From Bradymonas sediminis (lineage in GTDB: Bacteria > Myxococcota_A > Bradymonadia > Bradymonadales > Bradymonadaceae): a stretch of 64,000 nucleotides of DNA. The stretch lies in assembly GCF_003258315.1 (NCBI RefSeq), contig NZ_CP030032.1:3536501-3600500 (forward strand). Reading direction: 5' to 3'. Positions 1 through 64,000 of the stretch are shown one piece after another (position 1 is the stretch's first letter; the number at the start of each line of letters is the position of its first letter). Under the pieces are notes generated by a model. It was given only the letters and a program-made list of their open reading frames with translations, ran no database searches and was not told the origin of the DNA. The translations under genes were made by a program, and so were the position numbers.

Positions 1-1221
1 GTGGTGGTGAGCCGGCGCAACCTTTTAGAAGGAAAGCGCAAGGAGCAGCGCAAGCAGATCGTCGAGGATATCGAGCCCGGCCAGGTCTTCACCGGCGTGG
101 TGCGAAATATCAAAGAATACGGCGCCTTCGTCGACATCGGCGGCATGGACGGCCTGCTGCATATCTCGAATATGAGCTGGGGGCGCATCGACCATCCGTC
201 GGAGATGGTGCGCCCGGGTGACGAGATCAAAGTGACAGTGCTTGATTTCGACCCCAAGAAGAAGCGCTTGAGCCTGGGGCGAAAGCAGATTTTGGACAAC
301 CCCTGGACCGACATCGAAGAGAAATACGCCGCCGGCGATATCGTCAGCGGCAAGGTCGTGAGCCTGGCGGATTTCGGCGCGTTTATCGAGATTGCCCCCG
401 GCCTTGAGGGCCTGGTGCACGTGACCGAGCTGTCCTGGACCCAGCGGATTCATCACCCCCGCGAGGTCCTCGAGCTCGGGCAGGAAGTGCGCGTCAAGAT
501 CTTGAGCGTCGACACCGACAGCCGCCGCCTGAGCCTGTCGGTCAAGCAGCTCGAGGAGAACCCCTGGGTGAAGCTGACCGAGACGCTCAAGCCCGGCGAG
601 GTCGTCAGCGGCCCGATCCGCACGATCACCGACTTCGGCCTCTTCGTCGAGGTCGCCGCCGGGGTCGAGGGGCTGGTGCATATCAGCGATATCTCCTGGA
701 ACGAGAAGGTCGACGACGCCAACACCCTCTATAAGGTCGGTGAGTCGGTCGAGGTAAAGATCCTCGACGTCGACGTCGAGAATCAGCGCCTTGGGCTCGG
801 CATTAAACAGTTGAGCAACGACCCCTGGCAGGACGCCGCGGACCTGGCCAAGCCGGGCAAAAAGATCAAGGTCACCATCACTCGCATCACCGACTTCGGC
901 GCGTTTGCCGAGATCAGCGAGGGCGTTGAGGGCCTGATTCATATCTCGGAGTTGGCGCCTGAGCGCGTCGAGAATGTCCAGCAGGTGGTGCGCCCCGGGC
1001 AGGAAGTCGAGGCCCTGGTGGTCAGCTTCGACCGGGCGAACCAGCGCATCGGCTTGTCGCTCAAGCGCGACGAACTCGAAGAGACCACCGCGCGCGAATA
1101 CTCCGACGATGAGGGCGCGACCGCCAAGCTCGGCGATATCCTGCGCGACCGCCTCGGCCTGCTCACCACCGAGCAGGATCCGGGCGAAGACGCCGCCGCC
1201 GAAGACGACGCCAAAGAGTAA
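1..1221 (+). CDS. rpsA: 30S ribosomal protein S1, 5'-truncated by window edge
   Basis: RNA-binding ribosomal protein that holds mRNA on the 30S subunit. The visible 406 codons hold four S1 (OB-fold) domains, at about residues 25-95, 110-182, 197-269 and 284-356. Each has the family pattern G-x-V-x-x-I-x-D-(Y/F)-G-x-F-V/A followed by GL(V/I/L)H(I/V)(S/T) (for example EYGAFVDIGGMDGLLHIS). They are followed by an acidic tail ending EDDAKE. The opening residues VVSRRNLLEGKRKEQRK match the linker before S1 domain 3 of six-domain S1 proteins. The GTG at base 1 is therefore most likely an internal valine codon, and domains 1-2 lie upstream of the window. A strong hairpin terminator follows the stop by 25 bp. 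Confidence 0.93.
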   Translation: MVVSRRNLLEGKRKEQRKQIVEDIEPGQVFTGVVRNIKEYGAFVDIGGMDGLLHISNMSWGRIDHPSEMVRPGDEIKVTVLDFDPKKKRLSLGRKQILDNPWTDIEEKYAAGDIVSGKVVSLADFGAFIEIAPGLEGLVHVTELSWTQRIHHPREVLELGQEVRVKILSVDTDSRRLSLSVKQLEENPWVKLTETLKPGEVVSGPIRTITDFGLFVEVAAGVEGLVHISDISWNEKVDDANTLYKVGESVEVKILDVDVENQRLGLGIKQLSNDPWQDAADLAKPGKKIKVTITRITDFGAFAEISEGVEGLIHISELAPERVENVQQVVRPGQEVEALVVSFDRANQRIGLSLKRDELEETTAREYSDDEGATAKLGDILRDRLGLLTTEQDPGEDAAAEDDAKE

Positions 1222-1246
1222 GACGCATCACGGCGCATAAAAGAAA

Positions 1247-1282
1247 GAGGCTGGCTCGGAGCAATCCGGGCCAGCCTCTTTT
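1247..1282. terminator. Rho-independent terminator, GCAA tetraloop
   Basis: A 14-bp stem (1247-1260 with 1265-1278, one G-T pair) is capped by a GCAA tetraloop. TTTT follows on the plus strand and an A-rich stretch precedes it, so it can act in both directions between the convergent rpsA and ccmH-like genes. Confidence 0.88.
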
Positions 1283-1299
1283 CGTTCGACTTCAAGCGC

Positions 1300-1869
1300 T
1301 TACTCGAGATATTCGCCGCGCAATTCTTCGAGATAGAGGCGGTCTTCCTCGGAGAGGTCCTCGGCAGACACAGCCTCCTCACCGTCGTCGAGGCCACCTT
1401 TTTTGCGCCCGCGCCAGCCGAAGAAATAGATCGCGACCAGGCACAACAGCAGCGCCGCGAAGATGATGCCGAGCAGCATATAATCGTCTTCCGCCGGCGG
1501 CGCGACCACGCGGTATTTCTCGCCGATATCACCGACGATCGTGTCGATGATCTCCTGCTTCGGCATGCCCTGGAGCGCCATCTCCTGGATGTCCTGGCGC
1601 ACCTCGGAGGCCTGGCCCGACGGGCACATCTCCAGGGTTTTGCCCGGGCAGAAGGGGCTGTAGATCTCCTGGCCGATCTGCTGAGACAGGGTCGACGCAG
1701 CGCCCGGGGTTCGAGGAGCGGCGGCCGAAGCGCTCGCGCCCTCAGGGGGCGCGGCGGCGACCGGGCTCACGCTCCCGACGGAGAGTATCATGAGCAGGAA
1801 AACCGCCGCGATTCGCCGCATATGATGCGCCGGGCGAGTCGATGGGGCCTGCTGAGTCATGCGTTTCAT
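1300..1869 (-). CDS. CcmH-like cytochrome c maturation protein
   Basis: Likely periplasm-facing, membrane-anchored thioreductant of cytochrome c maturation (CcmH/CycL/NrfF family). In this family a Cys pair handles apocytochrome or CcmG disulfides. The 189-residue protein has an N-terminal signal/anchor (about residues 17-40). A short helical domain follows: QEIYSPFCPGKTLEMCPSGQ, then EVRQDI.EMALQGMPKQEIIDTIVGDIGEKY, which is the CcmH three-helix pattern. A transmembrane helix lies at about 130-150, then a basic and acidic cytoplasmic tail. The usual LRCxxC motif is replaced by two cysteines eight positions apart (C74, C82). Start chosen at 1869 because AAGGA lies 9 nt upstream; an internal Met at 1821 is possible. 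No other ccm gene is in the window. Confidence 0.75.
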   Translation of the reverse strand: MKRMTQQAPSTRPAHHMRRIAAVFLLMILSVGSVSPVAAAPPEGASASAAAPRTPGAASTLSQQIGQEIYSPFCPGKTLEMCPSGQASEVRQDIQEMALQGMPKQEIIDTIVGDIGEKYRVVAPPAEDDYMLLGIIFAALLLCLVAIYFFGWRGRKKGGLDDGEEAVSAEDLSEEDRLYLEELRGEYLE

Positions 1870-1965
1870 TATCTATATTCCTTGCGTTTCAATGCCGCGT
1901 TCGAGGTGCGCCCGCGCGTCTGGACTCATCGGCGAGTCGCCCTCGTGTGATTCATTCGGGATGCA

Positions 1966-3753
1966 TCATCCAACAAATTCGGCGTCGATCGCGTCGGTGC
2001 CCAACCAATCGCGCAGAGCGCGGCGCGCGCTGTCGGACGCATCTTCGCGGGTGCGCAGCCGGTAGGTGTCGGCGGGCGGCGTCCCCAGCTCGACCCTATA
2101 TTCGCGCAACACGCCCCGGCGAAAGAGGTGGAAGCTGACCAGGTCGCCCGGGGCTTTATCGCCCAGCAGCTGGGCGAAGTTCTCGCCGGTAACTTTGGCG
2201 CCGTCGATGGCGATGATCTCATCGCCAGGGTAGATGCCGCCGGCCTGCGCGGGGCAGCCGGTCGGCACTGCGCTGACGAGCAATTGCCCATTTTTATTCG
2301 AGGTCTTCGCGCCCAACCAGCCTTTGGTCGGCGCCGCGCAGACCCGCTCAATCTCAAGCCCCATCGGGGCCAGGTAGGTGTCCCAATTGATCGGGTCCAC
2401 CCCGCGGATATAGGCGTTGAAGAAGCCATCGACCTCGACGCCGGTCGCGTCCTCGATGATCTGGGCGTAGCCCCCCTCGGGGTAGCCAGAACCGTCGGCC
2501 TTAAAATAATGTTCCCACAGATGCTGCAGGACGGTGTCGAGCGACTTCTCCCCGCCCGTCTCCACCCGAATCTTCATATCGAGCAGCGCGCAGATCAGCT
2601 CTCCCTTTAGATAATAGGAGACCGTGGAGTTGACCGTATTTTCGTCCGGTCGGTACAGCTTAATCCAGGCGTTATAGCTCGACTCCTCCAAGGATTGCTG
2701 GAATCGCCCGGGGATTTGCTCGTAGTGAAAGATCCGCTCGAGCAGACGCTCCAGATAGGAGTTCGCGTCGAGGAAACCCGCGCGCAGCAGGCCCAGGGTG
2801 TCGTAATAGCTGGTGACGCCCTCCACGGTCCACAGGTCGCGGGTGTAATTTTCGTTCTGATAATCGAAGGGCCCCAGCACCTCGGGGCGGATGCGCTTGA
2901 CGTTCCACGCGTGGAAATGCTCGTGGCAGACCAGGCGCAAGAAGTCGAGGTAGCCGTCCTGGCGGCTGCCGGGTTTGTCGCCGCGGCGCAGGTTGTTGCG
3001 CGCGTAGAGCAAGGCGGTCGAGTTCAGGTGCTCAAGCCCGCCCCCGCCGGTGTCGCTGAGCAGGGTGATGAAGAGATAATCTTCGTAGGGGAGCTCGCCA
3101 AAGAGCGCCCGGTTGGCCTCGACGATCTTCGGCAGGTCCTCGCGCAGGGCGTCGCGGTCGACGTTCGACTCCCCCCATAAGATCATCTGGTGGGTCTTTC
3201 CCTCGACCTCGAATTCGATCGGGCGATGCACGCCCATCTGCACCGGGCAGTCGAAGAGGATGTCGAAATTCGGCGCCCGGAAGCGCTGCTGGGTCACGCC
3301 GACCGGCTCCAGGCCGGTATAAACATCCCACCCGGAACCCTCGGGTGCCACGATCTCGACCTCGACCTCTTCGTCGGTGCGCCCCTTGGGGTAGAGGTAG
3401 GTCGAGACGCCGTTGAAGAAGGCGTGGGTGTCGTCGACGTGGTTGCCGCGCACGTTGAGGTCGTGGGCGAAGACCTCGTATTCGACCGCCAGGGCGTTGC
3501 GATTGGCGGCGTCGATGCGCCAGGTGGCCTTGTCTACCTTTTGCACGCGGCGGCGGTCGCCGTCGCTGTCGAAGGCGCGCAGGTTCTGCACGTGACGCGC
3601 GTATTCCCGGACCAGATAACTCCCCGGGCTCCACACCGGCATGCATACGTCGACGGACTCAACCTCGCCGAGCCCCTCGATTTCGAGGCGAATATGCAGC
3701 AGATGGGTGTGGGGATTTGGGACAGAAACTTTAAAACGAATTAGCGCGCTCAT
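1966..3753 (-). CDS. M61-family metallopeptidase with PDZ domain
   Basis: Zinc aminopeptidase of the M61 (glycyl aminopeptidase-like) family. The N-terminal beta domain (residues 1-170) includes the family hallmark MPVWSPGSYLVREYARH. The catalytic helix carries HEHFH (277-281) followed by WNVKRIRP, and the third zinc ligand is the Glu of LWTVEGVTSYYD (E311). A PDZ domain sits at about residues 465-560 (WLGAKT...GIYPGDEIIAIDG). Length (595) is normal for M61-PDZ proteins. There is no evident signal peptide, so it is probably cytoplasmic. It stands alone on the minus strand, with no overlap with neighbours. The substrate cannot be told from the sequence. Confidence 0.9.
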   Translation of the reverse strand: MSALIRFKVSVPNPHTHLLHIRLEIEGLGEVESVDVCMPVWSPGSYLVREYARHVQNLRAFDSDGDRRRVQKVDKATWRIDAANRNALAVEYEVFAHDLNVRGNHVDDTHAFFNGVSTYLYPKGRTDEEVEVEIVAPEGSGWDVYTGLEPVGVTQQRFRAPNFDILFDCPVQMGVHRPIEFEVEGKTHQMILWGESNVDRDALREDLPKIVEANRALFGELPYEDYLFITLLSDTGGGGLEHLNSTALLYARNNLRRGDKPGSRQDGYLDFLRLVCHEHFHAWNVKRIRPEVLGPFDYQNENYTRDLWTVEGVTSYYDTLGLLRAGFLDANSYLERLLERIFHYEQIPGRFQQSLEESSYNAWIKLYRPDENTVNSTVSYYLKGELICALLDMKIRVETGGEKSLDTVLQHLWEHYFKADGSGYPEGGYAQIIEDATGVEVDGFFNAYIRGVDPINWDTYLAPMGLEIERVCAAPTKGWLGAKTSNKNGQLLVSAVPTGCPAQAGGIYPGDEIIAIDGAKVTGENFAQLLGDKAPGDLVSFHLFRRGVLREYRVELGTPPADTYRLRTREDASDSARRALRDWLGTDAIDAEFVG

Positions 3754-4018
3754 AGGGATCGCCTTGGCGAATCAGTGCCGACAGTGCGGACGTTCGGAGG
3801 GAAGGTTCGACGGGCGCCTCGATTGAGCGCCCCAATCGCCCTATGCTTACATCAGCCGCGCTAAATTTTGAAGTCTTCCGCCGCACCCTAGCCGACTTCT
3901 CCTCGCCGAGCGCCCTTGCCCCGGAGTCGCCCCCCCCAACATTGCGCCCCGGCACCCCTGGGAGAAGATGCCGGAGCGGTGTCGACGCCACCTAAGATGA
4001 CGCGATATGCGCCGAAGT
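3754..4018. other. intergenic, no gene seen
   Basis: This 265-bp stretch separates two minus-strand genes. The only open frame across it runs into the peptidase gene and has no codon pattern or start signal of its own. No clear terminator or promoter was found. Confidence 0.5.
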
Positions 4019-4894
4019 TCAGACCGGTCGCCTGTCCGCGCTGGAGTGATACTCCCGGTAGACCGGGCGCCCCGAGACCTTCGCCTTCGCGTGGGAGTCG
4101 TCGTTATAGAGCATATTGATGAGCTTGCCGCCGACCGCCAGGCCGCTGAGCAACAACCCGCCGCCGAGCGCGATCACCCCGACGAGCCCGAAGGTAAAAC
4201 CGGCCCCCACGCCCAGCAGGGACAGCACGCCTAGCACCGCCGCGCCAAGCCCGGCGACCATCTGCATAAACGCCCCGCCCTTGATGGACTCATTGGCCAC
4301 CCGCTGCTTGAAGCGCGGCGCCCCGGAGGCTGAGATGACCAGGCGACTCAGATGCATGGTCGCCGCGGCCCCGAAGGCCATCGCGCCGCCCAGGACGATC
4401 AACCCGACCGGGATGAGCGTCAGGCTCTCCACCCCCATCATCGCCAGCACCCCGAGCGCGACGCCCGCGGCGCCGCCGATCGTCTCGGCGGTGATGCCAC
4501 CGCCGGCCTGCACCGCCCCGCTGGAGGTGTCCGACGTGCTGCTACTCAGAATGTCCGAATATTTGGCCCCCATGCTGCCGCCGGCGATGATCAACCCGGC
4601 GCCCACCGCGACCATGCCGATGGTCGTAAAGAGCATCGGCATAAAGCCGATCAACCCCAGGATACCCAGCGTCGCCGCCCCCGCCCCGAGCACCACCCCG
4701 ACCATCGAGCCGCCCGCGATGACCTCCGCGGTGTCCTTATCGACGACTTCGATATTTGATTTGGATGCGTCGAACTCTTCCTGAAAGACTTCGTAATGGG
4801 TCTCGCGATTGCGCAACCCCTGCGGATGCTCCGCGTGTATATGATCGGAGGGCTTATAGCCTTCTCCGTCTCGTGGTGTTCCGGAAACGCTCAT
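4019..4894 (-). CDS. membrane protein with three internal Gly-rich repeats
   Basis: Family not recognised. The 291-residue protein has a polar, acidic N-terminus (about 65 residues) and then three repeats of about 60 residues, each able to form two transmembrane helices. The repeats align over the pattern G-A-x-x-x-L-G-(I/V)-L-x-x-x-G-x(8-11)-G-x-x-x-(L/V)-G-(A/G): GAATLGILGLIG..., GVALGVLAMMG... and GAAVLGVLSLLG.... That gives six hydrophobic helices joined by polar loops. A GAGGAGG ribosome site 6 nt upstream fixes the start. The run of glycine and alanine favours tight helix packing, as in small pores or membrane scaffolds; function is not assigned. Confidence 0.75.
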   Translation of the reverse strand: MSVSGTPRDGEGYKPSDHIHAEHPQGLRNRETHYEVFQEEFDASKSNIEVVDKDTAEVIAGGSMVGVVLGAGAATLGILGLIGFMPMLFTTIGMVAVGAGLIIAGGSMGAKYSDILSSSTSDTSSGAVQAGGGITAETIGGAAGVALGVLAMMGVESLTLIPVGLIVLGGAMAFGAAATMHLSRLVISASGAPRFKQRVANESIKGGAFMQMVAGLGAAVLGVLSLLGVGAGFTFGLVGVIALGGGLLLSGLAVGGKLINMLYNDDSHAKAKVSGRPVYREYHSSADRRPV

Positions 4895-5058
4895 CTGAGC
4901 CTCCTCTTGGATATGATTGACTGGCCGTTGCGGCCGATGTTGAATAGAGAACGCACAACCCCAACAATAAAACCAATCATATCAAGGACTTAGAACCACA
5001 CCGCATCAAGGCTAAGCACCGGGAACGGGTGAACAAGGTGGGCCCAGGGCGGCGGCGC

Positions 5059-6072
5059 TTAGAAGGTGCCGAGGAGCGTCAGGCCCGGACGGGTGTCAAA
5101 GATGGTGGGGGAGACGGAGAAGACAAAGGCGGGCGGCTCATCCACGAGTTCCGGCAGGCCGACGGTCTCGACCGGGTCGGGCTCGCCCCAGCCGTAATGA
5201 AGAACGCGCGGAAGCACCCAGCCTGCCGCGACACCCATACCCCAACCGAGCAACATATCGGAGGGGTAGTGCTGCTCGCTGGCCACCCGGGCGAGGCCGT
5301 TTCCCACGGCGTTCACGATCATTAGGCCGCAGGCGATGTCGTCGGCGAGCCCGCCACCATAGAGGGGAAGATGCCCGTGGTGCAGACAGGTTAGGCCGGC
5401 CACAGCGGTGGCCGTGGCGGTATGCCCGGCGATGAAGCTGCGGGTGTATTCAACGTTTTCGGGGTCGCACAGGTGCCCCTCGCGCTGGGGGTCGGAGCAG
5501 TTGACGCCTGTTGGCCGCACTCGCCCGACAAATATCTGGGTCCCCCACTCCACCGCCGCCACCACCGCGAGCGACTCGAAGTCGATCCAGGACATCTTCC
5601 AGGCCACGTCCCAGCTATTGTCGTGCAAGAGTCCCGGTAGAAGCGCCGAATCCACCAGGCGATAGGCCATCGCCCCGTAGAAGCTCAGGTCGCTGGCCTT
5701 GCGAATATTTTCATTGGCGGGGTTTGAGCGCACGGCCAGGTGGTCGAGCACGCTCTGCTCAAAATCGGAGGTTCCGACCCAGTTGGCCGGCGGCGGGCGC
5801 ACCAAAAATCGGGCGCTGAACCCGCCAGCCATCAGCACCAGCGCGCTGGGGTATTCCCAGCTTCGGATGCCGCTCCATTCGTCTTTCCACACCAACTGCC
5901 GGGTGGCCAACGAGCCCTGGCGCGCCTCGGGTTCCGGTTCGGGCTCGGGCAATGGCAGCGGAGGCCGCGTTTTTGTCGGCGCATCACGCGCGGGCGATTG
6001 GGCCAACGCCGGCGCCGCGTTGGCGACACAGACCATCATCGGAATCAGCGCAACCAGGCGGGTCGGATTCAT
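5059..6072 (-). CDS. PAP2-superfamily phosphatase, exported
   Basis: Membrane or periplasmic phosphatase of the PAP2 superfamily (type 2 phosphatidic acid phosphatase / acid phosphatase). The three catalytic motifs are visible: V-GRVRP (motif 1, Lys/Arg-RP), SFIAGH (motif 2, P-S-G-H-like with IAGH) and RVASEQHYPSDM (motif 3, R-x5-H-x3-D). A signal peptide (MNPTRLVALIPMMVCVANAAPALAQ) is followed by a Pro/Glu-rich linker. The Met at 6072 was chosen because the signal peptide starts there; an in-frame Met 39 bases upstream would put a polar tail before it. The substrate could be a lipid phosphate or a soluble phosphoester. Confidence 0.82.
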   Translation of the reverse strand: MNPTRLVALIPMMVCVANAAPALAQSPARDAPTKTRPPLPLPEPEPEPEARQGSLATRQLVWKDEWSGIRSWEYPSALVLMAGGFSARFLVRPPPANWVGTSDFEQSVLDHLAVRSNPANENIRKASDLSFYGAMAYRLVDSALLPGLLHDNSWDVAWKMSWIDFESLAVVAAVEWGTQIFVGRVRPTGVNCSDPQREGHLCDPENVEYTRSFIAGHTATATAVAGLTCLHHGHLPLYGGGLADDIACGLMIVNAVGNGLARVASEQHYPSDMLLGWGMGVAAGWVLPRVLHYGWGEPDPVETVGLPELVDEPPAFVFSVSPTIFDTRPGLTLLGTF

Positions 6073-6287
6073 GGAGGGTCCAATCACAGGGCATTCAATA
6101 TACGTGGGCAAATGGTCATGCGGCCGGCCGGCGGCAACTGAATGCCCCCGACGATATCGCTCTCCCGGGCCTATTTTGGTCTTCTAAAACCATAGCCGCG
6201 TCGCTCCGGGCGGCAATCCCCGCGACCATCGCGCGTCAAAACAGCCGGACACACAACCTCATAACCTGTTGAAATAAAACGAAGAAC

Positions 6288-6315
6288 TTGACCCTCGACG
6301 CCCCGTCACCATAAT
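6288..6315 (+). promoter_or_regulatory. sigma70-like promoter of repeat RNA A
   Basis: TTGACC (6288-6293), a 16-bp spacer, then CATAAT (6310-6315). The same boxes with the same spacing recur at the head of the second repeat unit (6733-6760), although the spacer sequence has changed between them. Confidence 0.6.
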
Positions 6316-6321
6316 CAAATC

Positions 6322-6633
6322 TGTAGTCGCGATGGGACGCTCCGTTTTGGAATAGTCTCAAACCGAGTGGGTTCCAAAGAATCCGGACATGGCGTAATCA
6401 ACCATGGAAGGAAGCTCGTAGCTCTCACTCCATGCGGAAACGACGCGGACGCCTTCTGGCCCGCCAGCCAGAACCCGAAAGCGCACAGCCCGCATAAGTT
6501 TCTGACCGTAAATTCCGACGCAGATTGTCCACTTGAAATCTGGGCAACCGACGAAGGAGCAAAGGCCCGACGCAACTACGAAGAAGAGGCCCCGGTGCAG
6601 CGGCGAGAGCCAACGCATTGGGGTCTTTTTTTT
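6322..6633 (+). ncRNA. putative small RNA A (tandem copy 1)
   Basis: Predicted transcript of about 312 nt, running from just after the promoter at 6288-6315 to a U8 terminator ending at 6633. It is a diverged direct copy of the unit at 6767-7079. The best-kept core, 6428-6485, is 58 bp identical to 6871-6928 and contains a perfect 7-bp hairpin (6454-6460 with 6467-6473, loop CCGCCA). Small indels between the copies (for example near 6351 versus 6796, and near 6505) shift every reading frame, arguing against a protein. It does not match the signatures I know for tmRNA, RNase P RNA, 6S or SRP RNA. The transcript start is inferred from the -10 box. Confidence 0.55.
6588..6633 (+). terminator. 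terminator of RNA A
   Basis: An 11-bp stem (6588-6598 with 6615-6625, three G-U pairs) encloses a smaller GGC-GAGA-GCC hairpin and is followed by eight T (6626-6633). Confidence 0.8.
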
Positions 6634-6732
6634 GTCTCTCGGCTCTGCTTCTCTGAGCGCCCCGACCAAACGCTCCCTCGCGCGATACCCCGAAGGCAAA
6701 GACCCATAACCCACTGAAATCAAAAGAATAAC

Positions 6733-6760
6733 TTGACCATCACCGCCCCGTTACCATAAT
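6733..6760 (+). promoter_or_regulatory. sigma70-like promoter of repeat RNA B
   Basis: TTGACC (6733-6738), a 16-bp spacer, CATAAT (6755-6760), matching the promoter of copy A in box sequence and spacing. About 20 bp upstream is also similar between the copies (ACTGAAATCAAAAG versus GTTGAAATAAAACG). Confidence 0.6.
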
Positions 6761-6766
6761 CAAATT

Positions 6767-7079
6767 TGTAGTCGCGATGGGACGCTCCGTTTCGGAAAGT
6801 CTCAAACCGAGTGGGTTCTAAAGAGTCTGGACATGGCTTAAAAAACCATAAAAGAAACTCATAGCTCTTGCTCCATGCGGAAACGACGCGGACGCCTTCT
6901 GGCCCGCCAGCCAGAACCCGAAAGCGCATGGCCCGCATAGGTTTTTGACAAAATATTTCCGACGCCGATTGTTCACTTGAAACCTGAGCAGCCGACGAAG
7001 AAGCAACAAAACCCGACGTAACTACGAAGAAGAGACCCCGATGCAGCGGCGAGAGCCAATGCATTGGGGTCTTTTTTTT
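6767..7079 (+). ncRNA. putative small RNA B (tandem copy 2)
   Basis: Predicted transcript of about 313 nt, the second unit of the tandem pair. It keeps the promoter, the 58-bp identical core (6871-6928), the 7-bp hairpin (6897-6903 with 6910-6916) and the U8 terminator. Identity is high in the core and at the 3' end and lower between them. Total length differs from copy A by one base although there are several internal indels. It ends about 490 bp before the TetR-RND operon, on the same strand; whether it acts on that operon is unknown. Confidence 0.55.
7034..7079 (+). terminator. terminator of RNA B
   Basis: An 11-bp stem (7034-7044 with 7061-7071) encloses the same GGC-GAGA-GCC hairpin and is followed by eight T (7072-7079). 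Relative to copy A, two G-U pairs have become A-U pairs, so pairing is kept or improved. Confidence 0.82.
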
Positions 7080-7153
7080 GTGCACCATCGTCGAAAATCG
7101 TGCCCCCCCAGGATTAATTTGGTCCACTCATAAGTTGGAATGACCGACCCTAT

Positions 7154-7300
7154 GCGCGCCACAGGTGAACAACCCTTCACCAGCAGCAAACAAACATTAC
7201 CCAGTGGCGAAAGAATATTGACAGACGAATTCAAAGTCTCTATTACTCGCGTCAACTGAGCTTTCGCCACAGGTGAAAACTATTTCACCATCAGCGAAAG
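7154..7300. repeat. two hairpin repeats GGTGAA/TTCACC
   Basis: Two related palindromic units. Unit 1 has GGTGAA at 7164-7169 and TTCACC at 7176-7181. Unit 2 has GGTGAA at 7272-7277 and TTCACC at 7284-7289, with an outer arm TTTCGC (7262-7267) / GCGAAA (7294-7299). Both share the flank GCCACA before the stem. Separately, a perfect 10-bp inverted repeat GTGGCGAAAG (7204-7213) pairs with CTTTCGCCAC (7261-7270), linking the spacer to unit 2. The rest of 7080-7480 shows no convincing gene. Confidence 0.6.
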
Positions 7301-7483
7301 CATCGGCTCGAGCCTCTCGAGAAGACCTACGAAGGGCGATCGCAATGAAGGCTGGCGCAAATAGAACCGGCTCAGCTCCCAATTCACGGTATTCTGCGCC
7401 CATTTGAGCCCTCAAGGACTCCCATGACGCCTTCGACGAATCGACAAACGCTTAGGGGATGCTGATTAACCCCCAAAATATAC

Positions 7484-7506
7484 CCCATATGCCTGGATGG
7501 TATGGG
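7484..7506. promoter_or_regulatory. candidate operator of the TetR-RND operon
   Basis: Inverted repeat CCCATA (7484-7489) / TATGGG (7501-7506) with an 11-bp centre, about 65-90 bp upstream of the regulator gene. It is flanked by the direct repeat CCCAAAATA on both sides (about 7472 and 7508). Position and symmetry fit a TetR-type operator; assignment is inference. Confidence 0.35.
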
Positions 7507-7544
7507 ACCCAAAATAAGAATGCATCCAAGGAGCTTCAGCATGC

Positions 7545-7571
7545 ATGAAAATGAAAATCACCAGCTTTTAA
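7545..7571 (+). CDS. short leader ORF before the TetR gene
   Basis: Eight codons (MKMKITSF) preceded by a strong AAGGAG (7528-7533, 11 nt before the ATG). It ends in TAA directly abutting an ATG (TAAATG at 7569-7574) that is in frame with the TetR gene. This could couple translation of the regulator. The same AAGGAG also lies 7 nt before an ATG at 7541 in a different frame, so which start it serves is uncertain. Confidence 0.3.
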   Translation: MKMKITSF

Positions 7572-8237
7572 ATGACCTACACAAACGGGAAAAAAATGAC
7601 CCAACCCACGCGGCAGCGTCTCGGTCGCTCCGAGGCAAGGGAAATGATTCTCGAAGCGGCAGCGCGCGTCTTCAATCAGAAGGGACGCGCACTCACGGTC
7701 GAGGATATCGCTCAGGAAGCGGACTACTCGACCTCGGCGCTCTACAAACACTTCTCGAACAAAGAAGACATCCTTCACACCCTCTGGGTGCAGGTCGGCG
7801 AGCGCATGGCGGAGATCTTCCAGAGCGAGCCGCCGGTGGAGCTTCACTTCACGAAGAGACTGAAATGGACATTTTACGGCATGGCGAAGATGGCCGAGGA
7901 CACACGCGAGTTCTTCCTGGCCGGCATGGCGAACACGCCGATGGGCGCGGTGGGCTGCGAGATGGAGAGCGCGTATATGGACCACTATCGGACCATGCGC
8001 AGCTCGATGATCGCGCTGATGCAGCGCGGCATCGACGAGGGCGTGCTCAGGCCCAACCCGGCGGAGCTCTACTCGATGGCACTGGGCGGGCATCTGCACT
8101 CGGTGGTGATGCATTGGGCAATTCACGGCCCGTATCCGCTCAAGCCCAAAATCGACCAGTTGCTGGAGATCTTCCTAACCGGCGCCGCATGCGAAGAAGT
8201 GCGCAGCAGCATCTTGGCGCAGTCGCCGCGGCCCTGA
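7572..8237 (+). CDS. TetR/AcrR-family transcriptional regulator
   Basis: Likely local repressor of the efflux operon that it heads. The N-terminal TetR DNA-binding domain spans about residues 20-68: EAREMILEAAARVFNQKG, then the helix-turn-helix LTVEDIAQEADYSTSALYKHF and the typical SNKEDIL. The C-terminal ligand/dimer domain is all-helical and ends at about residue 215. Either the ATG at 7572 (coupled to a leader ORF stop) or the ATG at 7596 (GGGA 6 nt upstream) could be the start; the domain is complete with both. Its 3' end overlaps the tolC-like gene by 49 bp, so the two are co-transcribed. Confidence 0.92.
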   Translation: MTYTNGKKMTQPTRQRLGRSEAREMILEAAARVFNQKGRALTVEDIAQEADYSTSALYKHFSNKEDILHTLWVQVGERMAEIFQSEPPVELHFTKRLKWTFYGMAKMAEDTREFFLAGMANTPMGAVGCEMESAYMDHYRTMRSSMIALMQRGIDEGVLRPNPAELYSMALGGHLHSVVMHWAIHGPYPLKPKIDQLLEIFLTGAACEEVRSSILAQSPRP

Positions 8238-9709
8238 CGCTGCTTGCAGCGCCGGCGCTGGCGAGCGCTCAGGACGAGGCGGCCCAGGACGCCCCGGCCC
8301 AGGCAGGAGAAACAAAGGTTGTCGAGAGCCCCTCGCAGGCGGGTGGTCGCGAGTCCGCCCCGCTTGAGTCGGTCCCGCGCATCAGCCTCCAGGAGGCCCT
8401 GGACGTAGCCACGGGCAAGCACCCGAACCTCGAGCAGGCCCGCGCCGCGATGAAGGTCGCCGAGGCGAACCGCAAGAAAGCACGCGCCGGATTCGGCCCG
8501 ACGCTCTCCGCCGAGGCTTCCGCCCAACTGTGGAACGAAGAGCTCGCCTTCGACATCGGCATGGGCGGCGGCGACGCCCCCCAACTTCCGCCGCCGTCGA
8601 CGCCCTATGAGCAGATCATCGCCGGCATGTTCGCCGCCCCGGCCGAGCCGACCGTGATTCGCTCGCAATTTACCTGGAGCGCCTCGATCACCCTGGCCCA
8701 GCCGCTGACCCCCTTGTGGATGGTCTATCACGGGCATAAGGCGATGGTGATCGGCGAAGAAGTTGCGGAAAAGCAGCTCACTCAGGCCGAGCGTGACCTG
8801 GCCAACCAGGCCGCGGTCTCGTATTTCCGCCTGCTTCAGGTCCAGGCCTCGCTCGATACGGCCAATCAGTCGGTCGAGCGCCTCAACGCCCAGGTCAGCC
8901 AGCTCGAGGCATTGGTCGCCGCCGGCGCCGCTAAGAAAGCCGACAAGCTGCGCATCGAAGTTGCGGTGGCTGCGGCCAAACAAGAGGTCGCCAATTTAAA
9001 GGCCGCCATGCGCATCAGCCGCTCCGCGCTGGCGGTCGCGCTTGGTGCCGACCCCAGCGAGCCCATCGACGCCAGCCCGCTGGGCCAAGTCGATCTTCCC
9101 GACGTCTCCGGGTCCCCCGATGCCGCCGTGGAGGCCGCGCTCGACGCGCGCCCCGAGCTTCAGCAGCTCAAATTGCAGATGCAGCAGGCGGACCAGGCCA
9201 TCAAGGTTAAGCAGGGAAATTATATCCCGCAGGTCGTCGCCATGGCCCAATATTCGCACTCCGAAGGCCAGGGATTAGCCGGCAGCGACAGCGCATTTGT
9301 TGGGCTGGCCGCGAGCTGGGATATCTGGAAATGGGGCGCCGACTATTATGACGTCGACGCCGCGCGCGCCCAGCGCCTGCAGCTCGACTCCGCCTACACC
9401 CAGGCGCGTCGCCAGATTGGCCTGCAGGTGCGCAGCGCCTGGTATGACGTGCAATCGGCCGCCGAAGGCTATTCGGTCGCCACCAAGGCGGTCGCCCAGG
9501 CCGAGGAAGCCTATCGCATCGAGACCGTGCGCTACGAAGCCGGTGAGTCGACGCCCACCGATTTGCTCGCCGCGCAATCCGCGCTCACCGAAGCCCAGAA
9601 CAATCAAAATAACGCGCTTTATCAGACACTTATAAAGAATACCGAGTTCATCTACGCGACGGGTCGCCCGTTGACGGTCGAGAGCTTGCTCGAAGGAGTA
9701 AACCAATGA
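8189..9709 (+). CDS. TolC-family outer membrane efflux protein
   Basis: Outer-membrane channel of the tripartite pump. The 506-residue protein has a signal peptide (residues 1-28, MRRSAQQHLGAVAAALTLLA...ASA), a Glu/Ala-rich linker, and two OEP repeats. Repeat 1 begins ISLQEALDVATGKHPNLEQARAA and repeat 2 begins near DAAVEAALDARPELQQL. Long coiled helices such as ANQAAVSYFRLLQVQASLDTAN and QARRQIGLQVRSAWYDVQSA follow, with a final ESTPTDLLAAQSALTEAQNN motif. The start is the ATG at 8189, where the signal peptide begins. The frame stays open far upstream without codon-level support, through the regulator gene. The stop overlaps the next start as ATGA. Confidence 0.92.
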   Translation: MRRSAQQHLGAVAAALTLLAAPALASAQDEAAQDAPAQAGETKVVESPSQAGGRESAPLESVPRISLQEALDVATGKHPNLEQARAAMKVAEANRKKARAGFGPTLSAEASAQLWNEELAFDIGMGGGDAPQLPPPSTPYEQIIAGMFAAPAEPTVIRSQFTWSASITLAQPLTPLWMVYHGHKAMVIGEEVAEKQLTQAERDLANQAAVSYFRLLQVQASLDTANQSVERLNAQVSQLEALVAAGAAKKADKLRIEVAVAAAKQEVANLKAAMRISRSALAVALGADPSEPIDASPLGQVDLPDVSGSPDAAVEAALDARPELQQLKLQMQQADQAIKVKQGNYIPQVVAMAQYSHSEGQGLAGSDSAFVGLAASWDIWKWGADYYDVDAARAQRLQLDSAYTQARRQIGLQVRSAWYDVQSAAEGYSVATKAVAQAEEAYRIETVRYEAGESTPTDLLAAQSALTEAQNNQNNALYQTLIKNTEFIYATGRPLTVESLLEGVNQ

Positions 9710-10719
9710 AAATGACCCAGAATCGATGGAAAATGACCGCCTTGCTCTGCGTCGCGATCTTCGCCGCAGGCGTGACCGGCTGCGATAAAAACGAAGAAAA
9801 GGTCGACTTGCCGACCAAGAGCGCCAAGGCCGATGCGCCGAAAGCCGAGGCGTCGAAAAAGTCGACCGCCGCAACCCAGAAGCCCACGCTTGAGAACGAC
9901 ACCACGAGCCGCCGCTTCACCGGCTCCTTCGAGCCCCAGCGCACCACCAAGGTCGCGGCGAGCGTGCCGGGGATCATCCGCGAGGTCTATGTCGTGGAGG
10001 GTCAGCGCGTTGAGAAAGGCGACAAGCTCATCAATATCGACGCCCAAAATTACCGCCTTCAGGTGAACCAGGCCGCGGCCGCGCGTGACGCCGCCCAGGC
10101 CCAGGTCGACACCCTGCAGGTCGAGTTCGAGCGCGCCACCAAGCTGCGCGAAGACGAGGCCATCGCCGCCAGCCAGCTCGACCAACTCACCGGTCAGCTC
10201 GCCGGCGCCCGCGCCCAGCTCGCCCAGGCCAAGGTCGGCGTGAGCATGGCGCGCACCGCCCTGGGCGACGCGCTTATCCGCGCCCCCTACGACGGCGTCA
10301 TCACCATGGTTGACGCCGCCGCCGGCGACTTCGCCGCCCCGTCGCCCGCGCCGCTTTTGATGCTCGCCGAGGTCCAGAAGCTCAACCTTCGGGTCTCGAT
10401 TCCCGAGCAATATAGCAGCCAGGTTTCGGTCGGCGACACCCTCTATGTGCGCGTCGACGCGCTCGATGAGTCGATGGAGCTGCCGGTCACGCGCATCAAC
10501 CCGATGATCGCCCCGCACTCGCGCGCCTTCGACGTGCTCGCTGAGCTCGACAATAGCGATCTTAAGGTGCGCTCCGGCATGTTTGCCAAGGTCACGCTCT
10601 CTAAGAATGAACTCGCCCGCGGCGACGAAGCCGCCGCCGTTCCGGCCGCCAAAGCAGCAGACGCCCCGAACGCGCAGGCTGACACTCAAACCGCGGATAG
10701 CGACGAAGGTGAAAAATGA
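9706..10719 (+). CDS. RND periplasmic adaptor (membrane fusion) lipoprotein
   Basis: Periplasmic adaptor joining the inner-membrane pump to TolC (HlyD/AcrA family). It has a lipoprotein signal with lipobox AGVTGC near residue 26, then a Lys/Ala/Glu-rich tether. The barrel-sandwich half-motif is PGIIREVYVVEGQRVEKGDKL, followed by an alpha-hairpin (ARDAAQAQVDTLQVEFERATKL...LDQLTGQLAGARAQLAQAK). The second lipoyl half is IRAPYDGVITMVDAAAGDF, and a beta-barrel carries LRVSIPEQYSSQVSVGD. It overlaps both neighbours by 4 bp (ATGA), so translation of the three pump genes is coupled. Confidence 0.93.
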   Translation: MKMTQNRWKMTALLCVAIFAAGVTGCDKNEEKVDLPTKSAKADAPKAEASKKSTAATQKPTLENDTTSRRFTGSFEPQRTTKVAASVPGIIREVYVVEGQRVEKGDKLINIDAQNYRLQVNQAAAARDAAQAQVDTLQVEFERATKLREDEAIAASQLDQLTGQLAGARAQLAQAKVGVSMARTALGDALIRAPYDGVITMVDAAAGDFAAPSPAPLLMLAEVQKLNLRVSIPEQYSSQVSVGDTLYVRVDALDESMELPVTRINPMIAPHSRAFDVLAELDNSDLKVRSGMFAKVTLSKNELARGDEAAAVPAAKAADAPNAQADTQTADSDEGEK

Positions 10720-13700
10720 AATTATCAGACGTTAGTGTAACGCGCCCGGTCTTTACGACCATGATGATCCTGGCGCTCTTTGTTTTCGGCATCTGGGCCT
10801 ATCCAAAGGTCGGTGTCGACGAATATCCCGAAGTTGAATTCCCGTTCGTCACGGTCATGACGATTTATCCCGGCGCGGACCCGGGCTCCGTGGAGACCAA
10901 GGTCATCGACGTCCTTGAGGAGGCCATCAACTCCGTCAGCGGCATCGAGGAGCTGCGCTCCACGAGCTCCGAGAACGTCGGTATGGTGATGGTCCAATTC
11001 GAGCTCGACCGCGACGTCGACCAGGCCGTCCAGGACGTGCGTGATAAGGTCGCGTCGGTGCTCGGTGATTTGCCCGAAGATATCGACCCGCCGATTATTC
11101 AGAAGTTTGATATCGGCGCGGCCCCGATCTTGTCGCTGGTGGTCTCCGGGCCGGAGTCGGTCCGTGAGCTGACCCGTATCGCCGATGAGGTCGTGAAGAC
11201 GCGGATCCAGACGATCCAGGGCGTCGGTAATATCGACATCGTCGGTGGTCAGGAGCGTGAGTTCCAGGTCAAGCTCGACCCCATCGCCCTGCAGCGCTAC
11301 GGCATCGCGGTCGAGGACGTCGCCCAGACCATTGGCGCCCAGAATATCGCGATTCCCGGCGGCCGCGTTGAATACGGCGGCGCCGAGTTCTCGATTAAAA
11401 CCGAGGGTGAGGTCTTCAGCGCCGCAGAGTTGGGCAACCTGGTGATCGCCAAGATCTCCGGGCGTGTCGTGCGCGTCTCCGACGTCGCCGATGTGCAGGA
11501 CGCCCAGGAAGAGAAGCGCTCGCACGCGGCGCTCAACGGCGAATCCGCGGTCTCTTTGACCATCCAGAAGCAGTCGGGTGGTAACACCGTTGAGGTCGCA
11601 AAATTGGTGCGTGAAGAGATCGAGGAGATCCGCCCCCTGCTGGGCGAAGGCATCGAATTGACGGTGCCAGTGGATAACTCGGTGCGCATCGAGGCGTCCA
11701 TCGACGCGGTTAAGTTCGACCTGGTCTTCGGCGCCATCCTCGCCATCTTGATCATCATGCTCTTCTTGCGTGACTGGCGAGCGACCTTCATCTCGGCGCT
11801 GGCGCTGCCGACCTCGGTCATCGCCACGGTGGCCTTCATCTATATGATGGGCTTCACGTTCAACACGATGACCATGCTCGCGATGACGCTGTCGATCGGT
11901 ATCCTTATCGATGACGCCATCGTCGTTATCGAGAATATCCATCGCCATTTGGAGATGGGCAAAAGCGCGATTCAGGCGGCGCTCGACGGTACCGCTGAGA
12001 TCGGGCTGGCCGTCCTGGCGATTACCGCCTCACTGGTCGCGGTTTTCGTGCCGGTCGCGACAATGAAGGGTATCCTTGGGCGCTTCTTCTTCCAATTCGG
12101 TCTGACGGTTGCCTTCGCGGTGACCATCTCGCTGTTCGTCGCGTTCACCATCACGCCGATGCTCTCGGCGCGGATGCTCAAGGTCGAGCATAAGCAGGGT
12201 AAGATCAGCGCCATGATCGAGAAGATCATGGTCGCCATCGACAATATCTACGAGAAGATCGTCAACTTCGCGCTGCGCCACACGATCACCACGCTCGCGC
12301 TCGGTATCGGCTCCTTTGTCGCGGCGATCGCGCTGGCGGGTCTTATCCCCTTCGAGTTCTTGCCCGCCGAAGATAACGGCGAGTTCGAGATCTTCGTGGA
12401 GATGCCCGCGGGTACCCCGCTGGAGACCACGATGGAATACGTCGAGACGGTGACCGAGCGCGTGCAGGCGATGCCTGGCGTCGAGCTCACCTTCGCGACC
12501 ATGGGTAGTGGCGCCCAGCAGGAAGTCCACAAGGGTCGCATCCGCGTCAACCTTATCGACCGCTCCGAGCGAAGCTTCACCCAGAACGACGCCATGGAGC
12601 ATGTGCGAAAAGAGGTCAGCAGCCTCAAAGGCGCAAAGATCGCTGTTGAGCCCGCCGGTGGTATCGGCGGCGGCGGCGAGCGCCAGGGCGACGTGCAATT
12701 CCTCTTGCTCGGCAACAATTATGACGAGCTGAACGAGTCGGCCGATCGCCTCATCGAGCGGCTTAACGCAGAAGGCGGCTTTGTCGACGTCGACAAGTCT
12801 TCTCGCGACGGTAAGCCCGAGGTCCAGATCCTTGTGGACCGCGAGCGCGCCGCGGAGTTCAACGTCCCGGTGGCGATGGTCGGCTCGGCCATCCGTATGC
12901 TCTACGCCGGCCAGAAGGTCTCCGAGATCTCGACCGACGGCGAGCGCTACGACGTCCAGGTTCGCCTGGCCGAGGAGCACCGCCTCAACCCGACCGAGAT
13001 CCTGGACCTCACGGTGCGCTCAACCACCGGACAATTGGTGCCGCTGTCCAATATTGTCGAGGTGCGCGAGGGCACGGGCCCGACCCAGATCGACCACTTT
13101 AACCGTCGTCGACAGGTCACGGTTTTGGCCAACCTGGAGGGCCTCGCGATGGGCGACGCTATCCAGCTCGTCAACCAGGTCTCCGAGGAAGTCTTGCTCC
13201 CCGGCGTGCGCCTTGAGCTGAGCGGACAGGCCAAAAACCTGGCCCAGTCCATGGGCTATATGCTCGAAGCCCTCATCCTGGCGATCGTGTTGATCTACCT
13301 GATCCTCGCCTCGCAATTCGAGAGCTTCGTGCATCCGCTGACCATCATGATCGCGCTGCCGCTGTCCTTTGTCGGCGCGCTCGGCGCCCTGCTTGTCACC
13401 GGCATGACGCTCAATATCTTCACCATGATCGGCTTTATTATGCTGATGGGACTGGTGACCAAGAACGCGGTGCTCCTGGTTGACTACGCCAACCAGTTGA
13501 TGCGCGAGGAAGGGATGAGCACCTTCGACGCGCTGGTCCGCGCTGGTGTTGTGCGTCTGCGCCCGATTCTCATGACCACCGCGGCCATGATCTTCGGTAT
13601 GACCCCGGTCGCCCTGGGTGGCGACGAGAAGTCCGCCATGGCCGTGGCCGTTATCGGTGGTCTTATCACCTCGACGGTGCTGACCCTGGTGGTCGTGCCG

Positions 13701-13811
13701 GTGGTTTATCTGCTCATGGATAAATTCACCACATTCCTCAAGGGACTCTTCGGCTCCAGCCAAGACCCCGACGGGCCCAGCGGGCCTGAGGAAGAGTTGG
13801 CCACCGCGTAA
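10716..13811 (+). CDS. RND efflux pump permease (HAE1/AcrB type)
   Basis: Inner-membrane proton-driven drug exporter of 1031 residues. The first helix (VFTTMMILALFVFGIWAYP) is followed by the porter domain motif YPGADPGSVETKV. TM2-TM6 carry the proton-relay pair Asp399-Asp400 in GILIDDAIVVIENIHRH. A second periplasmic loop lies at about residues 565-860, and TM7-TM12 contain the matching repeat FIMLMGLVTKNAVLLVDYANQ. A Gly-rich stretch PAGGIGGGGERQGD lies in the second loop. Length and both halves are complete. It is the last gene of the operon, followed 30 bp later by a long terminator. Substrates cannot be read from the sequence. Confidence 0.95.
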   Translation: MKLSDVSVTRPVFTTMMILALFVFGIWAYPKVGVDEYPEVEFPFVTVMTIYPGADPGSVETKVIDVLEEAINSVSGIEELRSTSSENVGMVMVQFELDRDVDQAVQDVRDKVASVLGDLPEDIDPPIIQKFDIGAAPILSLVVSGPESVRELTRIADEVVKTRIQTIQGVGNIDIVGGQEREFQVKLDPIALQRYGIAVEDVAQTIGAQNIAIPGGRVEYGGAEFSIKTEGEVFSAAELGNLVIAKISGRVVRVSDVADVQDAQEEKRSHAALNGESAVSLTIQKQSGGNTVEVAKLVREEIEEIRPLLGEGIELTVPVDNSVRIEASIDAVKFDLVFGAILAILIIMLFLRDWRATFISALALPTSVIATVAFIYMMGFTFNTMTMLAMTLSIGILIDDAIVVIENIHRHLEMGKSAIQAALDGTAEIGLAVLAITASLVAVFVPVATMKGILGRFFFQFGLTVAFAVTISLFVAFTITPMLSARMLKVEHKQGKISAMIEKIMVAIDNIYEKIVNFALRHTITTLALGIGSFVAAIALAGLIPFEFLPAEDNGEFEIFVEMPAGTPLETTMEYVETVTERVQAMPGVELTFATMGSGAQQEVHKGRIRVNLIDRSERSFTQNDAMEHVRKEVSSLKGAKIAVEPAGGIGGGGERQGDVQFLLLGNNYDELNESADRLIERLNAEGGFVDVDKSSRDGKPEVQILVDRERAAEFNVPVAMVGSAIRMLYAGQKVSEISTDGERYDVQVRLAEEHRLNPTEILDLTVRSTTGQLVPLSNIVEVREGTGPTQIDHFNRRRQVTVLANLEGLAMGDAIQLVNQVSEEVLLPGVRLELSGQAKNLAQSMGYMLEALILAIVLIYLILASQFESFVHPLTIMIALPLSFVGALGALLVTGMTLNIFTMIGFIMLMGLVTKNAVLLVDYANQLMREEGMSTFDALVRAGVVRLRPILMTTAAMIFGMTPVALGGDEKSAMAVAVIGGLITSTVLTLVVVPVVYLLMDKFTTFLKGLFGSSQDPDGPSGPEEELATA

Positions 13812-13840
13812 CGCGCGCCGACCCGCACGCTGAGTATGCG

Positions 13841-13880
13841 AAAAAGCCCCCGCCGACCTGATGGTCGGCGGGGGCTTTTT
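13841..13880. terminator. bidirectional terminator, 18-bp perfect stem
   Basis: AAAAAGCCCCCGCCGACC (13841-13858), loop TGAT, then the exact complement ending in TTTTT (13863-13880). It serves the RND operon on plus and the M19-like gene on minus. Confidence 0.95.
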
Positions 13881-13900
13881 CTTTCGGGCGACAACCTCGC

Positions 13901-16192
13901 TTATTCGGAGAGCGCCGCGCCACGTTGAATCGACTTCTCCCACATGCGCAGATACCCCTCGGCGGATTTAAAGAGCGGCTCGAGCTGGGCGTCGGTGACC
14001 CCGTCGCGGCGCACATCTTCGATAAGCTCGGGGAGCATGCCGATATGCGCCAGGCCCTCGGTATTAAAGTCGATGACCCGCTCGCCGACCTTCGGCTCGG
14101 TGAAGGTCACGCCGCCGTCGAAGGAAGCAAAGGGGTAGGTGATCGGGTTTGACTGCTGCTCGGCGCACACGCTCTTCTCGCCGAATCGCGGCCCCGGCGC
14201 GCCGGCAAAACCGTTGAGGTCAAAGCCGAAGCCGATGGCCTCAAACACGCCGGCGTCGGCCATCAGGCCCAGGCGCCGCTCCATATCCGCCACGCGCGTG
14301 CCGGGCTCATTGGGGTCCGCGCAGGCGCCGAAGTTGAACTTCGACACGCCGCCCAGGGCGTAGAGCTCGCCGTTATTATCGCCGCCGTGGGAGCCCGACG
14401 CCGGATAATCATTCTCGCTCAGAATCTCGAACGCCCGCTGGTAGGAGCGCCGCGGCAGGTGGTCAATCTCGATGATCATGCCGCGCTTCATCAGCTCGTG
14501 AATCAAGAACTCGCCGAGGTCGGTGAGCCCTGCGCTCTGGCAATAATCGCCGACCAGCGGCCCCTGGGCGAGGATGCCGATATGCGGCTTGAGCGTGTCG
14601 AAGGGAGCTTCGCCAAAGGCGCTCATATCGAAATAGGGCGCGGCAAAATAATCGGCGCGCGGCTCATTGAGCCCGCCAAATTGCACATCGCCGTGGTCAA
14701 AGCGCGCCGGGACGTCGGGGCAGTCGAGGGTGAAGTTGGAGTGATGCCCGGTCTGAATAAAGTTGCCCAGCTCGATGATGCCGCGGTGCCCGTCGCCCGC
14801 CGAGAAGCCGTTGTCGTATTTATGGACCGGGAAGATCGCGCGCACGCCCTGCTCATAATAATAGTCCAGGGCCTCCACGACGTCCTCTTCGGTGCAGCGA
14901 CCGATGCCCAAATAGGGGGTCAGCAGGCAGTCAAAGAGGTTCGAGGTTTCGATGCCCAAAAGCACCGCCATCTTCCCCTCATTGATGACCTCGCGGGCGT
15001 GCTCGGGGCTCTCGACGATGCGAAACCAGCCCTCCCCGGGGCCGCCCGCCTGCGCGTCGATATAGCGCTCCATGCGGCGGGTCTCCTCGAAGATGCGGTC
15101 GACCGCCACCATATCGTTGCAGGGGTAGCGAATCGGCTGGACCCCGTCGCCGGCGAGCAGCTCACAGATCTTGGAGTTGGTCGTGGCGTGCTGCACGATC
15201 AGGCGAAGCCCGCCCAGCCGCGCGCGCTCCAGCCATTTATAATATTCGGTCTGGTGGGTGGAGCTATCGTGGGCGCTCGGCCAGTCGGTGAAGGTCGGGT
15301 AGCCGTCGGTGTGGTGGTTGAACTCGGGCAGGATGCCGGTGGCCAGCGCCCCGATAAGCGAGGCCGAGGCGAGGTCGTCGCCCTTGTCATAGCCAAACCC
15401 GAAGAGGTCTTTTCGGCCGTCGACCCCGTGAAACATCTCACAGGAGCCCAGCGCGTGCTCCACGCCCAGCGGATGAAAGGCCGACCCGTGGAAGATCCCG
15501 CCGCCGCCAAACCCGAAATTCGACAGGATATGGCTGTGCGTCTCGACGACGCCGAAGACCGAGCCGTCGTCGAATTTCTCGGTGCGCACCTCACCCTCGG
15601 CGTCGACCGACAGCTCCGGAAACTCGGCGCAACCCTCGGCCGGGTACAGGGTGATCACGTCGGCGTCCTGGGCATCTTCGACCAGGCCCTCGCCGGTCAG
15701 ATAATGCCCGGACTTAAGATGGCGCACCTGAAAACGGGTGTCGTCTTTGGCCGACACCTCAAGCTCCCACTGGGCACCCGGCAGATAATCATCGTCCAGG
15801 GTCTTAATGTCGGAGAGCAGCGAATCTTTTCGCTCAAAGCCCTTAAACTGGGCGGCGTCTTCGACGACCAGATAGCGCCCGTCGGCGTCATAAAATAGAT
15901 AGGTCCCCAGGTCGGAGGCCTTCATGAAAAACGGGGCCGCGTCTTCCTGGGCGTGGGTCGCAAAGGCGAAGCCGTCGCCCTCTGCGGAGACCTGCAAAAA
16001 CCGCGACTCCACCGAGCCCGCCTCGCGGGCGTCCATCGAAAAACAGCCGTCGACGAACCCGTAAATGCCGTCGTTTCCCGGGTTCGCCGGCGCCTCGATG
16101 ATGGGTTCATCCTGGGAAGTCGCGTCGTCACTGCACGCGACGAAGAGCAGAGCGCATAGCGGCAACATGGCCGCGCGAGCAAAATAATTCAT
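13901..16192 (-). CDS. M19 membrane dipeptidase-like lipoprotein
   Basis: Large (763 residues) exported hydrolase of the amidohydrolase/renal dipeptidase (M19) type. A lipoprotein signal is present (MNYFARAAMLPLCALLFVAC, Cys at about 20, followed by SDD). Residues 30-200 form a beta-rich N-terminal module (SFMDAREAG..., FQVRHLKSGHYL). The metal-binding hydrolase begins at VVETHSHIL and continues through HHTDGYPTFTDWP, VLLGIETSN, FPVHKYDNGF, IEIDHLPRRS and ASGSHGG. The Met at 16192 was chosen for the signal peptide; 16207 is possible. The fusion to a long N-terminal module is unlike short M19 enzymes. The convergent terminator at 13841-13880 lies just after the stop. Confidence 0.72.
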   Translation of the reverse strand: MNYFARAAMLPLCALLFVACSDDATSQDEPIIEAPANPGNDGIYGFVDGCFSMDAREAGSVESRFLQVSAEGDGFAFATHAQEDAAPFFMKASDLGTYLFYDADGRYLVVEDAAQFKGFERKDSLLSDIKTLDDDYLPGAQWELEVSAKDDTRFQVRHLKSGHYLTGEGLVEDAQDADVITLYPAEGCAEFPELSVDAEGEVRTEKFDDGSVFGVVETHSHILSNFGFGGGGIFHGSAFHPLGVEHALGSCEMFHGVDGRKDLFGFGYDKGDDLASASLIGALATGILPEFNHHTDGYPTFTDWPSAHDSSTHQTEYYKWLERARLGGLRLIVQHATTNSKICELLAGDGVQPIRYPCNDMVAVDRIFEETRRMERYIDAQAGGPGEGWFRIVESPEHAREVINEGKMAVLLGIETSNLFDCLLTPYLGIGRCTEEDVVEALDYYYEQGVRAIFPVHKYDNGFSAGDGHRGIIELGNFIQTGHHSNFTLDCPDVPARFDHGDVQFGGLNEPRADYFAAPYFDMSAFGEAPFDTLKPHIGILAQGPLVGDYCQSAGLTDLGEFLIHELMKRGMIIEIDHLPRRSYQRAFEILSENDYPASGSHGGDNNGELYALGGVSKFNFGACADPNEPGTRVADMERRLGLMADAGVFEAIGFGFDLNGFAGAPGPRFGEKSVCAEQQSNPITYPFASFDGGVTFTEPKVGERVIDFNTEGLAHIGMLPELIEDVRRDGVTDAQLEPLFKSAEGYLRMWEKSIQRGAALSE

Positions 16193-16792
16193 GTTCAGGA
16201 GTTCCATTTCGCAGTGGAATGAAAAATTTACGCGATAAGCTCGCGCACCAGGCCCCCAGCCCGAGTGAATAACGAAAAGACACCTGAATTTAACGGGCAA
16301 GCGAGGGCGTGTCCATCCCGCTTAATTCACCTCTGGCCGCCCCTTCCCCAGACCACACAAATGCGCGCGCGGCGACGCCCCCCCCCATAACAGGCAGTTT
16401 TTTGCCCAATTCAAGCGAATTCCGCAAATAAATCGAATCTCGAAAGAACGCCTCATCTCATCGCATTCGCCGTTTTCGGCGGCGCATCTTCGCCAAAGCC
16501 CTCCCCGCCCAAACCCCGGCCAGTCCGAGTCGAGGCGCGATTTTGCGACAGATTCGAATCATTCCCGGATCGGCGTAAAATTACCGTTCAACCCAACCAA
16601 GGGCCCTAAAACAACAAAATCACCCGAAAATCCATTTTACCTTCGCTAAACTCTCTGCTAGGCAGAGCCGCTGCCAGGCTCCCTTGACATTATTTTGAGG
16701 GTGACTTGGTTGAAAGATCCGAGAGCAACCCGATGACTTTTGATGTTGTTTCGTGACTTCGAAAAGTGATGTTGCCGACGACGGTGAACCCT
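16193..16792. other. divergent intergenic region
   Basis: About 600 bp between divergent genes. I see a TTGACA at 16684-16689 without a good -10 box at normal spacing, and a small palindrome CTCTGC/GCAGAG (16653-16658 / 16662-16667). No other gene or repeat is convincing. Confidence 0.4.
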
Positions 16793-17278
16793 ATGTCTAT
16801 GATTAAATTAATGCTCGTAAGCGCGATGTTTGCCCACTACCAGGCGGGCGAGCAGGTGGAGATGCCGGCGATTGAGCTCCCCCCGGTCCAGCAGGTCGGG
16901 ATGGCTTCGTGGTACGGCAACGGGGCGTGGCACGGGAGCATGACGGCCAATGGGGAGGATTTCGACCCGAGCCGCTTTACCTGCGCCCATCGCAACTTGC
17001 CCTTCGACACGCTGGTGCTCATCGAGAATCCGAGCAACGGGTATCGGGTGTGGTGTCGCATCAACGACCGCGGCCCCTACGGGCTCAACACACCGTCGGG
17101 CGAGTGGACCTTTAAGGTTTCAAGCTCGCACGAAGAGGATTGGCGTGGCATCCTCGATATGTCGATTGCCACGGCCGAACAGCTCGGGACCATTCAGGTC
17201 GGGCTGCAAAAGGTGCGCCTGCGCTATTGGGCGCCCGAGCGTGACTCCGGATTTAACCTCGCAGTGCTCAACCCCTAA
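16793..17278 (+). CDS. RlpA-like double-psi beta-barrel protein
   Basis: Probable exported cell-wall protein of the RlpA family, whose members cleave or bind naked glycan at division septa. A short hydrophobic leader (MSMIKLMLVSAMFAHYQ) is followed by one DPBB domain carrying the family motifs: GMASWYGNGAWHGSMTANGE, FTCAHRNLPFDTLVLIENPSNG, VWCRINDRGPYG and LDMSIATAEQLG. The catalytic-region Asp of NDRGP is kept. An insert TPSGEWTFKVSSSHEEDWRG interrupts the last motif. No SPOR domain is present. An ATG at 16766 is the alternative start; 16793 was preferred because the hydrophobic leader begins there. Confidence 0.85.
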   Translation: MSMIKLMLVSAMFAHYQAGEQVEMPAIELPPVQQVGMASWYGNGAWHGSMTANGEDFDPSRFTCAHRNLPFDTLVLIENPSNGYRVWCRINDRGPYGLNTPSGEWTFKVSSSHEEDWRGILDMSIATAEQLGTIQVGLQKVRLRYWAPERDSGFNLAVLNP

Positions 17279-17420
17279 ACACGAAGTTCACCCCGATATT
17301 TTGTCGCGTATTTTAATGAGGGCATGTCTTTCTTGCGGTTCTACTCAATTAGAACGATAATGCCCTCCGCGCGCTCGCTCCTAATGCGAGCACTTCTTCC
17401 TCCGAAGCCCCTACGCCATC

Positions 17421-18479
17421 GTGAATAAAGCAGTATATTCAGCGATTCGTCTCGCGACCATTGCCACCGCCATGAGCGCCCTGACGGGTTGCCAAACCAT
17501 GCAAGGCTGGCTCAACACCGAGAGCGAAGCCCCGATTGCGGGCTCCAATCAGACTCCTGAGTCGAATGCCGACCGGGCGTTGAGGTCATCTGAACACGCG
17601 ACGGCCATCGCGCTTGAGCGCGCGCGCGCCTATGCGCAGGGGCGCGCCGACGCTTATTTCGCCGACCCGGCCAAGAACGATGTCGACACGCCAAGCCAGG
17701 CGACGATGCGTACGCTGGAGCGAAAAAAGGCCCGCCCGGCCGGCAATCCGCTCGAATTGATCAACCCCACGATCGCCGACGCCCGCGTCGAGCTCAGCGC
17801 CGACCTGCGCGGCGCCTATCGCGCTTCGGTCAAAGAGGACGACGACCCTGAGATCTTCACCGGGAATTTCTCGTCCAAGCCCGGCACTGAGCTGGTGGTC
17901 TTTAAGCCGGGCAAAGAAGTCGTCGTCTACAGTAAGGACTCCCGCATCGCCCGACTGCCGCTCTCCGGCGACGCTGCACCCGAAGCCTTCGCCGAGCTGG
18001 GACTCGAGCTCGACCCCAGCGGCGTCCAGGCCGTCGACATCGTCCAGGACAACACGCTGCAGTTGCTCACGCACCGACGTATGCCCACCGAAGACGGAAC
18101 CTTCGCCTATAAGGTAAGTGTTCTAAAGGTGATCGGTCCGTTTATCGGCGAAGTCTTCTCCCACACCCTGGCCACCAGCGAGACCGAAGATGGCCCGCTG
18201 ACCCGCGTGGGAACCTATGAGTTCCTGCGCGGCGAAGACCACCGCGACATCCGCTGGATCCCGGCCGATGACAACGGGGAGTGGCAGACCGACCAGGCGG
18301 TCGTGCTCAAATGGAACCAATGGGAAGGGATGTACCGCGTCCCCGCCCCGCCCGCCGCAGCCCCCAAGCGCAACCAAATCCAGGTCTCCGAGAACTCGGC
18401 GCCGCACACTCCCACCAAGGCTACGCTGCCGACCAGCGCGGCTCTCTCCCCCCGTTATCTCAGCACCAATCCAGGCTAG
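17421..18479 (+). CDS. lipoprotein of unknown function
   Basis: Not recognised. A GTG start gives a signal ending in the lipobox ALTGC (residue 24), so the 352-residue product is probably an anchored lipoprotein. Residues 110-310 are beta-rich and regular, with FTGNFSSKPGTELVVFKPGKEVVVYSKDS and GPFIGEVFSHTL...TRVGTYEFLRGEDHRDIRWIPADD. They resemble repeat-blade domains that read out field/display values, but no family is claimed. A Pro/Ala-rich tail ends the protein. It is followed 9 bp later by a small zinc-ribbon gene, so the two are probably one transcript. Confidence 0.68.
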   Translation: MNKAVYSAIRLATIATAMSALTGCQTMQGWLNTESEAPIAGSNQTPESNADRALRSSEHATAIALERARAYAQGRADAYFADPAKNDVDTPSQATMRTLERKKARPAGNPLELINPTIADARVELSADLRGAYRASVKEDDDPEIFTGNFSSKPGTELVVFKPGKEVVVYSKDSRIARLPLSGDAAPEAFAELGLELDPSGVQAVDIVQDNTLQLLTHRRMPTEDGTFAYKVSVLKVIGPFIGEVFSHTLATSETEDGPLTRVGTYEFLRGEDHRDIRWIPADDNGEWQTDQAVVLKWNQWEGMYRVPAPPAAAPKRNQIQVSENSAPHTPTKATLPTSAALSPRYLSTNPG

Positions 18480-18488
18480 GAATCACTC

Positions 18489-18752
18489 GTGGTCTTAATC
18501 GTTCGATGCTTCAAATGCGGCCAACAGGACGTCCGACTCATCGTGGGTGGACGCTCGATTATTCACGCCCGCTGCCACAGCTGCGGCGCGAATTTGCTCG
18601 AAGAGGTCATGGAATTTGAGGCCGAGATCGAGGCCGCCGCCACCGGCAGCCTCCACACCACCGCCGAGCACCAGGCCGTGTCGAGACCCTCCAAGGACAC
18701 GTCTTCTCTCGAGGAGAAGACCTCGACCGTGGTCACCGACGACGAACCCTGA
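18489..18752 (+). CDS. small zinc-ribbon protein
   Basis: An 87-residue protein with a GTG start 9 bp after the preceding lipoprotein gene. It holds one four-Cys zinc ribbon, CFKCG (residues 7-11) and CHSCG (29-33), separated by a short beta hairpin with the RLIVGGRSIIHAR stretch. The remainder is acidic, Ser/Thr/Glu-rich and probably disordered. The Cys spacing fits a structural zinc site. Role unknown; the tight linkage with the lipoprotein gene suggests co-expression only. Confidence 0.68.
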   Translation: MVLIVRCFKCGQQDVRLIVGGRSIIHARCHSCGANLLEEVMEFEAEIEAAATGSLHTTAEHQAVSRPSKDTSSLEEKTSTVVTDDEP

Positions 18753-18776
18753 GCGCCCCCTCCCCCTCGACATTAT

Positions 18777-21731
18777 TTAGGTATCGCTCGGCGCGACGCG
18801 CACTTGCGCGCGCCGCGCGTCCCAGAAGAGTCGCGGCGACGCGCCTCCCTCCCCGTTTAGCAACGCCTGGGTCACCGGCTGATAGAGGTGCTCGCTGATG
18901 AGCGCCTCGACCGCGCGCGCGTCGGCCACCTGCGAGGCCTGCTCGCGCAGGTATTCGGTCAGCGACGCGTCGATCTGTACCGCGAGGCGATACTCGTTTC
19001 GAAGCGCCTCGATAAACGCATCGGTGCGCTGCTCGAGCAACTCCAGAACGACATCTCCGCCCTGACCCAGCGAGTGAAACGCGACCGCCGCGTCGATCGG
19101 GTCGCGCAATTGGGACGCCAGCCCGCTCGGCAGCGCCCGCAGCGCCGCTTCATTGCCCTTGCCTGGCCCGCTGGCACTCGGGGCGCCAGCGGCAGCGCCG
19201 GCAAACCCGATGGCCTGCGCGCTGCGATCGGTGTCGGCGTGGACCGTCAGGATGAAGAGACTATTTCGCACATCCGCCCGGTGCCCGCGGGTGTCCACAA
19301 TCTCGCCGTCATCGATCAGGCGCAAAATTCGCGATTGAATCTGCGGGTGGGCGCGGTCGAAATCCTCAAAGAGCACCACGCTGCTGGGGCGGCGGCGCAG
19401 CGGGGTGACGAAGAGATCCTCATCCTCATAGCCCACGTAGCCGGGCGGCGAGCCGATCAGCCGGCTGATGCTATGCGCCTCCTGAAAATCATTCATATCC
19501 ACGCGCAGCAGGGCCTTCGGGTCGTCGAAGACCTCCTGGGCGAGGGCGCGGGCCAGGGTTGATTTACCCACGCCTGCCGGGCCGACAAACAGCAGCACCG
19601 CCATGGGGCGCATCTTGCCGGCGTTGCGCAAACGACTACTCACCAGGGCGTGGGCGATCTGGCGAATCGAGTCCTTCTGCCCCAGCACCCGCGCGCCCAG
19701 GCGCGCCTCGATGCCCACCCACCAGTTGATCTCACCGCGCAGCAGGCGGTCCAGCGGAATCCCGGTCTTCATATGGACCTGACGCGCCACGTCATCGCGC
19801 CCGACCCGTCGACTAAAATCAATCTTCTGCATCGGCGGCACCTCGACGTCGGGCGCCAGCGGGTTGGTCTCCATCAACTTCGAGGGGTCGCGCTCATCGG
19901 CGTCGCTGCGCTCATCGCCAATTTGTCCGTCATCGCTCGCCTGGGATGAGGACTGCGCCCCGACCTCGCCGACGGCCTGCGCCTGGCCGGGCACCTCCAG
20001 GTCGTTGGCCCGCGCGATGCACGCGTCCATCAGCAACTTCTTTGCCTTATCGGGCAGGCGCTGCTCGGGCAGATAACGCACCGACAACTCGATGGCCGCC
20101 TCGATGGCCGCGGCGTCCACCGCGACCTCATAATCCACCTCAAATTCGGGAGCCAGCGCGCTCAAGATATCGCGCACCATCGGCTCGGTGGGCTCCTTGA
20201 TCTCGATGCGCTCGAAGCGCCGCTTCAGCGCCGAGTCCTGCTCGAACCAGCGGTGATACTCGGCCTCGGTGGTCGCCCCGACCACGGCGATATCGCCGGA
20301 GGCCAGCGCGCGCTTAAAATGGTTGGGCACCGCGGCCGGCGAGTTGCTCGACGAGCGCGGCGCGAAGACGGCGTGGGCCTCGTCGATAAAGAGGATGACG
20401 TCTTTTCTGGACTCCTCAAGCAGGCTCTTAATGCGCAGCTCCAGGTCCCCGCGGTAGCTCGTGCCGCTCATCAGGCTGGCGCCGTTGAGCTCGATGACCC
20501 GGTACCCCTGCAGCTTTTTTGGCACCTGCCCCAGCGCGATCCGCTGGGCCAAACCCACAGCGAGCGCGGTCTTTCCGACGCCCGCTTCGCCGCACAGAAG
20601 TGGGTTTCGCTGCTCGCGGCGCAGCAAGATATTGATCACGCGCTGCAGCTCGATATCACGCCCGACGATCGGCGGCAGGCTCCCCAGAATGGCCTCCTCG
20701 GTGAGGTCGCGCCCGAGCATATCCAGGGTCGGCGTGAGTTGGCGTTTGGCGGCGAAGTCGATCGCGGCGTCGACCGCGAATTCCTGCTCCAGCATCTTCG
20801 GGTCGCCCAGGGCCTGGCGGATCTCAGACTCCAGCCCGAGCGCCTGGATCAACTCAAGGCTCGAGCCCCCATCCTCCAAAAACGCCTCGATCAGGTCGCG
20901 CTCGCCGACCTCACCCTCCTCGGCGCGCTCGGCGGCAAAGGAGAGCATCCGAATCATGCGCGGGGTCAGGGTCTTTCGGCCGACCAAAAACGCCGGGATG
21001 GGATCGGGCTTATTGCCGATGAGCCGCAATAACTCGTCGCGCAGCCGCCCCGGCTCCAACCCGCGCGCCTTCGCCGCGCGCCACATAATCGAGTGATTCA
21101 CCGAGCAGAGCATGGCGATCAGGTGCGGAGTCCCCAGAAACGGCGTCCCGTGGGCCACCGCGATTTGCATCGCCCCCTGCAGGATTCGCCAGGCCGAGTC
21201 ACCAAAAACCGGCTCGGCCAAGAGCCCCTTCTTATCAAAAAGTTGGTCGCCCTTGCCCTCACTGAGCCGACGAATCGCCCAACGTATCGAGGCCGACTCG
21301 GTGGCCTCCGCGCGCCAGGACACGCAGCGCGCCAACGCCGTCAGGCCAATCGTCGCCTCTCCGGCCCCCCGCGACATATCGTAGGCTTCTTCCAAAATGC
21401 GGATAAACCCGCGCGAGAAAAACTCCCGATGTAGCACCGGCGCCTCTTGCGTCGGCTCCTCCTCGATCTCGCGGGCCAACACGCGCAGGCGCGGCAGCAC
21501 ATCGGCCGGCTTGACGACCCCGTCGCTGCCCTCGGCGATCAAAATATCGAGGTCCGGCGAGCCATACTCAAGCAGGATAATCAGCAGGTCGAGCGGCAAA
21601 TAAATGCGCCGCTCGATCTGCTGAAGCCACTCGCCCATGCGCTCTAACAGAGCTCTGGCTTCGGCCGAAAAAGCGGCGGTTTTCAACGTGCCATCTGTGC
21701 CAAAGAGCACTTTATGGGCGAGAGGCTTCAT
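18777..21731 (-). CDS. Clp/Hsp100-type AAA+ ATPase with degenerate second ATPase domain
   Basis: A 984-residue class 1 Clp ATPase-like unfoldase. The N-terminal 340 residues carry four Clp_N-like half-repeats (for example FSAEARALLERM and SAWRILQGAMQIAVAHGTPF). D1 is complete: Walker A GEAGVGKT (381-388), pore SYRG (425-428), Walker B ILFIDEAH (446-453), sensor 1 GATT and arginine finger KRRF. An acidic linker (580-630) replaces a ClpB middle domain. D2 has Walker A GPAGVGKS (717-724) and pore GYVG (764-767). However, Walker B reads VVLFED instead of DE, the NRID arginine finger is DPID, and no GAR sensor 2 is seen. No ClpP-binding IGF loop was found. It is not linked to T6SS genes. ATP use by D2 is doubtful. 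Confidence 0.85.
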   Translation of the reverse strand: MKPLAHKVLFGTDGTLKTAAFSAEARALLERMGEWLQQIERRIYLPLDLLIILLEYGSPDLDILIAEGSDGVVKPADVLPRLRVLAREIEEEPTQEAPVLHREFFSRGFIRILEEAYDMSRGAGEATIGLTALARCVSWRAEATESASIRWAIRRLSEGKGDQLFDKKGLLAEPVFGDSAWRILQGAMQIAVAHGTPFLGTPHLIAMLCSVNHSIMWRAAKARGLEPGRLRDELLRLIGNKPDPIPAFLVGRKTLTPRMIRMLSFAAERAEEGEVGERDLIEAFLEDGGSSLELIQALGLESEIRQALGDPKMLEQEFAVDAAIDFAAKRQLTPTLDMLGRDLTEEAILGSLPPIVGRDIELQRVINILLRREQRNPLLCGEAGVGKTALAVGLAQRIALGQVPKKLQGYRVIELNGASLMSGTSYRGDLELRIKSLLEESRKDVILFIDEAHAVFAPRSSSNSPAAVPNHFKRALASGDIAVVGATTEAEYHRWFEQDSALKRRFERIEIKEPTEPMVRDILSALAPEFEVDYEVAVDAAAIEAAIELSVRYLPEQRLPDKAKKLLMDACIARANDLEVPGQAQAVGEVGAQSSSQASDDGQIGDERSDADERDPSKLMETNPLAPDVEVPPMQKIDFSRRVGRDDVARQVHMKTGIPLDRLLRGEINWWVGIEARLGARVLGQKDSIRQIAHALVSSRLRNAGKMRPMAVLLFVGPAGVGKSTLARALAQEVFDDPKALLRVDMNDFQEAHSISRLIGSPPGYVGYEDEDLFVTPLRRRPSSVVLFEDFDRAHPQIQSRILRLIDDGEIVDTRGHRADVRNSLFILTVHADTDRSAQAIGFAGAAAGAPSASGPGKGNEAALRALPSGLASQLRDPIDAAVAFHSLGQGGDVVLELLEQRTDAFIEALRNEYRLAVQIDASLTEYLREQASQVADARAVEALISEHLYQPVTQALLNGEGGASPRLFWDARRAQVRVAPSDT

Positions 21732-22003
21732 ATCTTCACGCGCTGACTAGAATAGAACTCGGGTCCTCGGGCGATCGCGAAACACGGCAAGATCCGATGC
21801 CGCAAATTCGGCCAACCGACCGAGCATATGCTAGCGCATCGCGCCCGGCTTTGGAAATATAGCAGCCCCACGAACAACAATGACGCCGCGCCACAGCAAC
21901 ATTAAACACCAATCTCGTGCTTAATGGATCTTTTCGGGCTATACTCGCCCGCGAGCACGCTATTTTGACTGTTCACGCTATTCTTAAACCGGGTCGAATC
22001 CAA
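21732..22003. other. divergent intergenic region
   Basis: A 272-bp spacer between the Clp-like gene (minus) and the FG-GAP lipoprotein gene (plus). No clear promoter box pair, hairpin or small ORF was recognised. Confidence 0.4.
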
Positions 22004-24412
22004 ATGCCGCACTCATTTCATCCAACCCCTCGCGCCCTGCTAAAAAAACCCATCTTCGCCGGACTTTTGCTCATCCTCCTGTCGGGGTGCGGCGATTGCG
22101 GAGACGGAACCCTTCAGGGCGGCCCAACCCAGACGCAAGACACCGGATGGGACGTCGGTGAGCGAAAGGATGTGTCAGGGCCTGAGGATGCCGGCAAGGA
22201 CGCGACCGGCGACGCCACACGGGACGCCGAGGAGAGCGACGCGGCGGTCTGCGACCCGGCCAACCAATGCGCCTCGGAGTGCTGCGAGAGCGCGGAGTTA
22301 TGCCTTCGCGACGCCTGCGTGCTGCCCGGCCAGACCTGCGAGCACAACCTGGAGTGCGCCAACGGCGAGATTTGCGAGCCCTCCATTGGGCGCTGCATCC
22401 CCGACCCCGGCGTGGTCTGCGAGTACCGCCCCGACACCGATATTTTCGAGCCCTCGGTGACCCTTGCCTGGAATGAGCCGTCTGCCGAGGAGCTCGCCGC
22501 ATTCCCGGGGTCGCCCTCCAACCAGGTCATGATGACCCCGGCGGTCATCGACCTGAACGAAGACGGCATCCCCGAGATCATCTTCTCGACCTTTAGCGGC
22601 GGCAGCTATAACGGCCGCGGCGTGCTGCGCGCGATCGACGGCAAGACCTACGCGCCGCTGTTCAACTTTACCGAGCCCGACAAGCTCGTGTCGGCAGCGG
22701 CCTCGCTGGCCGTCGGAGATATCGACGGTGACGGGCGCGTCGAGATCGTCGCCGCGGCCTGGAGCGCCGATGGCGGGCAGCGCGAGATCATCGCCTTCGA
22801 CGATTATACCACCGGCTGGGAGGTCATGTGGCGCACCACGAATAACCTCACCGTGGGCTCCGGCGGCGTCGCCCTGGCCGACCTGGACGCCGACGGCCAG
22901 GTCGAGGTTTACGGGTCGAATTGGGTGGTCGACGCGCGCACAGGCGCTCTGCTGTGCCGCCCCAGCGACATCGGCGCAAGCTCGGTCAACGCGATCGCGG
23001 CGGACCTCGATGGCGACGGGAAAATGGAGGTCATTACCCAGGGCGGCGCGTTCAAATTTGACCGCGCAAGCGGCGTCTGTTCGACCTATTGGCAATTTGA
23101 CGCGGCAAGCGGCGAAGTGGCGGTCGGCGACTTTGGGACATTCACCGACGGCCAGCGCAATTTCGACGCGCTCGACGGTGTGCCGGAGGTCGTCAGCGTG
23201 AGCGTGGCGGCCAGCGACCAGGTCCGCCTGCACAACGGGCAAACCGGCGGGACCATCTGGAAGGCGACGATGCCGACCACCGGCCACCCCGTCTATAGCG
23301 ACGCGCAATGCTCGAATAAAGCCGGCGCCGGCGCGCCGACCGTGGCCGACTTCAACGGGGACTCCTTCCCGCAGGTCGCCACCGCGGGCGCCTGCTATTA
23401 TACGGTCTTTGAGCGCGATGGGACGCTGCGCTGGAAGACCCCGGTGCGCGACTTCTCAAGCCGCGTCACCGGCTCGAGCGTCTTCGACTTCCAGGGCGAC
23501 GGCAAAGCCGAAGTCGTCTACGCCGACGAGTGTTTTGTGCGCGTCTACGACGGCACGGGCAACGGCGACGGCACCACCGAGATCCTCTTCGAGCGCCCGC
23601 ACACCTCGGGGACCCTGCGCGAATTGCCGGTCATCGCCGACGTCAACAACAACTACCACGCCAATATCGTGGCGATCTCGAACGACTACTCCACGGGCTT
23701 GAGCAACGCCTGCTCCAATGACTGGCCGGCCTTCGGTCCACCGAGCAACGCCGAGCACGGCATCCTGGTCTTCCAGGACGTCCAGGACCGCTGGGTCGCC
23801 ACCCGACCGGTGTGGAACCAGCACGCCTACCACGTCACCAACGTCTGTGATGGACGCCCCGGCTCGGTATGCCCCGGCCGCCCCAACACCGTGGGCGCCA
23901 TCCCGATCGGAGAGCTCGATAACTGGACTCAACCCGGCCTGAATAACTACCGCCAGAACGTCCAGGGAGAGGGGCTGTTTAACGCCCCCGACCTCGCCGT
24001 CACCAACCTGGCCACCGACTGCGACGCCAGCGAAGGCGTGACCTTCCACGTCACCATCTCCAACCTGGGCACCCGCGGCGTGCCCGAGGGCACCGAGGTC
24101 GCGCTCTACGTGACGGTCGAGGGAAGCCCCGAGCAATACCTCACCACGCTGACGACCACCGTGCGCCTGCTCCCCGGCGGCGCCGAAACGCTCGTCTATG
24201 TCTGGGAGAACGCCCCCGACCCCTCGGGCAATACCATCACCGTGCGCGCCATCGCCGACGCCGATGAAGACGGCAATGGCCAGCATAATGAGTGCCACGA
24301 GGATAATAACGAGCTGCAAAACCAGGCGACCTGCGCCTGCCAGGAAAACACCGACTGCAACCCCGGCGAGTTCTGCGCCAGCACAGGCGAATGTTTGCCG
24401 ATGGACGGCTAG
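22004..24412 (+). CDS. Cys-rich FG-GAP/VCBS repeat lipoprotein
   Basis: Exported lipoprotein of 802 residues. The signal ends with lipobox LLSGC near residue 25, then an Asp-rich linker. A Cys-rich module follows at about residues 80-130 (CDPANQCASECCESAELCLRDACVLPGQTCEHNLEC...). A seven-bladed-type FG-GAP propeller carries calcium-loop motifs DLNEDGIPEI, DIDGDGRVEI, DLDADGQVEV, DLDGDGKMEV, DFNGDSFPQV and DFQGDGKAEV. A CARDB-like adhesion domain (PDLAVTNLATDC...VTISNLGTRGVPEG) and a second Cys cluster (CQENTDCNPGEFC) end the protein. The Met at 22004 is set by the signal peptide. A role in surface binding is inferred from the domains only. Confidence 0.83.
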   Translation: MPHSFHPTPRALLKKPIFAGLLLILLSGCGDCGDGTLQGGPTQTQDTGWDVGERKDVSGPEDAGKDATGDATRDAEESDAAVCDPANQCASECCESAELCLRDACVLPGQTCEHNLECANGEICEPSIGRCIPDPGVVCEYRPDTDIFEPSVTLAWNEPSAEELAAFPGSPSNQVMMTPAVIDLNEDGIPEIIFSTFSGGSYNGRGVLRAIDGKTYAPLFNFTEPDKLVSAAASLAVGDIDGDGRVEIVAAAWSADGGQREIIAFDDYTTGWEVMWRTTNNLTVGSGGVALADLDADGQVEVYGSNWVVDARTGALLCRPSDIGASSVNAIAADLDGDGKMEVITQGGAFKFDRASGVCSTYWQFDAASGEVAVGDFGTFTDGQRNFDALDGVPEVVSVSVAASDQVRLHNGQTGGTIWKATMPTTGHPVYSDAQCSNKAGAGAPTVADFNGDSFPQVATAGACYYTVFERDGTLRWKTPVRDFSSRVTGSSVFDFQGDGKAEVVYADECFVRVYDGTGNGDGTTEILFERPHTSGTLRELPVIADVNNNYHANIVAISNDYSTGLSNACSNDWPAFGPPSNAEHGILVFQDVQDRWVATRPVWNQHAYHVTNVCDGRPGSVCPGRPNTVGAIPIGELDNWTQPGLNNYRQNVQGEGLFNAPDLAVTNLATDCDASEGVTFHVTISNLGTRGVPEGTEVALYVTVEGSPEQYLTTLTTTVRLLPGGAETLVYVWENAPDPSGNTITVRAIADADEDGNGQHNECHEDNNELQNQATCACQENTDCNPGEFCASTGECLPMDG

Positions 24413-24425
24413 AGCCTGGCCAAAA

Positions 24426-24466
24426 CGCAAATGCCCCAACCAGGCGAGCTGGTTGGGGCATTTGCG
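24426..24466. terminator. long perfect hairpin between convergent genes
   Basis: CGCAAATGCCCCAACCAG (24426-24443) pairs exactly with 24449-24466 around a GCGAG loop. There is no T-run on either side beyond the stem's own TTT/AAA, so it may be a terminator or a stabilising hairpin. Confidence 0.6.
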
Positions 24467-24491
24467 CGAGACGGGGTGCTGCGGGCGAAAA

Positions 24492-25205
24492 TCACGCCCT
24501 CTTTTGTGCGATCACCACCAGGAACCCGCCAAAATACTTAAGCGCGGTGTCGCGCCCCATAAACTCGAGCTTTCGCAGCGCATGGCCGACCAGCGGGATC
24601 TTATGGACCGCGGCGGTCGGGGTGAAGATGCGAATGCCCGAGAAGTCGACCAGGCGCAGGCTGTCGGGCATGCGGCGGGTCAATTCGGAGGCGTCGTCCC
24701 AGCGGGTCAGGATGGCGCTCTCGTCGGTCTCGCGCGAAATTTTACGCGGCCCGGCGACCTTCTTGGCCAGATAACGCAGGCTCTTGGGGTTATAAAACTC
24801 CAGGATAAGATGGCCGCCCGGGCGGGTGACCCGCGCCATCTCGCTCATGGCCTTGTCGATATCGCGCACGTGGGCGAGCACCTTGAAGCTGTAGACGACG
24901 TCGAAGGAATTATCCTCAAAGGGCAGCGCGGTGACGTCGGCCTGGGCCACATCCAGCCCGCGCGCGGCGGCCTGCTGCAGCATCCCGTGGCTGATGTCGA
25001 TGCCCACCGCGCTCTGGGTGCGCCCGGCGATGCGGTTCATGATCAAGCCGGTGCCGCAGCCGACCTCGAGCACTTCTTTTCCGACGACATAATTGCCCAG
25101 CAGATCGACCTCTAGATCGTCGATCATCGCGTGGTAGCCGCGGTCACGTCCGCGCTCATACCAATCCGCAAATTCATCGTAATACGCTCGATTGTCTTTT
25201 TTCAT
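24492..25205 (-). CDS. class I SAM-dependent methyltransferase
   Basis: Rossmann-fold methyltransferase of 237 residues. Motif I LEVGCGTG is preceded by GKEV and followed by VGIDIS (acidic loop end). Motif II is ADVTALPFEDNSFDVVYS and motif III includes RVTRPGGHLILEFYNP. The layout matches the Ubi/Coq5-like or small-molecule methyltransferases; the acceptor is unknown. The gene diverges from the kinase gene across 176 bp. Nothing in the neighbourhood names a substrate. Confidence 0.85.
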   Translation of the reverse strand: MKKDNRAYYDEFADWYERGRDRGYHAMIDDLEVDLLGNYVVGKEVLEVGCGTGLIMNRIAGRTQSAVGIDISHGMLQQAAARGLDVAQADVTALPFEDNSFDVVYSFKVLAHVRDIDKAMSEMARVTRPGGHLILEFYNPKSLRYLAKKVAGPRKISRETDESAILTRWDDASELTRRMPDSLRLVDFSGIRIFTPTAAVHKIPLVGHALRKLEFMGRDTALKYFGGFLVVIAQKRA

Positions 25206-25381
25206 GCGATCAAACCTTAAAAGGATGCCTGGGCGGCAATAATAGTTGCGCCATTTCGAGAAGGTGCGACAAACATCGGAGGCTAGCTATTAGCTGACAC
25301 CTCGCATAATTTGCGCTAAAATGAACTAAGAACCGTTTTTTCTCAAGCCTGCGGTCGTCGCAACACCCCGGAGTCGCCCGA

Positions 25382-28300
25382 ATGGGTCGCACACAACGTC
25401 TGAACCAACCAGAAGAATTCGGCAAATACCAACTTGTCGCACGCCTGGCCCACGGGCGCATGGGCGATGTCTATCGGGCCAAGAGCCACGGGGTGGAGGG
25501 CTTTGAGAAAATCCTGGTCATCAAAGCGATTAACCCGGGGCTGGCGGGCGTGCCCGGCCTGGTCGACACGATTATCGACGAGGCCAAGCGCTCGGTGGCG
25601 CTGTCGCACGCCAATATCGCCCAGGTCTATGACCTCGGGCAAACCGATGATGGCCGCTTTTATCTGGCCACCGAATATATCAGCGGGTTTGACCTGGCCC
25701 GCGCGCTCACGGTCAGCCGGCGAAGCGCGCAGCCATTGCCCCAGGAGCTGGCGATTTTCATCGCCAGCGAGGTCGCCAAGGGCCTGGACTACGCGCATCG
25801 GCGAAAAGACTTCGACTTCAATAGCCTCAATATTTTGCACCGCGACCTGGTGCCCTCAAATATCGTGCTCTCCTTCGACGGGGAAGCCAAGATCACCGAC
25901 TTCGGGGTCTCGCGCGCCCTCGATCTGGTGGGGAGCATCGACGCCATTGATACCCGGCGTCGCCTGCTCTATGTCGCCCCCGAGGTCGCCCAGGGCCAGC
26001 CGCACACCCGCCAAAGCGACATCTTCAGCCTCGGCCTGGTCCTCTACGAGATGCTCGCCGGGCGCCACCCCTATGAGGATCCCAACGCGCCGAAATTCGA
26101 CGCCAATACGCCGCAGCGCACCGTCGAGAAATTTGTCCGGCGGGTGAAAGAAGCCAAGATTGAGCCGATCTCCCAGCACGCCACGGTGCCGCGAAAGCTC
26201 CAGCAGATCGTGGAGTCGATGCTCGTGCCAGACCCGGCCGGGCGCGCCACCAGCGCCGGGCAGGTCTACGAGGAATTGATCGGCTACCTCTTCGGCAATA
26301 ACCTGCGCGCCGACAGCCGCACGCTGGGGCAATTCGTCCAGCAATTGCGCCGCGAGGAGCAGCGCATCGCCCCCGAAGAGATCCCCCAGGAGGTTGGCTT
26401 CGACGAGATCAGCATGGGCGAGTGGACCGGGTCCTTCAGCGACGAAGACCTGATCGACGACTTCGCCGAGCACCTCATCGGCGACGGCCAACCGCGCCGC
26501 CCGCAGGTCCCGCAGCTCTCGTCGCCGACCCACGCCGACCTTCCGACGGCCAAGATCCAGGAGCTGCTCGCCGGGCGCTCAAAGCACACGCCCGCCGACC
26601 CGAGCGACTCCCCGGAGCTGCCCGGCGCGCTGCAGGATTATTTCCTCTCAGTGCGCGCCGGCAACGGCAAGGCCGTGCTGGCCACGGGGCAATTTGGCTC
26701 CGGGCGCGACCACCTCTCTGACCGGCTCATCAATGTCCTGGGCTGGCGAGGCAATACGCAGGCCATCGCCATTCAGGCGACCCGCGACGACCTCTATCGC
26801 CCGTTTGGCGTGCTCACCGACCTGATCTTGCGCTGCCTGCAAGACACCGTCACCGGCAGCGTCGACCTGCACCGCTCCGCCCTGCAGATGCTGCGCGCCC
26901 TGCCCGATGTTAGCCCGCAGGCCGCCGATACCCTCGGCGCCCTCTGGGATATCGAGGCGATGCCGCTGATGGACTACAACCAGCGCCGCGCCAACCTGAC
27001 CAGCCTCTTCAACGCGTTGCTGCGCGATTTCTGCCGCCGCGGCCCGATGGTCCTGGTCATCGACCGCGTCGAGCTGGTCGACCGCCTCACCCTGGACGTG
27101 CTGCGCGATCTCGTCGCGACCATCGACGCGCTGCCGGTGATGCTGGTGATGACCACCCATAGCGAGGAGTCGACCCGCGCCGCCTTCAACCTGGGCAACC
27201 CGGAGAACCTCGAGACGGTCAAGGTGCTCGGCAAAGAGGACACACGATTCGAGACCTTTGATACCCTCTCGGATCTGGCGGCTGAGATCTTGCTTATCCT
27301 GGTGGTCTGCGGGCAACCGATGTCGCAGAGCGACTTCGCCCAGATCCTGCAAATCCCCAGTGATACCCTGATGTTAGCGCTGCGCGAGCTGGTCGACTCA
27401 GGCGCGGTGCGCGTGCCCGAGATGGGCGTCTTTTACGCAAGCTCGGCCGACAGCAACGCCTGGGTTCACCAGAACTTCGCGCACCGCGAACTCATCGACG
27501 TGGCCCGGACCCTGGCGCGCTATTATAAGCATCGCGTGGCGCGCAATCAGATCGACCGGCTCACCCCGACGCTTATTATGTTGCACGCGCTGGCCGGCGA
27601 CCGGCGGCGCATGTTGCGCCTGGCCGGCGCCTATAGCCGCTGGCTGGAGCGCGCCGGCTGGACCGGCATCGCCATCGAATTCTACCGCCACGTGGCGGAC
27701 CTGCTGGCCGAGCACTCCCTGGGCTCGCCGCAGGCGCGCATCGACTATATGCTGCTGCGCGCCGAGCTCGCCCTGGACCTGTCACTGCTCGACGATGCCC
27801 GCGCGAGCCTGCAGCCCATCGCCGCCCTGAGCGAATCGCTTCGAAACGAGCACGGCACCGTGCGCGGCCAGCTGCTCTTCGGGCAGATGGCGATGCAACA
27901 GGACGACCTGGAGGAGGCCAAGACCTATTTCCACCGCGCCTCCAGCCTCGCGCGAAATCTCAACGACGCCGACCTTTTGGCGCGCAGTTTGCTGGCCCTG
28001 GCCGGATGGAATCAGCGCTACGGCGATCTGGCCAAGAGCCATCGAAACCTGGAGAGCGCGCAGAACCTCTTCAGCCACTCCGGCACCTTCCGCATGGACC
28101 TGCGCACCCGCTCGAAGCTGCTGCATCAATTGGTCGAGATGTGGACGACCCGCGGGGTCTTCGGCCAGGCCGCCCAGCGCAGCGCCGACCTCAGCCGCCT
28201 GGCCGAAGTCTGCGAGCTCACCAGCGTGCAATGCCGCGCGATGTGGGCCCAGGCACAGCTGCTCGACGCCAAGGGGCAGTACACCCAGGCGCTGGAGTTG

Positions 28301-28771
28301 CTCGAGCGCGCCGAAGCCAAGGCGCGCAGCGGCGACCTGACCGCGCTTCGCATCGCGTTGATCCGGGAGAAAGCCGCCACCGCCCTGCACGCCGGCGAAT
28401 ACGCCCTGGCCGCCGAGATCGCCGAGCCGCTTATCGCCCTGGCCGGGGAGCACCAAGATCTCTATAGCCAGCAGCGCGCCCGCGACCTCAACGCCACGGC
28501 CCACTGCCTGCTCGGCCACCATATCGACGCGTCGCTCAAACACCTCAGCGCAAGCCTGGAGCGCGCCCAGACGCGTCAAATCCCCCGTGATATCTATTTA
28601 AGTCACGTCCATCTGGCCCATGCCTTCAGCGCCCTGGGGCGCGAAGACCTGGCGCAAACCCACCGGGATGGCGTCGGGAAGCTGGCCCAAAAGATGCGCC
28701 TTCCCTCCGCCATCACCGACCAGATTGAGCGCATCACGACTAATCGTATCGCAGACCATCAACTGGGTTGA
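25382..28771 (+). CDS. Ser/Thr protein kinase with ATPase-like and TPR regions
   Basis: A 1129-residue signalling protein. The N-terminal Hanks kinase (residues 15-305) has Gly loop AHGRMGDV (first Gly replaced), Lys48 in VIK, Glu67, HRD (153-155), Asn160, DFG (173-175) and APE (199-201), so it should be active. A linker leads to an AAA/STAND-like region (420-600) with GQFGSGRDH in place of a Walker A (no Lys) and a hydrophobic LVID Walker B-like strand (558-561). The C-terminal half is alpha-helical TPR repeats (about 700-1080) with typical A-x-x-x-L/A-x-x-A spacing. Its 3' end overlaps the convergent LolC-like gene by 32 bp. This architecture is common in myxobacteria-like genomes; partners are unknown. 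Confidence 0.88.
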   Translation: MGRTQRLNQPEEFGKYQLVARLAHGRMGDVYRAKSHGVEGFEKILVIKAINPGLAGVPGLVDTIIDEAKRSVALSHANIAQVYDLGQTDDGRFYLATEYISGFDLARALTVSRRSAQPLPQELAIFIASEVAKGLDYAHRRKDFDFNSLNILHRDLVPSNIVLSFDGEAKITDFGVSRALDLVGSIDAIDTRRRLLYVAPEVAQGQPHTRQSDIFSLGLVLYEMLAGRHPYEDPNAPKFDANTPQRTVEKFVRRVKEAKIEPISQHATVPRKLQQIVESMLVPDPAGRATSAGQVYEELIGYLFGNNLRADSRTLGQFVQQLRREEQRIAPEEIPQEVGFDEISMGEWTGSFSDEDLIDDFAEHLIGDGQPRRPQVPQLSSPTHADLPTAKIQELLAGRSKHTPADPSDSPELPGALQDYFLSVRAGNGKAVLATGQFGSGRDHLSDRLINVLGWRGNTQAIAIQATRDDLYRPFGVLTDLILRCLQDTVTGSVDLHRSALQMLRALPDVSPQAADTLGALWDIEAMPLMDYNQRRANLTSLFNALLRDFCRRGPMVLVIDRVELVDRLTLDVLRDLVATIDALPVMLVMTTHSEESTRAAFNLGNPENLETVKVLGKEDTRFETFDTLSDLAAEILLILVVCGQPMSQSDFAQILQIPSDTLMLALRELVDSGAVRVPEMGVFYASSADSNAWVHQNFAHRELIDVARTLARYYKHRVARNQIDRLTPTLIMLHALAGDRRRMLRLAGAYSRWLERAGWTGIAIEFYRHVADLLAEHSLGSPQARIDYMLLRAELALDLSLLDDARASLQPIAALSESLRNEHGTVRGQLLFGQMAMQQDDLEEAKTYFHRASSLARNLNDADLLARSLLALAGWNQRYGDLAKSHRNLESAQNLFSHSGTFRMDLRTRSKLLHQLVEMWTTRGVFGQAAQRSADLSRLAEVCELTSVQCRAMWAQAQLLDAKGQYTQALELLERAEAKARSGDLTALRIALIREKAATALHAGEYALAAEIAEPLIALAGEHQDLYSQQRARDLNATAHCLLGHHIDASLKHLSASLERAQTRQIPRDIYLSHVHLAHAFSALGREDLAQTHRDGVGKLAQKMRLPSAITDQIERITTNRIADHQLG

Positions 28772-30008
28772 CCCGGGCGGCCGCCCACGACGGCCCGATG
28801 GTGGCCAGGAAGGTCACAAACATCGCGACGACGCCCACCGCCAAAAACTCCAGCGGGTTAATCTCGACCGGAAGGTGGTCGATCATATAGATGCTCGCGT
28901 CCAGGCCGAGATCGACATTCTTGATGAAGAGGCAGATCGCCATACCCCCGACCAACCCCAGGGCCGTGCCGATCGCGCCGATCACCAGGCCCTGGTACAC
29001 AAAGATCTTCATCACCCCCAGGTTGGTCGAGCCCATCGACTTTAAGATGGCGATATCCTTGCGTTTATCGAGCACGATCATGATCAGCGTCGCCACGATA
29101 TTGAAGCTGGCGACCAGCACGATAAAGAGGAAGAGAATCGCCAACACCAGCCGCTGCAACTTCAGGCTGGTGAAGAGGTTATGGTTGAGCTGCTTCCAGT
29201 CGAGGATGCGAAAGCGGTTCTTCGGCAGGGCCTCATTGATGCCGTCGACGATCGCGCCGACCCCGAAGACATCGTTGACCCGCACGTCGATGCCGGTGAC
29301 CACGTCGCCCTGGTTGAAGAAGTCCTGCAGCGCGCGCATATCGACCATAACCAGGCGCGAATCATACTCATAAAACCCGCTTGTATAGGTGCCCGCGACG
29401 CGGAATTGCTCGGTCGACGGGGCCCGCTCGGTGGCCTCCCAGCGGTCCGGGTCCAGGCTCTCAAGCGGGCTGGTCAGCCGGACCAGGTCGCCGACCTCAA
29501 CCTTGAGCTTCTCGGCCAGCTTGCTGCCGAGCAAGATATGCGGCGTCTGGCGCTTTCCGTCTTCGGGAAAACGCTCATATTCCAGTAGCTTAAGGACGTC
29601 GTCCTCATGGGTATATTTGGGCACATCGCTGACCGCGGCGGTGGTCGCCGGGTCGATGCCCTTGATCAAGACCCCGGCGGTGTTATGCCCGTGGGCCGCG
29701 ATCATCTCGTGCAGGATAAACGGGCTGCTCGCCGTGACGCCGTCGACCGACTCGATCTTCTCCTGAACGTCGCGATAATCGTTGAAGTCGATGCCGTATT
29801 TGATCACCATCACATGGCTATTGACCCCGAGCACACGGTCGCGAAATGCCTCCTGGAAGCCGCCGGTCACCGCGATCACGCTGGTTAGCGCCATCACGCC
29901 CAAAAAGACCCCGACGATCGCGATGAGCGTGATCGTCGATAAAAAGCTCTGGCGCCGACTCTGAAGATGACGTCGTGCGATAAATGATTCGTAAGCAGAC
30001 CTGAGCAT
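28740..30008 (-). CDS. LolC/LolE-family lipoprotein-releasing ABC permease
   Basis: Inner-membrane subunit of the Lol lipoprotein export ABC transporter (FtsX-like fold). It has an N-terminal TM helix (about 25-50, SFLSTITLIAIVGVFLGVMA). A large periplasmic domain includes the family motif KGIDPATTAAVSDVPKY and GSKLAEKLKVEVGDLVRL. Three C-terminal TM helices follow, with IVLDKRKDIAILKSMGSTN, a motif typical of LolC/E coupling helices. No LolD ATPase gene is adjacent. Start chosen at 30008 (AAGGA upstream); a GTG at 30047 is possible. The 3' end overlaps the kinase gene end. Confidence 0.9.
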   Translation of the reverse strand: MLRSAYESFIARRHLQSRRQSFLSTITLIAIVGVFLGVMALTSVIAVTGGFQEAFRDRVLGVNSHVMVIKYGIDFNDYRDVQEKIESVDGVTASSPFILHEMIAAHGHNTAGVLIKGIDPATTAAVSDVPKYTHEDDVLKLLEYERFPEDGKRQTPHILLGSKLAEKLKVEVGDLVRLTSPLESLDPDRWEATERAPSTEQFRVAGTYTSGFYEYDSRLVMVDMRALQDFFNQGDVVTGIDVRVNDVFGVGAIVDGINEALPKNRFRILDWKQLNHNLFTSLKLQRLVLAILFLFIVLVASFNIVATLIMIVLDKRKDIAILKSMGSTNLGVMKIFVYQGLVIGAIGTALGLVGGMAICLFIKNVDLGLDASIYMIDHLPVEINPLEFLAVGVVAMFVTFLATIGPSWAAARVNPVDGLRYD

Positions 30009-30246
30009 TCTCGTATATCCTTCAAGCGGTTCGAAGCGTTTTGCCACGCTGGCTGATCGGCTTGGAATTATCGCACTTAGCAGATGCTGGCAACTGCGCC
30101 CGCCTCCTATATAGGATGGGATTGCACACGCCTTGTTGTTTCGCGCCCGCCTCGGTTAGTTTGCCGGCGCCGCCACCGGGCGCGCACGCCTCCTCTTTCT
30201 CTTTCTTCGCCCGCATCCCGGGCGAGAACGCAGCGCATAAGACCTT

Positions 30247-32259
30247 ATGAATTTATTGAATGTCCAAAACCTCTCGATGAGTTTCGGCGATCATATCATT
30301 TTTGACGACGTCGATTTTGCCATCGACGAAGGCGAAAAAGTCGCGCTGATGGGACCCAATGGCGTCGGCAAGACCACGCTGTTTCGCATCCTCATCGGCA
30401 AATACCAGGCCGACGCCGGCACCATCGCGATGCAAAACGACATCCGCATCGGCTACCTCAGCCAGCAGACCGACCTGGCCGACGACGCCACCCCGCGCGA
30501 TATGGTCGCCCAGGCGGTCAGCGAGGTACGCCGGCTCATCGATGACTACGAGAAGATCTCGGCCTCGATGGCCGACTTCGACCCGAGCACCCAGGCCGAT
30601 GTGCTCGACGACGCGATTATGGAGCAAGACCGGCTGCGCCGGCGCATCGAGGCATCGGGCGGCTGGGACTGGCAGCGCCGCGTCGACGAGGTCTTGGGGC
30701 GCCTGGGGCTGGCCGAATATATCGACACCCCGGTCAAGCAGCTCTCGGGCGGCCAGCGCCGCCGCGTCGCGCTGGCCCACACCCTCATCGAGGTCCCCGA
30801 CCTGTTGCTGATGGACGAGCCCACCAACCACCTGGACCCCGACGCGGTCGATTGGCTCGAGAGTTGGCTGCGCCAATTCCCCGGCGGCGTCTTGCTGATC
30901 ACCCACGACCGCTACTTTTTGGAGCAGATCGCCGACCGCATCATCGAAGCCACGCCCCACGGCCTCTATAGCCACCCGGGCACCTACAAAGAATTTATCA
31001 CCCGCAAGCTCAAGCGCATCGAGGTCGAGCGCACCACCAAAGCACGCCAGGCGAAGTCGCTCGACGACGAGCACGAGTGGCTGCAGCGCGGCGTTAAGGC
31101 GCGCGCGCGAACCTCCAAATCCCGGCTCGACGAAGTTGAGCGCGCCTTGAGCGCGCGCCGCGACACCATCGAGCAACATATCGATATCCCGATCGCCAAC
31201 GGCCCCTCCATGGGCCCGCACCTGCTGTCGGCCCGCGGCCTGTATAAGGGATTTGTCCCCCAGCCTGCCGACCGCGACATCAGCCCCGCCCTGCTGCAAC
31301 ATATGCCCAAGCAAACGCTGATCGAAGACGTCAGCATCTCGGTGGTCCCGGGCGACAAGATCGGCATCGTCGGCCCCAACGGCTGCGGCAAATCGACGCT
31401 CTTAAAAATCCTGACCGGCCAGATGCGCTTTGACGCCGGCACCATCGAGGTCGACGAGCAAACCGTCATCGGCTACCTGGACCAATCCGACGCCATGGAA
31501 GACGCCGAGATGCAGGTCTACGAGGCCTTCGGCGAGAGCGATTATGTGTGGATTGGGGACACGAAATTCCATAAACGCGACTATTTAGGGCGCTATCTCT
31601 TCGACAAACCCCTGCTCAAATCCCAGGTCAAGACGCTCTCTGGCGGCCAGCGCCGCCGGCTGCGCATCGCCCAGGTTATCGCCCAAAACGCCAACCTCCT
31701 GGTGCTCGACGAGCCCACCAACGACCTCGATATCGAGTCGCTTCGCGCCCTCGAAGAAGCCCTCACCGAGTATAAGGGCTGCCTGCTCGTGGTCAGCCAC
31801 GACCGCTATTTCCTCAACACCGTCTGCAATAGCATCTGCGCGTTCGAGGACCGAAAACTCGTGCGCTATTGGGGCAATTACGACACCTACCGCGCCCAGC
31901 GCGACACCGTCGCCGGCGTCGACCCCAACGTGCTGCAAAAGCCCAGGGCGTCGAAGAATACCTCCAGCAAGAAGAGCTCAAAGAAGGCGTCGTCGTCGCG
32001 CCCAAGCAGCGCGCCCGACGAAGGCCCCAAAAAACTCAGCTGGAAAGAACAGCGCCGCCTGGAGGCGCTCGAAGTTGAGATCGAGGCCTGCGAGGCGGAT
32101 ATCGCGAAGGTCGAGGCCCGGCTGGCCGACCCGCAGCTTTACGCCAAGGACGCCGACAAGGTGGCGCCGCTGAATCGCCAGCACCACGAGCTCAACGCGC
32201 GCCTGGAAGAGTTATTTGAGGAGTGGCAGGAGTTGGAGGCGCGCCGGGATGTGAAATAA
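30247..32259 (+). CDS. ABC-F family ATPase (Uup-like)
   Basis: Cytoplasmic translation-type ABC-F protein with two ATP-binding cassettes in one chain (670 residues). Cassette 1 has Walker A GPNGVGKTT, signature LSGGQRRR, Walker B LLLMDEPTNHLD and H-loop THDRYF. Cassette 2 has GPNGCGKST, LSGGQRRR, VLDEPTNDLD and SHDRYF. The linker (about 245-310) is the charged P-site interaction helix region, and a C-terminal basic/coiled-coil segment (about 560-665) matches Uup-like members. No transmembrane segment is present. Such proteins act on ribosomes, and the family also includes antibiotic-resistance ABC-Fs; the exact branch is not assigned. Confidence 0.93.
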   Translation: MNLLNVQNLSMSFGDHIIFDDVDFAIDEGEKVALMGPNGVGKTTLFRILIGKYQADAGTIAMQNDIRIGYLSQQTDLADDATPRDMVAQAVSEVRRLIDDYEKISASMADFDPSTQADVLDDAIMEQDRLRRRIEASGGWDWQRRVDEVLGRLGLAEYIDTPVKQLSGGQRRRVALAHTLIEVPDLLLMDEPTNHLDPDAVDWLESWLRQFPGGVLLITHDRYFLEQIADRIIEATPHGLYSHPGTYKEFITRKLKRIEVERTTKARQAKSLDDEHEWLQRGVKARARTSKSRLDEVERALSARRDTIEQHIDIPIANGPSMGPHLLSARGLYKGFVPQPADRDISPALLQHMPKQTLIEDVSISVVPGDKIGIVGPNGCGKSTLLKILTGQMRFDAGTIEVDEQTVIGYLDQSDAMEDAEMQVYEAFGESDYVWIGDTKFHKRDYLGRYLFDKPLLKSQVKTLSGGQRRRLRIAQVIAQNANLLVLDEPTNDLDIESLRALEEALTEYKGCLLVVSHDRYFLNTVCNSICAFEDRKLVRYWGNYDTYRAQRDTVAGVDPNVLQKPRASKNTSSKKSSKKASSSRPSSAPDEGPKKLSWKEQRRLEALEVEIEACEADIAKVEARLADPQLYAKDADKVAPLNRQHHELNARLEELFEEWQELEARRDVK

Positions 32260-32313
32260 GGAACCATCACGCTACACACGAGACCCCAGCCAGTTCGCCC
32301 GGCTGGTGAACCA

Positions 32314-32352
32314 GACTGACCGCCAAGACTGACCGCCAAGACTGACCGCCAA
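32314..32352. repeat. three tandem copies of a 13-bp unit
   Basis: GACTGACCGCCAA occurs three times in direct tandem (32314-32326, 32327-32339, 32340-32352), between the ABC-F gene and the 3' end of the first AIM24-like gene, which ends at 32354. Confidence 0.8.
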
Positions 32353-32353
32353 A

Positions 32354-33034
32354 CTAGTTGCTCTTGGTTTGGCGGAACGGATGCACGAATTTCGCCAGCG
32401 CGTCGGCGCTTCGCGTCGACACCCAGAGGGTGCCCTGGCCGCGAAACTCGCACACATAGCCCTCTCCCCCGCCAAAAAAGCTCTTGAGACCGCCGACCGT
32501 GCGGATTTGATAATCGAGCCCGCCGGTGAAGGCGACGATATGGTTATTGTCGACGATATAGCCTTCGGGGCCAACCTGAATGGCGTGAATGCCGCCGTAA
32601 CTTCCCACAAAGAGCGGGCCGATGCCGTCGGCGCGCAGCATAAAGACGCTGGTGCCGCTAAAGAAGCCCTTGCCGCCCTGCCATTTGGTGTCGAGCTCGA
32701 CATTCGGGCCGGAGGCCACGAAGTTATCCGAGGACATAAAGACCGGCTCTGAGCCGTCCATATCAAATGATATCATATCCCCTTCGCCCGGCGGGGCGAC
32801 CCAGAGGGTCTCGCCGGCGGTGGTGGCCGTAAAGGTGTTCTGGAATAGCGACTCACCGCCCAATAGCTTGCGCTTGGCCGCGCCCATCAGGCCGCCGCGC
32901 ATCCCGGTCTTCATCTGCAGGTCGGTCGACTTGGCCACCATCGCGCTGGCCTCGACCACGAGCTGCTCGCCGATCTGCTCAAATAGAATCTTGGCAATGG
33001 CGAAGTTCGGATTCGAAAGAATTTCATACTTCAT
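32354..33034 (-). CDS. AIM24-family protein 1
   Basis: Member of the AIM24/TIGR00266 family of beta-rich proteins of unclear function, first of three consecutive paralogues. The 226-residue chain keeps the family course: LVVEASAMVAKST, then a Gly-rich MRGGLMG, FTATTAGETLWVAPPGEGD, SDNFVASGPNVELD, FVGSYGGIHAIQV, EGYIVDNNHIVAF and a C-terminal GQGTLWVSTRS. The start at 33034 is the ATG beginning MKYEILSN; the frame upstream reads through with no family similarity. The gene runs in the same direction as the two copies upstream. Possible membrane or lipid association is known for some family members only. Confidence 0.85.
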   Translation of the reverse strand: MKYEILSNPNFAIAKILFEQIGEQLVVEASAMVAKSTDLQMKTGMRGGLMGAAKRKLLGGESLFQNTFTATTAGETLWVAPPGEGDMISFDMDGSEPVFMSSDNFVASGPNVELDTKWQGGKGFFSGTSVFMLRADGIGPLFVGSYGGIHAIQVGPEGYIVDNNHIVAFTGGLDYQIRTVGGLKSFFGGGEGYVCEFRGQGTLWVSTRSADALAKFVHPFRQTKSN

Positions 33035-33081
33035 AGGTGTCTCGCGTTTGGCTGAAATCTTAGACGTCGGGGGGTCGAGGA

Positions 33082-33789
33082 CTACTGCCTCGGCGGAAGT
33101 AGACTCGCGATGGCGCGACCGAACCCGATGGGCTGGCGAGTCTGGATCCACACGCGGCCCTGGCCGTTGATGTGAAAGACCTTGCCCTCGCCGGACAAAA
33201 ACGAGCCGATCCAACCCGTCGCTGCTTTGTGCAGGCTCAGGTCGAGGCCGGAGTCCCAGGCGACCAGGTGGCCGTTGTCGACGACCATCGAGCCGTCGAC
33301 CTGCATCTCTTCGATGCCCCCAAACGACGCGATAACTACCTTTTGACCCGGAGCGCTGGGCGTGGCCTTGAGCACGAACATCCCCTCGCCGCCAAAAAAG
33401 GTGACCCCCCCGCCTATCTTCGTCTGGATATCGACCCCGGGAGTGTTGGCGACATACGCGCCCGACTGCATCGTGATGCCCCGCTGGGGGAGCTCCTCGA
33501 CGATAATATCGCCGCTGAGCGCCGGCGCCAGCAGCACCTCGCCCGGGCTGTTGGCGGTGAAGGTATTTGTGAAGAAAGACTCCCCGGCGAGCATCGACTT
33601 CGCGGCGCCGGCGATCTTGCCGAGCAGGCCGCCGCCATTGCCCTGAGAGGACCCACGCATGCCGGTCGTCATACTGACGCTGGTGCTCATGCCGATCATC
33701 GCGCTTGGTTCGGCCACGATCCGCTCACCAGTCTGCAGGCGCACGCGCGCGACGCTGTTGACGGGACGGTACAATACATCAATATCCAT
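33082..33789 (-). CDS. AIM24-family protein 2
   Basis: Second AIM24 paralogue, 235 residues. It shares VAEPSAMIGMSTSV, a Gly-rich stretch, FTANSPGEVLLAPALSGD, YVANTPGVDIQTKIG, VIASFGGIEEMQV, MVVDNGHLVAW and a terminal GQGRVWIQTRQ with its neighbours. GAGG 8 nt before the ATG supports the start. It lies 47 bp upstream (in transcription) of copy 1 and 75 bp downstream of copy 3. A terminator sits in the latter gap, so copy 3 may be a separate transcript. Confidence 0.87.
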   Translation of the reverse strand: MDIDVLYRPVNSVARVRLQTGERIVAEPSAMIGMSTSVSMTTGMRGSSQGNGGGLLGKIAGAAKSMLAGESFFTNTFTANSPGEVLLAPALSGDIIVEELPQRGITMQSGAYVANTPGVDIQTKIGGGVTFFGGEGMFVLKATPSAPGQKVVIASFGGIEEMQVDGSMVVDNGHLVAWDSGLDLSLHKAATGWIGSFLSGEGKVFHINGQGRVWIQTRQPIGFGRAIASLLPPRQ

Positions 33790-33829
33790 CGATTGACCTC
33801 AAGACTCGATTCCACATTGTCGAACCGTT

Positions 33830-33873
33830 AACTAAAAAGAAAAACCCGGGCTCGCCAATAGCGATTAGCCCGG
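33830..33873 (-). terminator. terminator of AIM24 copy 3
   Basis: On the minus strand CCGGGCT and AGCCCGG form a 7-bp stem (33867-33873 / 33846-33852), then GTTTTTCTTTTT. The stem overlaps the stop of copy 3. Confidence 0.7.
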
Positions 33874-34563
33874 CAACATCGGTGTGAGCCAGCCAGCCAA
33901 CGCGGAGCGGTTGCGCGTCTGAATATAGACGGTGCCCTGGCCCTGAAACTCCTTGACGAGGCCTTCTCCGGAGGCCAATAGCCCGGTCACCCCACCGCCG
34001 ACGCTGCGGGTCTTGCGGGTCAACGAGCCCTCGTAAGCGACGATATGACCGTCGTCGACCACATACGAGCCGTTGACCTCAATCGCCTGAATGCCGCCGT
34101 AGCTGTTGAAATACAGGTCGCCGTTTCCGGTGGCGACGAGCTTAAACGAGCTAGTCCAGGGCATGATAAACGCCTTAAACCCGCCGAATTTCACGCTAAT
34201 CTCAACGCTCCCGGTCGACGCAAGATAGGCACCTTTGGCCAGGTATAGTGTCTCGCCGCTGAGCCTTCGGTGGTGGATGTCACCCATATAGGTCGGTGAT
34301 ATCCAGACAGCTCCCTTTTGGCGGGCGTCGTAGTGACTAAACATGACCGACTCGCCGCCGATGAACTTTTTGACCAGCGCAAACCAGAACATCACCAATT
34401 TGGCGAAAAAGCCCGTGGTATCGTCCGCGCTCATTTTGGCGCTGAGGTCAATACTACGCGACATGGCGACCATGGCACCCGGCTCGGATACCAACTTCTC
34501 GCCGGGCTCAAGCTCGACGCGGAGCATCGCAAAACCGGGTTTATGCGTGACTTCGTGGTGCAT
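33865..34563 (-). CDS. AIM24-family protein 3
   Basis: Third AIM24 paralogue, 232 residues, the most upstream of the trio. It keeps LVSEPGAMVAMSRS, a hydrophobic stretch TGFFAKLVMFWFALVKKF that the other two lack, GAVWISPTYMGD, YLASTGSVEISVK, YFNSYGGIQAIEV, YVVDDGHIVAY and GQGTVYIQTRN. GGAGG 8 nt before the ATG at 34563 sets the start; the frame before it opens with a non-preferred TTG. A terminator follows the stop. Confidence 0.87.
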   Translation of the reverse strand: MHHEVTHKPGFAMLRVELEPGEKLVSEPGAMVAMSRSIDLSAKMSADDTTGFFAKLVMFWFALVKKFIGGESVMFSHYDARQKGAVWISPTYMGDIHHRRLSGETLYLAKGAYLASTGSVEISVKFGGFKAFIMPWTSSFKLVATGNGDLYFNSYGGIQAIEVNGSYVVDDGHIVAYEGSLTRKTRSVGGGVTGLLASGEGLVKEFQGQGTVYIQTRNRSALAGWLTPMLPG

Positions 34564-34740
34564 TTCACATGCCTCCAAAGGAAGTAGGGTCGATGACCCT
34601 ACAGTGGCGTACTTTCTATTTTCGAATCGCAGGCAGCGTACCGCCGATTAGTTGGGCGAAGCAAGTTGTTTTGAAGAACAGATGGGAAATACGGCGAATG
34701 GGAGTGAGGCTCCTCCCCGCTGATTCGCGCCAGGCATCGC

Positions 34741-35136
34741 TCACCCGAACCCCACCCACAAAAACACCCCGGTCAGATAGATCCAGGTCGCCGAAAACAC
34801 GATATGCACGAGCGTCTCGAACCTCTTTCCGCGCCACAACTCGGACGAATACACAAAAAACTGCGCAAATAGCCGGCACCCCCAGAAGATGCCCAGCCCC
34901 ACAGAAATCATCCGCCCAAGCGGAGTCGACACGAGCTCATCGGCGGCGAGCAGGCATAAAAGCCCCATCAAGCCGACGGTGAGCGCGATAAAAAACGTAT
35001 GCACATACATCACCTGCCGGTTGATCTGCTGAAGAGGACGAAGGTCATTCTTCCAATCGAAATAGCTGGGAAAGACCGCGTGCACGCAGGCCAGCACGAT
35101 AAGGAGAACGCCGATCCATTCGAGATGCTGAGTCAT
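34741..35136 (-). CDS. small integral membrane protein
   Basis: A 131-residue protein with four hydrophobic helices (about 5-22, 45-65, 75-95, 110-130). It is the last gene of a four-gene minus-strand operon, overlapping the methyltransferase gene by 4 bp. Short cytoplasmic motif: PSYFDWKNDLRPLQQINRQ. It resembles small four-helix proteins next to methyltransferase and DoxX-like genes, but no function is claimed. Confidence 0.7.
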   Translation of the reverse strand: MTQHLEWIGVLLIVLACVHAVFPSYFDWKNDLRPLQQINRQVMYVHTFFIALTVGLMGLLCLLAADELVSTPLGRMISVGLGIFWGCRLFAQFFVYSSELWRGKRFETLVHIVFSATWIYLTGVFLWVGFG

Positions 35137-35900
35137 CGCGTGGCCTCTCCTGTCGCGATTTTTTTGAGCACAAATGTCGTCACAAAGGGAGTGATGCGAA
35201 ACGAAGTGCTGACGCGTAAGCCAGCGCGCTCAAAGGTCTTCTGCCAGGTGCGTTTCGACAAAAAATGGAACACACCGGCGGTATAAGCCAGGGCGTTGGG
35301 CGCGTCGCGAAGATGCTCGGTGACCACCATATGTCCGTCTGCCTTGAGCACCCGGCCAAGCTCGCAAAAAAACGCAGCGCGCTCAGCGTCGTCGCGAATC
35401 TCGTGGGCCGCGAAGATCACAAAGGCGGTGTCGACGCTGTCGTCAGGCAGCGGAAGCGCCGTCGTCTTGACCACCTGCGTCCCCTCGAAGACGTCGTAGG
35501 CGCGGCGCGCGCGCGCGATCGACGCCTCGGTATGCGCCGCGGGGTCGTAGAAATCGAAGACGACGAGGTTCTGGACGCGCTCTCGGAGAAGTTCGCTGGT
35601 CTCATCAAAACCACTGTGAATATTGAGCGCACGCCCCAACTTCAGATTCGGCACACGCCCAAGCCAGTCGAGCCGGTAGAGCTCGGAGCGGTCGTAGACC
35701 CACCAAGAAACCCCCAGCGACACCGCGACCGGCAGCAGCGTGGCGAACGCCGCGGCCGCCAGCAGCCCTCGGAGCAGGCCGGAGCTCAGCCACGCACCGC
35801 CCCCCAGCGCCACGACCACGCCCAACGCCATGGCAAAAAACGGCCAATTAAAGCGCACAATATTTCGCACCCCCTGGGCGGGCGTCCTTAGCTGGGGCAC
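35133..35900 (-). CDS. membrane-anchored SAM methyltransferase-like protein
   Basis: 255 residues. Two N-terminal transmembrane helices (about 18-35 and 42-65) precede a Rossmann-type domain. Motif I is altered: VFDFYDPAAHTEASIARARRA instead of a clear GxGxG, but motif II-like ALPLPDDSVDTAFVIFAAHE and motif III-like RVLKADGHMVVTEH are present. Methyl transfer is therefore likely but not certain. It overlaps its upstream neighbour by 13 bp and its downstream neighbour by 4 bp, so expression is tightly coupled. Confidence 0.72.
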   Translation of the reverse strand: MPQLRTPAQGVRNIVRFNWPFFAMALGVVVALGGGAWLSSGLLRGLLAAAAFATLLPVAVSLGVSWWVYDRSELYRLDWLGRVPNLKLGRALNIHSGFDETSELLRERVQNLVVFDFYDPAAHTEASIARARRAYDVFEGTQVVKTTALPLPDDSVDTAFVIFAAHEIRDDAERAAFFCELGRVLKADGHMVVTEHLRDAPNALAYTAGVFHFLSKRTWQKTFERAGLRVSTSFRITPFVTTFVLKKIATGEATR

Positions 35901-36610
35901 GGGTCACGCTCTCCTTTCTTCCACCAATAGGGGATGTCTTCGATGATGAACGCGTTCGAGAGTTGCCCGCCCTGCAGGCCAAGGCGGTCGATGAACCCGA
36001 CCTCGGCGCTCTTGATCGTGACCGGGCGAGGCTTCCAATTCGAGCGCACACCCTCGATGATAATCATCTCGTCGCCGTCGCGCGAGAAGGTAAATGGCAT
36101 CGGCCCGGCAAACCTGCGCGCGGCCTTCCAATCCTTGAACACTGAGCCCTTGGGCAGCGGCGCCTCGCTGTCCGGGTCGACGGTGACCTCGAGGCCCTCG
36201 CCGCGCACCGTGAGCAAATTAGGAAAGCGCTCAAAGACCAACTTATTTTGCGCGTAGCGGTAATGAGTGAATATATTGCCGGCCCACTTCATGCGCAGCG
36301 AATCCGTCTCGGAGCCCAGAATATAGAGCCCGCGCAGGTTGCGTCCCTGAGATGTATTATAGCGCACAAAGAGCCGATAGCCGGCGAGCACAAAGTCCTG
36401 CCCAAAAATCGCCGGGAACCCCCTGGGGCGAAGGCCTCGGGTCGACACCAGGGCGACCGCCAAAAAGCCGACCGAATCCTGGTGAAGATCAAGCGCAAGC
36501 CCCGGCGGCAACAGCGGCTCAAGCACCTCTTTTGGGAACGAATACGCCAGCACCAGCGAATATTCGAAATGCGCCTCGACGGCGAAGGGATGCGACGTAA
36601 ATCGACTCAT
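35888..36610 (-). CDS. DUF2071-like acetoacetate decarboxylase-fold protein
   Basis: Cytoplasmic protein of 240 residues that follows the DUF2071 (acetoacetate decarboxylase-like) pattern. The opening SLVLAYSFPKEVLEPLLPPGL is the family start. A long beta-rich domain then carries VRYNTSQGRNLRGLYILGSETDS and PFTFSRDGDEMIIIEG, closing in KPRPVTIKSAEVGFIDR. The start is the ATG at 36610, overlapping the DoxX-like gene by 4 bp (ATGA). It sits in an operon with a DoxX-like protein and a methyltransferase. The reaction is unknown. Confidence 0.75.
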   Translation of the reverse strand: MSRFTSHPFAVEAHFEYSLVLAYSFPKEVLEPLLPPGLALDLHQDSVGFLAVALVSTRGLRPRGFPAIFGQDFVLAGYRLFVRYNTSQGRNLRGLYILGSETDSLRMKWAGNIFTHYRYAQNKLVFERFPNLLTVRGEGLEVTVDPDSEAPLPKGSVFKDWKAARRFAGPMPFTFSRDGDEMIIIEGVRSNWKPRPVTIKSAEVGFIDRLGLQGGQLSNAFIIEDIPYWWKKGERDPCPS

Positions 36611-37005
36611 AATGGCCCCTGGGTAACCCGATGAGAAAGGGATCCGTGGAAGGCAACCAGCGCGCAAAAACCCAGCGCGAAGACAAAATTAAGCCCGCCA
36701 AAAAGCAGCACGTCGCGGGCGAAGATGAACTCCAACACATTCATGCTGAGCACCAGCGCGATCTGCACCGCGGCGCACACCCGCGGGCGAAAGCGGCTCA
36801 AGACCCAGGCGGCGATAAATACTTCGCCGACGCCGATCAAGAGGATAAGCCAGGGCGCGACCTCGGCTCCGAGCACGCGCGCGACGATGGCCTCGTGGCG
36901 CGGGACATTGCCCAGGATCTTCGCCCACAGGCCATTGGCCACCCACACCCCGGCGATCACAACGGCGAGGCCGGTACGAAGCAATTGTCGTGTGCGCTGG
37001 TTCAT
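36607..37005 (-). CDS. DoxX-family membrane protein
   Basis: First gene of the operon on the minus strand. The 132-residue protein has four TM helices (LLRTGLAVVIAGVWVANGLW, PWLILLIGVGEVFIAAWVL, VCAAVQIALVLSMNVLEFIF, LNFVFALGFCALVAFH), the DoxX/DoxD pattern. The start at 37005 has a GAGGAG ribosome site 5 nt upstream. DoxX proteins often partner redox enzymes; the substrate here is unknown. Confidence 0.8.
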   Translation of the reverse strand: MNQRTRQLLRTGLAVVIAGVWVANGLWAKILGNVPRHEAIVARVLGAEVAPWLILLIGVGEVFIAAWVLSRFRPRVCAAVQIALVLSMNVLEFIFARDVLLFGGLNFVFALGFCALVAFHGSLSHRVTQGPL

Positions 37006-37093
37006 TGTCGCTCCTCGGTCGATTGTCCCCCGGACCTTTGGGCACAACGGCCCGACTGTCAACGGCGCAGTCGCCCGAGCATCCTCGGCTCAA

Positions 37094-38614
37094 TCACAAA
37101 TACGGCGACATCAACCGAAACGTCCCGTCCCGAAGTTGGCGCCAGAAGCCGCGTTTGTCGTAGTCCTCCAGGGTGATCTGCGTGGCGTCCTCGAGCTTGG
37201 CACAAGCCCAGTCGTCCAGGCGTCCGGCCAGCTCGCCGTCGTAGCATTCGACGTCAAATTCGAAGTTGAGCCGGTGGCTTCGCGGGTCCCAATTCGAGGA
37301 GCCAAACACCATCCAATGGCGGTCGACGACCATCACCTTACTATGCTCAAACGGCGGAGCCGTCAGCCAGGCGCGACACCCGAATTGCAGCAGCGGGCGC
37401 ATCAGGCCGAAAGACGCCCATTGCACATAGGGCAGGTTATTTTTGCCCGGCATGATGACGTCGACCTCGACGCCGCGCATGGCCGCCAGGTTCAGCGCGT
37501 CGATAAGCGACGGGTCGGGCAAAAAATAGGGCGTAACGATCCGGATGCTCTCGCGCGCGGCGGTGATCGCCCCGAGCAACATCCACGGCATCTTGTCGAG
37601 ATTATCGTCCGGGCCGTCCGCGATGCCTCGGGCCAGCAACTTCCCGGCGGGCTTGGGCGCGGGGAACCATTTGGTGCCGCGCAGTTCCTCGCCGGTGGCG
37701 AAGTTCCAATCGTCGACGAAGACCTCCTGGAGGTGGGAGACGACCGGGCCGGCCAGGCGGAAGTGGATATCCTTGGTGGGCTGCTTGCTCGGCTCTTCGA
37801 GCATATGTGAGGTGCGGATATTCATGCCGCCGGTGAAGCCAATCTGGCCGTCGACGACCAGAATTTTACGGTGATTCCTCAGGTTCGCGGTCATCAAATG
37901 GGGCGGAAATATCTGGGGCAAAAAGCGCGCGGCCCGCACTTTTTTGCGCCGCAAATATCCCATGATCGACGGAAATGAGTAGTGCAAGCCGGCGGCGTCG
38001 ACGAGCACGCGCACCGCGACGCCGCGCTCGGAGGCCTCGGCCAGCGCGTCCGCGAAGATGCGGCCCCACTTATCATTGTCGAAGATGAAGCTCGACAGCG
38101 CGATGGAGGTCTTCGCCTCCCCGATCGCCTTGAGCATCGCCGGGTAGGCCTGCTCGCCGTTAAAGAGCACGTCGACGTTGTTGGAGGTGAGCAAGGGGCG
38201 CGTGGCGACTTCGTTGACGACCCGAATCAACCCGCCCAGGTGCGCCACGTCGACGGGCAGATAGCTCCGGCCGGTGCTGCCCTCGACGCAGTATTCGCTC
38301 GGGGCGCTCTCGGCGGCCTCCCCGTCCAGCCCGGGGTTAAACGAGGCGCTGCGCGCGTCGCGAAACGCATAGGCGCTGCGATCCCCGCGCAATTCCACGG
38401 CGCGCCGCCGAATCCGGTTCACCCCGAGCATCAGATACAGCGCGCTGCCGATAAAGGGCACCAGCCAACTAAGCCCAATCCAGCCGATCGCCGAGCGTGT
38501 TTCACGCTTGTGCAAAACGATATGAGTGGTGGTAAAGACGGCCGACAGCGGCGCGAGGACGGCCAGAATCGTCGGCGCCCACTCTGCTACCCAAGTTATG
38601 GCGGCTCCCAACAC
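37094..38614 (-). CDS. cls: cardiolipin synthase-like phospholipase D protein
   Basis: Integral membrane enzyme that joins phosphatidylglycerol molecules to make cardiolipin. Two N-terminal TM helices (about 10-28 and 42-60) are followed by two HKD motifs. Motif 1 is in NHRKILVVDGQIGFTGGMNI and motif 2 in FEHSKVMVVDRHWMVFGSSNWD; each has His, Lys and Asp in the correct order. The C-terminal part, GELAGRLDDWACAKL, is typical. The GTG start at 38614 has GAGGA 6 nt upstream. Length (506) is normal. It is not overlapped by its neighbours and sits 89 bp upstream (in transcription) of the DoxX-like gene. Confidence 0.9.
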   Translation of the reverse strand: MLGAAITWVAEWAPTILAVLAPLSAVFTTTHIVLHKRETRSAIGWIGLSWLVPFIGSALYLMLGVNRIRRRAVELRGDRSAYAFRDARSASFNPGLDGEAAESAPSEYCVEGSTGRSYLPVDVAHLGGLIRVVNEVATRPLLTSNNVDVLFNGEQAYPAMLKAIGEAKTSIALSSFIFDNDKWGRIFADALAEASERGVAVRVLVDAAGLHYSFPSIMGYLRRKKVRAARFLPQIFPPHLMTANLRNHRKILVVDGQIGFTGGMNIRTSHMLEEPSKQPTKDIHFRLAGPVVSHLQEVFVDDWNFATGEELRGTKWFPAPKPAGKLLARGIADGPDDNLDKMPWMLLGAITAARESIRIVTPYFLPDPSLIDALNLAAMRGVEVDVIMPGKNNLPYVQWASFGLMRPLLQFGCRAWLTAPPFEHSKVMVVDRHWMVFGSSNWDPRSHRLNFEFDVECYDGELAGRLDDWACAKLEDATQITLEDYDKRGFWRQLRDGTFRLMSPYL

Positions 38615-38755
38615 GGTTGTCCTCGCTGCAAAAATATGGCTAAGTAGGCCCGCAACACGCTGAAATTCTGAGGCCGAAACGCTCGGCTACGATGGAACGC
38701 ATAAACGCCGGAGGCGGCCCAGAAATTCGCCCTATTCTCCGACCGGAGCATCTCT

Positions 38756-39766
38756 ATGCTGGACCTTAATCGACTCAACCGAATCCGACTAAGCGCCAAC
38801 CCTCGGGCTCAAAAGGTCATGGGAAACCTCGTCCTGATGCCCAATTACGATCTGCCTCCGCGGGTCAAGATTGACTTTGAGGGCTTTGATAACCTGCCCA
38901 ATGAGCCAGTTATATTCGCGCTAAACCACACCGATCGCTATAATTATTGGCCCTTCCAATACAAGCTATGGCGCAGTTTGGATCGTTATACCGCAACCTG
39001 GGTGAAGGGGAAATATTACGAAAACCCGGCGCTCGGCCAATTTATGGAGGTCATGAATAATATCCCCACGGTCTCGCGGGGCTATCTCATCGCGCGCGAT
39101 TTCCAGGCGGTTTGTGAGCGAACGCCCTCGGGCGACGAATACCGCGCCCTGCGCGACGCCGTAAATAGCGTGGCCGGGCTCGACGCCCCGCCCTACGAGC
39201 CTAGCGCGCTGGCCAAGGTCGTGCCAGCGCCGATCCTGGAGAAGGCGCGCGACGTGCTGGGCGTGGCCTTTGCGCCCCACCAGGAAGACTACCCCACCTA
39301 TATCAATCGCCTCTTCGGCCAGATGATGGCGCGCTTTGTCGAGCTCAATATCGAAGCGCAGCAAAAGAACCTGGACCTGCTCATCTTCCCCCAGGGGACG
39401 CGCTCGATTCGGCTGTCGCGCGGGCGCATCGGCATGGCCCAGATGGCGCTTTACCTCAAAGCCCCGGTCATCCCGGTGGGCTGCAACGGCTCCGACAAGG
39501 TCTACCCGGGCAACTCCCCGATTGGCTCGCCGGGCCATATTATCTACCGCGCAGGGGAGCCGATTTATTACGAAGACATGGCCGAATTTCACATCGACGC
39601 CCCCTTCGAGCCCTTCACTGCCGAGGCGGAGTCCCTGCATTATGACGCGTTTCAGGGCTATATCGACGAAGTCATGGAGCGCATCAACGTTCTGCTTGAC
39701 CCGCCCTACCAATTTGCAGAGGATCTCGAGAGCGACGGGGTCCGCGGCGGCAAGCGATTCCTCTAA
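38756..39766 (+). CDS. PlsC-like lysophospholipid acyltransferase, variant motifs
   Basis: Cytoplasmic-side phospholipid acyltransferase-fold protein of 336 residues. Motif I is NHTDRYN rather than the canonical H-x4-D, since the fifth residue after His is Asn. The other expected stretch, LLIFPQGTRSIRLSRGRIGMA, has Gln where most PlsC proteins have Glu (EGTR). Then MALYLKAPVIPVGCNGSDKV matches motif IV. GGAG lies 7 nt before the ATG. The divergent cardiolipin synthase gene starts 141 bp away, so both may serve envelope lipid remodelling. Activity is not certain with these substitutions. Confidence 0.75.
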   Translation: MLDLNRLNRIRLSANPRAQKVMGNLVLMPNYDLPPRVKIDFEGFDNLPNEPVIFALNHTDRYNYWPFQYKLWRSLDRYTATWVKGKYYENPALGQFMEVMNNIPTVSRGYLIARDFQAVCERTPSGDEYRALRDAVNSVAGLDAPPYEPSALAKVVPAPILEKARDVLGVAFAPHQEDYPTYINRLFGQMMARFVELNIEAQQKNLDLLIFPQGTRSIRLSRGRIGMAQMALYLKAPVIPVGCNGSDKVYPGNSPIGSPGHIIYRAGEPIYYEDMAEFHIDAPFEPFTAEAESLHYDAFQGYIDEVMERINVLLDPPYQFAEDLESDGVRGGKRFL

Positions 39767-39889
39767 AGCGGGCGTGTCGCGATGATGATTGTAGGCATCC
39801 GCCAAAATCGTGTATGTTCCCTAAAATTAATATGCAGACAATGGGTGTCTACGTATTTAGTTTCCCTAACATTTGTGGAGATGTGAATT

Positions 39890-40153
39890 ATGAGCAGCTA
39901 TTATAAGACGATCGACGGCGTTAAATATGACCGCGAGCTCCTTGAGCTTGCCGACAAACTTACCCAGGGCCAGGGTGACGGACGCCTGAGCACCGACGAC
40001 GCCAAGCAGCTCTACGAAGAAGTCGTCGACGGCGACAACTACACCGACATCGAGAAAGCGACGGTCAAATTTATCCGCGACAATTATAAATGGACCGAAG
40101 CCGCGGACGACTGGTTCCGCACCGAAATCCGCAAATGGGCCGCGACCAAATAA
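39890..40153 (+). CDS. small acidic protein, family not recognised
   Basis: 87 residues, very acidic and helical (GDGRLSTDDAKQLYEEVVDGD, DIEKATVKFIRDNYKWTEAADDWFRTEIRKWA). An Asp-rich GDGRLSTDD stretch resembles an EF-hand loop but the full calcium loop pattern is incomplete. GGAG lies 8 nt before the ATG. No signal peptide or Cys. It lies alone ahead of the kynurenine operon, separated by 107 bp. Function unknown. Confidence 0.7.
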   Translation: MSSYYKTIDGVKYDRELLELADKLTQGQGDGRLSTDDAKQLYEEVVDGDNYTDIEKATVKFIRDNYKWTEAADDWFRTEIRKWAATK

Positions 40154-40260
40154 GCCCGACCCAACCCCTGCGCGCGCGCCGCTCCGGCGCGCGCGCAGCG
40201 TCCCCCTCCCGCCACGAATATCTTCGACACAACCCTACGCCCTTCCCCATGAGACCCGCG

Positions 40261-40788
40261 ATGGCTCAGCTGCTTCCGCCTATCAACCTCGAAAAATGGA
40301 TCGCCGAAAACCGTGACCTCCTAAAGCCCCCGGTGGGCAATAAAAAGATCTGGGAGGACGCGCATTTCGACATCTTTATCGTCGGTGGCCCAAACGCCCG
40401 AAAAGACTATCATATCAATCAAAGCGAGGAGTTTTTCCGCATGATTGAGGGTGATATGGTCTTAAAGGTCGTCGAGGAGGACGCCGACGGCGCGCACCAT
40501 TTCCGCGACATCACCATCCGCGAGGGCGAGATCTTTCTGCTCCCCGCCGGCGTCCCGCACTGCCCGCAGCGCGCGGCCGACACCGTCGGCCTGGTGATCG
40601 AGCACCCGCGCCCCGAGGGCGTCGAAGACGGGCTTCGCTGGTATTGCGAGGGCTGCGGCGAGGTGCTCCACGAGGAGTATTTCCACCTGGTCGACATCGT
40701 CGGCCAGCTCAAGCGGGCCATCGAAGACTTCTGGGCGGACGACGAAAAACGCACCTGCACCCATTGCGGCGAGCGCCTGAAAAAATAG
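40261..40788 (+). CDS. nbaC: 3-hydroxyanthranilate 3,4-dioxygenase
   Basis: Cupin iron dioxygenase that opens 3-hydroxyanthranilate to 2-amino-3-carboxymuconate semialdehyde. The 175-residue length fits the bacterial form. It has the cupin motif YHINQSEEFF, with the His and Glu iron ligands, and VPHCPQR with the third His. A C-terminal second iron site follows (CEGC and CTHC pairs), present in bacterial but not animal enzymes. The start is the ATG at 40261, beginning MAQLLPPINLEKW. It is the first of four pathway genes. Confidence 0.92.
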   Translation: MAQLLPPINLEKWIAENRDLLKPPVGNKKIWEDAHFDIFIVGGPNARKDYHINQSEEFFRMIEGDMVLKVVEEDADGAHHFRDITIREGEIFLLPAGVPHCPQRAADTVGLVIEHPRPEGVEDGLRWYCEGCGEVLHEEYFHLVDIVGQLKRAIEDFWADDEKRTCTHCGERLKK

Positions 40789-40854
40789 CCCCGCGCGGAA
40801 TCGCATCTTCGCCTGAGCCCCGTTGCATTAAGCCCCTATGACACCGGTAGCCTG

Positions 40855-41934
40855 ATGAAAATCGACATCCACGCCCATATTCTCCCCCGCGATTGGCCCG
40901 ACCTGCGCGAGCGATACGGCTACGGCGGGTTTATCCGCCTGGAGCATACGGGCACCGGGTGCGCGAAGATGATGAAGGGGCAGACCTTCTTTCGCGAGGT
41001 CCACCCGAACCTGTGGGACCCGGCGGTGCGCGTGGAGGAGTGCGACGCCCAGGGCGTCGACGTTCAGGTGCTCTCGACCGTCCCGGTGATGTTTAGCTAT
41101 TGGGCCAAGCCGGCCGACACCCACGACCTCTCAAAGATCCTCAACGACCATATCGCCGACTGCATCGCGCGCTTCCCCAAGCGCTTTATGGGGCTGGGCA
41201 CCGTGCCGATGCAGGCGCCCAGGCGCGCCGCCCAGGAGCTGGAGCGCTGCATCAACGACCTCGGGCTGGTGGGCGTGCAGATCGGCACGCACGTCGAGAA
41301 CCAGAACCTCGACGATCCCATCTTCGACCCGTTCTGGCAGGCCGCCAACGACCTGGGCGCCGCGATCTTCGTGCACCCCTGGGATATGATGGGCTTTGAC
41401 GATCTGCCGCGCCACTGGCTCCCCTGGCTGGTGAGCATGCCGGCGGAATCCTCCCGCGCGATCTGCTCGCTGATGATGGGCGGGGTGATCGAGAAATACC
41501 CGCGCATTCGCTTCGCCTTTGCCCACGGCGGCGGCTCCTTTGCCGCCACGCTGGGGCGCATCGACCACGGCTTCAAGATGCGCCCGGACCTCTGCCAGAC
41601 CCAAACCTCGACCCCGCCCAGCGAGCTGGCCCGGCGCATCTATATCGACTCGCTGGTCCACGACCCGCGCGCCCTGGAATTCGTCGTGGATATCTTCGGC
41701 GAGGAACGCATCGCCCTCGGCACCGACTACCCCTTCCCGCTGGGTGAGTTGGCCCCCGGACAGCTTATCGAGTCGGTGGACTTTTTGAGCGCTGCGGCGC
41801 GCGAGCGCATGCTCAGCGGCACCGCGCTCGAGTGGGCAAACCGCGCGCGCGCCGACTATGAGACCGACGCCAGTCGGGCGCACTCCGTGCGCATCACGCG
41901 CTCCTGCTGCGGGCCGGTGACCCATCATGACTAA
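40855..41934 (+). CDS. nbaD: 2-amino-3-carboxymuconate-6-semialdehyde decarboxylase (ACMSD)
   Basis: Zinc amidohydrolase-fold decarboxylase that removes the carboxyl group from the dioxygenase product, turning it away from quinolinate and towards 2-aminomuconate semialdehyde. The N-terminal DIHAHILP holds metal ligands His6 and His8. The further ligand motifs AIFVHPWD, FAHGGG and GTDYPFP occur in family order. Length (359) is typical. It lies 66 bp after the dioxygenase gene and overlaps the next gene by 8 bp (41927-41934). Confidence 0.92.
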   Translation: MKIDIHAHILPRDWPDLRERYGYGGFIRLEHTGTGCAKMMKGQTFFREVHPNLWDPAVRVEECDAQGVDVQVLSTVPVMFSYWAKPADTHDLSKILNDHIADCIARFPKRFMGLGTVPMQAPRRAAQELERCINDLGLVGVQIGTHVENQNLDDPIFDPFWQAANDLGAAIFVHPWDMMGFDDLPRHWLPWLVSMPAESSRAICSLMMGGVIEKYPRIRFAFAHGGGSFAATLGRIDHGFKMRPDLCQTQTSTPPSELARRIYIDSLVHDPRALEFVVDIFGEERIALGTDYPFPLGELAPGQLIESVDFLSAAARERMLSGTALEWANRARADYETDASRAHSVRITRSCCGPVTHHD

Positions 41935-42817
41935 GGCAATCTCGCTGCAAATCACCCTCGGCGACCGCGCCTACCGGGTCGACCCAACCGCCTCACACAC
42001 CCTGGCGATTCCCCTTTACTTTGAAGGACTTAACGCCGAGGTAAGCAATAGCTGCGCGTCATCAAAAGCGGCGGCACAGCCCAACGCCTTTCACCTGACG
42101 AGCGCCCACGCCGCCCCGGCGCGCGCCGAGGGTTTCGTCGGCGACACGCGCCTTGGCGGCAGCGCCAATTGCGCCGATATCCACCTGAACCCGCACGGAA
42201 ACGGCACCCACACCGAGTGCGTCGGGCATCTGGTGGACGAGGCGGTCGCGGTCGGCGAATTGGCGACCCAGGCGCTGATCCCGGCGGTGATCTTAAGCGT
42301 TGGGCTGGAGCGTCTGGGCGACACCGACGAGTCCTACGGCGGGGCGAGCGCCCCCGACGACCGCGTACTGACCAGACGGGCGCTTGAGAGCGCGTGGCGC
42401 GCGCTTAAAACCCGCGCCGACGACGTCTGCGTAGCGTTCTGTGAGGCGCTCATCCTTCGCACCCTCCCGAACTCGGCCGACAAAATGACGCGCCAATACG
42501 GCGGCTCGAACCCGCCCTACCCGACCGCCGAAGCCGTCGCCTGGCTGGGCAAGATGGGCTGCGAGCACCTCGTGCTGGACCTGCCCTCGCTTGACCGAGA
42601 GGTCGACCAGAGTCGACTGCCCAACCATCATCGATTCTTCGATCTGCCACCGGGCGCGCACAGCCTGCAGGGCCTGGCGCCCAGCCCCAAGACCGTCACC
42701 GAGATGGCGTTTATCCCCGATGAACTCGGCGATTGCCCAGGCTTCTTAAGCCTTCAGATTCCACGATTTGCCCTCGACGCAGCCCCCTCTCGCCCGCTAT
42801 TTTTCAATATTATTTGA
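41927..42817 (+). CDS. kynB: cyclase-family kynurenine formamidase
   Basis: Probable arylformamidase that hydrolyses N-formylkynurenine to kynurenine. It belongs to the metal-dependent cyclase family, with the hallmark HGNGTHTECVGH (H-x-G-T-H-x-E/D). The 296 residues are longer than most bacterial KynB proteins, with extra sequence at both ends. The start overlaps the decarboxylase by 8 bp. Assignment as formamidase rests on the cyclase motif together with the neighbouring kynurenine-pathway genes; no specificity residue is claimed. Confidence 0.8.
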   Translation: MTKAISLQITLGDRAYRVDPTASHTLAIPLYFEGLNAEVSNSCASSKAAAQPNAFHLTSAHAAPARAEGFVGDTRLGGSANCADIHLNPHGNGTHTECVGHLVDEAVAVGELATQALIPAVILSVGLERLGDTDESYGGASAPDDRVLTRRALESAWRALKTRADDVCVAFCEALILRTLPNSADKMTRQYGGSNPPYPTAEAVAWLGKMGCEHLVLDLPSLDREVDQSRLPNHHRFFDLPPGAHSLQGLAPSPKTVTEMAFIPDELGDCPGFLSLQIPRFALDAAPSRPLFFNII

Positions 42818-42845
42818 CCTCATTTTCAATCCATCGAGACCGCCC

Positions 42846-44123
42846 ATGACCGCTCCAACCGACTTCGATTACGCCCTCAAACTCGACCGCGAAGATCCGC
42901 TGGCAGACTTTCGTGACCAGTTCTTTATCCCCGAGCAATCGGGCGGAGAGCCGAGCATTTATCTATGCGGTAACTCCCTGGGATTGCAGCCCAAAGGCGT
43001 GCGCGCCGATGTTGATCGCGAGCTGGAGGATTGGGCCAGACTCGGCGTCGACGGCCACTTCGAAGCCCGCGACCCCTGGCTCGGCTATCACGCTTATTTT
43101 TCGGAGCAATTAAGCCCCATCGTGGGCGCGAGCCCGAGTGAAATCGTCGTGATGAATTCGCTCACGACGAATCTTCATTTTATGATGATCTCCTTCTATC
43201 AGCCCACCCAAACCCGCTACAAAATCCTGATGGAGGGCGGCGCCTTCCCCTCGGATCACTACGCTGTCGACAGCCAGGCCGCCCTCCACGGCTTTGACCC
43301 CAAAGACGCGGTCATCAAGCTCGCCCCGCGCCCCGGCGAGGAGTGCCTGCGCGACGAAGACGTGCTGGCGGCGATCGAGGACGCGGGTGAGGAATTGGCC
43401 CTGGTGATGCTCGGCGGCGTCAACTTCTATACCGGGCAAGTCTTCGATATGGGCGCGATCACCGACGCCGGCCACGCGGTCGGCGCGCGCGTGGGCTTTG
43501 ACCTGGCCCACGCGGTCGGAAACGTCGAACTTCGCCTGCACGATTGGGGCGTCGATTTCGCGGTCTGGTGCTCCTATAAATACCTAAACGCCGGCCCCGG
43601 CGCGACCGGCGGCTGCTTCGTGCACGAGCGGTGGGCGATGGCCCCCGGCCTCCCGCGGCTCACGGGCTGGTGGGGCAACGACCCGGACACCCGCTTTGAG
43701 ATGAAGCCCGAGTTCGTGCCGCAGCCCGGCGCTGCCGGCTGGCAGGTCTCCAACGCGCCGGTCTTCGCGATGGCCCCTCAAAAAGCGTCGCTTCGCCTCT
43801 TTAACGAGGCCGGAATGCCCGCGCTGCGCAAAAAATCACTCGCCCTCACCGACTATCTGCTCACCCTTCTCGACGCCCTGCCGGCCGCGTCCTTTGACAT
43901 CATCACCCCGCGCGACCCCGCACGCCGCGGCTCACAGGTGTCGCTCAAAGCCCAAAAAGACGGCAAAAAACTCTTCGACGCGCTCACCGACGGCGGCGTG
44001 ATCTGCGATTATCGCGAGCCCGGCGTCATCCGCATCGCGCCGGCCCCGCTGTATAATTCTTTCGCGGATGTATGGAAGTTTTGGGATATTTTGCGCGGCG
44101 TAATTGGCGCCAACGCCCAATAG
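42846..44123 (+). CDS. kynU: kynureninase
   Basis: PLP enzyme that cleaves kynurenine or 3-hydroxykynurenine to anthranilate or 3-hydroxyanthranilate plus alanine. The family core is visible: IYLCGNSLGLQPKGV, MNSLTTNLHFMM, GVNFYTGQVFDMGAI, VGFDLAHAVGN and the PLP lysine in WCSYKYLNAGPGATGG. The start is the ATG at 42846, 28 bp after the formamidase stop. Length 425. It is the last gene of the operon. A perfect 13-bp inverted repeat begins 41 bp after the stop. Confidence 0.93.
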   Translation: MTAPTDFDYALKLDREDPLADFRDQFFIPEQSGGEPSIYLCGNSLGLQPKGVRADVDRELEDWARLGVDGHFEARDPWLGYHAYFSEQLSPIVGASPSEIVVMNSLTTNLHFMMISFYQPTQTRYKILMEGGAFPSDHYAVDSQAALHGFDPKDAVIKLAPRPGEECLRDEDVLAAIEDAGEELALVMLGGVNFYTGQVFDMGAITDAGHAVGARVGFDLAHAVGNVELRLHDWGVDFAVWCSYKYLNAGPGATGGCFVHERWAMAPGLPRLTGWWGNDPDTRFEMKPEFVPQPGAAGWQVSNAPVFAMAPQKASLRLFNEAGMPALRKKSLALTDYLLTLLDALPAASFDIITPRDPARRGSQVSLKAQKDGKKLFDALTDGGVICDYREPGVIRIAPAPLYNSFADVWKFWDILRGVIGANAQ

Positions 44124-44164
44124 ACCCAAGTCGGCAACCTCGCGCAAAAACTTGAATCTCACTT

Positions 44165-44206
44165 GAGCAAATATTAGCGTTGGGGAGACATCACTAATAT
44201 TTGCTC
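44165..44206. promoter_or_regulatory. 13-bp perfect inverted repeat
   Basis: GAGCAAATATTAG (44165-44177) and CTAATATTTGCTC (44194-44206) with a 16-nt spacer, between kynU and the first Cys-rich gene (ATG at 44221). No T-run follows, so an operator or a 5'-end RNA hairpin is more likely than a simple terminator. Confidence 0.5.
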
Positions 44207-44220
44207 ATACGAGAAACCCG

Positions 44221-45366
44221 ATGAAACCCAGCACGTTTAAATTCGCCGCCGTCGCGCTCACCTCTCTGCTCAGCGCCGGCGTCTTCAGCGCCCCGCGCAG
44301 CGCCGACGCCTGCTCGCCGCCCCAAGAAGGAATCTTTGCCTCTGGAGGAGTCGAATTTGCACAGACGATCCCGACCAACGGCGCCTGGGCGTTTCGCGCC
44401 TATGTTCAGGGTGACGACCTCGACAATTTGAGCATCGAGGTGCGCGACGAGAACGACGCGCTGGTGGCCGGCAGCGTCTCCAACGTCGTGATAAACGAGT
44501 ATTCCTATGAGTATTTCAGCGCGGCTTCCGAGAATTTGGTGGTCTGGACGCCCGCCGAAGCCTTGCTTCCCGAGCACACCTATAGCGTCAGCGTAAGCGC
44601 GCCCCATCCCTACGCCGAAGACCATCTATTCCTCGATGAGCAGACGACCTTTGAGACCGCGGCCAGCCCGCAGGCCAACCTCGAGGTCGCCACCGTGGAA
44701 GGCTCCCCGTCGATTCAAATCACCGAAAACCAGGGAAATTTCGAGTGCTGTGAGACGTCGACCTTCTGTGATTCCTGCGGAAATTGCACCCAATGTTGGG
44801 CGACCTCCTATGTGTACCAGCCCACCATCGATATCGAGGTGAACCTCCCCACGACCGACACCGATCTGCAGACCTATCACCGGGTCGAAGCCTCCAGCGG
44901 CACCTATAATTTGTATTGGAATAACCGTAACACCGAGGCGCTCAATTTTCTCTTTGAAGACGGCGCGCCCGGCCCCTATTGCGTGACCGTGCAGACCTTC
45001 GCCCTGGCCACCCAGGAGTTACTCGACGAGACCGAGACCTGCTTTGAGCAGAGCGAGCTGCCCTCTTATACCGAGCGCGAGCTCGAGGGAGTCACGCGCC
45101 CCGAACAATGCGAGGACGCACCGGACGTGATTGAAGAGCCGGACACCACGACTCAACCCGACACCGGTGAGACGCCCGACACCACCGACGGGCCCGACAC
45201 CGGCGGCCCCGACGCGGGCCCTCAGCCCCCGCAGATCGGCGCCGACACGGACACCGGCTGTGGCTGCAGCTCCACGCCCAACGCGCCGACCTCGCTCTTC
45301 GGCATATTGCTCTTCTTCGCCGCGCTGGGCGCATCGCGCCGGTCGATCTTCTCAGGCCGCAACTAA
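44221..45366 (+). CDS. Cys-rich secreted protein with MYXO-CTERM-like tail, paralogue 1
   Basis: 381 residues, first of three tandem paralogues. A signal peptide (to about residue 30, ...SADAC) is followed by a beta-rich domain with two Cys clusters, the second being CCETSTFCDSCGNCTQC. An Asp/Pro/Thr-rich linker (DTTTQPDTGETPDTTDGPD) leads to a C-terminal sorting module: TGCGCSSTPNAPTS, a TM helix (LFGILLFFAALGA) and a basic end (SRRS). Those features match the MYXO-CTERM tail, which is thought to anchor proteins at the cell surface. A strong terminator ends the gene. Function unknown. Confidence 0.8.
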   Translation: MKPSTFKFAAVALTSLLSAGVFSAPRSADACSPPQEGIFASGGVEFAQTIPTNGAWAFRAYVQGDDLDNLSIEVRDENDALVAGSVSNVVINEYSYEYFSAASENLVVWTPAEALLPEHTYSVSVSAPHPYAEDHLFLDEQTTFETAASPQANLEVATVEGSPSIQITENQGNFECCETSTFCDSCGNCTQCWATSYVYQPTIDIEVNLPTTDTDLQTYHRVEASSGTYNLYWNNRNTEALNFLFEDGAPGPYCVTVQTFALATQELLDETETCFEQSELPSYTERELEGVTRPEQCEDAPDVIEEPDTTTQPDTGETPDTTDGPDTGGPDAGPQPPQIGADTDTGCGCSSTPNAPTSLFGILLFFAALGASRRSIFSGRN

Positions 45367-45373
45367 TCGCAGC

Positions 45374-45409
45374 TTGAGCCGGGGCGCCCAGCCCCGGCTC
45401 AACTTTTTT
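45374..45409 (+). terminator. terminator after Cys-rich paralogue 1
   Basis: A 12-bp stem, TTGAGCCGGGGC (45374-45385) with GCCCCGGCTCAA (45391-45402), then C and six T (45404-45409). Confidence 0.92.
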
Positions 45410-45501
45410 GCGCCCAAAAGTTGAAGTTTGTCGCCGCAACTGTTAGCCATTGCGCATCGTCGACGCCCCTGGGGGCCACCGCATTGACCAAGAGATACGC
45501 T

Positions 45502-46635
45502 ATGGCATCCGCCACGCTACGAATCGCCGCTCTATCGCTCGTCACGCTCCTCGCCGCAGGCATCGCCAGCGCGCCGCGCGCCGCCGATGCGTGTGACCCC
45601 ATGCCCGAGGGCCTCTATCTGCAGCCGACTCAGACCGAGCAGCTCGTGCCGGTCGACGGGGCCTGGGCGGTTCGGATCGACGCGATCAGTTTTCGGGTTC
45701 AGTTTTTGCGAAATATCGAGGTACGCGACGAGAGCGACCAGGTCGTCAACGGCAGCCTCGCCTACGAATTGATGAGTGAGAGCCCGTATATCCCCAACCA
45801 GACCTATAGCGAACATCTGGTCATCTGGACCCCCGACGAGCCGCTGCTCCCCGACCACACCTATAGCGCGAGGCTTCTGGCCGAATTCCCCGATGAAGGC
45901 GGCGAAGTATTGCTCGACGAGCAGCGCACCTTCCGCACCGCGGGCGAGCAGACGACGACGCTGGAGGTCGCCACGATGGGCGACTTCCCGGCCATCACGA
46001 CCCACGAGAGCCAGGGCTCCACGGAGTGTTGCAGAGATCTGAGCAATTGCGACTCCTGCGGACGCTGTGAGACCTGCTGGCCAACCCAGACCGTCTATCA
46101 ATCCCAGCTCGAGCTGACGGTGAGCCTGCCTACCGGCGACGCCGACCTCCAGACCTACCATCGCCTCGAAGCCAGCAATGGCTACTCGCAGCTGTTCTGG
46201 GACCGACGCGACACGCACTCGTTTCATCTGCTCTTCCCCAAAGCGGACTCGGGCCCGAACCACTGCGTGACCCTGAAGACCTACGCCCTGGCGAGTCAAG
46301 AGCTCATCGAAGAGGTCGAAAATTGCTTTGACCATAGCGTGCCGGACGCAGTGGACCTCGAAGGCGTGGAGCGCCCCGATAGTTGCACGGCGAGCGACGA
46401 CGTCGTCGAGCACCCGTATCCCGACGCCGTTGGCATTCAGGATACCAGCGGCGAGCCCGACGCCAGCGGCCCCGAAGGCCCCGACGCGGTCAACCCCGAG
46501 CTCGGCGCCGATGTCGCCGGCGGCGGCTGCGGCTGCAGCGCCACGCCCAATGCGCCCACCTCCCTGCTCGGCATGATGTTCTTCTTCATCACGCTGGGGG
46601 CCTTGCGCCTGCCGATCTTCTCGCGCCGGCGTTGA
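45502..46635 (+). CDS. Cys-rich secreted protein with MYXO-CTERM-like tail, paralogue 2
   Basis: 377 residues. It keeps the signal peptide (MASATLRIAALSLVTLLAAG...ADAC), the shared beta domain (NIEVRDESDQVVNGS; VIWTPDEPLLPDHTYSARL), Cys cluster CCRDLSNCDSCGRCETC, a Pro/Asp-rich linker, and GGCGCSATPNAPTS followed by the TM helix LLGMMFFFITLGALRL and a basic end. The ATG at 45502 (AAGAGA upstream) was chosen over an upstream in-frame codon because it starts the signal peptide. It is separated from its neighbours by terminators, so each copy is likely expressed alone. Confidence 0.8.
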   Translation: MASATLRIAALSLVTLLAAGIASAPRAADACDPMPEGLYLQPTQTEQLVPVDGAWAVRIDAISFRVQFLRNIEVRDESDQVVNGSLAYELMSESPYIPNQTYSEHLVIWTPDEPLLPDHTYSARLLAEFPDEGGEVLLDEQRTFRTAGEQTTTLEVATMGDFPAITTHESQGSTECCRDLSNCDSCGRCETCWPTQTVYQSQLELTVSLPTGDADLQTYHRLEASNGYSQLFWDRRDTHSFHLLFPKADSGPNHCVTLKTYALASQELIEEVENCFDHSVPDAVDLEGVERPDSCTASDDVVEHPYPDAVGIQDTSGEPDASGPEGPDAVNPELGADVAGGGCGCSATPNAPTSLLGMMFFFITLGALRLPIFSRRR

Positions 46636-46682
46636 GCCCCGGTAAATAGAGAGCACCGAGGCCCGTCGGCCTCATAGAGCCC

Positions 46683-46712
46683 AAAGCCCACCGCGAACGC
46701 GGTGGGCTTTTT
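46683..46712 (+). terminator. terminator after Cys-rich paralogue 2
   Basis: GCCCACCGCG (46686-46695), AA, CGCGGTGGGC (46698-46707), then TTTTT; flanking AAA on the left makes it partly bidirectional. Confidence 0.92.
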
Positions 46713-46854
46713 GGGTGAAACTCGCGCGATACTGCAGCCAAAAATCAGCCAAAATCCATCCAAAACCTGAATCACAATATTTGTGCCGTGACGTGGCACC
46801 TGATACCTATTAGACACGCCGAATCTGCTACGCCCCCCGGACAAAAACACTGTG

Positions 46855-48132
46855 ATGAAAAATCTATCTCAAAAATTCGCCGCCTCATTGCTCGTCTCGC
46901 TCGTCTCCGCCGGGCTCTATAGCGCCGCCCCCAGCGACGCCCACGCTTGCTCGCCGCCGCAGCAGGGGATCTTCGAGCGCGGGACCGAGCATTCGCAGAC
47001 GCTCCCCATCGACGGCGCCCTTGTCTTCAAGGTCTACCGCTATGACGCATCGTTCGACACGCTCAGCATAGACGTCACCAACAGCGCGACGGGTGCGATC
47101 ATCGAGGGGACGACCAGGACCATCTCGACGCAGGTCGCCGGCTCCAGCAGCGTGGACGCCAACGGAGAATTTCTCGTCGTCTGGCACCCGAATGAACAAT
47201 TCGCGCTCAACACCGCTTATACCGCGATGATTCGCGCCACTGACCCCAATAACCCCGAGCAATTCACCCTCGAGTCGACCGCGAATTTCCTCAGCACTCG
47301 CTCGCCTGCCCAATCCGGCGAGGCCAGCTTCGGCGGCGATCTTCGCCCGGGTTGGACGGAGACGCCCAGCGGTCAGGAATGCTGCCCGATCGACCTCGAG
47401 CAGATGCCCGGCTCCTGCAGCGACGAGTTCTGCTGGTACACCCGCTACGATTACCTCCCCACGCTTACCTTCAAGGTGACGCAGCCGGCCACCAGCGACC
47501 CCCGCCAGGTCTATCATACCCTGTCGACCGCTGACGGGCATTTTGAGGTCATCTGGGACGTGATGGGCGATGTGAGTTCGCACTCCATCACTTTTCCGAC
47601 CGACGCCCAGAGCCCCTATTGCGTGACCCTGGAGACCCGGTCGGTCGTCTCGGATAACCTGTTATCTGCCGACGAGCGCTGCGTGGGGAGCGACGCGTTC
47701 CCCACCTATGAGCAACGTCCCTACGAGGGCGAAGGACGCCCCGATTTCTGCGCCGAAGAACCGGATGCAGGCGGCGGGGATGACGTCGGCCCCGACGCGG
47801 GCCCGGACGCCGGCCCCGACGAGGATGTGCGGCCCGATGACGATGTTCGCGCCGACACAGGCCCGATGGTCGACGTGCGCGACCCCTCGGATGACGACGT
47901 CCTGCCCAACCGGCCCGACACGGAGGGCGCGCAGGACGCGACGAGCACCGCGGATGTCACAACCGGCGAGGACGCAGGCGACCCGACAAAACCCGACAAT
48001 GGCTTCAACGGCGCCATGACCGGCGCAGGCTGCGGGTGCGCGAGCACCCCGGGCTCACCCACGCCCCTGGCCAGCGCGCTGCTGTTTTTGGGCGCCCTCT
48101 TCGGGCTGCGGCGACGCACGAAGCGCTCCTAA
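46855..48132 (+). CDS. Cys-rich secreted protein with MYXO-CTERM-like tail, paralogue 3
   Basis: 425 residues, the most diverged of the trio. It has a signal peptide ending ...SDAHAC, the common domain (VVWHPNEQFALNTAYTAMI), a changed Cys cluster CCPIDLEQMPGSCSDEFC, and a long Asp/Pro-rich linker (GPDAGPDAGPDED...DDVRADTG). It ends AGCGCASTPGSPTP with a TM helix (LASALLFLGALFGL) and basic end RRRTKRS. A GTG three bases upstream (46852) is an alternative start. The linker length differs strongly from the other copies. Confidence 0.78.
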   Translation: MKNLSQKFAASLLVSLVSAGLYSAAPSDAHACSPPQQGIFERGTEHSQTLPIDGALVFKVYRYDASFDTLSIDVTNSATGAIIEGTTRTISTQVAGSSSVDANGEFLVVWHPNEQFALNTAYTAMIRATDPNNPEQFTLESTANFLSTRSPAQSGEASFGGDLRPGWTETPSGQECCPIDLEQMPGSCSDEFCWYTRYDYLPTLTFKVTQPATSDPRQVYHTLSTADGHFEVIWDVMGDVSSHSITFPTDAQSPYCVTLETRSVVSDNLLSADERCVGSDAFPTYEQRPYEGEGRPDFCAEEPDAGGGDDVGPDAGPDAGPDEDVRPDDDVRADTGPMVDVRDPSDDDVLPNRPDTEGAQDATSTADVTTGEDAGDPTKPDNGFNGAMTGAGCGCASTPGSPTPLASALLFLGALFGLRRRTKRS

Positions 48133-48252
48133 GCGAAAACGATTTCTTTGACTTCCTTCCATCGGTGCCGACATTTTTGAGTCTCGAACTCAATACTGAC
48201 AACGCCTCGCGTGAAATTTCACGCCGAAGCCGGCACCAATGGGATGGAAATA

Positions 48253-50232
48253 ATGGCTCAGAATTCGAACGCTAAGAATGTCGCAGAAAAGCTGATCGCC
48301 TCGCATTTGATCTCCGGAACGATGCGCCCCGGCGAAGATATCGCCCTCAAGATCGACCAGACCCTCACCCAGGATGCCACCGGCACCGCGGTGATGCTCG
48401 AACTCGAGGCGATGGGGCTCACGCGGGTGAAGACCGAATTGTCGGCCCAATATGTCGACCATAACCTGGTCCAGCAGGATAATAAGAACCCCGACGATCA
48501 CGTATTTTTGCGCAGCGCGGCCAAGCGCTGGGGCATCTGGTTTAGCCGCCCCGGCAACGGCGTGAGCCACCCGGTTCACCAGGAGCATTTCGGTATCCCC
48601 GGCAAGACCCTGGTCGGCTCGGATAGCCACACGCCGGCGGCCGGGGCCCTCGGGATGCTGGCGCTGGGCGCCGGCGGCCTGGAGGTCGCGCTGGCGATGG
48701 TCGGCGAGCCGCTCAATATCCGGATGCCCAAGATCTGGGGGGTTAAACTCAGCGGCAGCCTGCCCGACTGGGTCAGCGCGAAGGACGTGATCCTCGAGAT
48801 GCTTCGCCGCCACGACGTCGACGGGGGCCGCGGGCGCATCATCGAATATTACGGCCCCGGCCTGGCCAACCTCTCGGTCATGGACCGCCACGTCATCGCC
48901 AATATGGGCACCGAATTGGGCGCCACGACCACGGTCTTCCCCTCCGATGAGCGCGTGCGTGACTTCCTGCGCCGCCAGGGCCGCGAAGACGACTGGGTCG
49001 AGCTGGTCGCCGACCCGGGCGCGACCTACGACGTCCACGAAGAGATCGACCTGAGCGTGCTCGAGCCGCTATGCGCCCTGCCGTCGAGCCCGGGCAACGT
49101 CGTCCCGGTGCGCGAGGTCGCCGGGCGCCCCATCTACCAGGCCTATGTCGGCTCCTCGGCAAACCCCGGGTGGCGCGATTTCGCGATCGTCGCCGAAATC
49201 ATGCGCGGCAAACAGGCCTCCAACGGCGTGTCACTCGATATCAATCCGGCCTCGCGCCAGGTGCTCGAAAACCTGACGCAAGGCGGCCACCTGCTCAGCC
49301 TAATCCAGGCCGGCGCGCGCCTGCATCAGGCCGGCTGCAACGGCTGCATCGGCATGGGCCAGGCCCCGGCAAAAGACCAGATCAGCCTGCGCACCGTGCC
49401 GCGCAACTTCCCCAGCCGCTCCGGCACCAAGGACGACCTGGTCTACCTTGTCAGCCCCGAGACCGCCGCGGCCAGCGCGCTGCGCGGCGAGATCTGCGAC
49501 CCGCGCGACCTCGGCATGGACTACCCGAAGATTGTCGAGCCCGACGAGATCATCATCTCCAAAGACATCTTCATCGCGCCGCTGCCGCCCGAGAAGGCCA
49601 AAATGGTCGCCCTGGTCAAGGGCCCCAACATTCACTCGCTGCCCGAATTCGACCCGCTGCCCGACCAACTCACCGCCCCGGTCGCGCTGAAAATGGGCGA
49701 CGGGGTCTCCACCGATGAGATTCTGCGCGCGGGCGCCGAAGTGCTCCCCTTTCGCAGCAATATTCCGGCCATTAGCCGCTTTACCTTCGATGTGCTCGAC
49801 CCCGAATATTACAATCGCGCCCTGCATTATCGCGACGAAGACCCGCAAGCCTCCGGCCACAGCGTGGTCGCCGGCGATAACTACGGCCAGGGCTCCAGCC
49901 GCGAGCACGCCGCCATCGCGCCGCGCTTTTTGGGGCTTCGCTTCGCCCTGGCCAAATCCTACGCCCGCATCCACTGGCAAAACTTGGCCAATTTCGGGGT
50001 GCTTCCGCTCGAATTTATCGACCACGCCGACTACGCCGCGATCCATCAGGGCGACACCCTTCGCATCAACAACCTCCACGCCCAACTTCAAAAGGGCAGC
50101 ACCATCGAGGTCGAAAACACCAGCAAAGGCCGGGTCTTCCAGACCCGCCACACCCTGTCGGAACGCCAGGTCGAGGCGATCCTCGCCGGGGGCCTGATCC
50201 CGCTGATGAAAGAAAGGTTGGCGGGAAAATAA
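48253..50232 (+). CDS. acn: aconitate hydratase-family protein
   Basis: Aconitase-superfamily protein (659 residues) of the TCA or glyoxylate route, interconverting citrate and isocitrate. Seen: GSDSHTPAAGALG (127-139), GMEVA-like LGAGGLEVALAMVGEP, the C-x2-C pair GCNGCIGMGQ (Cys362, Cys365), and the swivel domain GDGVSTDEI...GDNYGQGSSREHAA. The position of the usual third iron-sulphur Cys (C-T-N) reads VGSSANPG (300-304), Ser instead of Cys. The cluster may thus be unusual, or this variant may use another ligand. The ATG at 48253 was preferred over the upstream GTG. It is flanked by a J-domain gene on the same strand. Confidence 0.85.
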   Translation: MAQNSNAKNVAEKLIASHLISGTMRPGEDIALKIDQTLTQDATGTAVMLELEAMGLTRVKTELSAQYVDHNLVQQDNKNPDDHVFLRSAAKRWGIWFSRPGNGVSHPVHQEHFGIPGKTLVGSDSHTPAAGALGMLALGAGGLEVALAMVGEPLNIRMPKIWGVKLSGSLPDWVSAKDVILEMLRRHDVDGGRGRIIEYYGPGLANLSVMDRHVIANMGTELGATTTVFPSDERVRDFLRRQGREDDWVELVADPGATYDVHEEIDLSVLEPLCALPSSPGNVVPVREVAGRPIYQAYVGSSANPGWRDFAIVAEIMRGKQASNGVSLDINPASRQVLENLTQGGHLLSLIQAGARLHQAGCNGCIGMGQAPAKDQISLRTVPRNFPSRSGTKDDLVYLVSPETAAASALRGEICDPRDLGMDYPKIVEPDEIIISKDIFIAPLPPEKAKMVALVKGPNIHSLPEFDPLPDQLTAPVALKMGDGVSTDEILRAGAEVLPFRSNIPAISRFTFDVLDPEYYNRALHYRDEDPQASGHSVVAGDNYGQGSSREHAAIAPRFLGLRFALAKSYARIHWQNLANFGVLPLEFIDHADYAAIHQGDTLRINNLHAQLQKGSTIEVENTSKGRVFQTRHTLSERQVEAILAGGLIPLMKERLAGK

Positions 50233-50331
50233 TATCCTCCGCCCCGCCCACGACTTCCTTCGGGGCGCACTGGCGCTGAGAGCCTTTTGGCTGATATAGG
50301 CTTCGACCTGTTGGGGATGAACTGATATAAA

Positions 50332-50364
50332 CGAGATGCGCGCGCATTCTGCCCGCGCATCTCG
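50332..50364 (+). terminator. hairpin after aconitase gene
   Basis: CGAGATGCGCG (50332-50342) pairs with CGCGCATCTCG (50354-50364). The sequence after it is only weakly T-rich (CTGATTATTT), so termination is possible but not certain. It sits 28 bp before the next gene. Confidence 0.45.
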
Positions 50365-50391
50365 CTGATTATTTGCAACGCGGAAGCAACG

Positions 50392-51282
50392 ATGAAACAG
50401 ATCCTCATCGCCTGTGGTGACGTCGACCTTTTGCGCCGAATTGTCTCGGACCTGCCCCCGGGCGCCTTTAAGCCAATCGCCACGCGCACCGGCGCCGGGA
50501 TTGCCGAAAAGGTAGCCGGGCGCAATCTGGCGCTGGCTATCGTCCACGAAGAACTCGCCGACCAATACGCGGCTGAGTTATGCGCACAATTGCGCCAACA
50601 GCCCGACGGCCCGCCCATCCTATGGCTGAGCAGCAACACCGCGCCGGCCAGCGGCCCCTTTGACCGGGCGCTCAAATACCCCGTCCCCGGACCCGTGTTC
50701 CGAAACGCCGTCAAGCAATTGGTCGCGCCCAGCCAATCCACCCAGGATATGGAAAAATGGCGGCTCTTTTATAATGAGCTCAACGCGCGCATTGAGCTCG
50801 GTGAGTCCCAGAGCTATTTCCAGATCCTCGGGCTCTCGGCCGAGGCGCCGCACCACCAACTCGTGCGCGCCTATGACCTGCTCAGCCAGCGCTACCACCC
50901 GGACCGCTATCGCCAATTTCGCGACAAGAAGTGGGGCAAGGCCATTCACGAGAAGACCACCGCCCTCTATAAATTGATGACCGAGGCCTACCAGGTGCTC
51001 GGGGACCGCAAGCGGCGCGCCGCCTACGAGCGCGCCCTGGCCGACGGAAAACTTCGCCTCGACACCACCGAGACAAGCGCCAGCGAACGCGCCCCCAAAT
51101 CGGTCATCGACCTGGGCACGACCACGCACTCAAAGAAATTCCTTCGGCTCGCCCAGAATGATATCGCTGGTAAGAATCTCCCCAGCGCTCTACAAAACCT
51201 TAAATTTGCGCTGAGCATGGAGCCCAATAATGCAGCCATCGCTCAGAAAATCGCCCAGATTCAACAGGCGATGAACGCCTAA
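50392..51282 (+). CDS. J-domain protein with receiver-like N-terminus and TPR-like tail
   Basis: 296 residues. The N-terminal 115 residues have a CheY-like alpha/beta layout (MKQILIACGDVDLLRRIVSDL; LALAIVHEELAD; PPILWLSS) but lack the acidic pair and conserved Lys needed for phosphorylation. A J-domain at about 140-215 contains YFQILGLSAEAPHHQLVRAYDLL, YHPDRY (with HPD) and LMTEAYQVLGDRKRRAAYERAL. The tail (245-295) is TPR-like. Function: probably recruits an Hsp70; a second J-domain protein lies near the DnaK paralogue at 60190. Confidence 0.82.
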   Translation: MKQILIACGDVDLLRRIVSDLPPGAFKPIATRTGAGIAEKVAGRNLALAIVHEELADQYAAELCAQLRQQPDGPPILWLSSNTAPASGPFDRALKYPVPGPVFRNAVKQLVAPSQSTQDMEKWRLFYNELNARIELGESQSYFQILGLSAEAPHHQLVRAYDLLSQRYHPDRYRQFRDKKWGKAIHEKTTALYKLMTEAYQVLGDRKRRAAYERALADGKLRLDTTETSASERAPKSVIDLGTTTHSKKFLRLAQNDIAGKNLPSALQNLKFALSMEPNNAAIAQKIAQIQQAMNA

Positions 51283-51344
51283 ACTTCTCCGGCCTCACCG
51301 CCGGCGGCGTGTTACGCGCCGACATCCATATCGATGATGTTTTA

Positions 51345-52181
51345 ATGAGTTCAAAAAAATCGAATCTTACCGTCCGGCTCACCACCGCCGCGGTGGCGAT
51401 CCCGCTGCTCCTGGCGCTCATCTTCATGGCCCCGGCCTGGGCGACCTTCGCCCTGGTCACGGCCGCGGGCTTTCTGGTGACCTGGGAGTATTGCACCATC
51501 ACCTTCGCCGACGAGCACCGCGCCGGCAAACTCCTGGCCTCGCTTATCTCGGTGGCCATGGCGTCAGTGCTCTACTTCGTGCCACAATTCTTCACCGAGT
51601 CGCTGGTCGGCGGCTTTTTGGCCATCTTCTTGCTCTTTTTATTCACCTATAAAGACCAGAAACGCGTCAGCCACCAGATCGCGTCGAGCATCACGGGAAT
51701 CCTGTACGGCGGCGTGGTGTTGACCACATTGTCCCTGCTGGTGCGCGACGCCGGCGAGGCCGGGCCGTTCTGGATCATCATGGTGATGGTGGTCGTGTGG
51801 TCCTCGGACACCGGCGCCTATTTTGCCGGGCGCGCCTTCGGAAAGCATAAGCTCTACGAGGCGGTCAGCCCGAATAAAACCATCGAGGGCGCCGTGGGCG
51901 GCGTCGCGGGGAGCATCGTCGGCGCGTTTGCGGCCAACTATATCTTCGCCCTGGTCGGCAATTGGGAGCCCCTGCTGGTCTGGCAAGTTTTGCTGCTGGC
52001 CATCCCGGGCAATATTTTGTCCCAGGTGGGCGACCTCGCCGAGAGCCTGATTAAGCGCGCCCACGACGTCAAAGACAGCGGCACCATCATCCCCGGCCAC
52101 GGCGGAATGCTGGACCGCATCGACGGGTTACTCTTCGCGTCTCCCTGGTTTTATATCATCTTTACGCACGTCCTAAACTGA
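51345..52181 (+). CDS. cdsA: phosphatidate cytidylyltransferase
   Basis: Integral membrane enzyme making CDP-diacylglycerol from phosphatidate and CTP. The protein has about eight TM helices and the family signature SLIKRAHDVKDSGTIIPGHGG followed by MLDRID. Length 278 is typical. The ATG at 51345 (MSSKKSNL) gives the usual N-terminus. It opens a cdsA-rseP-tsaB cluster. Positions before and after are ordered as in many proteobacteria, where the isoprenoid gene uppS and dxr often lie upstream; they are absent here. Confidence 0.95.
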   Translation: MSSKKSNLTVRLTTAAVAIPLLLALIFMAPAWATFALVTAAGFLVTWEYCTITFADEHRAGKLLASLISVAMASVLYFVPQFFTESLVGGFLAIFLLFLFTYKDQKRVSHQIASSITGILYGGVVLTTLSLLVRDAGEAGPFWIIMVMVVVWSSDTGAYFAGRAFGKHKLYEAVSPNKTIEGAVGGVAGSIVGAFAANYIFALVGNWEPLLVWQVLLLAIPGNILSQVGDLAESLIKRAHDVKDSGTIIPGHGGMLDRIDGLLFASPWFYIIFTHVLN

Positions 52182-52244
52182 GCGGACCCAAGCCTTCGAT
52201 AGCCCAAATCCGCCTCACCCACGACGCCCGACACGCGACCGCAC

Positions 52245-53963
52245 ATGAGCTTTATTTATTTCATCATCCTGATCGGAGTGCTGATCTTCGTTCACGAGCT
52301 CGGCCACTTTCTCTTCGCCAAACTCTTCGGCGTGAAGGTGCTGCGCTTCTCGATCGGCATGGGCCCCAAGATGGTCGGCTTCACCCGCGGTGAGACCGAA
52401 TACGTCATCTGCTGGCTGCCGCTGGGCGGCTATGTGCGCATGCTCGGGTTTGAGCTGGACGAGGTCGAAGAGCTCTCCGAAGAAGACCGCGGCCGCTCGC
52501 TGATGATGCAGCCCATCTGGCAGCGCGCCATCATCACGCTGGCCGGGCCGGTGTTTAACCTGATCTTGCCGCTTATCATCTATTTTATCGCGGGCATGAT
52601 GCAGACCACCGCCCCGCCGTCGGTGGTCGGCGAGGTCTTCGCCGAGACCCCCGCCGCCGAGGCGGGCCTGCAGGCCGGCGACCAGATCACCCGGCTCGAC
52701 GACACCCCGATCACCTATTGGCATGAGCTCAATCAGTTCATGGGCGACGCCTACGACCGCGAGGTCGCCCTGACCTATACCCGCGACGGCGAATCACAGA
52801 CCGTGTCGGTGCGCCCCGAGAAGAAGACCTCCACCGACTTTATGGGGCTTCACGTGCGCACCTACGGCATGTTGGGAATCCACCAGCAGCCCTACGGCGC
52901 GACCATCGGCCTGCGCAACCCGGACTCCCCGGCCGCCAAAGCCGGCCTGCAGACCTTCGACCGCGTCATCAACATCAACGGCGAGTCCATCACCCGCTAC
53001 GATGAGATTGAGTCCATCGTGCGCCAGAGTGAGGGCAAGCCGCTGAAGATGCTCGTGATGCATCGGCGCGCCATTGACACCGACTACGCCCGTTTTTATG
53101 CGCAGCAACCCGCCGAGATTGAGGTCCGCGCCGAGAAGATAGACGGCGTGTATTCGCTCAACCTCGACTCCGCCGAGATGTACCTGTCCAAGGTCGACGC
53201 CGACTCGCCGGCAGCCCTGGCGGGGCTTCGCACCGGCGACAAAGTCCTGGCCATCGACGGGCGCGTCTATAGCAACTTCGCCCAGCTCAGCCGCCAGATT
53301 ATCAACGAGGTCAACGAGGGCGTCGTCGCCCAAAAGGCCGAGGGCGTCGACGAGCCCAAGATAGAGCTCGAATATAAGCTCACCTACGAGCGCGATGAGC
53401 AGGTCCACGAGACCACCTTCGCCCCCATCGTGCGCAAATATAAAGGCCACGGCGACCAGCCGGTTTACCGCGTCGTGTTTGGCTGGGGGCACCTCTCCGA
53501 GCGCGTCGAACCCGACGAGATCGACTTCCCCGCGCTCACCCGCGCCGGCTTCGCCGCCAGCCAGGCCATCGAGGAGACCACCAACTTCAGCAAGATGATC
53601 GTCATGGGCTTCGTGCGCATGGCCCAGGGCCGCGTGGGCATGGATAACCTCGGCGGACCCATCATGATCGGCGAGTTGGCCGCCGAGGCCGGCAAGGCCG
53701 GCTGGGGGCCGTTTTTGCAGATGATGGCGCTCATCAGCATCAACCTGGGCGTCATCAACCTGCTGCCGATTCCGATGCTCGACGGCGGCCATCTGCTGCT
53801 CTACGCGCTCGAGGCCATCAAACGCGGCCCGCTGAGCTATCGCACCCGCCAGGTGGCCGCCTACGTCGGCATCTCGATCATCGTCTTTTTGATGGTCTTC
53901 GCCTTTAAGAACGATATTGAACGCAATTGGGACTCGATCGCCGCCTGGATCAACAACCTATGA
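52245..53963 (+). CDS. rseP: RseP-type site-2 protease with three PDZ domains
   Basis: Intramembrane zinc protease (M50) that cuts membrane signalling proteins such as anti-sigma factors. The catalytic HELGH (17-21) and second motif LDGGH (512-516) with NLLPIPM are intact. Three PDZ-like units lie between them: VVGEVFAETPAAEAGLQAGD, LRNPDSPAAKAGLQTFD and VDADSPAALAGLRTGD. E. coli RseP has two, so this copy is longer (572 residues). TM helices flank both motifs. The stop overlaps the tsaB start by 4 bp, and cdsA lies 63 bp upstream. Confidence 0.93.
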   Translation: MSFIYFIILIGVLIFVHELGHFLFAKLFGVKVLRFSIGMGPKMVGFTRGETEYVICWLPLGGYVRMLGFELDEVEELSEEDRGRSLMMQPIWQRAIITLAGPVFNLILPLIIYFIAGMMQTTAPPSVVGEVFAETPAAEAGLQAGDQITRLDDTPITYWHELNQFMGDAYDREVALTYTRDGESQTVSVRPEKKTSTDFMGLHVRTYGMLGIHQQPYGATIGLRNPDSPAAKAGLQTFDRVININGESITRYDEIESIVRQSEGKPLKMLVMHRRAIDTDYARFYAQQPAEIEVRAEKIDGVYSLNLDSAEMYLSKVDADSPAALAGLRTGDKVLAIDGRVYSNFAQLSRQIINEVNEGVVAQKAEGVDEPKIELEYKLTYERDEQVHETTFAPIVRKYKGHGDQPVYRVVFGWGHLSERVEPDEIDFPALTRAGFAASQAIEETTNFSKMIVMGFVRMAQGRVGMDNLGGPIMIGELAAEAGKAGWGPFLQMMALISINLGVINLLPIPMLDGGHLLLYALEAIKRGPLSYRTRQVAAYVGISIIVFLMVFAFKNDIERNWDSIAAWINNL

Positions 53964-54715
53964 CAACCGCAAAAAAGACTGACAACAGCCCACGCCGCGT
54001 CCTGGCCATCGACACCGCAACGCGCACCCAATCGCTGGCGCTCCTGGACGGCGAGACCGTGTTGGAGCACTCGCAGCAGCGGGTGAAATTCAACCACGGC
54101 AGCAGCCTGCTTGAGCGCATCGCGCGCATGCTCGAGGCCCAGCAGATGCAGGTGTCCGACCTCGACCTCATCGCCGTGGGGCGTGGCCCGGGGAGCTTCA
54201 CCGGGCTTCGCGTGGGCGTGTCCATCGCGAAGTCGCTTAGCCGCGCCAAGGAGATCCCGCTGGTCGGCGTCTCCACGCTCGCCTCGCTGGCCCACGCGGC
54301 CGCCTGCGCGCACCCCACCGCCGCCGTCTGCGCGACGATTGATGCCCGGCGCCGCGAGGTCTACACCGGCCTGTACGCCCTCAACACAGCCTCGTCGAAC
54401 GCGCTTGAGGTCCTCGACCCCGACCGCACCGCCGCCAACGCCGAACTGGGCGAGCGCCTGCTCGAAGTCGCCCAGACCCGCCCGGTCATCATGGTCGGCG
54501 AGGGCCCGCACAAATACGACGAGCTCGCCGCCCTCACCGCCCCCGGCCTGGCCAAATTTAGCGTCACCGCCCTCGCCCCCTGGGCCGCCGTCCCCTCCGC
54601 CGTCGCGATCGCCCTGCTCGGCCGCCGCGCCGCCGAAGACGGCCAACTGGACGCGGTCAACACCCTGGAGCCCAATTATATCCGCCCCACCGAGGCCGAG
54701 ATTAAGTTCGGGTAA
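53960..54715 (+). CDS. tsaB: tRNA threonylcarbamoyladenosine biosynthesis protein TsaB
   Basis: Partner of TsaD in making the t6A modification of tRNA. The N-terminal LAIDTATRTQSLAL, the mid-domain VGRGPGSFTGLRVGVSIAKSL and CATIDARRREVYTGLY are family hallmarks. The ATG at 53960 overlaps the rseP stop (ATGA). Length 251. It ends the operon; a hairpin follows 50 bp later. Confidence 0.92.
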   Translation: MTTAKKTDNSPRRVLAIDTATRTQSLALLDGETVLEHSQQRVKFNHGSSLLERIARMLEAQQMQVSDLDLIAVGRGPGSFTGLRVGVSIAKSLSRAKEIPLVGVSTLASLAHAAACAHPTAAVCATIDARRREVYTGLYALNTASSNALEVLDPDRTAANAELGERLLEVAQTRPVIMVGEGPHKYDELAALTAPGLAKFSVTALAPWAAVPSAVAIALLGRRAAEDGQLDAVNTLEPNYIRPTEAEIKFG

Positions 54716-55061
54716 TCGTCGCAGCGCCTGGCTGTGTGGCAGCCATTTAGCCTAAGAAAATGATAGAACCCACCGATTCGATGATACTCGCGAGAGCATC
54801 CCCAAATCGGTGGGTTTCCTATTTCTTGGTGTTTTGCCCACCCCCGATTTCCTGCCAAAAAACCCGGGCAGCGCAGATGTCGGTCCGGCCGCTCAACCAT
54901 TCACCGCTGATATGACGATCATTTATAACTTGATTAAAAAACACACGGCGCATATGCTCCTTCAACCAACCAAACACGCCGCTCACAATTAGCCATTCAA
55001 CAGCCCTATGAGGGGACCAAAACACGCATCAACTTTGATTGTGTGAAGCCAAGGAGCAATC
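54716..55061. other. low-GC intergenic stretch
   Basis: About 345 bp with a clear drop in GC after the terminator (for example TATAACTTGATTAAAAAACACAC near 54922). I see no gene in it. The AAGGAG (55051-55056) at its end belongs to the next gene. Confidence 0.4.
54767..54816 (+). terminator. terminator of the cdsA-rseP-tsaB operon
   Basis: AACCCACCGAT (54767-54777) pairs with ATCGGTGGGTT (54806-54816) around a long inner loop containing GATG...CATC, followed by TTCCTATTTCTT. The T-tract is broken, so efficiency is uncertain. Confidence 0.55.
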
Positions 55062-55472
55062 ATGCGCAAAATCTATATCTCGCTGCTAATTTGCTGTTTT
55101 TAACTCGCATCACTCGCCTGCTCTGATGACTCGACTGAGCCGTCAACGCCCGATAGCGGTACCACAGATGTCTCGGCAGACAGCTCAACCGATATACAAG
55201 AAGACACGACTTTCGACGCCGAAGAAGAGGTGGAAGAGGAGGACCCAAAAATAGCCGCTGGCGAGACCTGCCCGTCAAATTGTCGGTCGCTTGACGGTGG
55301 AGCGGGTTATGCAGTTTGCAACGAACGCGAGCATGGTTATTGTAATTTTCCGTCCGACAATGCGGTAGATAACTATTGCACAAAGACTTGTAATAGCGAC
55401 TCGAATTGTCGTTCTTTAGGCGAGGGTTGGACCTGCGGTGATGATTTCTCTGTATGTGTCTTCGAGAAGTAA
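55062..55472 (+). pseudogene. Cys-rich lipoprotein gene broken by an in-frame stop
   Basis: From the ATG at 55062 (AAGGAG 5 nt upstream) the frame reads MRKIYISLLICCF then TAA (55101-55103), followed in frame by LASLACSDDSTEPSTPDSG. This is a lipoprotein signal whose lipobox Cys follows SLA. The frame then runs open to a Cys-rich domain (CPSNCRS...CNFPSD...CTKTCNSDSNCRS...CGDDFSVC) and stops at 55472. One base change (for example TTA to TAA) would break it. Readthrough or a restart from the ATG at 55230 would give only the Cys-rich part, without export signal. Confidence 0.7.
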
Positions 55473-55538
55473 AGCAGACTTGATTTCTGGTTCATCAGAA
55501 AACTAGAAAACAGGGCTCATGCCATCGCGCAAACCTAC

Positions 55539-55741
55539 CGCAACCGTTCCGAGAACCACACTAATTGGAGCCAGGTCATCTTCACCTGGTAGTACGAGTT
55601 CTATTTTTCCAGACCTGGAAGGTCTGGCTCCGATGTTATACGGGCCCGCTGAACGATTGCGCGATCATGCGCAAAATCTATATCTCGCTGCGCAACCGTT
55701 CCGAGGGCATCACAAATTGGAGCCAGGTCATCTTGACCTGG
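55539..55741. repeat. 51-bp direct repeat and copied gene start
   Basis: Two 51-bp copies (55539-55589 and 55691-55741) match at about 44 of 51 positions, both opening CGCAACCGTTCCGAG. Just before the second copy, 55664-55691 is a 28-bp exact copy of the start of the broken lipoprotein gene (55059-55086). A hairpin CCAGACCT/AGGTCTGG lies between the copies. The 55473-55760 stretch otherwise holds no credible gene. Confidence 0.7.
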
Positions 55742-55760
55742 CAAATAGGGCGCCCGGCGC

Positions 55761-58061
55761 TTAACCCACCCGAATAATCTCGCGCTTGAGCATCTGCACC
55801 AGCACGTCGAGGGTCTCCATGCGACTCATGGAGCTCAGGTCCAGGATATCCTCGAAGGTGCTCATGCCGTCGATCTGGCTGAGCAAGAAGCCGAAGCGGT
55901 GGTCCAGGGTCATCGAGGCGAGCTCGCTCATCGCGATATTGAGCTGCGGGGTTTGCCCCAGGGGGCCGATCTGGGCCTCGTAGACCGCCTCTAATTTTGC
56001 GTCCACCGCGGCGAGCAGCGCGTGTGCGTCTTCGTGCACATCATCGCGCGCCATCAGGGCGCTGAGCAGGTCGCGGGCGGACTCAAACTCACCGTCCTCA
56101 AAAAGCCGGCGCGCCTCGTCCATCAGGGCGTCGGCCGCGGCGCGGTCCTCGTGGACTTCACTGGGACTGATCTCTTCGAGCACAAACGAAGAGCTCGACC
56201 CAAGATAGTCCCGGCGGATGCCGGTGGGCTCCTGATTCTTGAACGGATTCGGCGTGTCCTGGCGCTCTCGGCGCGCGAAGCGATCCTTGACCCCGGATGG
56301 GATCGGGTTGGCCTGCGGGGTTGGCGTGCGCTCGCGCGACGGCTCAACCATCAGGGGCTCGCCGCGGTAGCGGTTCTTCTTCGGCGTCTTTCGCGGCGGA
56401 ATCTCGGGAGCGGAACTATCGCCGGCCAGCGACTCTGCCAGCTCAAAGAACTCATCGTCGTCCAGCGAGGCGCGGGTGCGCAGCTCCTCAACGTCGGCCT
56501 CGTTATCACCGGGCGACGTGAGTTCATCATTGGCATCATGGCCGACGGCCGATTTGGTCGGCTCAACAAAGCGAGGAATCGCGGGCATCGACGGCGGCGT
56601 GACCTCCATCTCGCGCGACGGCGCGGGCTCGCGCGACGGCGTCAACCGAGCATTGTCGGTCGCGGTCACCGCCGAGCTCTTCTTTGCCCCCAGCGCGTGC
56701 CCCTCGGCGGCTGCGCCGCCATCCGACGCGCTCAGGTCATCGTCATCGAAGCCGAAATCAAACCCCTGCCCCCACCCCTCCGGCTCGCTCTCTTCCACCG
56801 GCTCGACCGTCTTAAACTTGCCGGTCAACAGGGCGTTATCGAGGTCATCGCTCGCCTGGAAGACCGCCGTGCGGTCGGCGTCAAAGGAACGGTTCAGCTC
56901 CTCATTTCTCTTCTCTGGATTCTCAAAGCCAAAGTCGAAGTCGAAGTCATCTTCGGGCTCCGCCGTGTCGACCTGGCCTGCGCCCACCTCTGGCTCGCCC
57001 AAATCAAAATCAAACCCGTCGTTATATTCGGGCTCCAGCACAACCTCTGAGTCCCCAAATCCAACCTCGCGATGCGTCGACTCCTCGAGCGCATCGCCGC
57101 TCCCTGGCGCTGCCTCCGGCTCCGGGGCTTTGGGCGGGGCATTAAACTCATCCAGGAAGTCAAAATCATCGGTCCCAAATAGCTCACGCGGCCCACTATC
57201 CTCCTCGACTGAGGGATAGCTCGCCGTGTCATCCAACCCGTCTGTGCGCGCACGCGCACCGAAACCTGAACCATTCGAGTCCCCAAAAATTGTCTCGGCA
57301 GGGTCCTCCGGGGCGTCGTCCGCGGGGACAGCATCCAACGACGGGGGGTCAATGGAGACCGAGGACTCAATCAGCGCAAAATCAACCCGGTCGGCCGCGT
57401 CGTCGCCCGATTGTTCGGCCTCTTCCTCAAGCGCGAAGTCGGCCCAGAATGGGTCGGATTCCTCACCAGAGTCTTGGCCCGCCACGGGCGCGTCGCCCTC
57501 GCCGTCATCCCCGACCGCCAGCGCCTGTTCTCCGGGCGCGTCGATCACCTCAAGCTCTTCGATATCCGAAAATATCGCGTCGTGGTCGATATCCTCGTAG
57601 TCGACGATATCCTCCACCATGGGCAGGTCGAAGTCGAACTCCTCGCCGTCAAAATCCCCGAAGCTCTCGATATCGCCCAGGCTTTCGAAATCGTCAAACT
57701 CCCCGAAGAAGTCGACCTCCTCGGAGTCCACGGCCATCGAAATCGACTCCGCCGACGACCACTCCGCCTCGGATAACCCCACCTCGGCTTCGCTAAACTC
57801 ACCCACCAATTGCCCGAAATCCCCCTGAAAAGCCATCAACCGCTCGACCATCAGCCCGAGCCAGTCGATGAGCTGGGGAATACTGGCGACCGAGTCCTCG
57901 CGCAATCGATTGATATGAGCGTCCAACTCCTTATTGACGAACCCCGCCTCGCGCACGTCAACCAAAACCCCAAGAACTCCCGCAAACTCGTCCTGCTCGA
58001 GCTCGCGAAGCACTCCCTGGAATTGCTCCAGTACGAACTTCTGGTTGGGGGACTTCGTCAT
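55761..58061 (-). CDS. large acidic disordered protein with C-terminal helical module
   Basis: 766 residues. The first 110 residues are helical (EQFQGVLRELEQDEFAGVLGVLVDVREAG). Residues 110-600 are highly acidic and low in complexity, with repeated Phe-Asp-Phe motifs (FDFDLP, FDFDLG, FDFDFGF, FDFGFDDDD) typical of disordered tethers. A TPR-like helical pair (about 640-690) precedes the final 44 residues, whose pattern FLLSQIDGMSTFEDILDLSS aligns without gaps to residues 30-73 of the J-domain protein at 60190. It is the last gene of the DnaK cluster. Function unknown; scaffold is inferred. Confidence 0.75.
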   Translation of the reverse strand: MTKSPNQKFVLEQFQGVLRELEQDEFAGVLGVLVDVREAGFVNKELDAHINRLREDSVASIPQLIDWLGLMVERLMAFQGDFGQLVGEFSEAEVGLSEAEWSSAESISMAVDSEEVDFFGEFDDFESLGDIESFGDFDGEEFDFDLPMVEDIVDYEDIDHDAIFSDIEELEVIDAPGEQALAVGDDGEGDAPVAGQDSGEESDPFWADFALEEEAEQSGDDAADRVDFALIESSVSIDPPSLDAVPADDAPEDPAETIFGDSNGSGFGARARTDGLDDTASYPSVEEDSGPRELFGTDDFDFLDEFNAPPKAPEPEAAPGSGDALEESTHREVGFGDSEVVLEPEYNDGFDFDLGEPEVGAGQVDTAEPEDDFDFDFGFENPEKRNEELNRSFDADRTAVFQASDDLDNALLTGKFKTVEPVEESEPEGWGQGFDFGFDDDDLSASDGGAAAEGHALGAKKSSAVTATDNARLTPSREPAPSREMEVTPPSMPAIPRFVEPTKSAVGHDANDELTSPGDNEADVEELRTRASLDDDEFFELAESLAGDSSAPEIPPRKTPKKNRYRGEPLMVEPSRERTPTPQANPIPSGVKDRFARRERQDTPNPFKNQEPTGIRRDYLGSSSSFVLEEISPSEVHEDRAAADALMDEARRLFEDGEFESARDLLSALMARDDVHEDAHALLAAVDAKLEAVYEAQIGPLGQTPQLNIAMSELASMTLDHRFGFLLSQIDGMSTFEDILDLSSMSRMETLDVLVQMLKREIIRVG

Positions 58062-58245
58062 GGCTCTCCAATATCTGCGGGGATCTTCAAAAATCGAAGC
58101 TCGGGCCGCCCAAACGCTGAACGCTCAACTCGAGGCAGCTGGGAATTAAGCCGAATACGCCGTGAAGCTATCCGGTTAAACCGTGGGCCGCGCGCACGCG
58201 GCACCAAAAACATGCAGAATATCGCATCATCATGGCAATTACTTA

Positions 58246-60069
58246 TCACGAAACCTCGAGGACCTCGCTGAACGCTTCGACGGCGAGCTCCAGGGCATCC
58301 GCGGTTGAAAGCATGGCGCCCAGGTCAGTGCCGAGCAGCGCGACGCGCGCGTGCTCAACCGCCTCGCTCGCCTTGCCGCGGGCTTCGACAATAATAGCAT
58401 CGTCGATAAAGTCCTCGGCGTCACGCATCAGCCCCTCCATCGTGCGCACCAACCCGCGAATCCGGGCGCGCGCGTTCTCCAACTCGGTGCCCTGCTTGAG
58501 GTCCATCAGATAATCTTCGTTCTCGTCGATCATCTGCTGGATTTCGGACTCGGTAAGGCTGCTCGACGCAGCCACGGTGATGGACTGCTCGACCTTGGTC
58601 TCCAGGTCCGTCGCCGACACGCTCACGATACCGTCGGAGCTGATCTCGAACTCCACCTCGATCTCAAGCTCGCCGGCAGGCGCGCGGCGCAGCCCGCTCA
58701 GCACGAACTCCCCGAGCAGCTCGTTCTCCGACGCGTTCTCACTCTCGCCCTGCATGACCACGATCTTGACCGAGGTCTGGTTGTCCCGAACGCTGGTAAA
58801 GATATGGCTGTGGCTGGTCGGGATCGTGGAGTTCGCCTCGATCAACGGCTCAAACCCACCGCCGTGCACCATGATTCCCAGGCTGTGCGGGGTCACGTCG
58901 AGCAGCAGGATATCTTCGTCCTCGTCGAAGAGCGCCGCGCCCTGGATGGCGGCGCCGATGGCGACGGCCTCGTCGGGGTGAACGTTCTTGGAGGCCGGCT
59001 TGCCGAAGAACTCCGCGACCTCTTGCTGCACGCGCGGCATACGGGTCATGCCGCCGACCAGGATCACGTCGTCGATATCGTCGACCTCAAGCTCGGCCTC
59101 CTGCAGGGTGGCCCGGCAGATCTTGATGGTCCGGTGGATGAGATCCACGGCCAACTCCTCGAACTCATCGCGCGTCATCGTGGTCTGCAGGTGCAGCGCC
59201 TCGCCGTCTTCCTTGGTATAGATAAAGGGCAGGCTGATCTCAGTTTCCTGGCGCGAGGACAGGTCGATCTTGGCCTTCTCGGCGGCATCGCGCAGCCGCT
59301 GCAGGGCCATCTCGTCTTTGCGCAGGTCGACCTTATGCTCGCGCGCGAAGGCGTAGGTCAGGTGCTCGATGATGCGCGCGTCGAAGTCCTCGCCGCCCAG
59401 GAAGGTGTCGCCGGCGGTCGACAGCACGTCGAAGACCCCCTCGCTGATGTCCAGGATCGAGATATCGAAGGTGCCGCCGCCGAGGTCATAGATCGCCACG
59501 GTGGCGTCGATATCCTTGCCGAAACCATAGGCCAGCGAGGCCGCGGTCGGCTCGTTGATGATGCGCACGATGTCCAGGCCGGCGATGCGCCCGGCGTCTT
59601 TAGTGGCGCGGCGCTGCGCGTCGCTAAAATACGCAGGGACCGTGACGACCGCCTTCTCGGGCGCCTCGCCCAGGTACCCTTCGGCGACCAATTTGAGCTC
59701 CTGCAAGATCATGCTCGAGATCTCGGGCAGGCTATATTCCTTCTCGCGCAGCTTGATGCGCACGTCGTCATGCGGCCCGGTGACGATCTCGTAGGGGCAG
59801 GTCTCCATGCTGTGGCGCACCTCCGCCGAGTCCCATTTTCGCCCGATCAGCCGCTTGGAGGCGTACACGGTGTGCCGGCTATTGGTGATCGCCTGGCGCT
59901 TGGCCATCTGCCCGACGAGGCGACGCCCCGACTCGGTGATCGCGACGATGCTGGGCGTGGTTTTATACCCACCCTTATTCGGAATGACGGTCGCAACCCC
60001 CGCTTCCACGATGGAAACACAGCAATTGGTCGTGCCAAGGTCGATGCCGATGACGCGTTCACGCTCCAT
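58246..60069 (-). CDS. DnaK/Hsp70 paralogue
   Basis: Hsp70 chaperone of 607 residues. ATPase motifs: [69 protein letters not shown] and [12 protein letters not shown]. The substrate-binding beta domain is complete ([26 protein letters not shown]), but the C-terminal lid is short and lacks an EEVD-like tail. An upstream J-domain protein and a downstream acidic protein flank it. It is shorter than housekeeping DnaK (about 638) and probably a specialised copy. Confidence 0.9.
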
Positions 60070-60189
60070 AATTCTGACTCCCAGATACTTCGTGGATAAA
60101 ACCCGGGTTCCCCAGGCTTTCTAAATGATATTGCGCGCCTTGCTTCAAGCGCGATAGGTCAAAAGCAAAATATTTGGCGGGCATATGGG

Positions 60190-61389
60190 TCATCGCGCCC
60201 CGAATTGGCCGAGGCGCTCGGTCGCTCCGGGATGCCCCGGGGCGTGCGCGAGGACCTTCTGAAACTCTTTGACCGCCTCGCGTTCGGCGCCCACCGATTG
60301 CAGGGCGCAGCCGACGATAAAGTGGGCCTCGGCCGGCGGTGCGCCGAGCTTCAGGCCGGCGCGCGCGAAGCACGCGGCCTCTTTGGGCATCTTCGCCGCG
60401 CTGAACATGATGTCCGCCACGCGCATCGCGAGCTGCGGGTCGCGCACCAGGGCGAGGGCCTTTCGGTACTCCTCGGCAGCCTGGGCGTAGTCGCCTCGCT
60501 CCTGGTATTTTTCGGCGCGTCGCACCAGCAGCGCGCCCGCGGCCTTGCGTTTATTGCGCTCTCGAAGCTCATCCTGGGACGCCCCCGCGGCGCTACTCTC
60601 TGCGGCCTCGCCCGGCGCGCTCTCCGCCGCCCCGCCGCTTTGCTCGGCCAGATGTGCCGACAGCGCCGCGTCATAATCGCGGCGCGCGCCCTTCTTGGAC
60701 AGGGTCGCATACGCCCGCGCGATCTCCTTAAAGACCGCCTCCTGCATCTTCCCCAGGGGCCCCAGATCTTGGCGGAAAAAATTGTCTGGATGGTGGCGTT
60801 TCGACAATCGGAAATACGCCTTCTTAATTTCCTTTCGGCCCGCGCCAATGCTCAGGCCGAAGAGGTCATAATAGCTCATCTGCTCAAGCTGGGCGTAGAG
60901 GCAAATAAGCTCGCGGCGCAGCCCATCGTCGAGCGGCGACTCATGGGCGAGCAACTCGGGGTCAAATTCGAATTGTTCGGGCGGGATCGGATAATTTGGG
61001 ATGACGTGGGCCGACTGCGCCGCTGGCGTCTTCTCGACCGTTGGCGCCGCTGGTTTTGCGGCCGGGGCTTCGGGAGAGGCGCTCGTTGTCTCGGCGGCGG
61101 CTGTCGGGGGTTCATTATTCGAAGGCGCGACAGCGGGCGATTCCTCCGCCAGGGGCGAAGCGGCGGCCTCAAAACCCGGCAGCTCAATGGCCCCCGCGCT
61201 CGCCAAATACTCAAGGCACCCGAGGGTATTCTCGCGGCCCAGCCCACTCGATTGGCACAATTGCGCGACCGTCAATTTGCCGTCCACGCGCGAAAACAAG
61301 AAGTATTGCTCTGCGGTGGGCGACAACGAGATGATGTCGACATTGGGCTTGGGGATGGGGGCTGCGTTTTCGTCAATCAACTGCTTCAA
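60190..61389 (-). CDS. J-domain/TPR co-chaperone-like protein
   Basis: 399 residues. Residues 29-73 form a small helical module (YFLFSRVDGKLTVAQLCQSS...LEYLASAGAIELPG) that is also found at the end of the acidic protein at 55761. After an Ala/Pro-rich linker, a J-domain (about 170-245) has SYYDLFGLSIGAGRKEIKKAY, HHPDNFF (HPD kept) and ARAYATLSKKGARRDYDAAL. The C-terminus carries TPR-like helices (about 285-395). It opens the minus-strand cluster with the DnaK paralogue 120 bp downstream; a dedicated co-chaperone role is inferred from that. Confidence 0.83.
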   Translation of the reverse strand: MKQLIDENAAPIPKPNVDIISLSPTAEQYFLFSRVDGKLTVAQLCQSSGLGRENTLGCLEYLASAGAIELPGFEAAASPLAEESPAVAPSNNEPPTAAAETTSASPEAPAAKPAAPTVEKTPAAQSAHVIPNYPIPPEQFEFDPELLAHESPLDDGLRRELICLYAQLEQMSYYDLFGLSIGAGRKEIKKAYFRLSKRHHPDNFFRQDLGPLGKMQEAVFKEIARAYATLSKKGARRDYDAALSAHLAEQSGGAAESAPGEAAESSAAGASQDELRERNKRKAAGALLVRRAEKYQERGDYAQAAEEYRKALALVRDPQLAMRVADIMFSAAKMPKEAACFARAGLKLGAPPAEAHFIVGCALQSVGAEREAVKEFQKVLAHAPGHPGATERLGQFGAR

Positions 61390-61505
61390 TCCCAGTCAAG
61401 GCTCGCGCGAGAAACGATATTGTCTAGCCAGGCTTTCGTGCACCCAACGCTTAAGCAAATTATGGCCTAAGATGCACGATATAGATATCAGCGCTTAATA
61501 TATAA

Positions 61506-61543
61506 CAGCCGCTTGCTCTTCACAAAGGAGCGACAAGCGGCTG
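61506..61543 (-). terminator. hairpin after argD
   Basis: CAGCCGCTTG (61506-61515) pairs with CAAGCGGCTG (61534-61543). On the minus strand it is followed by TTATATATT, a weak T-tract, so it probably ends argD. Confidence 0.55.
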
Positions 61544-61573
61544 AAGCTCACTTTCGACCAATAACACGGTCAA

Positions 61574-62782
61574 TCATGAGTTTGCAAACACTTCCAGCGC
61601 TTTTCCAAGGCGTTTTAATGCTTCTTTAACATCGTCCTCGCTGACGATCATCGGCGGCACGAACCGAAGGGTATTGCCACCCGCGGTGTTAATCAAAAGA
61701 CCCTGCTTGAGACACTCGCCGACGATGGCCGGGGCGGCGTCTCCGCAGATCGCGCCCATCATCAATCCACGGCCGCGCACGCTTTGGATAACATCGTAGC
61801 GCTCGGCCAGGGCCTCAAGCCCTTCGCGCAGCTGCTCGCCGCGCGCGGCCGCGTTGGCCATCAGCTCCTCTTCGTCGAGCACTTCGAGCACGGTCAGCGC
61901 CGCGCGCGCTGCGAGCGGGTTACCGCCGAAGGTCGTGCCGTGGCTGCCCTTGACGAAGGCCTGGAAGATCTCCTCGGTCGACAGCATCGCCCCGATGGGC
62001 ACGCCGCCGCCGAGCCCCTTGGCCAGGGTCACGATATCGGGGCGCACGTCGGCGGCCTCATGGGCGAAGAATTTGCCGGTACGCCCGACCCCGGTTTGAA
62101 TCTCGTCGAAGATCAGCAGCGCGCCGTTATCATCGCAGAGCTTGCGAAGTCCGCGCAGAAACTCGGCATCGGCCGGGTTCACGCCGCCCTCGCCCTGGAT
62201 GGGCTCGATCAGCACGGCGGCGGTGTTGGGGCCGACCTTGGAGGCGACGTCCTCGAGGTTATTATATTCGGCGTAGTCGAAGCCTGGGAGCATGGGCTCA
62301 AAGCCGGCGTGGTATTTGGGCTGACCGGTCGCCGCCAGCGCGCCCATCGTGCGGCCGTGGAATGATTTGAGCATCGAGACGATGCCATACTTTTCGGGCT
62401 TCCCGACGACCACATTCTGATAGCGCCGGGCGAGCTTAATGGCCGACTCGACGGCCTCGGTGCCGGAGTTGCACAGAAAGACCCGGTCGGCAAAAGAGCG
62501 CGCGCACAGCGTGTCGACCAGCTCAATTTGCTCGGCGCTATAATAGAGGTTTGACACGTGCATCAGCCGCTCGACCTGGTCGCGCAGCGCGGCGGTGAGT
62601 CGTGGATGATTATACCCCAGCGAGGTCACCGCGATGCCGGCGACAAAGTCGAGATATTTATTGCCGTCGCGGTCATATATCCAGACGCCTTCGCCATGAT
62701 CGAGGATCATGCGCGCGGGCGAGAAAGTAGAGGATCCATGCCGGTCACCGGCTTCAAGTAACTCTTGGGTCGTACGTGTCAT
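61574..62782 (-). CDS. argD: acetylornithine aminotransferase
   Basis: PLP class III aminotransferase of arginine (and lysine) synthesis. It contains FVAGIAVTSLGYNHP, FLCNSGTEAVESAIKLAR, SFHGRTMGALAATGQPKYHAGF, IEPIQGEGGVNP and LLIFDEIQTGVGRTGKFFAHE, with the PLP Lys in TLAKGLGGGVPIGAML. Length 402 is normal. The ATG at 62782 (MTRTTQELLEAG) has AAGGTAAG upstream. It could also act as succinyldiaminopimelate transaminase, which sequence alone cannot exclude. It lies 93 bp from hslU on the same strand. Confidence 0.9.
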   Translation of the reverse strand: MTRTTQELLEAGDRHGSSTFSPARMILDHGEGVWIYDRDGNKYLDFVAGIAVTSLGYNHPRLTAALRDQVERLMHVSNLYYSAEQIELVDTLCARSFADRVFLCNSGTEAVESAIKLARRYQNVVVGKPEKYGIVSMLKSFHGRTMGALAATGQPKYHAGFEPMLPGFDYAEYNNLEDVASKVGPNTAAVLIEPIQGEGGVNPADAEFLRGLRKLCDDNGALLIFDEIQTGVGRTGKFFAHEAADVRPDIVTLAKGLGGGVPIGAMLSTEEIFQAFVKGSHGTTFGGNPLAARAALTVLEVLDEEELMANAAARGEQLREGLEALAERYDVIQSVRGRGLMMGAICGDAAPAIVGECLKQGLLINTAGGNTLRFVPPMIVSEDDVKEALKRLGKALEVFANS

Positions 62783-62875
62783 GAGCGACTTACCTTGAAG
62801 AAAATCTGAACGAATACGAGCGCCTCTTCGGGCACTCATCGGGTCGAATTAGAGATAATTTTGAGACGAATCAGC

Positions 62876-64000
62876 TCAGAGAATATAGCGGCTTAGGTCT
62901 TCGTTTTCGAGAATGCCTTCGAGCTTTTCGCGCACATAATCTGCTGTAATTTGCACGTTCATATCCTCCATGTCTGGGGCCTCGAATGCAAGCTCCTCAA
63001 ACACCTGTTCCATGATTGTGTGCAGACGTCGAGCGCCAATATTCTCAAGATTATTATTCACCCGAAACGCCATCTCGGCGATCGTGTCGATCGCCTCATC
63101 GTCGAACCCGATCTCGAGCCCCTCGGGCTTAAGCAGCGCGGTATATTGGCGCGTCAGGCTATTCTGCGGCTCGGTGAGGATGCGGCGGAAGTCCTGCTGG
63201 GTCAGGCTGGTGAGCTCGACGCGGATGGGGAAGCGCCCCTGCAGCTCCGGGATGAGGTCGGAGGGCTTGGAGACGTGGAAGGCGCCGGCGGCGATAAAGA
63301 GGATATGGTCGGTCTTCACGATCCCGTGCTTGGTGCTCACCGAGGAGCCCTCGACGATCGGCAGAAGATCGCGCTGGACCCCCTCGCGCGAGACATCCGG
63401 GCCGCTGGAGGACTCGCGCCCGGCGATCTTATCGAGCTCATCCAGAAAGATGATGCCGCCCTGGGTGGTGCGCTCAAGCGCCTCGGAGATCACGTGGTCC
63501 ATGTCGATCAGGCGCGAGGACTCCTCGTTGATCAACAGGCGCATCGCCTCGCCGACCTTGACGCGTTTTTGCTTGCGCCGCTCGGGGAAGATATTGCCGA
63601 GCACCCCGCCCAGGTTCATCTGCTCCATGCCGGGCTGTTTGGAGAACATATCCGCCATCGGGTTATGGGTCTCGGCGACGTCGACCTCGACATATTCCTG
63701 GTCCAGCTCCCCGTCGCGCAGCCTGCGCCGAAGCAGCTCGCGCTCATCGAGCGGCCCCTCGTCGCTCTGCATCACCCCGTCGACCCCGGCGATAAAGGTC
63801 TTGCGGTCCTCGTCGCGCTCGTCGAGCGGGCGGCGCGGGGCGGCGCGGCCTTTGAGCTGCTCCAGGATGCGGTCCTCGGCGGCCTCGCGCGCCCGCAGTT
63901 CCACCTTCGCCTCGGCCTCGGCCTTGACCAGGTTAATCCCCAGGTCGAGCAGGTCGCGCACCATCGACTCGACGTCGCGCCCGACATAGCCGACCTCGGT
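62876..64000 (-). CDS. hslU: HslU ATPase, 5'-truncated by window edge
   Basis: ATPase/unfoldase of the HslUV protease. The reading frame is open to base 64000 (TEVGYVGRDVESMVRDLLD), so the start and Walker A lie outside. Visible: the intermediate domain with LPGVLGN-like GGVLGNIFPERRKQKRVKV, Walker B IIFLDELDKIA, sensor region FIAAGAFHVSKPSDLIPELQGRFPIRVEL, sensor 2 NIGARRLHTIMEQVFEEL and the C-terminal LSRYIL, which fits into HslV. hslV is presumably upstream, outside the window. Confidence 0.93.
   Translation of the reverse strand, partial: TEVGYVGRDVESMVRDLLDLGINLVKAEAEAKVELRAREAAEDRILEQLKGRAAPRRPLDERDEDRKTFIAGVDGVMQSDEGPLDERELLRRRLRDGELDQEYVEVDVAETHNPMADMFSKQPGMEQMNLGGVLGNIFPERRKQKRVKVGEAMRLLINEESSRLIDMDHVISEALERTTQGGIIFLDELDKIAGRESSSGPDVSREGVQRDLLPIVEGSSVSTKHGIVKTDHILFIAAGAFHVSKPSDLIPELQGRFPIRVELTSLTQQDFRRILTEPQNSLTRQYTALLKPEGLEIGFDDEAIDTIAEMAFRVNNNLENIGARRLHTIMEQVFEELAFEAPDMEDMNVQITADYVREKLEGILENEDLSRYIL

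Follow-up and report, generated by a model that had tools for sequence, protein, structure and literature searches.

Tandem putative sibling small-RNA genes, apparently restricted to one lineage, in the predatory bacterium Bradymonas sediminis

The duplicated unit and its surroundings

The DNA analysed here (hereafter the window) is a stretch of 64,000 nt from the genome of the marine predator Bradymonas sediminis, in which positions 6288-7080 hold two direct copies of one promoter-to-terminator unit, both on the plus strand. To their left lies a PAP2-family phosphatase gene on the minus strand, with its start codon at or before 6111, and to their right a TetR-family regulator that begins at 7572 (both by Pfam). 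The tetR gene heads an efflux cluster composed of an outer-membrane channel (outer-membrane efflux protein, Pfam) as well as membrane-fusion and RND-type components, both recognized by reading the open reading frames (ORFs). The main parts of the two units are as follows.

6262-6287, plus strand: A-rich conserved stretch, UP-element-like, before promoter 1; agrees with copy 2 (6707-6732) in ~21 of 27 alignment columns
6288-6315, plus strand: promoter 1, TTGACC-N16-CATAAT (consensus scan)
6322-6634, plus strand: candidate RNA gene copy 1, ~313 nt, predicted start G6323; MFE −124 kcal/mol, z −4.7; duplicate of 6767-7080
6428-6485, plus strand: 58-nt core of copy 1, the same in both copies (alignment); contains hairpin 6450-6477
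6580-6634, plus strand: intrinsic terminator 1, a 19-pair stem with a GAGA-capped inner 3-pair stem and U8 at 6626-6633 (RNA folding)
6733-6760, plus strand: promoter 2, TTGACC-N16-CATAAT (consensus scan)
6767-7080, plus strand: candidate RNA gene copy 2, ~314 nt, predicted start G6768; MFE −111.6 kcal/mol, z −5.0
6871-6928, plus strand: 58-nt core of copy 2, identical to that of copy 1 (alignment); contains hairpin 6893-6920
7026-7080, plus strand: intrinsic terminator 2, a 19-pair stem with an inner 3-pair stem and U8 at 7072-7079 (RNA folding)

The copies align at 87-88% identity over ~390 nt (E about 1e-127), and their likeness starts upstream of the −35 box and ends at the T run, give or take a few bases. 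Relative to copy 1, copy 2 carries 33 substitutions and indels of −1, −1, +1, and +2 (five indel columns) and has a lower G+C content (0.51 vs 0.56), with 19 transitions from G/C to A/T against 7 in the opposite direction. The −35 and −10 hexamers are identical at 12 of 12 positions, while the N16 spacer between them keeps 12 of 16, i.e., four changes. A consensus scan of positions 5000-9000 listed these two promoters and no other site (0.7 expected in shuffles), and genome-wide, with up to three mismatches allowed, they were again the only sites of this type. Beyond the units the resemblance is lost: upstream of the A-rich stretch the copies are unrelated in sequence, and the spacer at 6637-6700 matches the sequence before copy 1 and after copy 2 no better than shuffles do. 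The unalignable spacer and flanks suggest that the two units were retained while their surroundings drifted; if the original duplication spanned the full 445-base period, the spacer would have drifted past recognition with both units kept.

Terminator 2 differs from terminator 1 by two G-U to A-U changes and breaks none of its pairs. Both hairpins are clear in RNA folding and neither was listed by a terminator scan, probably because the scan, which requires a loop of 3-8 and allows no internal loop, is unsuited to a hairpin of this form. The first-pass annotation of this DNA had described two diverged direct copies, each running from TTGACC-N16-CATAAT to a hairpin followed by eight T, with boxes and terminators kept in both and a 58-bp identical core. 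The alignment, the scan, and the folding bear this out, and its coordinates are correct to within a base; the copy lengths that it gave (312 and 313 nt) also stand within one base, our count being 313 (6322-6634) and 314 (6767-7080).

Coding potential and predicted RNA fold

The same annotation held that indels break every reading frame, as in duplicated RNA genes and not a protein gene. Coding potential was assessed in all six frames for each block between indels. No frame had significantly fewer amino-acid changes than randomly placed substitutions would give, the indels shift the frame, and no reading frame is common to the whole unit in both copies. Two sets of ORFs could nevertheless be read as a pair of small-protein genes. 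Within the core, a 22-codon ORF, MRKRRGRLLARQPEPESA[Q/W]PA, is open in both copies, and on the minus strand ORFs at 6358-6723 (121 aa) and 6720-7127 (135 aa) span most of both copies. Against the former, no ribosome-binding site was seen by inspection at a suitable distance before its ATG, and the core is also devoid of synonymous changes, which places the constraint at the nucleotide level. Across alignment columns 191-241 the two antisense ORFs do not share a frame, and they show no protein-level constraint. A coding gene was thus rejected on the frame-shifting indels and the lack of protein-level constraint in six frames, and we regard the small-protein explanation, in either form, as highly improbable.

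The RNAs are predicted to fold strongly. Folding energies of both full transcripts are lower than those of dinucleotide shuffles (z −4.7 in copy 1 and −5.0 in copy 2, with 0 of 100 shuffles as good), and the antisense strand of copy 1 gives a weaker value (z −3.0). Removing the terminator weakens the scores to −3.1 in copy 1 and −1.9 in copy 2 (8 of 200 shuffles as good), therefore part of the folding signal comes from the terminator, and the copy 2 domain on its own gains only modestly over shuffles. The strongest feature of the fold, absent from the first-pass annotation, is a closing helix that we call P1, listed here with the second conserved hairpin.

6323-6336, plus strand: P1 5′ strand of copy 1, pairing with 6566-6579; 12 pairs, probability 0.86-1.0
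6519-6553, plus strand: second conserved hairpin of copy 1 (folding); in copy 2 one of its C-G pairs is replaced by U-A, a compensatory change
6566-6579, plus strand: P1 3′ strand of copy 1, pairing with 6323-6336
6768-6781, plus strand: P1 5′ strand of copy 2, pairing with 7012-7025; 12 pairs
7012-7025, plus strand: P1 3′ strand of copy 2, pairing with 6768-6781

In both copies P1 (GUAGU-c-GCG-a-UGGG vs CCCG-a-CGY-a-ACUAC; 12 pairs at a probability of at least 0.83) joins the predicted first transcribed bases to the bases directly before the terminator, which makes each RNA a closed domain followed by a terminator. Twelve end-to-end pairs were reached by none of 600 shuffles of copy 1 and by one of 600 of copy 2. 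The copies have two stable hairpins in common inside the domain, at 6450-6477 and 6519-6553 in copy 1 numbering. The first, the core hairpin (6893-6920 in copy 2), has the form UUCUGGC-CCGCCA-GCCAGAA, and its seven loop-proximal pairs have a probability of at least 0.91 in both copies. The folds predicted for the remaining interior differ between the copies and should not be trusted. Conserved stretches that are single-stranded and accessible are few, being only the CCGCCA, CUUGAAA, and GAGA loops.

The substitutions that separate the copies fit a consensus fold better than randomly placed ones (0 of 400 as good). When they were shifted within 20 nt, 16 of 500 placements were as good for the domain and 4 of 500 for the terminator, and the test weakened further when they were moved by at most 10 nt (40 of 500). 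Covariation is minimal, as expected when only two sequences are available: both bases have changed in two pairs, a count that 125 of 500 shuffles equal. Taken with the coding tests and the limits of the unit, the folding results and the P1/terminator arrangement agree with the earlier view of duplicated RNA genes, and we consider it quite likely that these are two functional non-coding RNA genes.

Distribution of the pair and the adjacent tetR operon

In its own genome (one contig of 5,045,683 bases) the pair is present at one place only. DNA searches for relatives at the family and order levels found no homologue, and none was found in 57 Bradymonadia genomes, where the weak matches that were inspected contained no promoter-to-terminator unit and were mostly coding-looking. 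A covariance model, the check that had been proposed with the first description of the locus, was run in the class Bradymonadia and in 379 Myxococcota genomes and detected no relative in either. The same was true of a 21-nt core pattern searched against GTDB contigs and of plasmids and phages, while three matches in viral contigs all fell in coding-looking sequence and were rejected; the large searches among these ran with stricter filters, at which weak matches may be lost. Rfam gave no family match over the whole window. A second genome of the genus Bradymonas was not found in the collections searched. A contig search with the neighboring TetR returned only distant TetR proteins and no close relative sharing the neighborhood, and no similar sequence lay within 1.5 kb of the TetR relatives that other genera encode. 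As a side observation, the RNA model picks up both terminator hairpins on the minus strand as well, at 7025-7086 (31 bits) and 6579-6698 (18 bits), which is expected because they are near-symmetrical.

The pair therefore looks, from its sequence and these searches, like new, lineage-specific sibling small RNAs. The lack of any homologue elsewhere would also suit a non-functional, decaying duplicate or the remnant of a mobile repeat, as would the A/T-richer sequence of copy 2 with its excess of G/C-to-A/T transitions. Such an origin is improbable in our view, as the pair occupies a single genomic place, no IS or retron genes were seen nearby on reading the ORFs, and the promoter hexamers and terminator are preserved next to a spacer that can no longer be aligned.

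The position of the pair ahead of an operon raises a further explanation, in which the copies are tandem leader or attenuator elements (riboswitch-like) controlling tetR and the efflux genes. They lie on the strand of the operon, and promoter, structured domain, and terminator follow each other in series before the gene at 7572. The DNA between the second unit and tetR contains the following elements.

7164-7181: palindrome 1, 18 bp, GGTGAA-N6-TTCACC, upstream of the candidate promoter
7218-7246: candidate tetR-operon promoter, TTGACA-N17-TATTAC (promoter-like sequence)
7272-7289: palindrome 2, 18 bp, GGTGAA-N6-TTCACC, downstream of the candidate promoter

The palindromes belong to a wider repeat, CACAGGTGAA-N6-TTCACCANCAGC, whose two copies (7160-7187 and 7268-7295) flank TTGACA-N17-TATTAC; near TetR relatives of other genera the same palindrome was not found with the patterns tried. 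Both palindromes are likely operators of the adjacent TetR/efflux operon, which thus appears to have its own TetR-controlled promoter between two operators. This separate and seemingly autonomous promoter counts against a leader RNA, as do the promoter that each unit has of its own, the ~490 nt that separate the second terminator from tetR, and the absence, by inspection, of an alternative antiterminator pairing. Control of the operon by leaders is very unlikely.

Mode of action and comparison with known systems

Within one genome the locus presents related intergenic units that are non-coding by sequence and fold, each with a promoter and a Rho-independent terminator, as in sibling sRNAs. The best-supported reading is therefore a lineage-specific pair of tandem sibling sRNAs acting in trans, where both transcription and trans action are what we infer. 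Under this model, a whole unit, from promoter to terminator, would have been duplicated in tandem to give two paralogous non-coding RNA genes, independently transcribed. Each transcript (~313 nt) would start at the first base of P1 and form a multi-branched domain closed by P1, with the terminator directly after it. The identical core and the C-rich CCGCCA loop would then base-pair with target mRNAs, and P1 and the terminator would stabilize the RNA in a cell with no detectable Hfq or ProQ. Given the slight differences between the copies in promoter and 5′ half, having two of them may serve dosage or separate control.

Base pairing through the core and its CCGCCA loop is a tentative first choice, drawn by analogy with other sRNAs and placed ahead of protein binding. 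Loops of 6-7 nt without conservation offer no useful target specificity. The Hfq-binding class of base-pairing sRNAs was set aside, as the Pfam model for Hfq had no match in the host genome (positive controls were detected); ProQ was not found there either. These two absences, together with the length, closure, and high degree of structure of the RNAs and their few accessible conserved single-stranded stretches, would also agree with RNAs whose structure serves to bind a protein, making them a sponge or scaffold similar to CsrB, RsmY, or 6S, instead of base-pairing regulators. The host encodes CsrA in a single gene outside the window (G000:C1:4194255-4194410), and CsrB/CsrC-type sponges are similar in length to the present RNAs. 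GGA, however, occurs 8 times in copy 1 and 5 times in copy 2 (about 6 by chance) and is mostly paired, and copy 2 retains none of the ANGGA sites present in copy 1; unlike CsrB/CsrC, the pair has neither GGA enrichment nor conserved ANGGA loops, and a CsrA sponge of the CsrB/CsrC/RsmY type was rejected on these grounds. That Rfam found no 6S RNA in the genome would likewise agree with a protein-binding RNA, but the multi-branched domain is unlike 6S, which is a single bubble-bearing rod, and identity with 6S was rejected since RF00013 had no match over the locus at E up to 10, nor any in the genome. On this evidence we hold action through protein binding to be less likely than not. It is unlikely that the P1-closed branched domain defines a new class of large structured RNA in one genus of predatory bacteria, with a protein partner or an Hfq/ProQ-independent mechanism.

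Expression of the two units can be checked against public predation RNA-seq: B. sediminis FA350 has been sequenced with and without prey using a stranded library kit (PRJNA559243, PRJNA559253), and is one of three bradymonabacterial strains with complete genomes (FA350, V1718, and YN101) in a published set of 5.0-8.0 Mb (PMC7460792). Our literature search found no paper naming both small RNAs and Bradymonadales. If the sibling-sRNA reading is true, a pair of ~313-nt structured RNAs in a host without detectable Hfq or ProQ would be a tractable case, among predatory Myxococcota, of large-sRNA action and of the divergence that follows duplication.

Tandem sibling sRNAs are known from PrrF1/F2, OmrA/B, and AbcR1/2 (reviewed in PMC4211561), and in the same phylum from Cystobacter, where tandem pxr paralogs that are 14-23% divergent each have their own sigma-54 promoter, an Hfq homologue was not detected in those myxobacteria, and the Pxr fold has two or three stem-loops (PMC5568312). 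The present pair shares with Pxr the tandem paralogous arrangement, a similar degree of divergence between copies, the separate promoters, and a host lineage without detected Hfq. It differs in its sigma-70-like boxes and its closed, branched domain of ~313 nt, and it has no Rfam match of any kind, the comparison with Pxr being one of description and not of sequence. PrrF1/PrrF2 of Pseudomonas aeruginosa are likewise tandem, highly similar, and intergenic with intrinsic terminators, but the PrrF copies are 95% identical, under iron/Fur control, and yield a longer PrrH from the tandem (PMC4211561); no Fur box was noticed at the present locus. On these comparisons, the pair would be a case of the known tandem-sibling arrangement, but with a sequence, size, promoter type, and fold of its own. 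OmrA/OmrB of Escherichia coli, also tandem siblings, are 82-88 nt long and Hfq-interacting, with conserved ends and a diverged middle (PMC4211561), whereas here it is the central 58-nt core that is identical, plus most of the 5′ end and the terminator.

Follow-up and report, generated by a model that had tools for sequence, protein, structure and literature searches.

Domain organization of the Clp/Hsp100 protein

The window, i.e. the whole stretch of 64,000 nucleotides of Bradymonas sediminis that was analysed, carries an open reading frame for a two-ring Clp/Hsp100 protein, which had been predicted from the DNA sequence and proves to be real. Its domains are as follows, with the basis of each assignment in parentheses.

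18777 to 21731, minus strand: Clp/Hsp100 open reading frame, two-ring, 984 aa (ATG start)
21216 to 21731, minus strand: first N-terminal Clp_N-like domain, residues 1-172 (AlphaFold2 model, VIA-align, hhalign)
20796 to 21215, minus strand: second N-terminal Clp_N domain, residues 173-312 (hhalign; helical pattern in the model)
20004 to 20729, minus strand: D1 AAA+ domain, residues 335-576, catalytic set intact (motifs in the orthologue alignment)
19806 to 20003, minus strand: low-complexity D1-D2 linker, residues 577-642, no middle domain (sequence; pLDDT <50 at 579-637)
18849 to 19805, minus strand: D2 AAA+ domain, residues 643-961, catalytic set degenerate (motif alignment)

At an E-value of 0.001, Pfam detected AAA (D1), AAA_lid_9, and AAA_2 (D2), and the D2 small domain and Clp_N were below detection. 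Four Clp_N half-repeats had been proposed at the front of the protein; the predicted fold agrees with this and gives four helical half-repeats forming two Clp_N-like domains, with Pfam Clp_N failing at the same threshold. When the first N domain was modelled alone (residues 1-179), its AlphaFold2 pLDDT was 87.2, and the VIA-align matches listed were Hsp100/Clp N domains or Clp_N-like proteins (best Z 12.7, 2.7 Å over 122 residues). Its comparison with Clp N domains by hhalign gave an E-value of 5e-7 for a single target, and its Foldseek E-values were weak, 7e-4 at best. The second N domain aligned with the N domains of ClpA, ClpB, and ClpC by hhalign with a probability of 98 and an E-value of 1.5e-12, also for a single target. 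The predicted absence of a middle domain holds as well: no coiled coil is found between the rings, and the low-complexity linker stands in its place.

The full-length model has a mean pLDDT of 76.6 and a pTM of 0.46; therefore, the folds of the domains were used, but not their arrangement. Its best Foldseek match is a ClpC-ClpP model, and its best VIA-align row is the ClpAP chain 6w20_A (Z 30.4, 4.7 Å over 543 residues). Overall, the protein has the layout of Hsp100/Clp class I, with an N domain followed by D1-type and D2-type AAA+ domains. The complete ATPase motifs that this class has in both rings are found in D1, but not in D2.

Catalytic motifs of D1 and D2

Motifs were compared by aligning 22 orthologues with 21 other Hsp100s, which served as references. 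The near copies L022 and L023, and L025, which is cut at the N side, were left out of these 22 rows and of the trees; fragments and second copies (L027, L029, L032, L033, L035-L040, L043-L066, L091, L092) were not used as rows. The references Bac_ClpB, Bac_ClpC, Bac_ClpE, Nico_ClpL, Rhiz_ClpV, and Para_ClpGK are taken to be what their labels say, on the basis of length, motifs, and scores. The labels EcClpA, EcClpB, and clpK are record annotations, and the ClpA794 and ClpBa of the own genome pass the NCBIfam cut-offs. The D2 features of the window protein are listed below.

19560 to 19583, minus strand: D2 Walker A GPAGVGKS, residues 717-724 (alignment)
19431 to 19442, minus strand: D2 pore loop GYVG, residues 764-767 (invariant in the alignment)
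19362 to 19379, minus strand: D2 Walker B VVLFED, residues 785-790, ED for DE (alignment)
19239 to 19241, minus strand: D2 sensor 1, His831 for Asn (alignment)
19203 to 19211, minus strand: ClpP-docking tripeptide IGF, residues 841-843, in a flexible loop (alignment; loop pLDDT)
19092 to 19103, minus strand: D2 arginine-finger site, DPID for NRID, residues 877-880 (alignment)
18915 to 18923, minus strand: D2 sensor 2, DAR for GAR, residues 937-939 (alignment)

The catalytic set of D1 (K387 T388, D450 E451, R504 R505) and its pore residue Y426 are present in 22/22 orthologues, in line with the intact D1 originally predicted. In D2, most of the predicted pattern was likewise recovered. Walker A is kept in the window protein (K723/S724); across the family, its Lys is kept in all 22 rows and its Ser/Thr in only nine, being absent from the other 13. 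The GYVG pore loop is invariant in 22/22. Walker B reads E789-D790, where all 21 references have D-E; its catalytic position is Asp in 19/22 orthologues, and some orthologues have KD, DG, or QS at Walker B. The usual Asn of sensor 1 is replaced by H831 (Asn in 6/22 orthologues), and the NRID of the arginine-finger site by D877-P878-I879-D880, the finger Arg being present in 21/21 references and kept in five of the 22 orthologues. On sensor 2, the prediction was wrong: the motif is not missing, since GAR is changed to DAR with Arg939 kept, and this Arg is found in 13/22 orthologues. DE at Walker B occurs in a single orthologue, L042 (G012), whose Walker A is GKA and whose sensor 1 is Cys, so that its site is also incomplete. 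Altogether, the full D2 catalytic set is present in none of the 22 orthologues versus 21/21 references.

A shifted but intact Walker B, which would have overturned the original prediction, is rejected: residues 784-797 align without gaps in all 22 orthologues and all 21 references. Neither does the segment of residues 866-883 contain a consistent replacement Arg that the window protein keeps; R876 is Arg in 10/22, and residue 874 is Arg in 16/22 but Gln in the window. Because the lesion runs family-wide and no orthologue has the full D2 set, it is more than chance, and a sequencing error or a local mutation is rejected as its source.

The putative ClpP-docking tripeptide

It had also been claimed that the protein has no ClpP loop. 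This has to be withdrawn: IGF at residues 841-843 occupies the position of IGL in E. coli ClpA and VGF in Bacillus ClpC, in a loop of very variable length between D2 sensor 1 and the arginine-finger site. Such (L/I/V)-G-(F/L) loops (IGF/IGL/VGF) dock Clp ATPases into hydrophobic pockets of ClpP (PMC8745299, PMC5540906), and the D2 loop of the window protein thus has the tripeptide of ClpP-partner unfoldases. IGF is found in 24/25 distinct orthologues, the remaining one (L012) having MGF. By column of the 22 rows, I occurs in 21, G in 22, F in 22, and the next Gly in 18; the commonest residue in the other loop columns at 832-870 occurs in 12 or fewer rows. There are 12-16 residues before IGF and 20-37 after it, and the model has a pLDDT <50 at residues 838-857.

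At this site of the alignment, IGL or VGF stands in the rows of ClpA, ClpC, and ClpE. No tripeptide was found there in the ClpB rows of E. coli, Bacillus, and the own genome (two rows), nor in the ClpV, ClpK/G, and ClpL rows; a passage of PMC5540906 describes ClpB/Hsp104 as lacking ClpP-docking loops. On the other hand, Myx847, a row that groups with ClpB, has LGF, and [FILV]GF is also found in own-genome paralogues of several types. Therefore, the IGF could in part be an inherited feature and not one retained for ClpP.

Evolution of D2

Among the columns conserved in at least 20 of the 21 references, 18/41 in D2 versus 3/15 in D1 are lost from at least half of the orthologues, the D1 total being lowered by four references with degenerate D1. 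The D2/D1 distance ratio has a median of 2.54 among the orthologues (231 pairs), compared with 1.36 among canonical Hsp100s (105 pairs) and 1.03 within ClpA (6 pairs). D2 is nevertheless under purifying selection, with a dN/dS of 0.057-0.225 in six orthologue pairs, the last of which has a synonymous distance near saturation. Pseudogene decay of the gene is therefore disfavoured. The invariant D2 columns number 53, of which 15 are family-specific; the latter include W670, W671, R801, R804, T814, and R815, and the position of R804 is Gln in 21/21 references. Since D2 combines this dN/dS with family-specific invariant residues, it has been reshaped and is not rotting.

Distribution and phylogeny

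A scan of 84,980 species, with one genome per species, returned 22 loci: 21 relatives with 47-66% identity over the best segment (a single MAG contributed two of the loci as pieces) and one Bacillus Hsp100 with 32%. The protein is present, with the window genome included, in 18/21 genomes of the window's family and in 28/57 of the class. Outside that family but within the class, it occurs in 4/5 genomes of f2, 6/6 of f3, and 0/25 of the others. Among 283 genomes sampled across the phylum, those outside the class had only matches of 29-36% identity, like canonical Hsp100s. The orthologues were thus found only in part of the class Bradymonadia. One named carrier is Lujinxingia vulgaris (L013), a member of Bradymonadales, an order described as predatory in a passage of PMC7460792. 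No description of the family was found in the open-licence papers searched.

In the joint tree, the 22 orthologues lie on one side of a branch with an SH-aLRT of 100 and a length of about 2.1 changes per site, and the D1 and D2 trees recover the same 22-row clade (SH-aLRT 99 and 100). The clade joins no known group and stands apart from ClpA/B/C/E/L/V/K. These trees come from a quick search with branch support by SH-aLRT alone, and their deep order is unsafe because of the long branches of four paralogues with degenerate D1. The latter are Hsp100-like proteins of 1115, 826, 1124, and 919 aa in the own genome (L078, L079, and L081; contig C1 near 3.377, 2.751-2.756, and 0.541 Mb) with the mirror lesion, i.e. 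a degenerate D1 Walker B, an intact D2, and [FILV]GF at the ClpP-loop site. The genes for the 826 and 1124 aa proteins adjoin, and the 919 aa protein opens with HEAT repeats. In a further two-ring Hsp100 of 1142 aa (L080, C1 near 0.239 Mb), both rings are intact, the N-terminal part is long, and the ClpP-loop site reads IGF; this protein joins no group in the joint tree.

Gene neighbourhood and ClpP

The following neighbour recurs beside the Clp gene in relatives of the window's family.

24492 to 25205, minus strand: SAM methyltransferase gene (homologue directly upstream of the Clp gene in relatives)

In all 12 loci of the window's family that were examined with upstream sequence, the methyltransferase is the next gene upstream and has the same orientation, with a gap of 54-128 bp. 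In the window, 2,761 bp separate the two genes, and an 831-aa FG-GAP/CARDB protein is encoded there on the opposite strand (21917-24412, plus strand). The methyltransferase was not found in seven loci of the other two families, and two further loci had too little upstream sequence. With a Ser/Thr kinase that has AAA_16 and TPR parts (25382-28771, plus strand), it forms a conserved divergent pair beside the Clp gene in relatives. The near neighbours in the window are the methyltransferase, the kinase, RlpA, and a 352-aa protein; the divergent kinase and a convergent RlpA gene are often common to the relatives' loci. A convergent 87-aa reading frame (18489-18752, plus strand) has two CxxC motifs and is zinc-ribbon-like by eye. 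A defence system is rejected, since the PADLOC matches were all partial ones, to AAA, methyltransferase, and kinase components. The methyltransferase synteny by itself gives no function.

The own genome has two full-length ClpP genes, one weak match, and a ClpS near ClpA. ClpP is present in 54/57 genomes of the class; therefore, its presence discriminates little for a ClpP-partner reading. It was not found in two of the 28 genomes with the Clp protein (G213 and G245), which are 80-81% complete in 400 and 690 contigs. Within the window's family, two ClpP genes per genome predominate; most of the other genomes have one. A link of the Clp protein to the second ClpP is rejected, since f2 and f3 carry the protein with mostly one ClpP.

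Proposed function

The original prediction of a possible new Clp subclass in which D2 is structural stands in part. The clade and the family-wide motif loss argue for a separate subclass with a catalytically degenerate D2. The word "structural", however, is too weak because D2 keeps the pore loop, a near-invariant IGF, and new family-specific invariant residues. We lean slightly toward the view that this subclass is a hexameric ClpP-partner unfoldase, in which D1 would be the only or dominant ATP-hydrolysing motor and D2 a non-hydrolysing ring for gripping and docking. The domain order, the intact D1 motifs, the D2 motif loss, the conserved pore and IGF loops, the purifying selection, and the separate clade are observed in sequence and predicted structure; from these we infer that the protein assembles into hexamers, that D2 no longer hydrolyses ATP, that ClpP is bound, that D1 powers the threading, and that substrates are degraded.

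In the proposed mechanism, the two stacked Clp_N domains would bind substrates or adaptors, and D1, with its intact Walker A, Walker B, arginine fingers, and Tyr pore loop, would hydrolyse ATP and thread the chain. D2, without hydrolysis but with the P-loop Lys, GYVG, and IGF, may serve as a collar, passive or driven allosterically, that grips the chain, docks the complex onto ClpP, and passes the chain on; a ring can still dock after losing ATP hydrolysis. ClpA relies on D2 as its principal motor, with D1 as an auxiliary (PMC9663308), and NBD2 is credited with the translocation by ClpAP (PMC5540906). This division of labour between the rings would therefore be inverted, and the D1-powered protein may be a weak unfoldase that suits substrates with a loose fold or delivered by adaptors. 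A bolder form of this proposal is offered tentatively, as somewhat less probable than not: a natural ClpP system with the ClpAP roles reversed, where D1 alone unfolds and translocates, and a hydrolysis-dead D2 has been re-tuned as grip, gate, and ClpP adaptor with no ATP cycling. The residues that point to such re-tuning are the invariant GYVG, the near-invariant IGF, W670-W671, R801, R804, and R815.

The loss of D2 activity is itself open to argument, since slow hydrolysis is possible for the window D2, which still has GKS, two acidic residues at Walker B, and its sensor-2 Arg. An active D2 would use Glu789 in the Mg role and Asp790 as the catalytic residue, together with Lys723, Ser724, and Arg939; Asp at the catalytic position of most orthologues and the DE of L042 speak for it. 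Yet the window protein has neither arginine finger nor sensor 1, many relatives lack the Walker A Ser/Thr, others have KD, DG, or QS at Walker B, and L042 pairs its DE with GKA, and we regard an active D2 as unlikely. That D2 is simply decaying toward loss is very improbable: the variation of Walker A, Walker B, sensor 1, and finger between lineages would fit decay, but the low dN/dS, the 53 invariant columns (15 family-specific), and the presence of D2 in all 22 orthologues do not.

Other readings accept the D2 lesion and differ on ClpP. An IGF-docked protein might act as a regulatory cap that gates or blocks ClpP or competes with ClpA and ClpX, with D1 hydrolysis controlling assembly only. 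This would suit a docking tripeptide kept although the ring that drives ClpA is degenerate, and a genome with several other candidate ClpP partners, but it seems improbable, as Y426 of D1 and GYVG of D2 are unchanged in 22/22, and this invariance of the two pore loops suggests continued threading of substrate. A remodelling chaperone that works without ClpP, in the manner of ClpB or ClpV, and keeps IGF as a relic has precedent in Hsp100s without ClpP partners (PMC5540906) and in the LGF of the ClpB-like Myx847. Against it are the retention of IGF in 24/25 orthologues within a loop of freely varying flanks and the absence of a ClpB-type middle domain, and it is given a low probability.

The contributions of the rings in two-ring unfoldases are usually probed with engineered Walker mutants. 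If the D1-powered ClpP-partner reading is true, a natural loss of D2 hydrolysis with the pore and ClpP loops kept offers an evolved test of whether D1 alone runs a Clp protease, as well as of the purpose of a passive D2 ring. The mirror case, with degenerate D1 and intact D2, is available for comparison in the same genome.

Comparison with known Hsp100 systems

The protein resembles ClpA in having Clp_N, D1, and D2, no middle domain, and a docking tripeptide in the same loop, but it differs by the loss of the D2 catalytic set and by a second Clp_N domain. Its score with the ClpA equivalog TIGR02639 is 408.9 bits, below the cut-off of 993.15, and the orthologues fall outside the ClpA clade in their separate 22-row clade (SH-aLRT 100). 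ClpC provides the best PDB sequence match, the best Foldseek match, and a GF tripeptide at the same site; in contrast, the window protein has no ClpC-type middle domain, has a degenerate D2, and belongs to a separate clade. With ClpB/Hsp104, ClpV/TssH, and ClpK/ClpG it shares the two-ring fold, and TIGR03345 and TIGR03346 are its top NCBIfam scores. However, both are well below the cut-offs, at 440.7 versus 884.95 bits for ClpV/TssH (TIGR03345) and 437.9 versus 1232.1 bits for ClpB (TIGR03346), whose long coiled-coil middle domain is absent here. The protein differs from the ClpB/Hsp104, ClpV/TssH, and ClpK/ClpG groups in the missing middle domain, the IGF, and the lost D2 catalytic set. Plant SMXL/SMAX1 proteins, compared by description, are called atypical Clp-ATPases and also have a double Clp-N motif; they are described in the same passage of PMC9133912 as signalling proteins with an M domain that keep their Walker A and B motifs.
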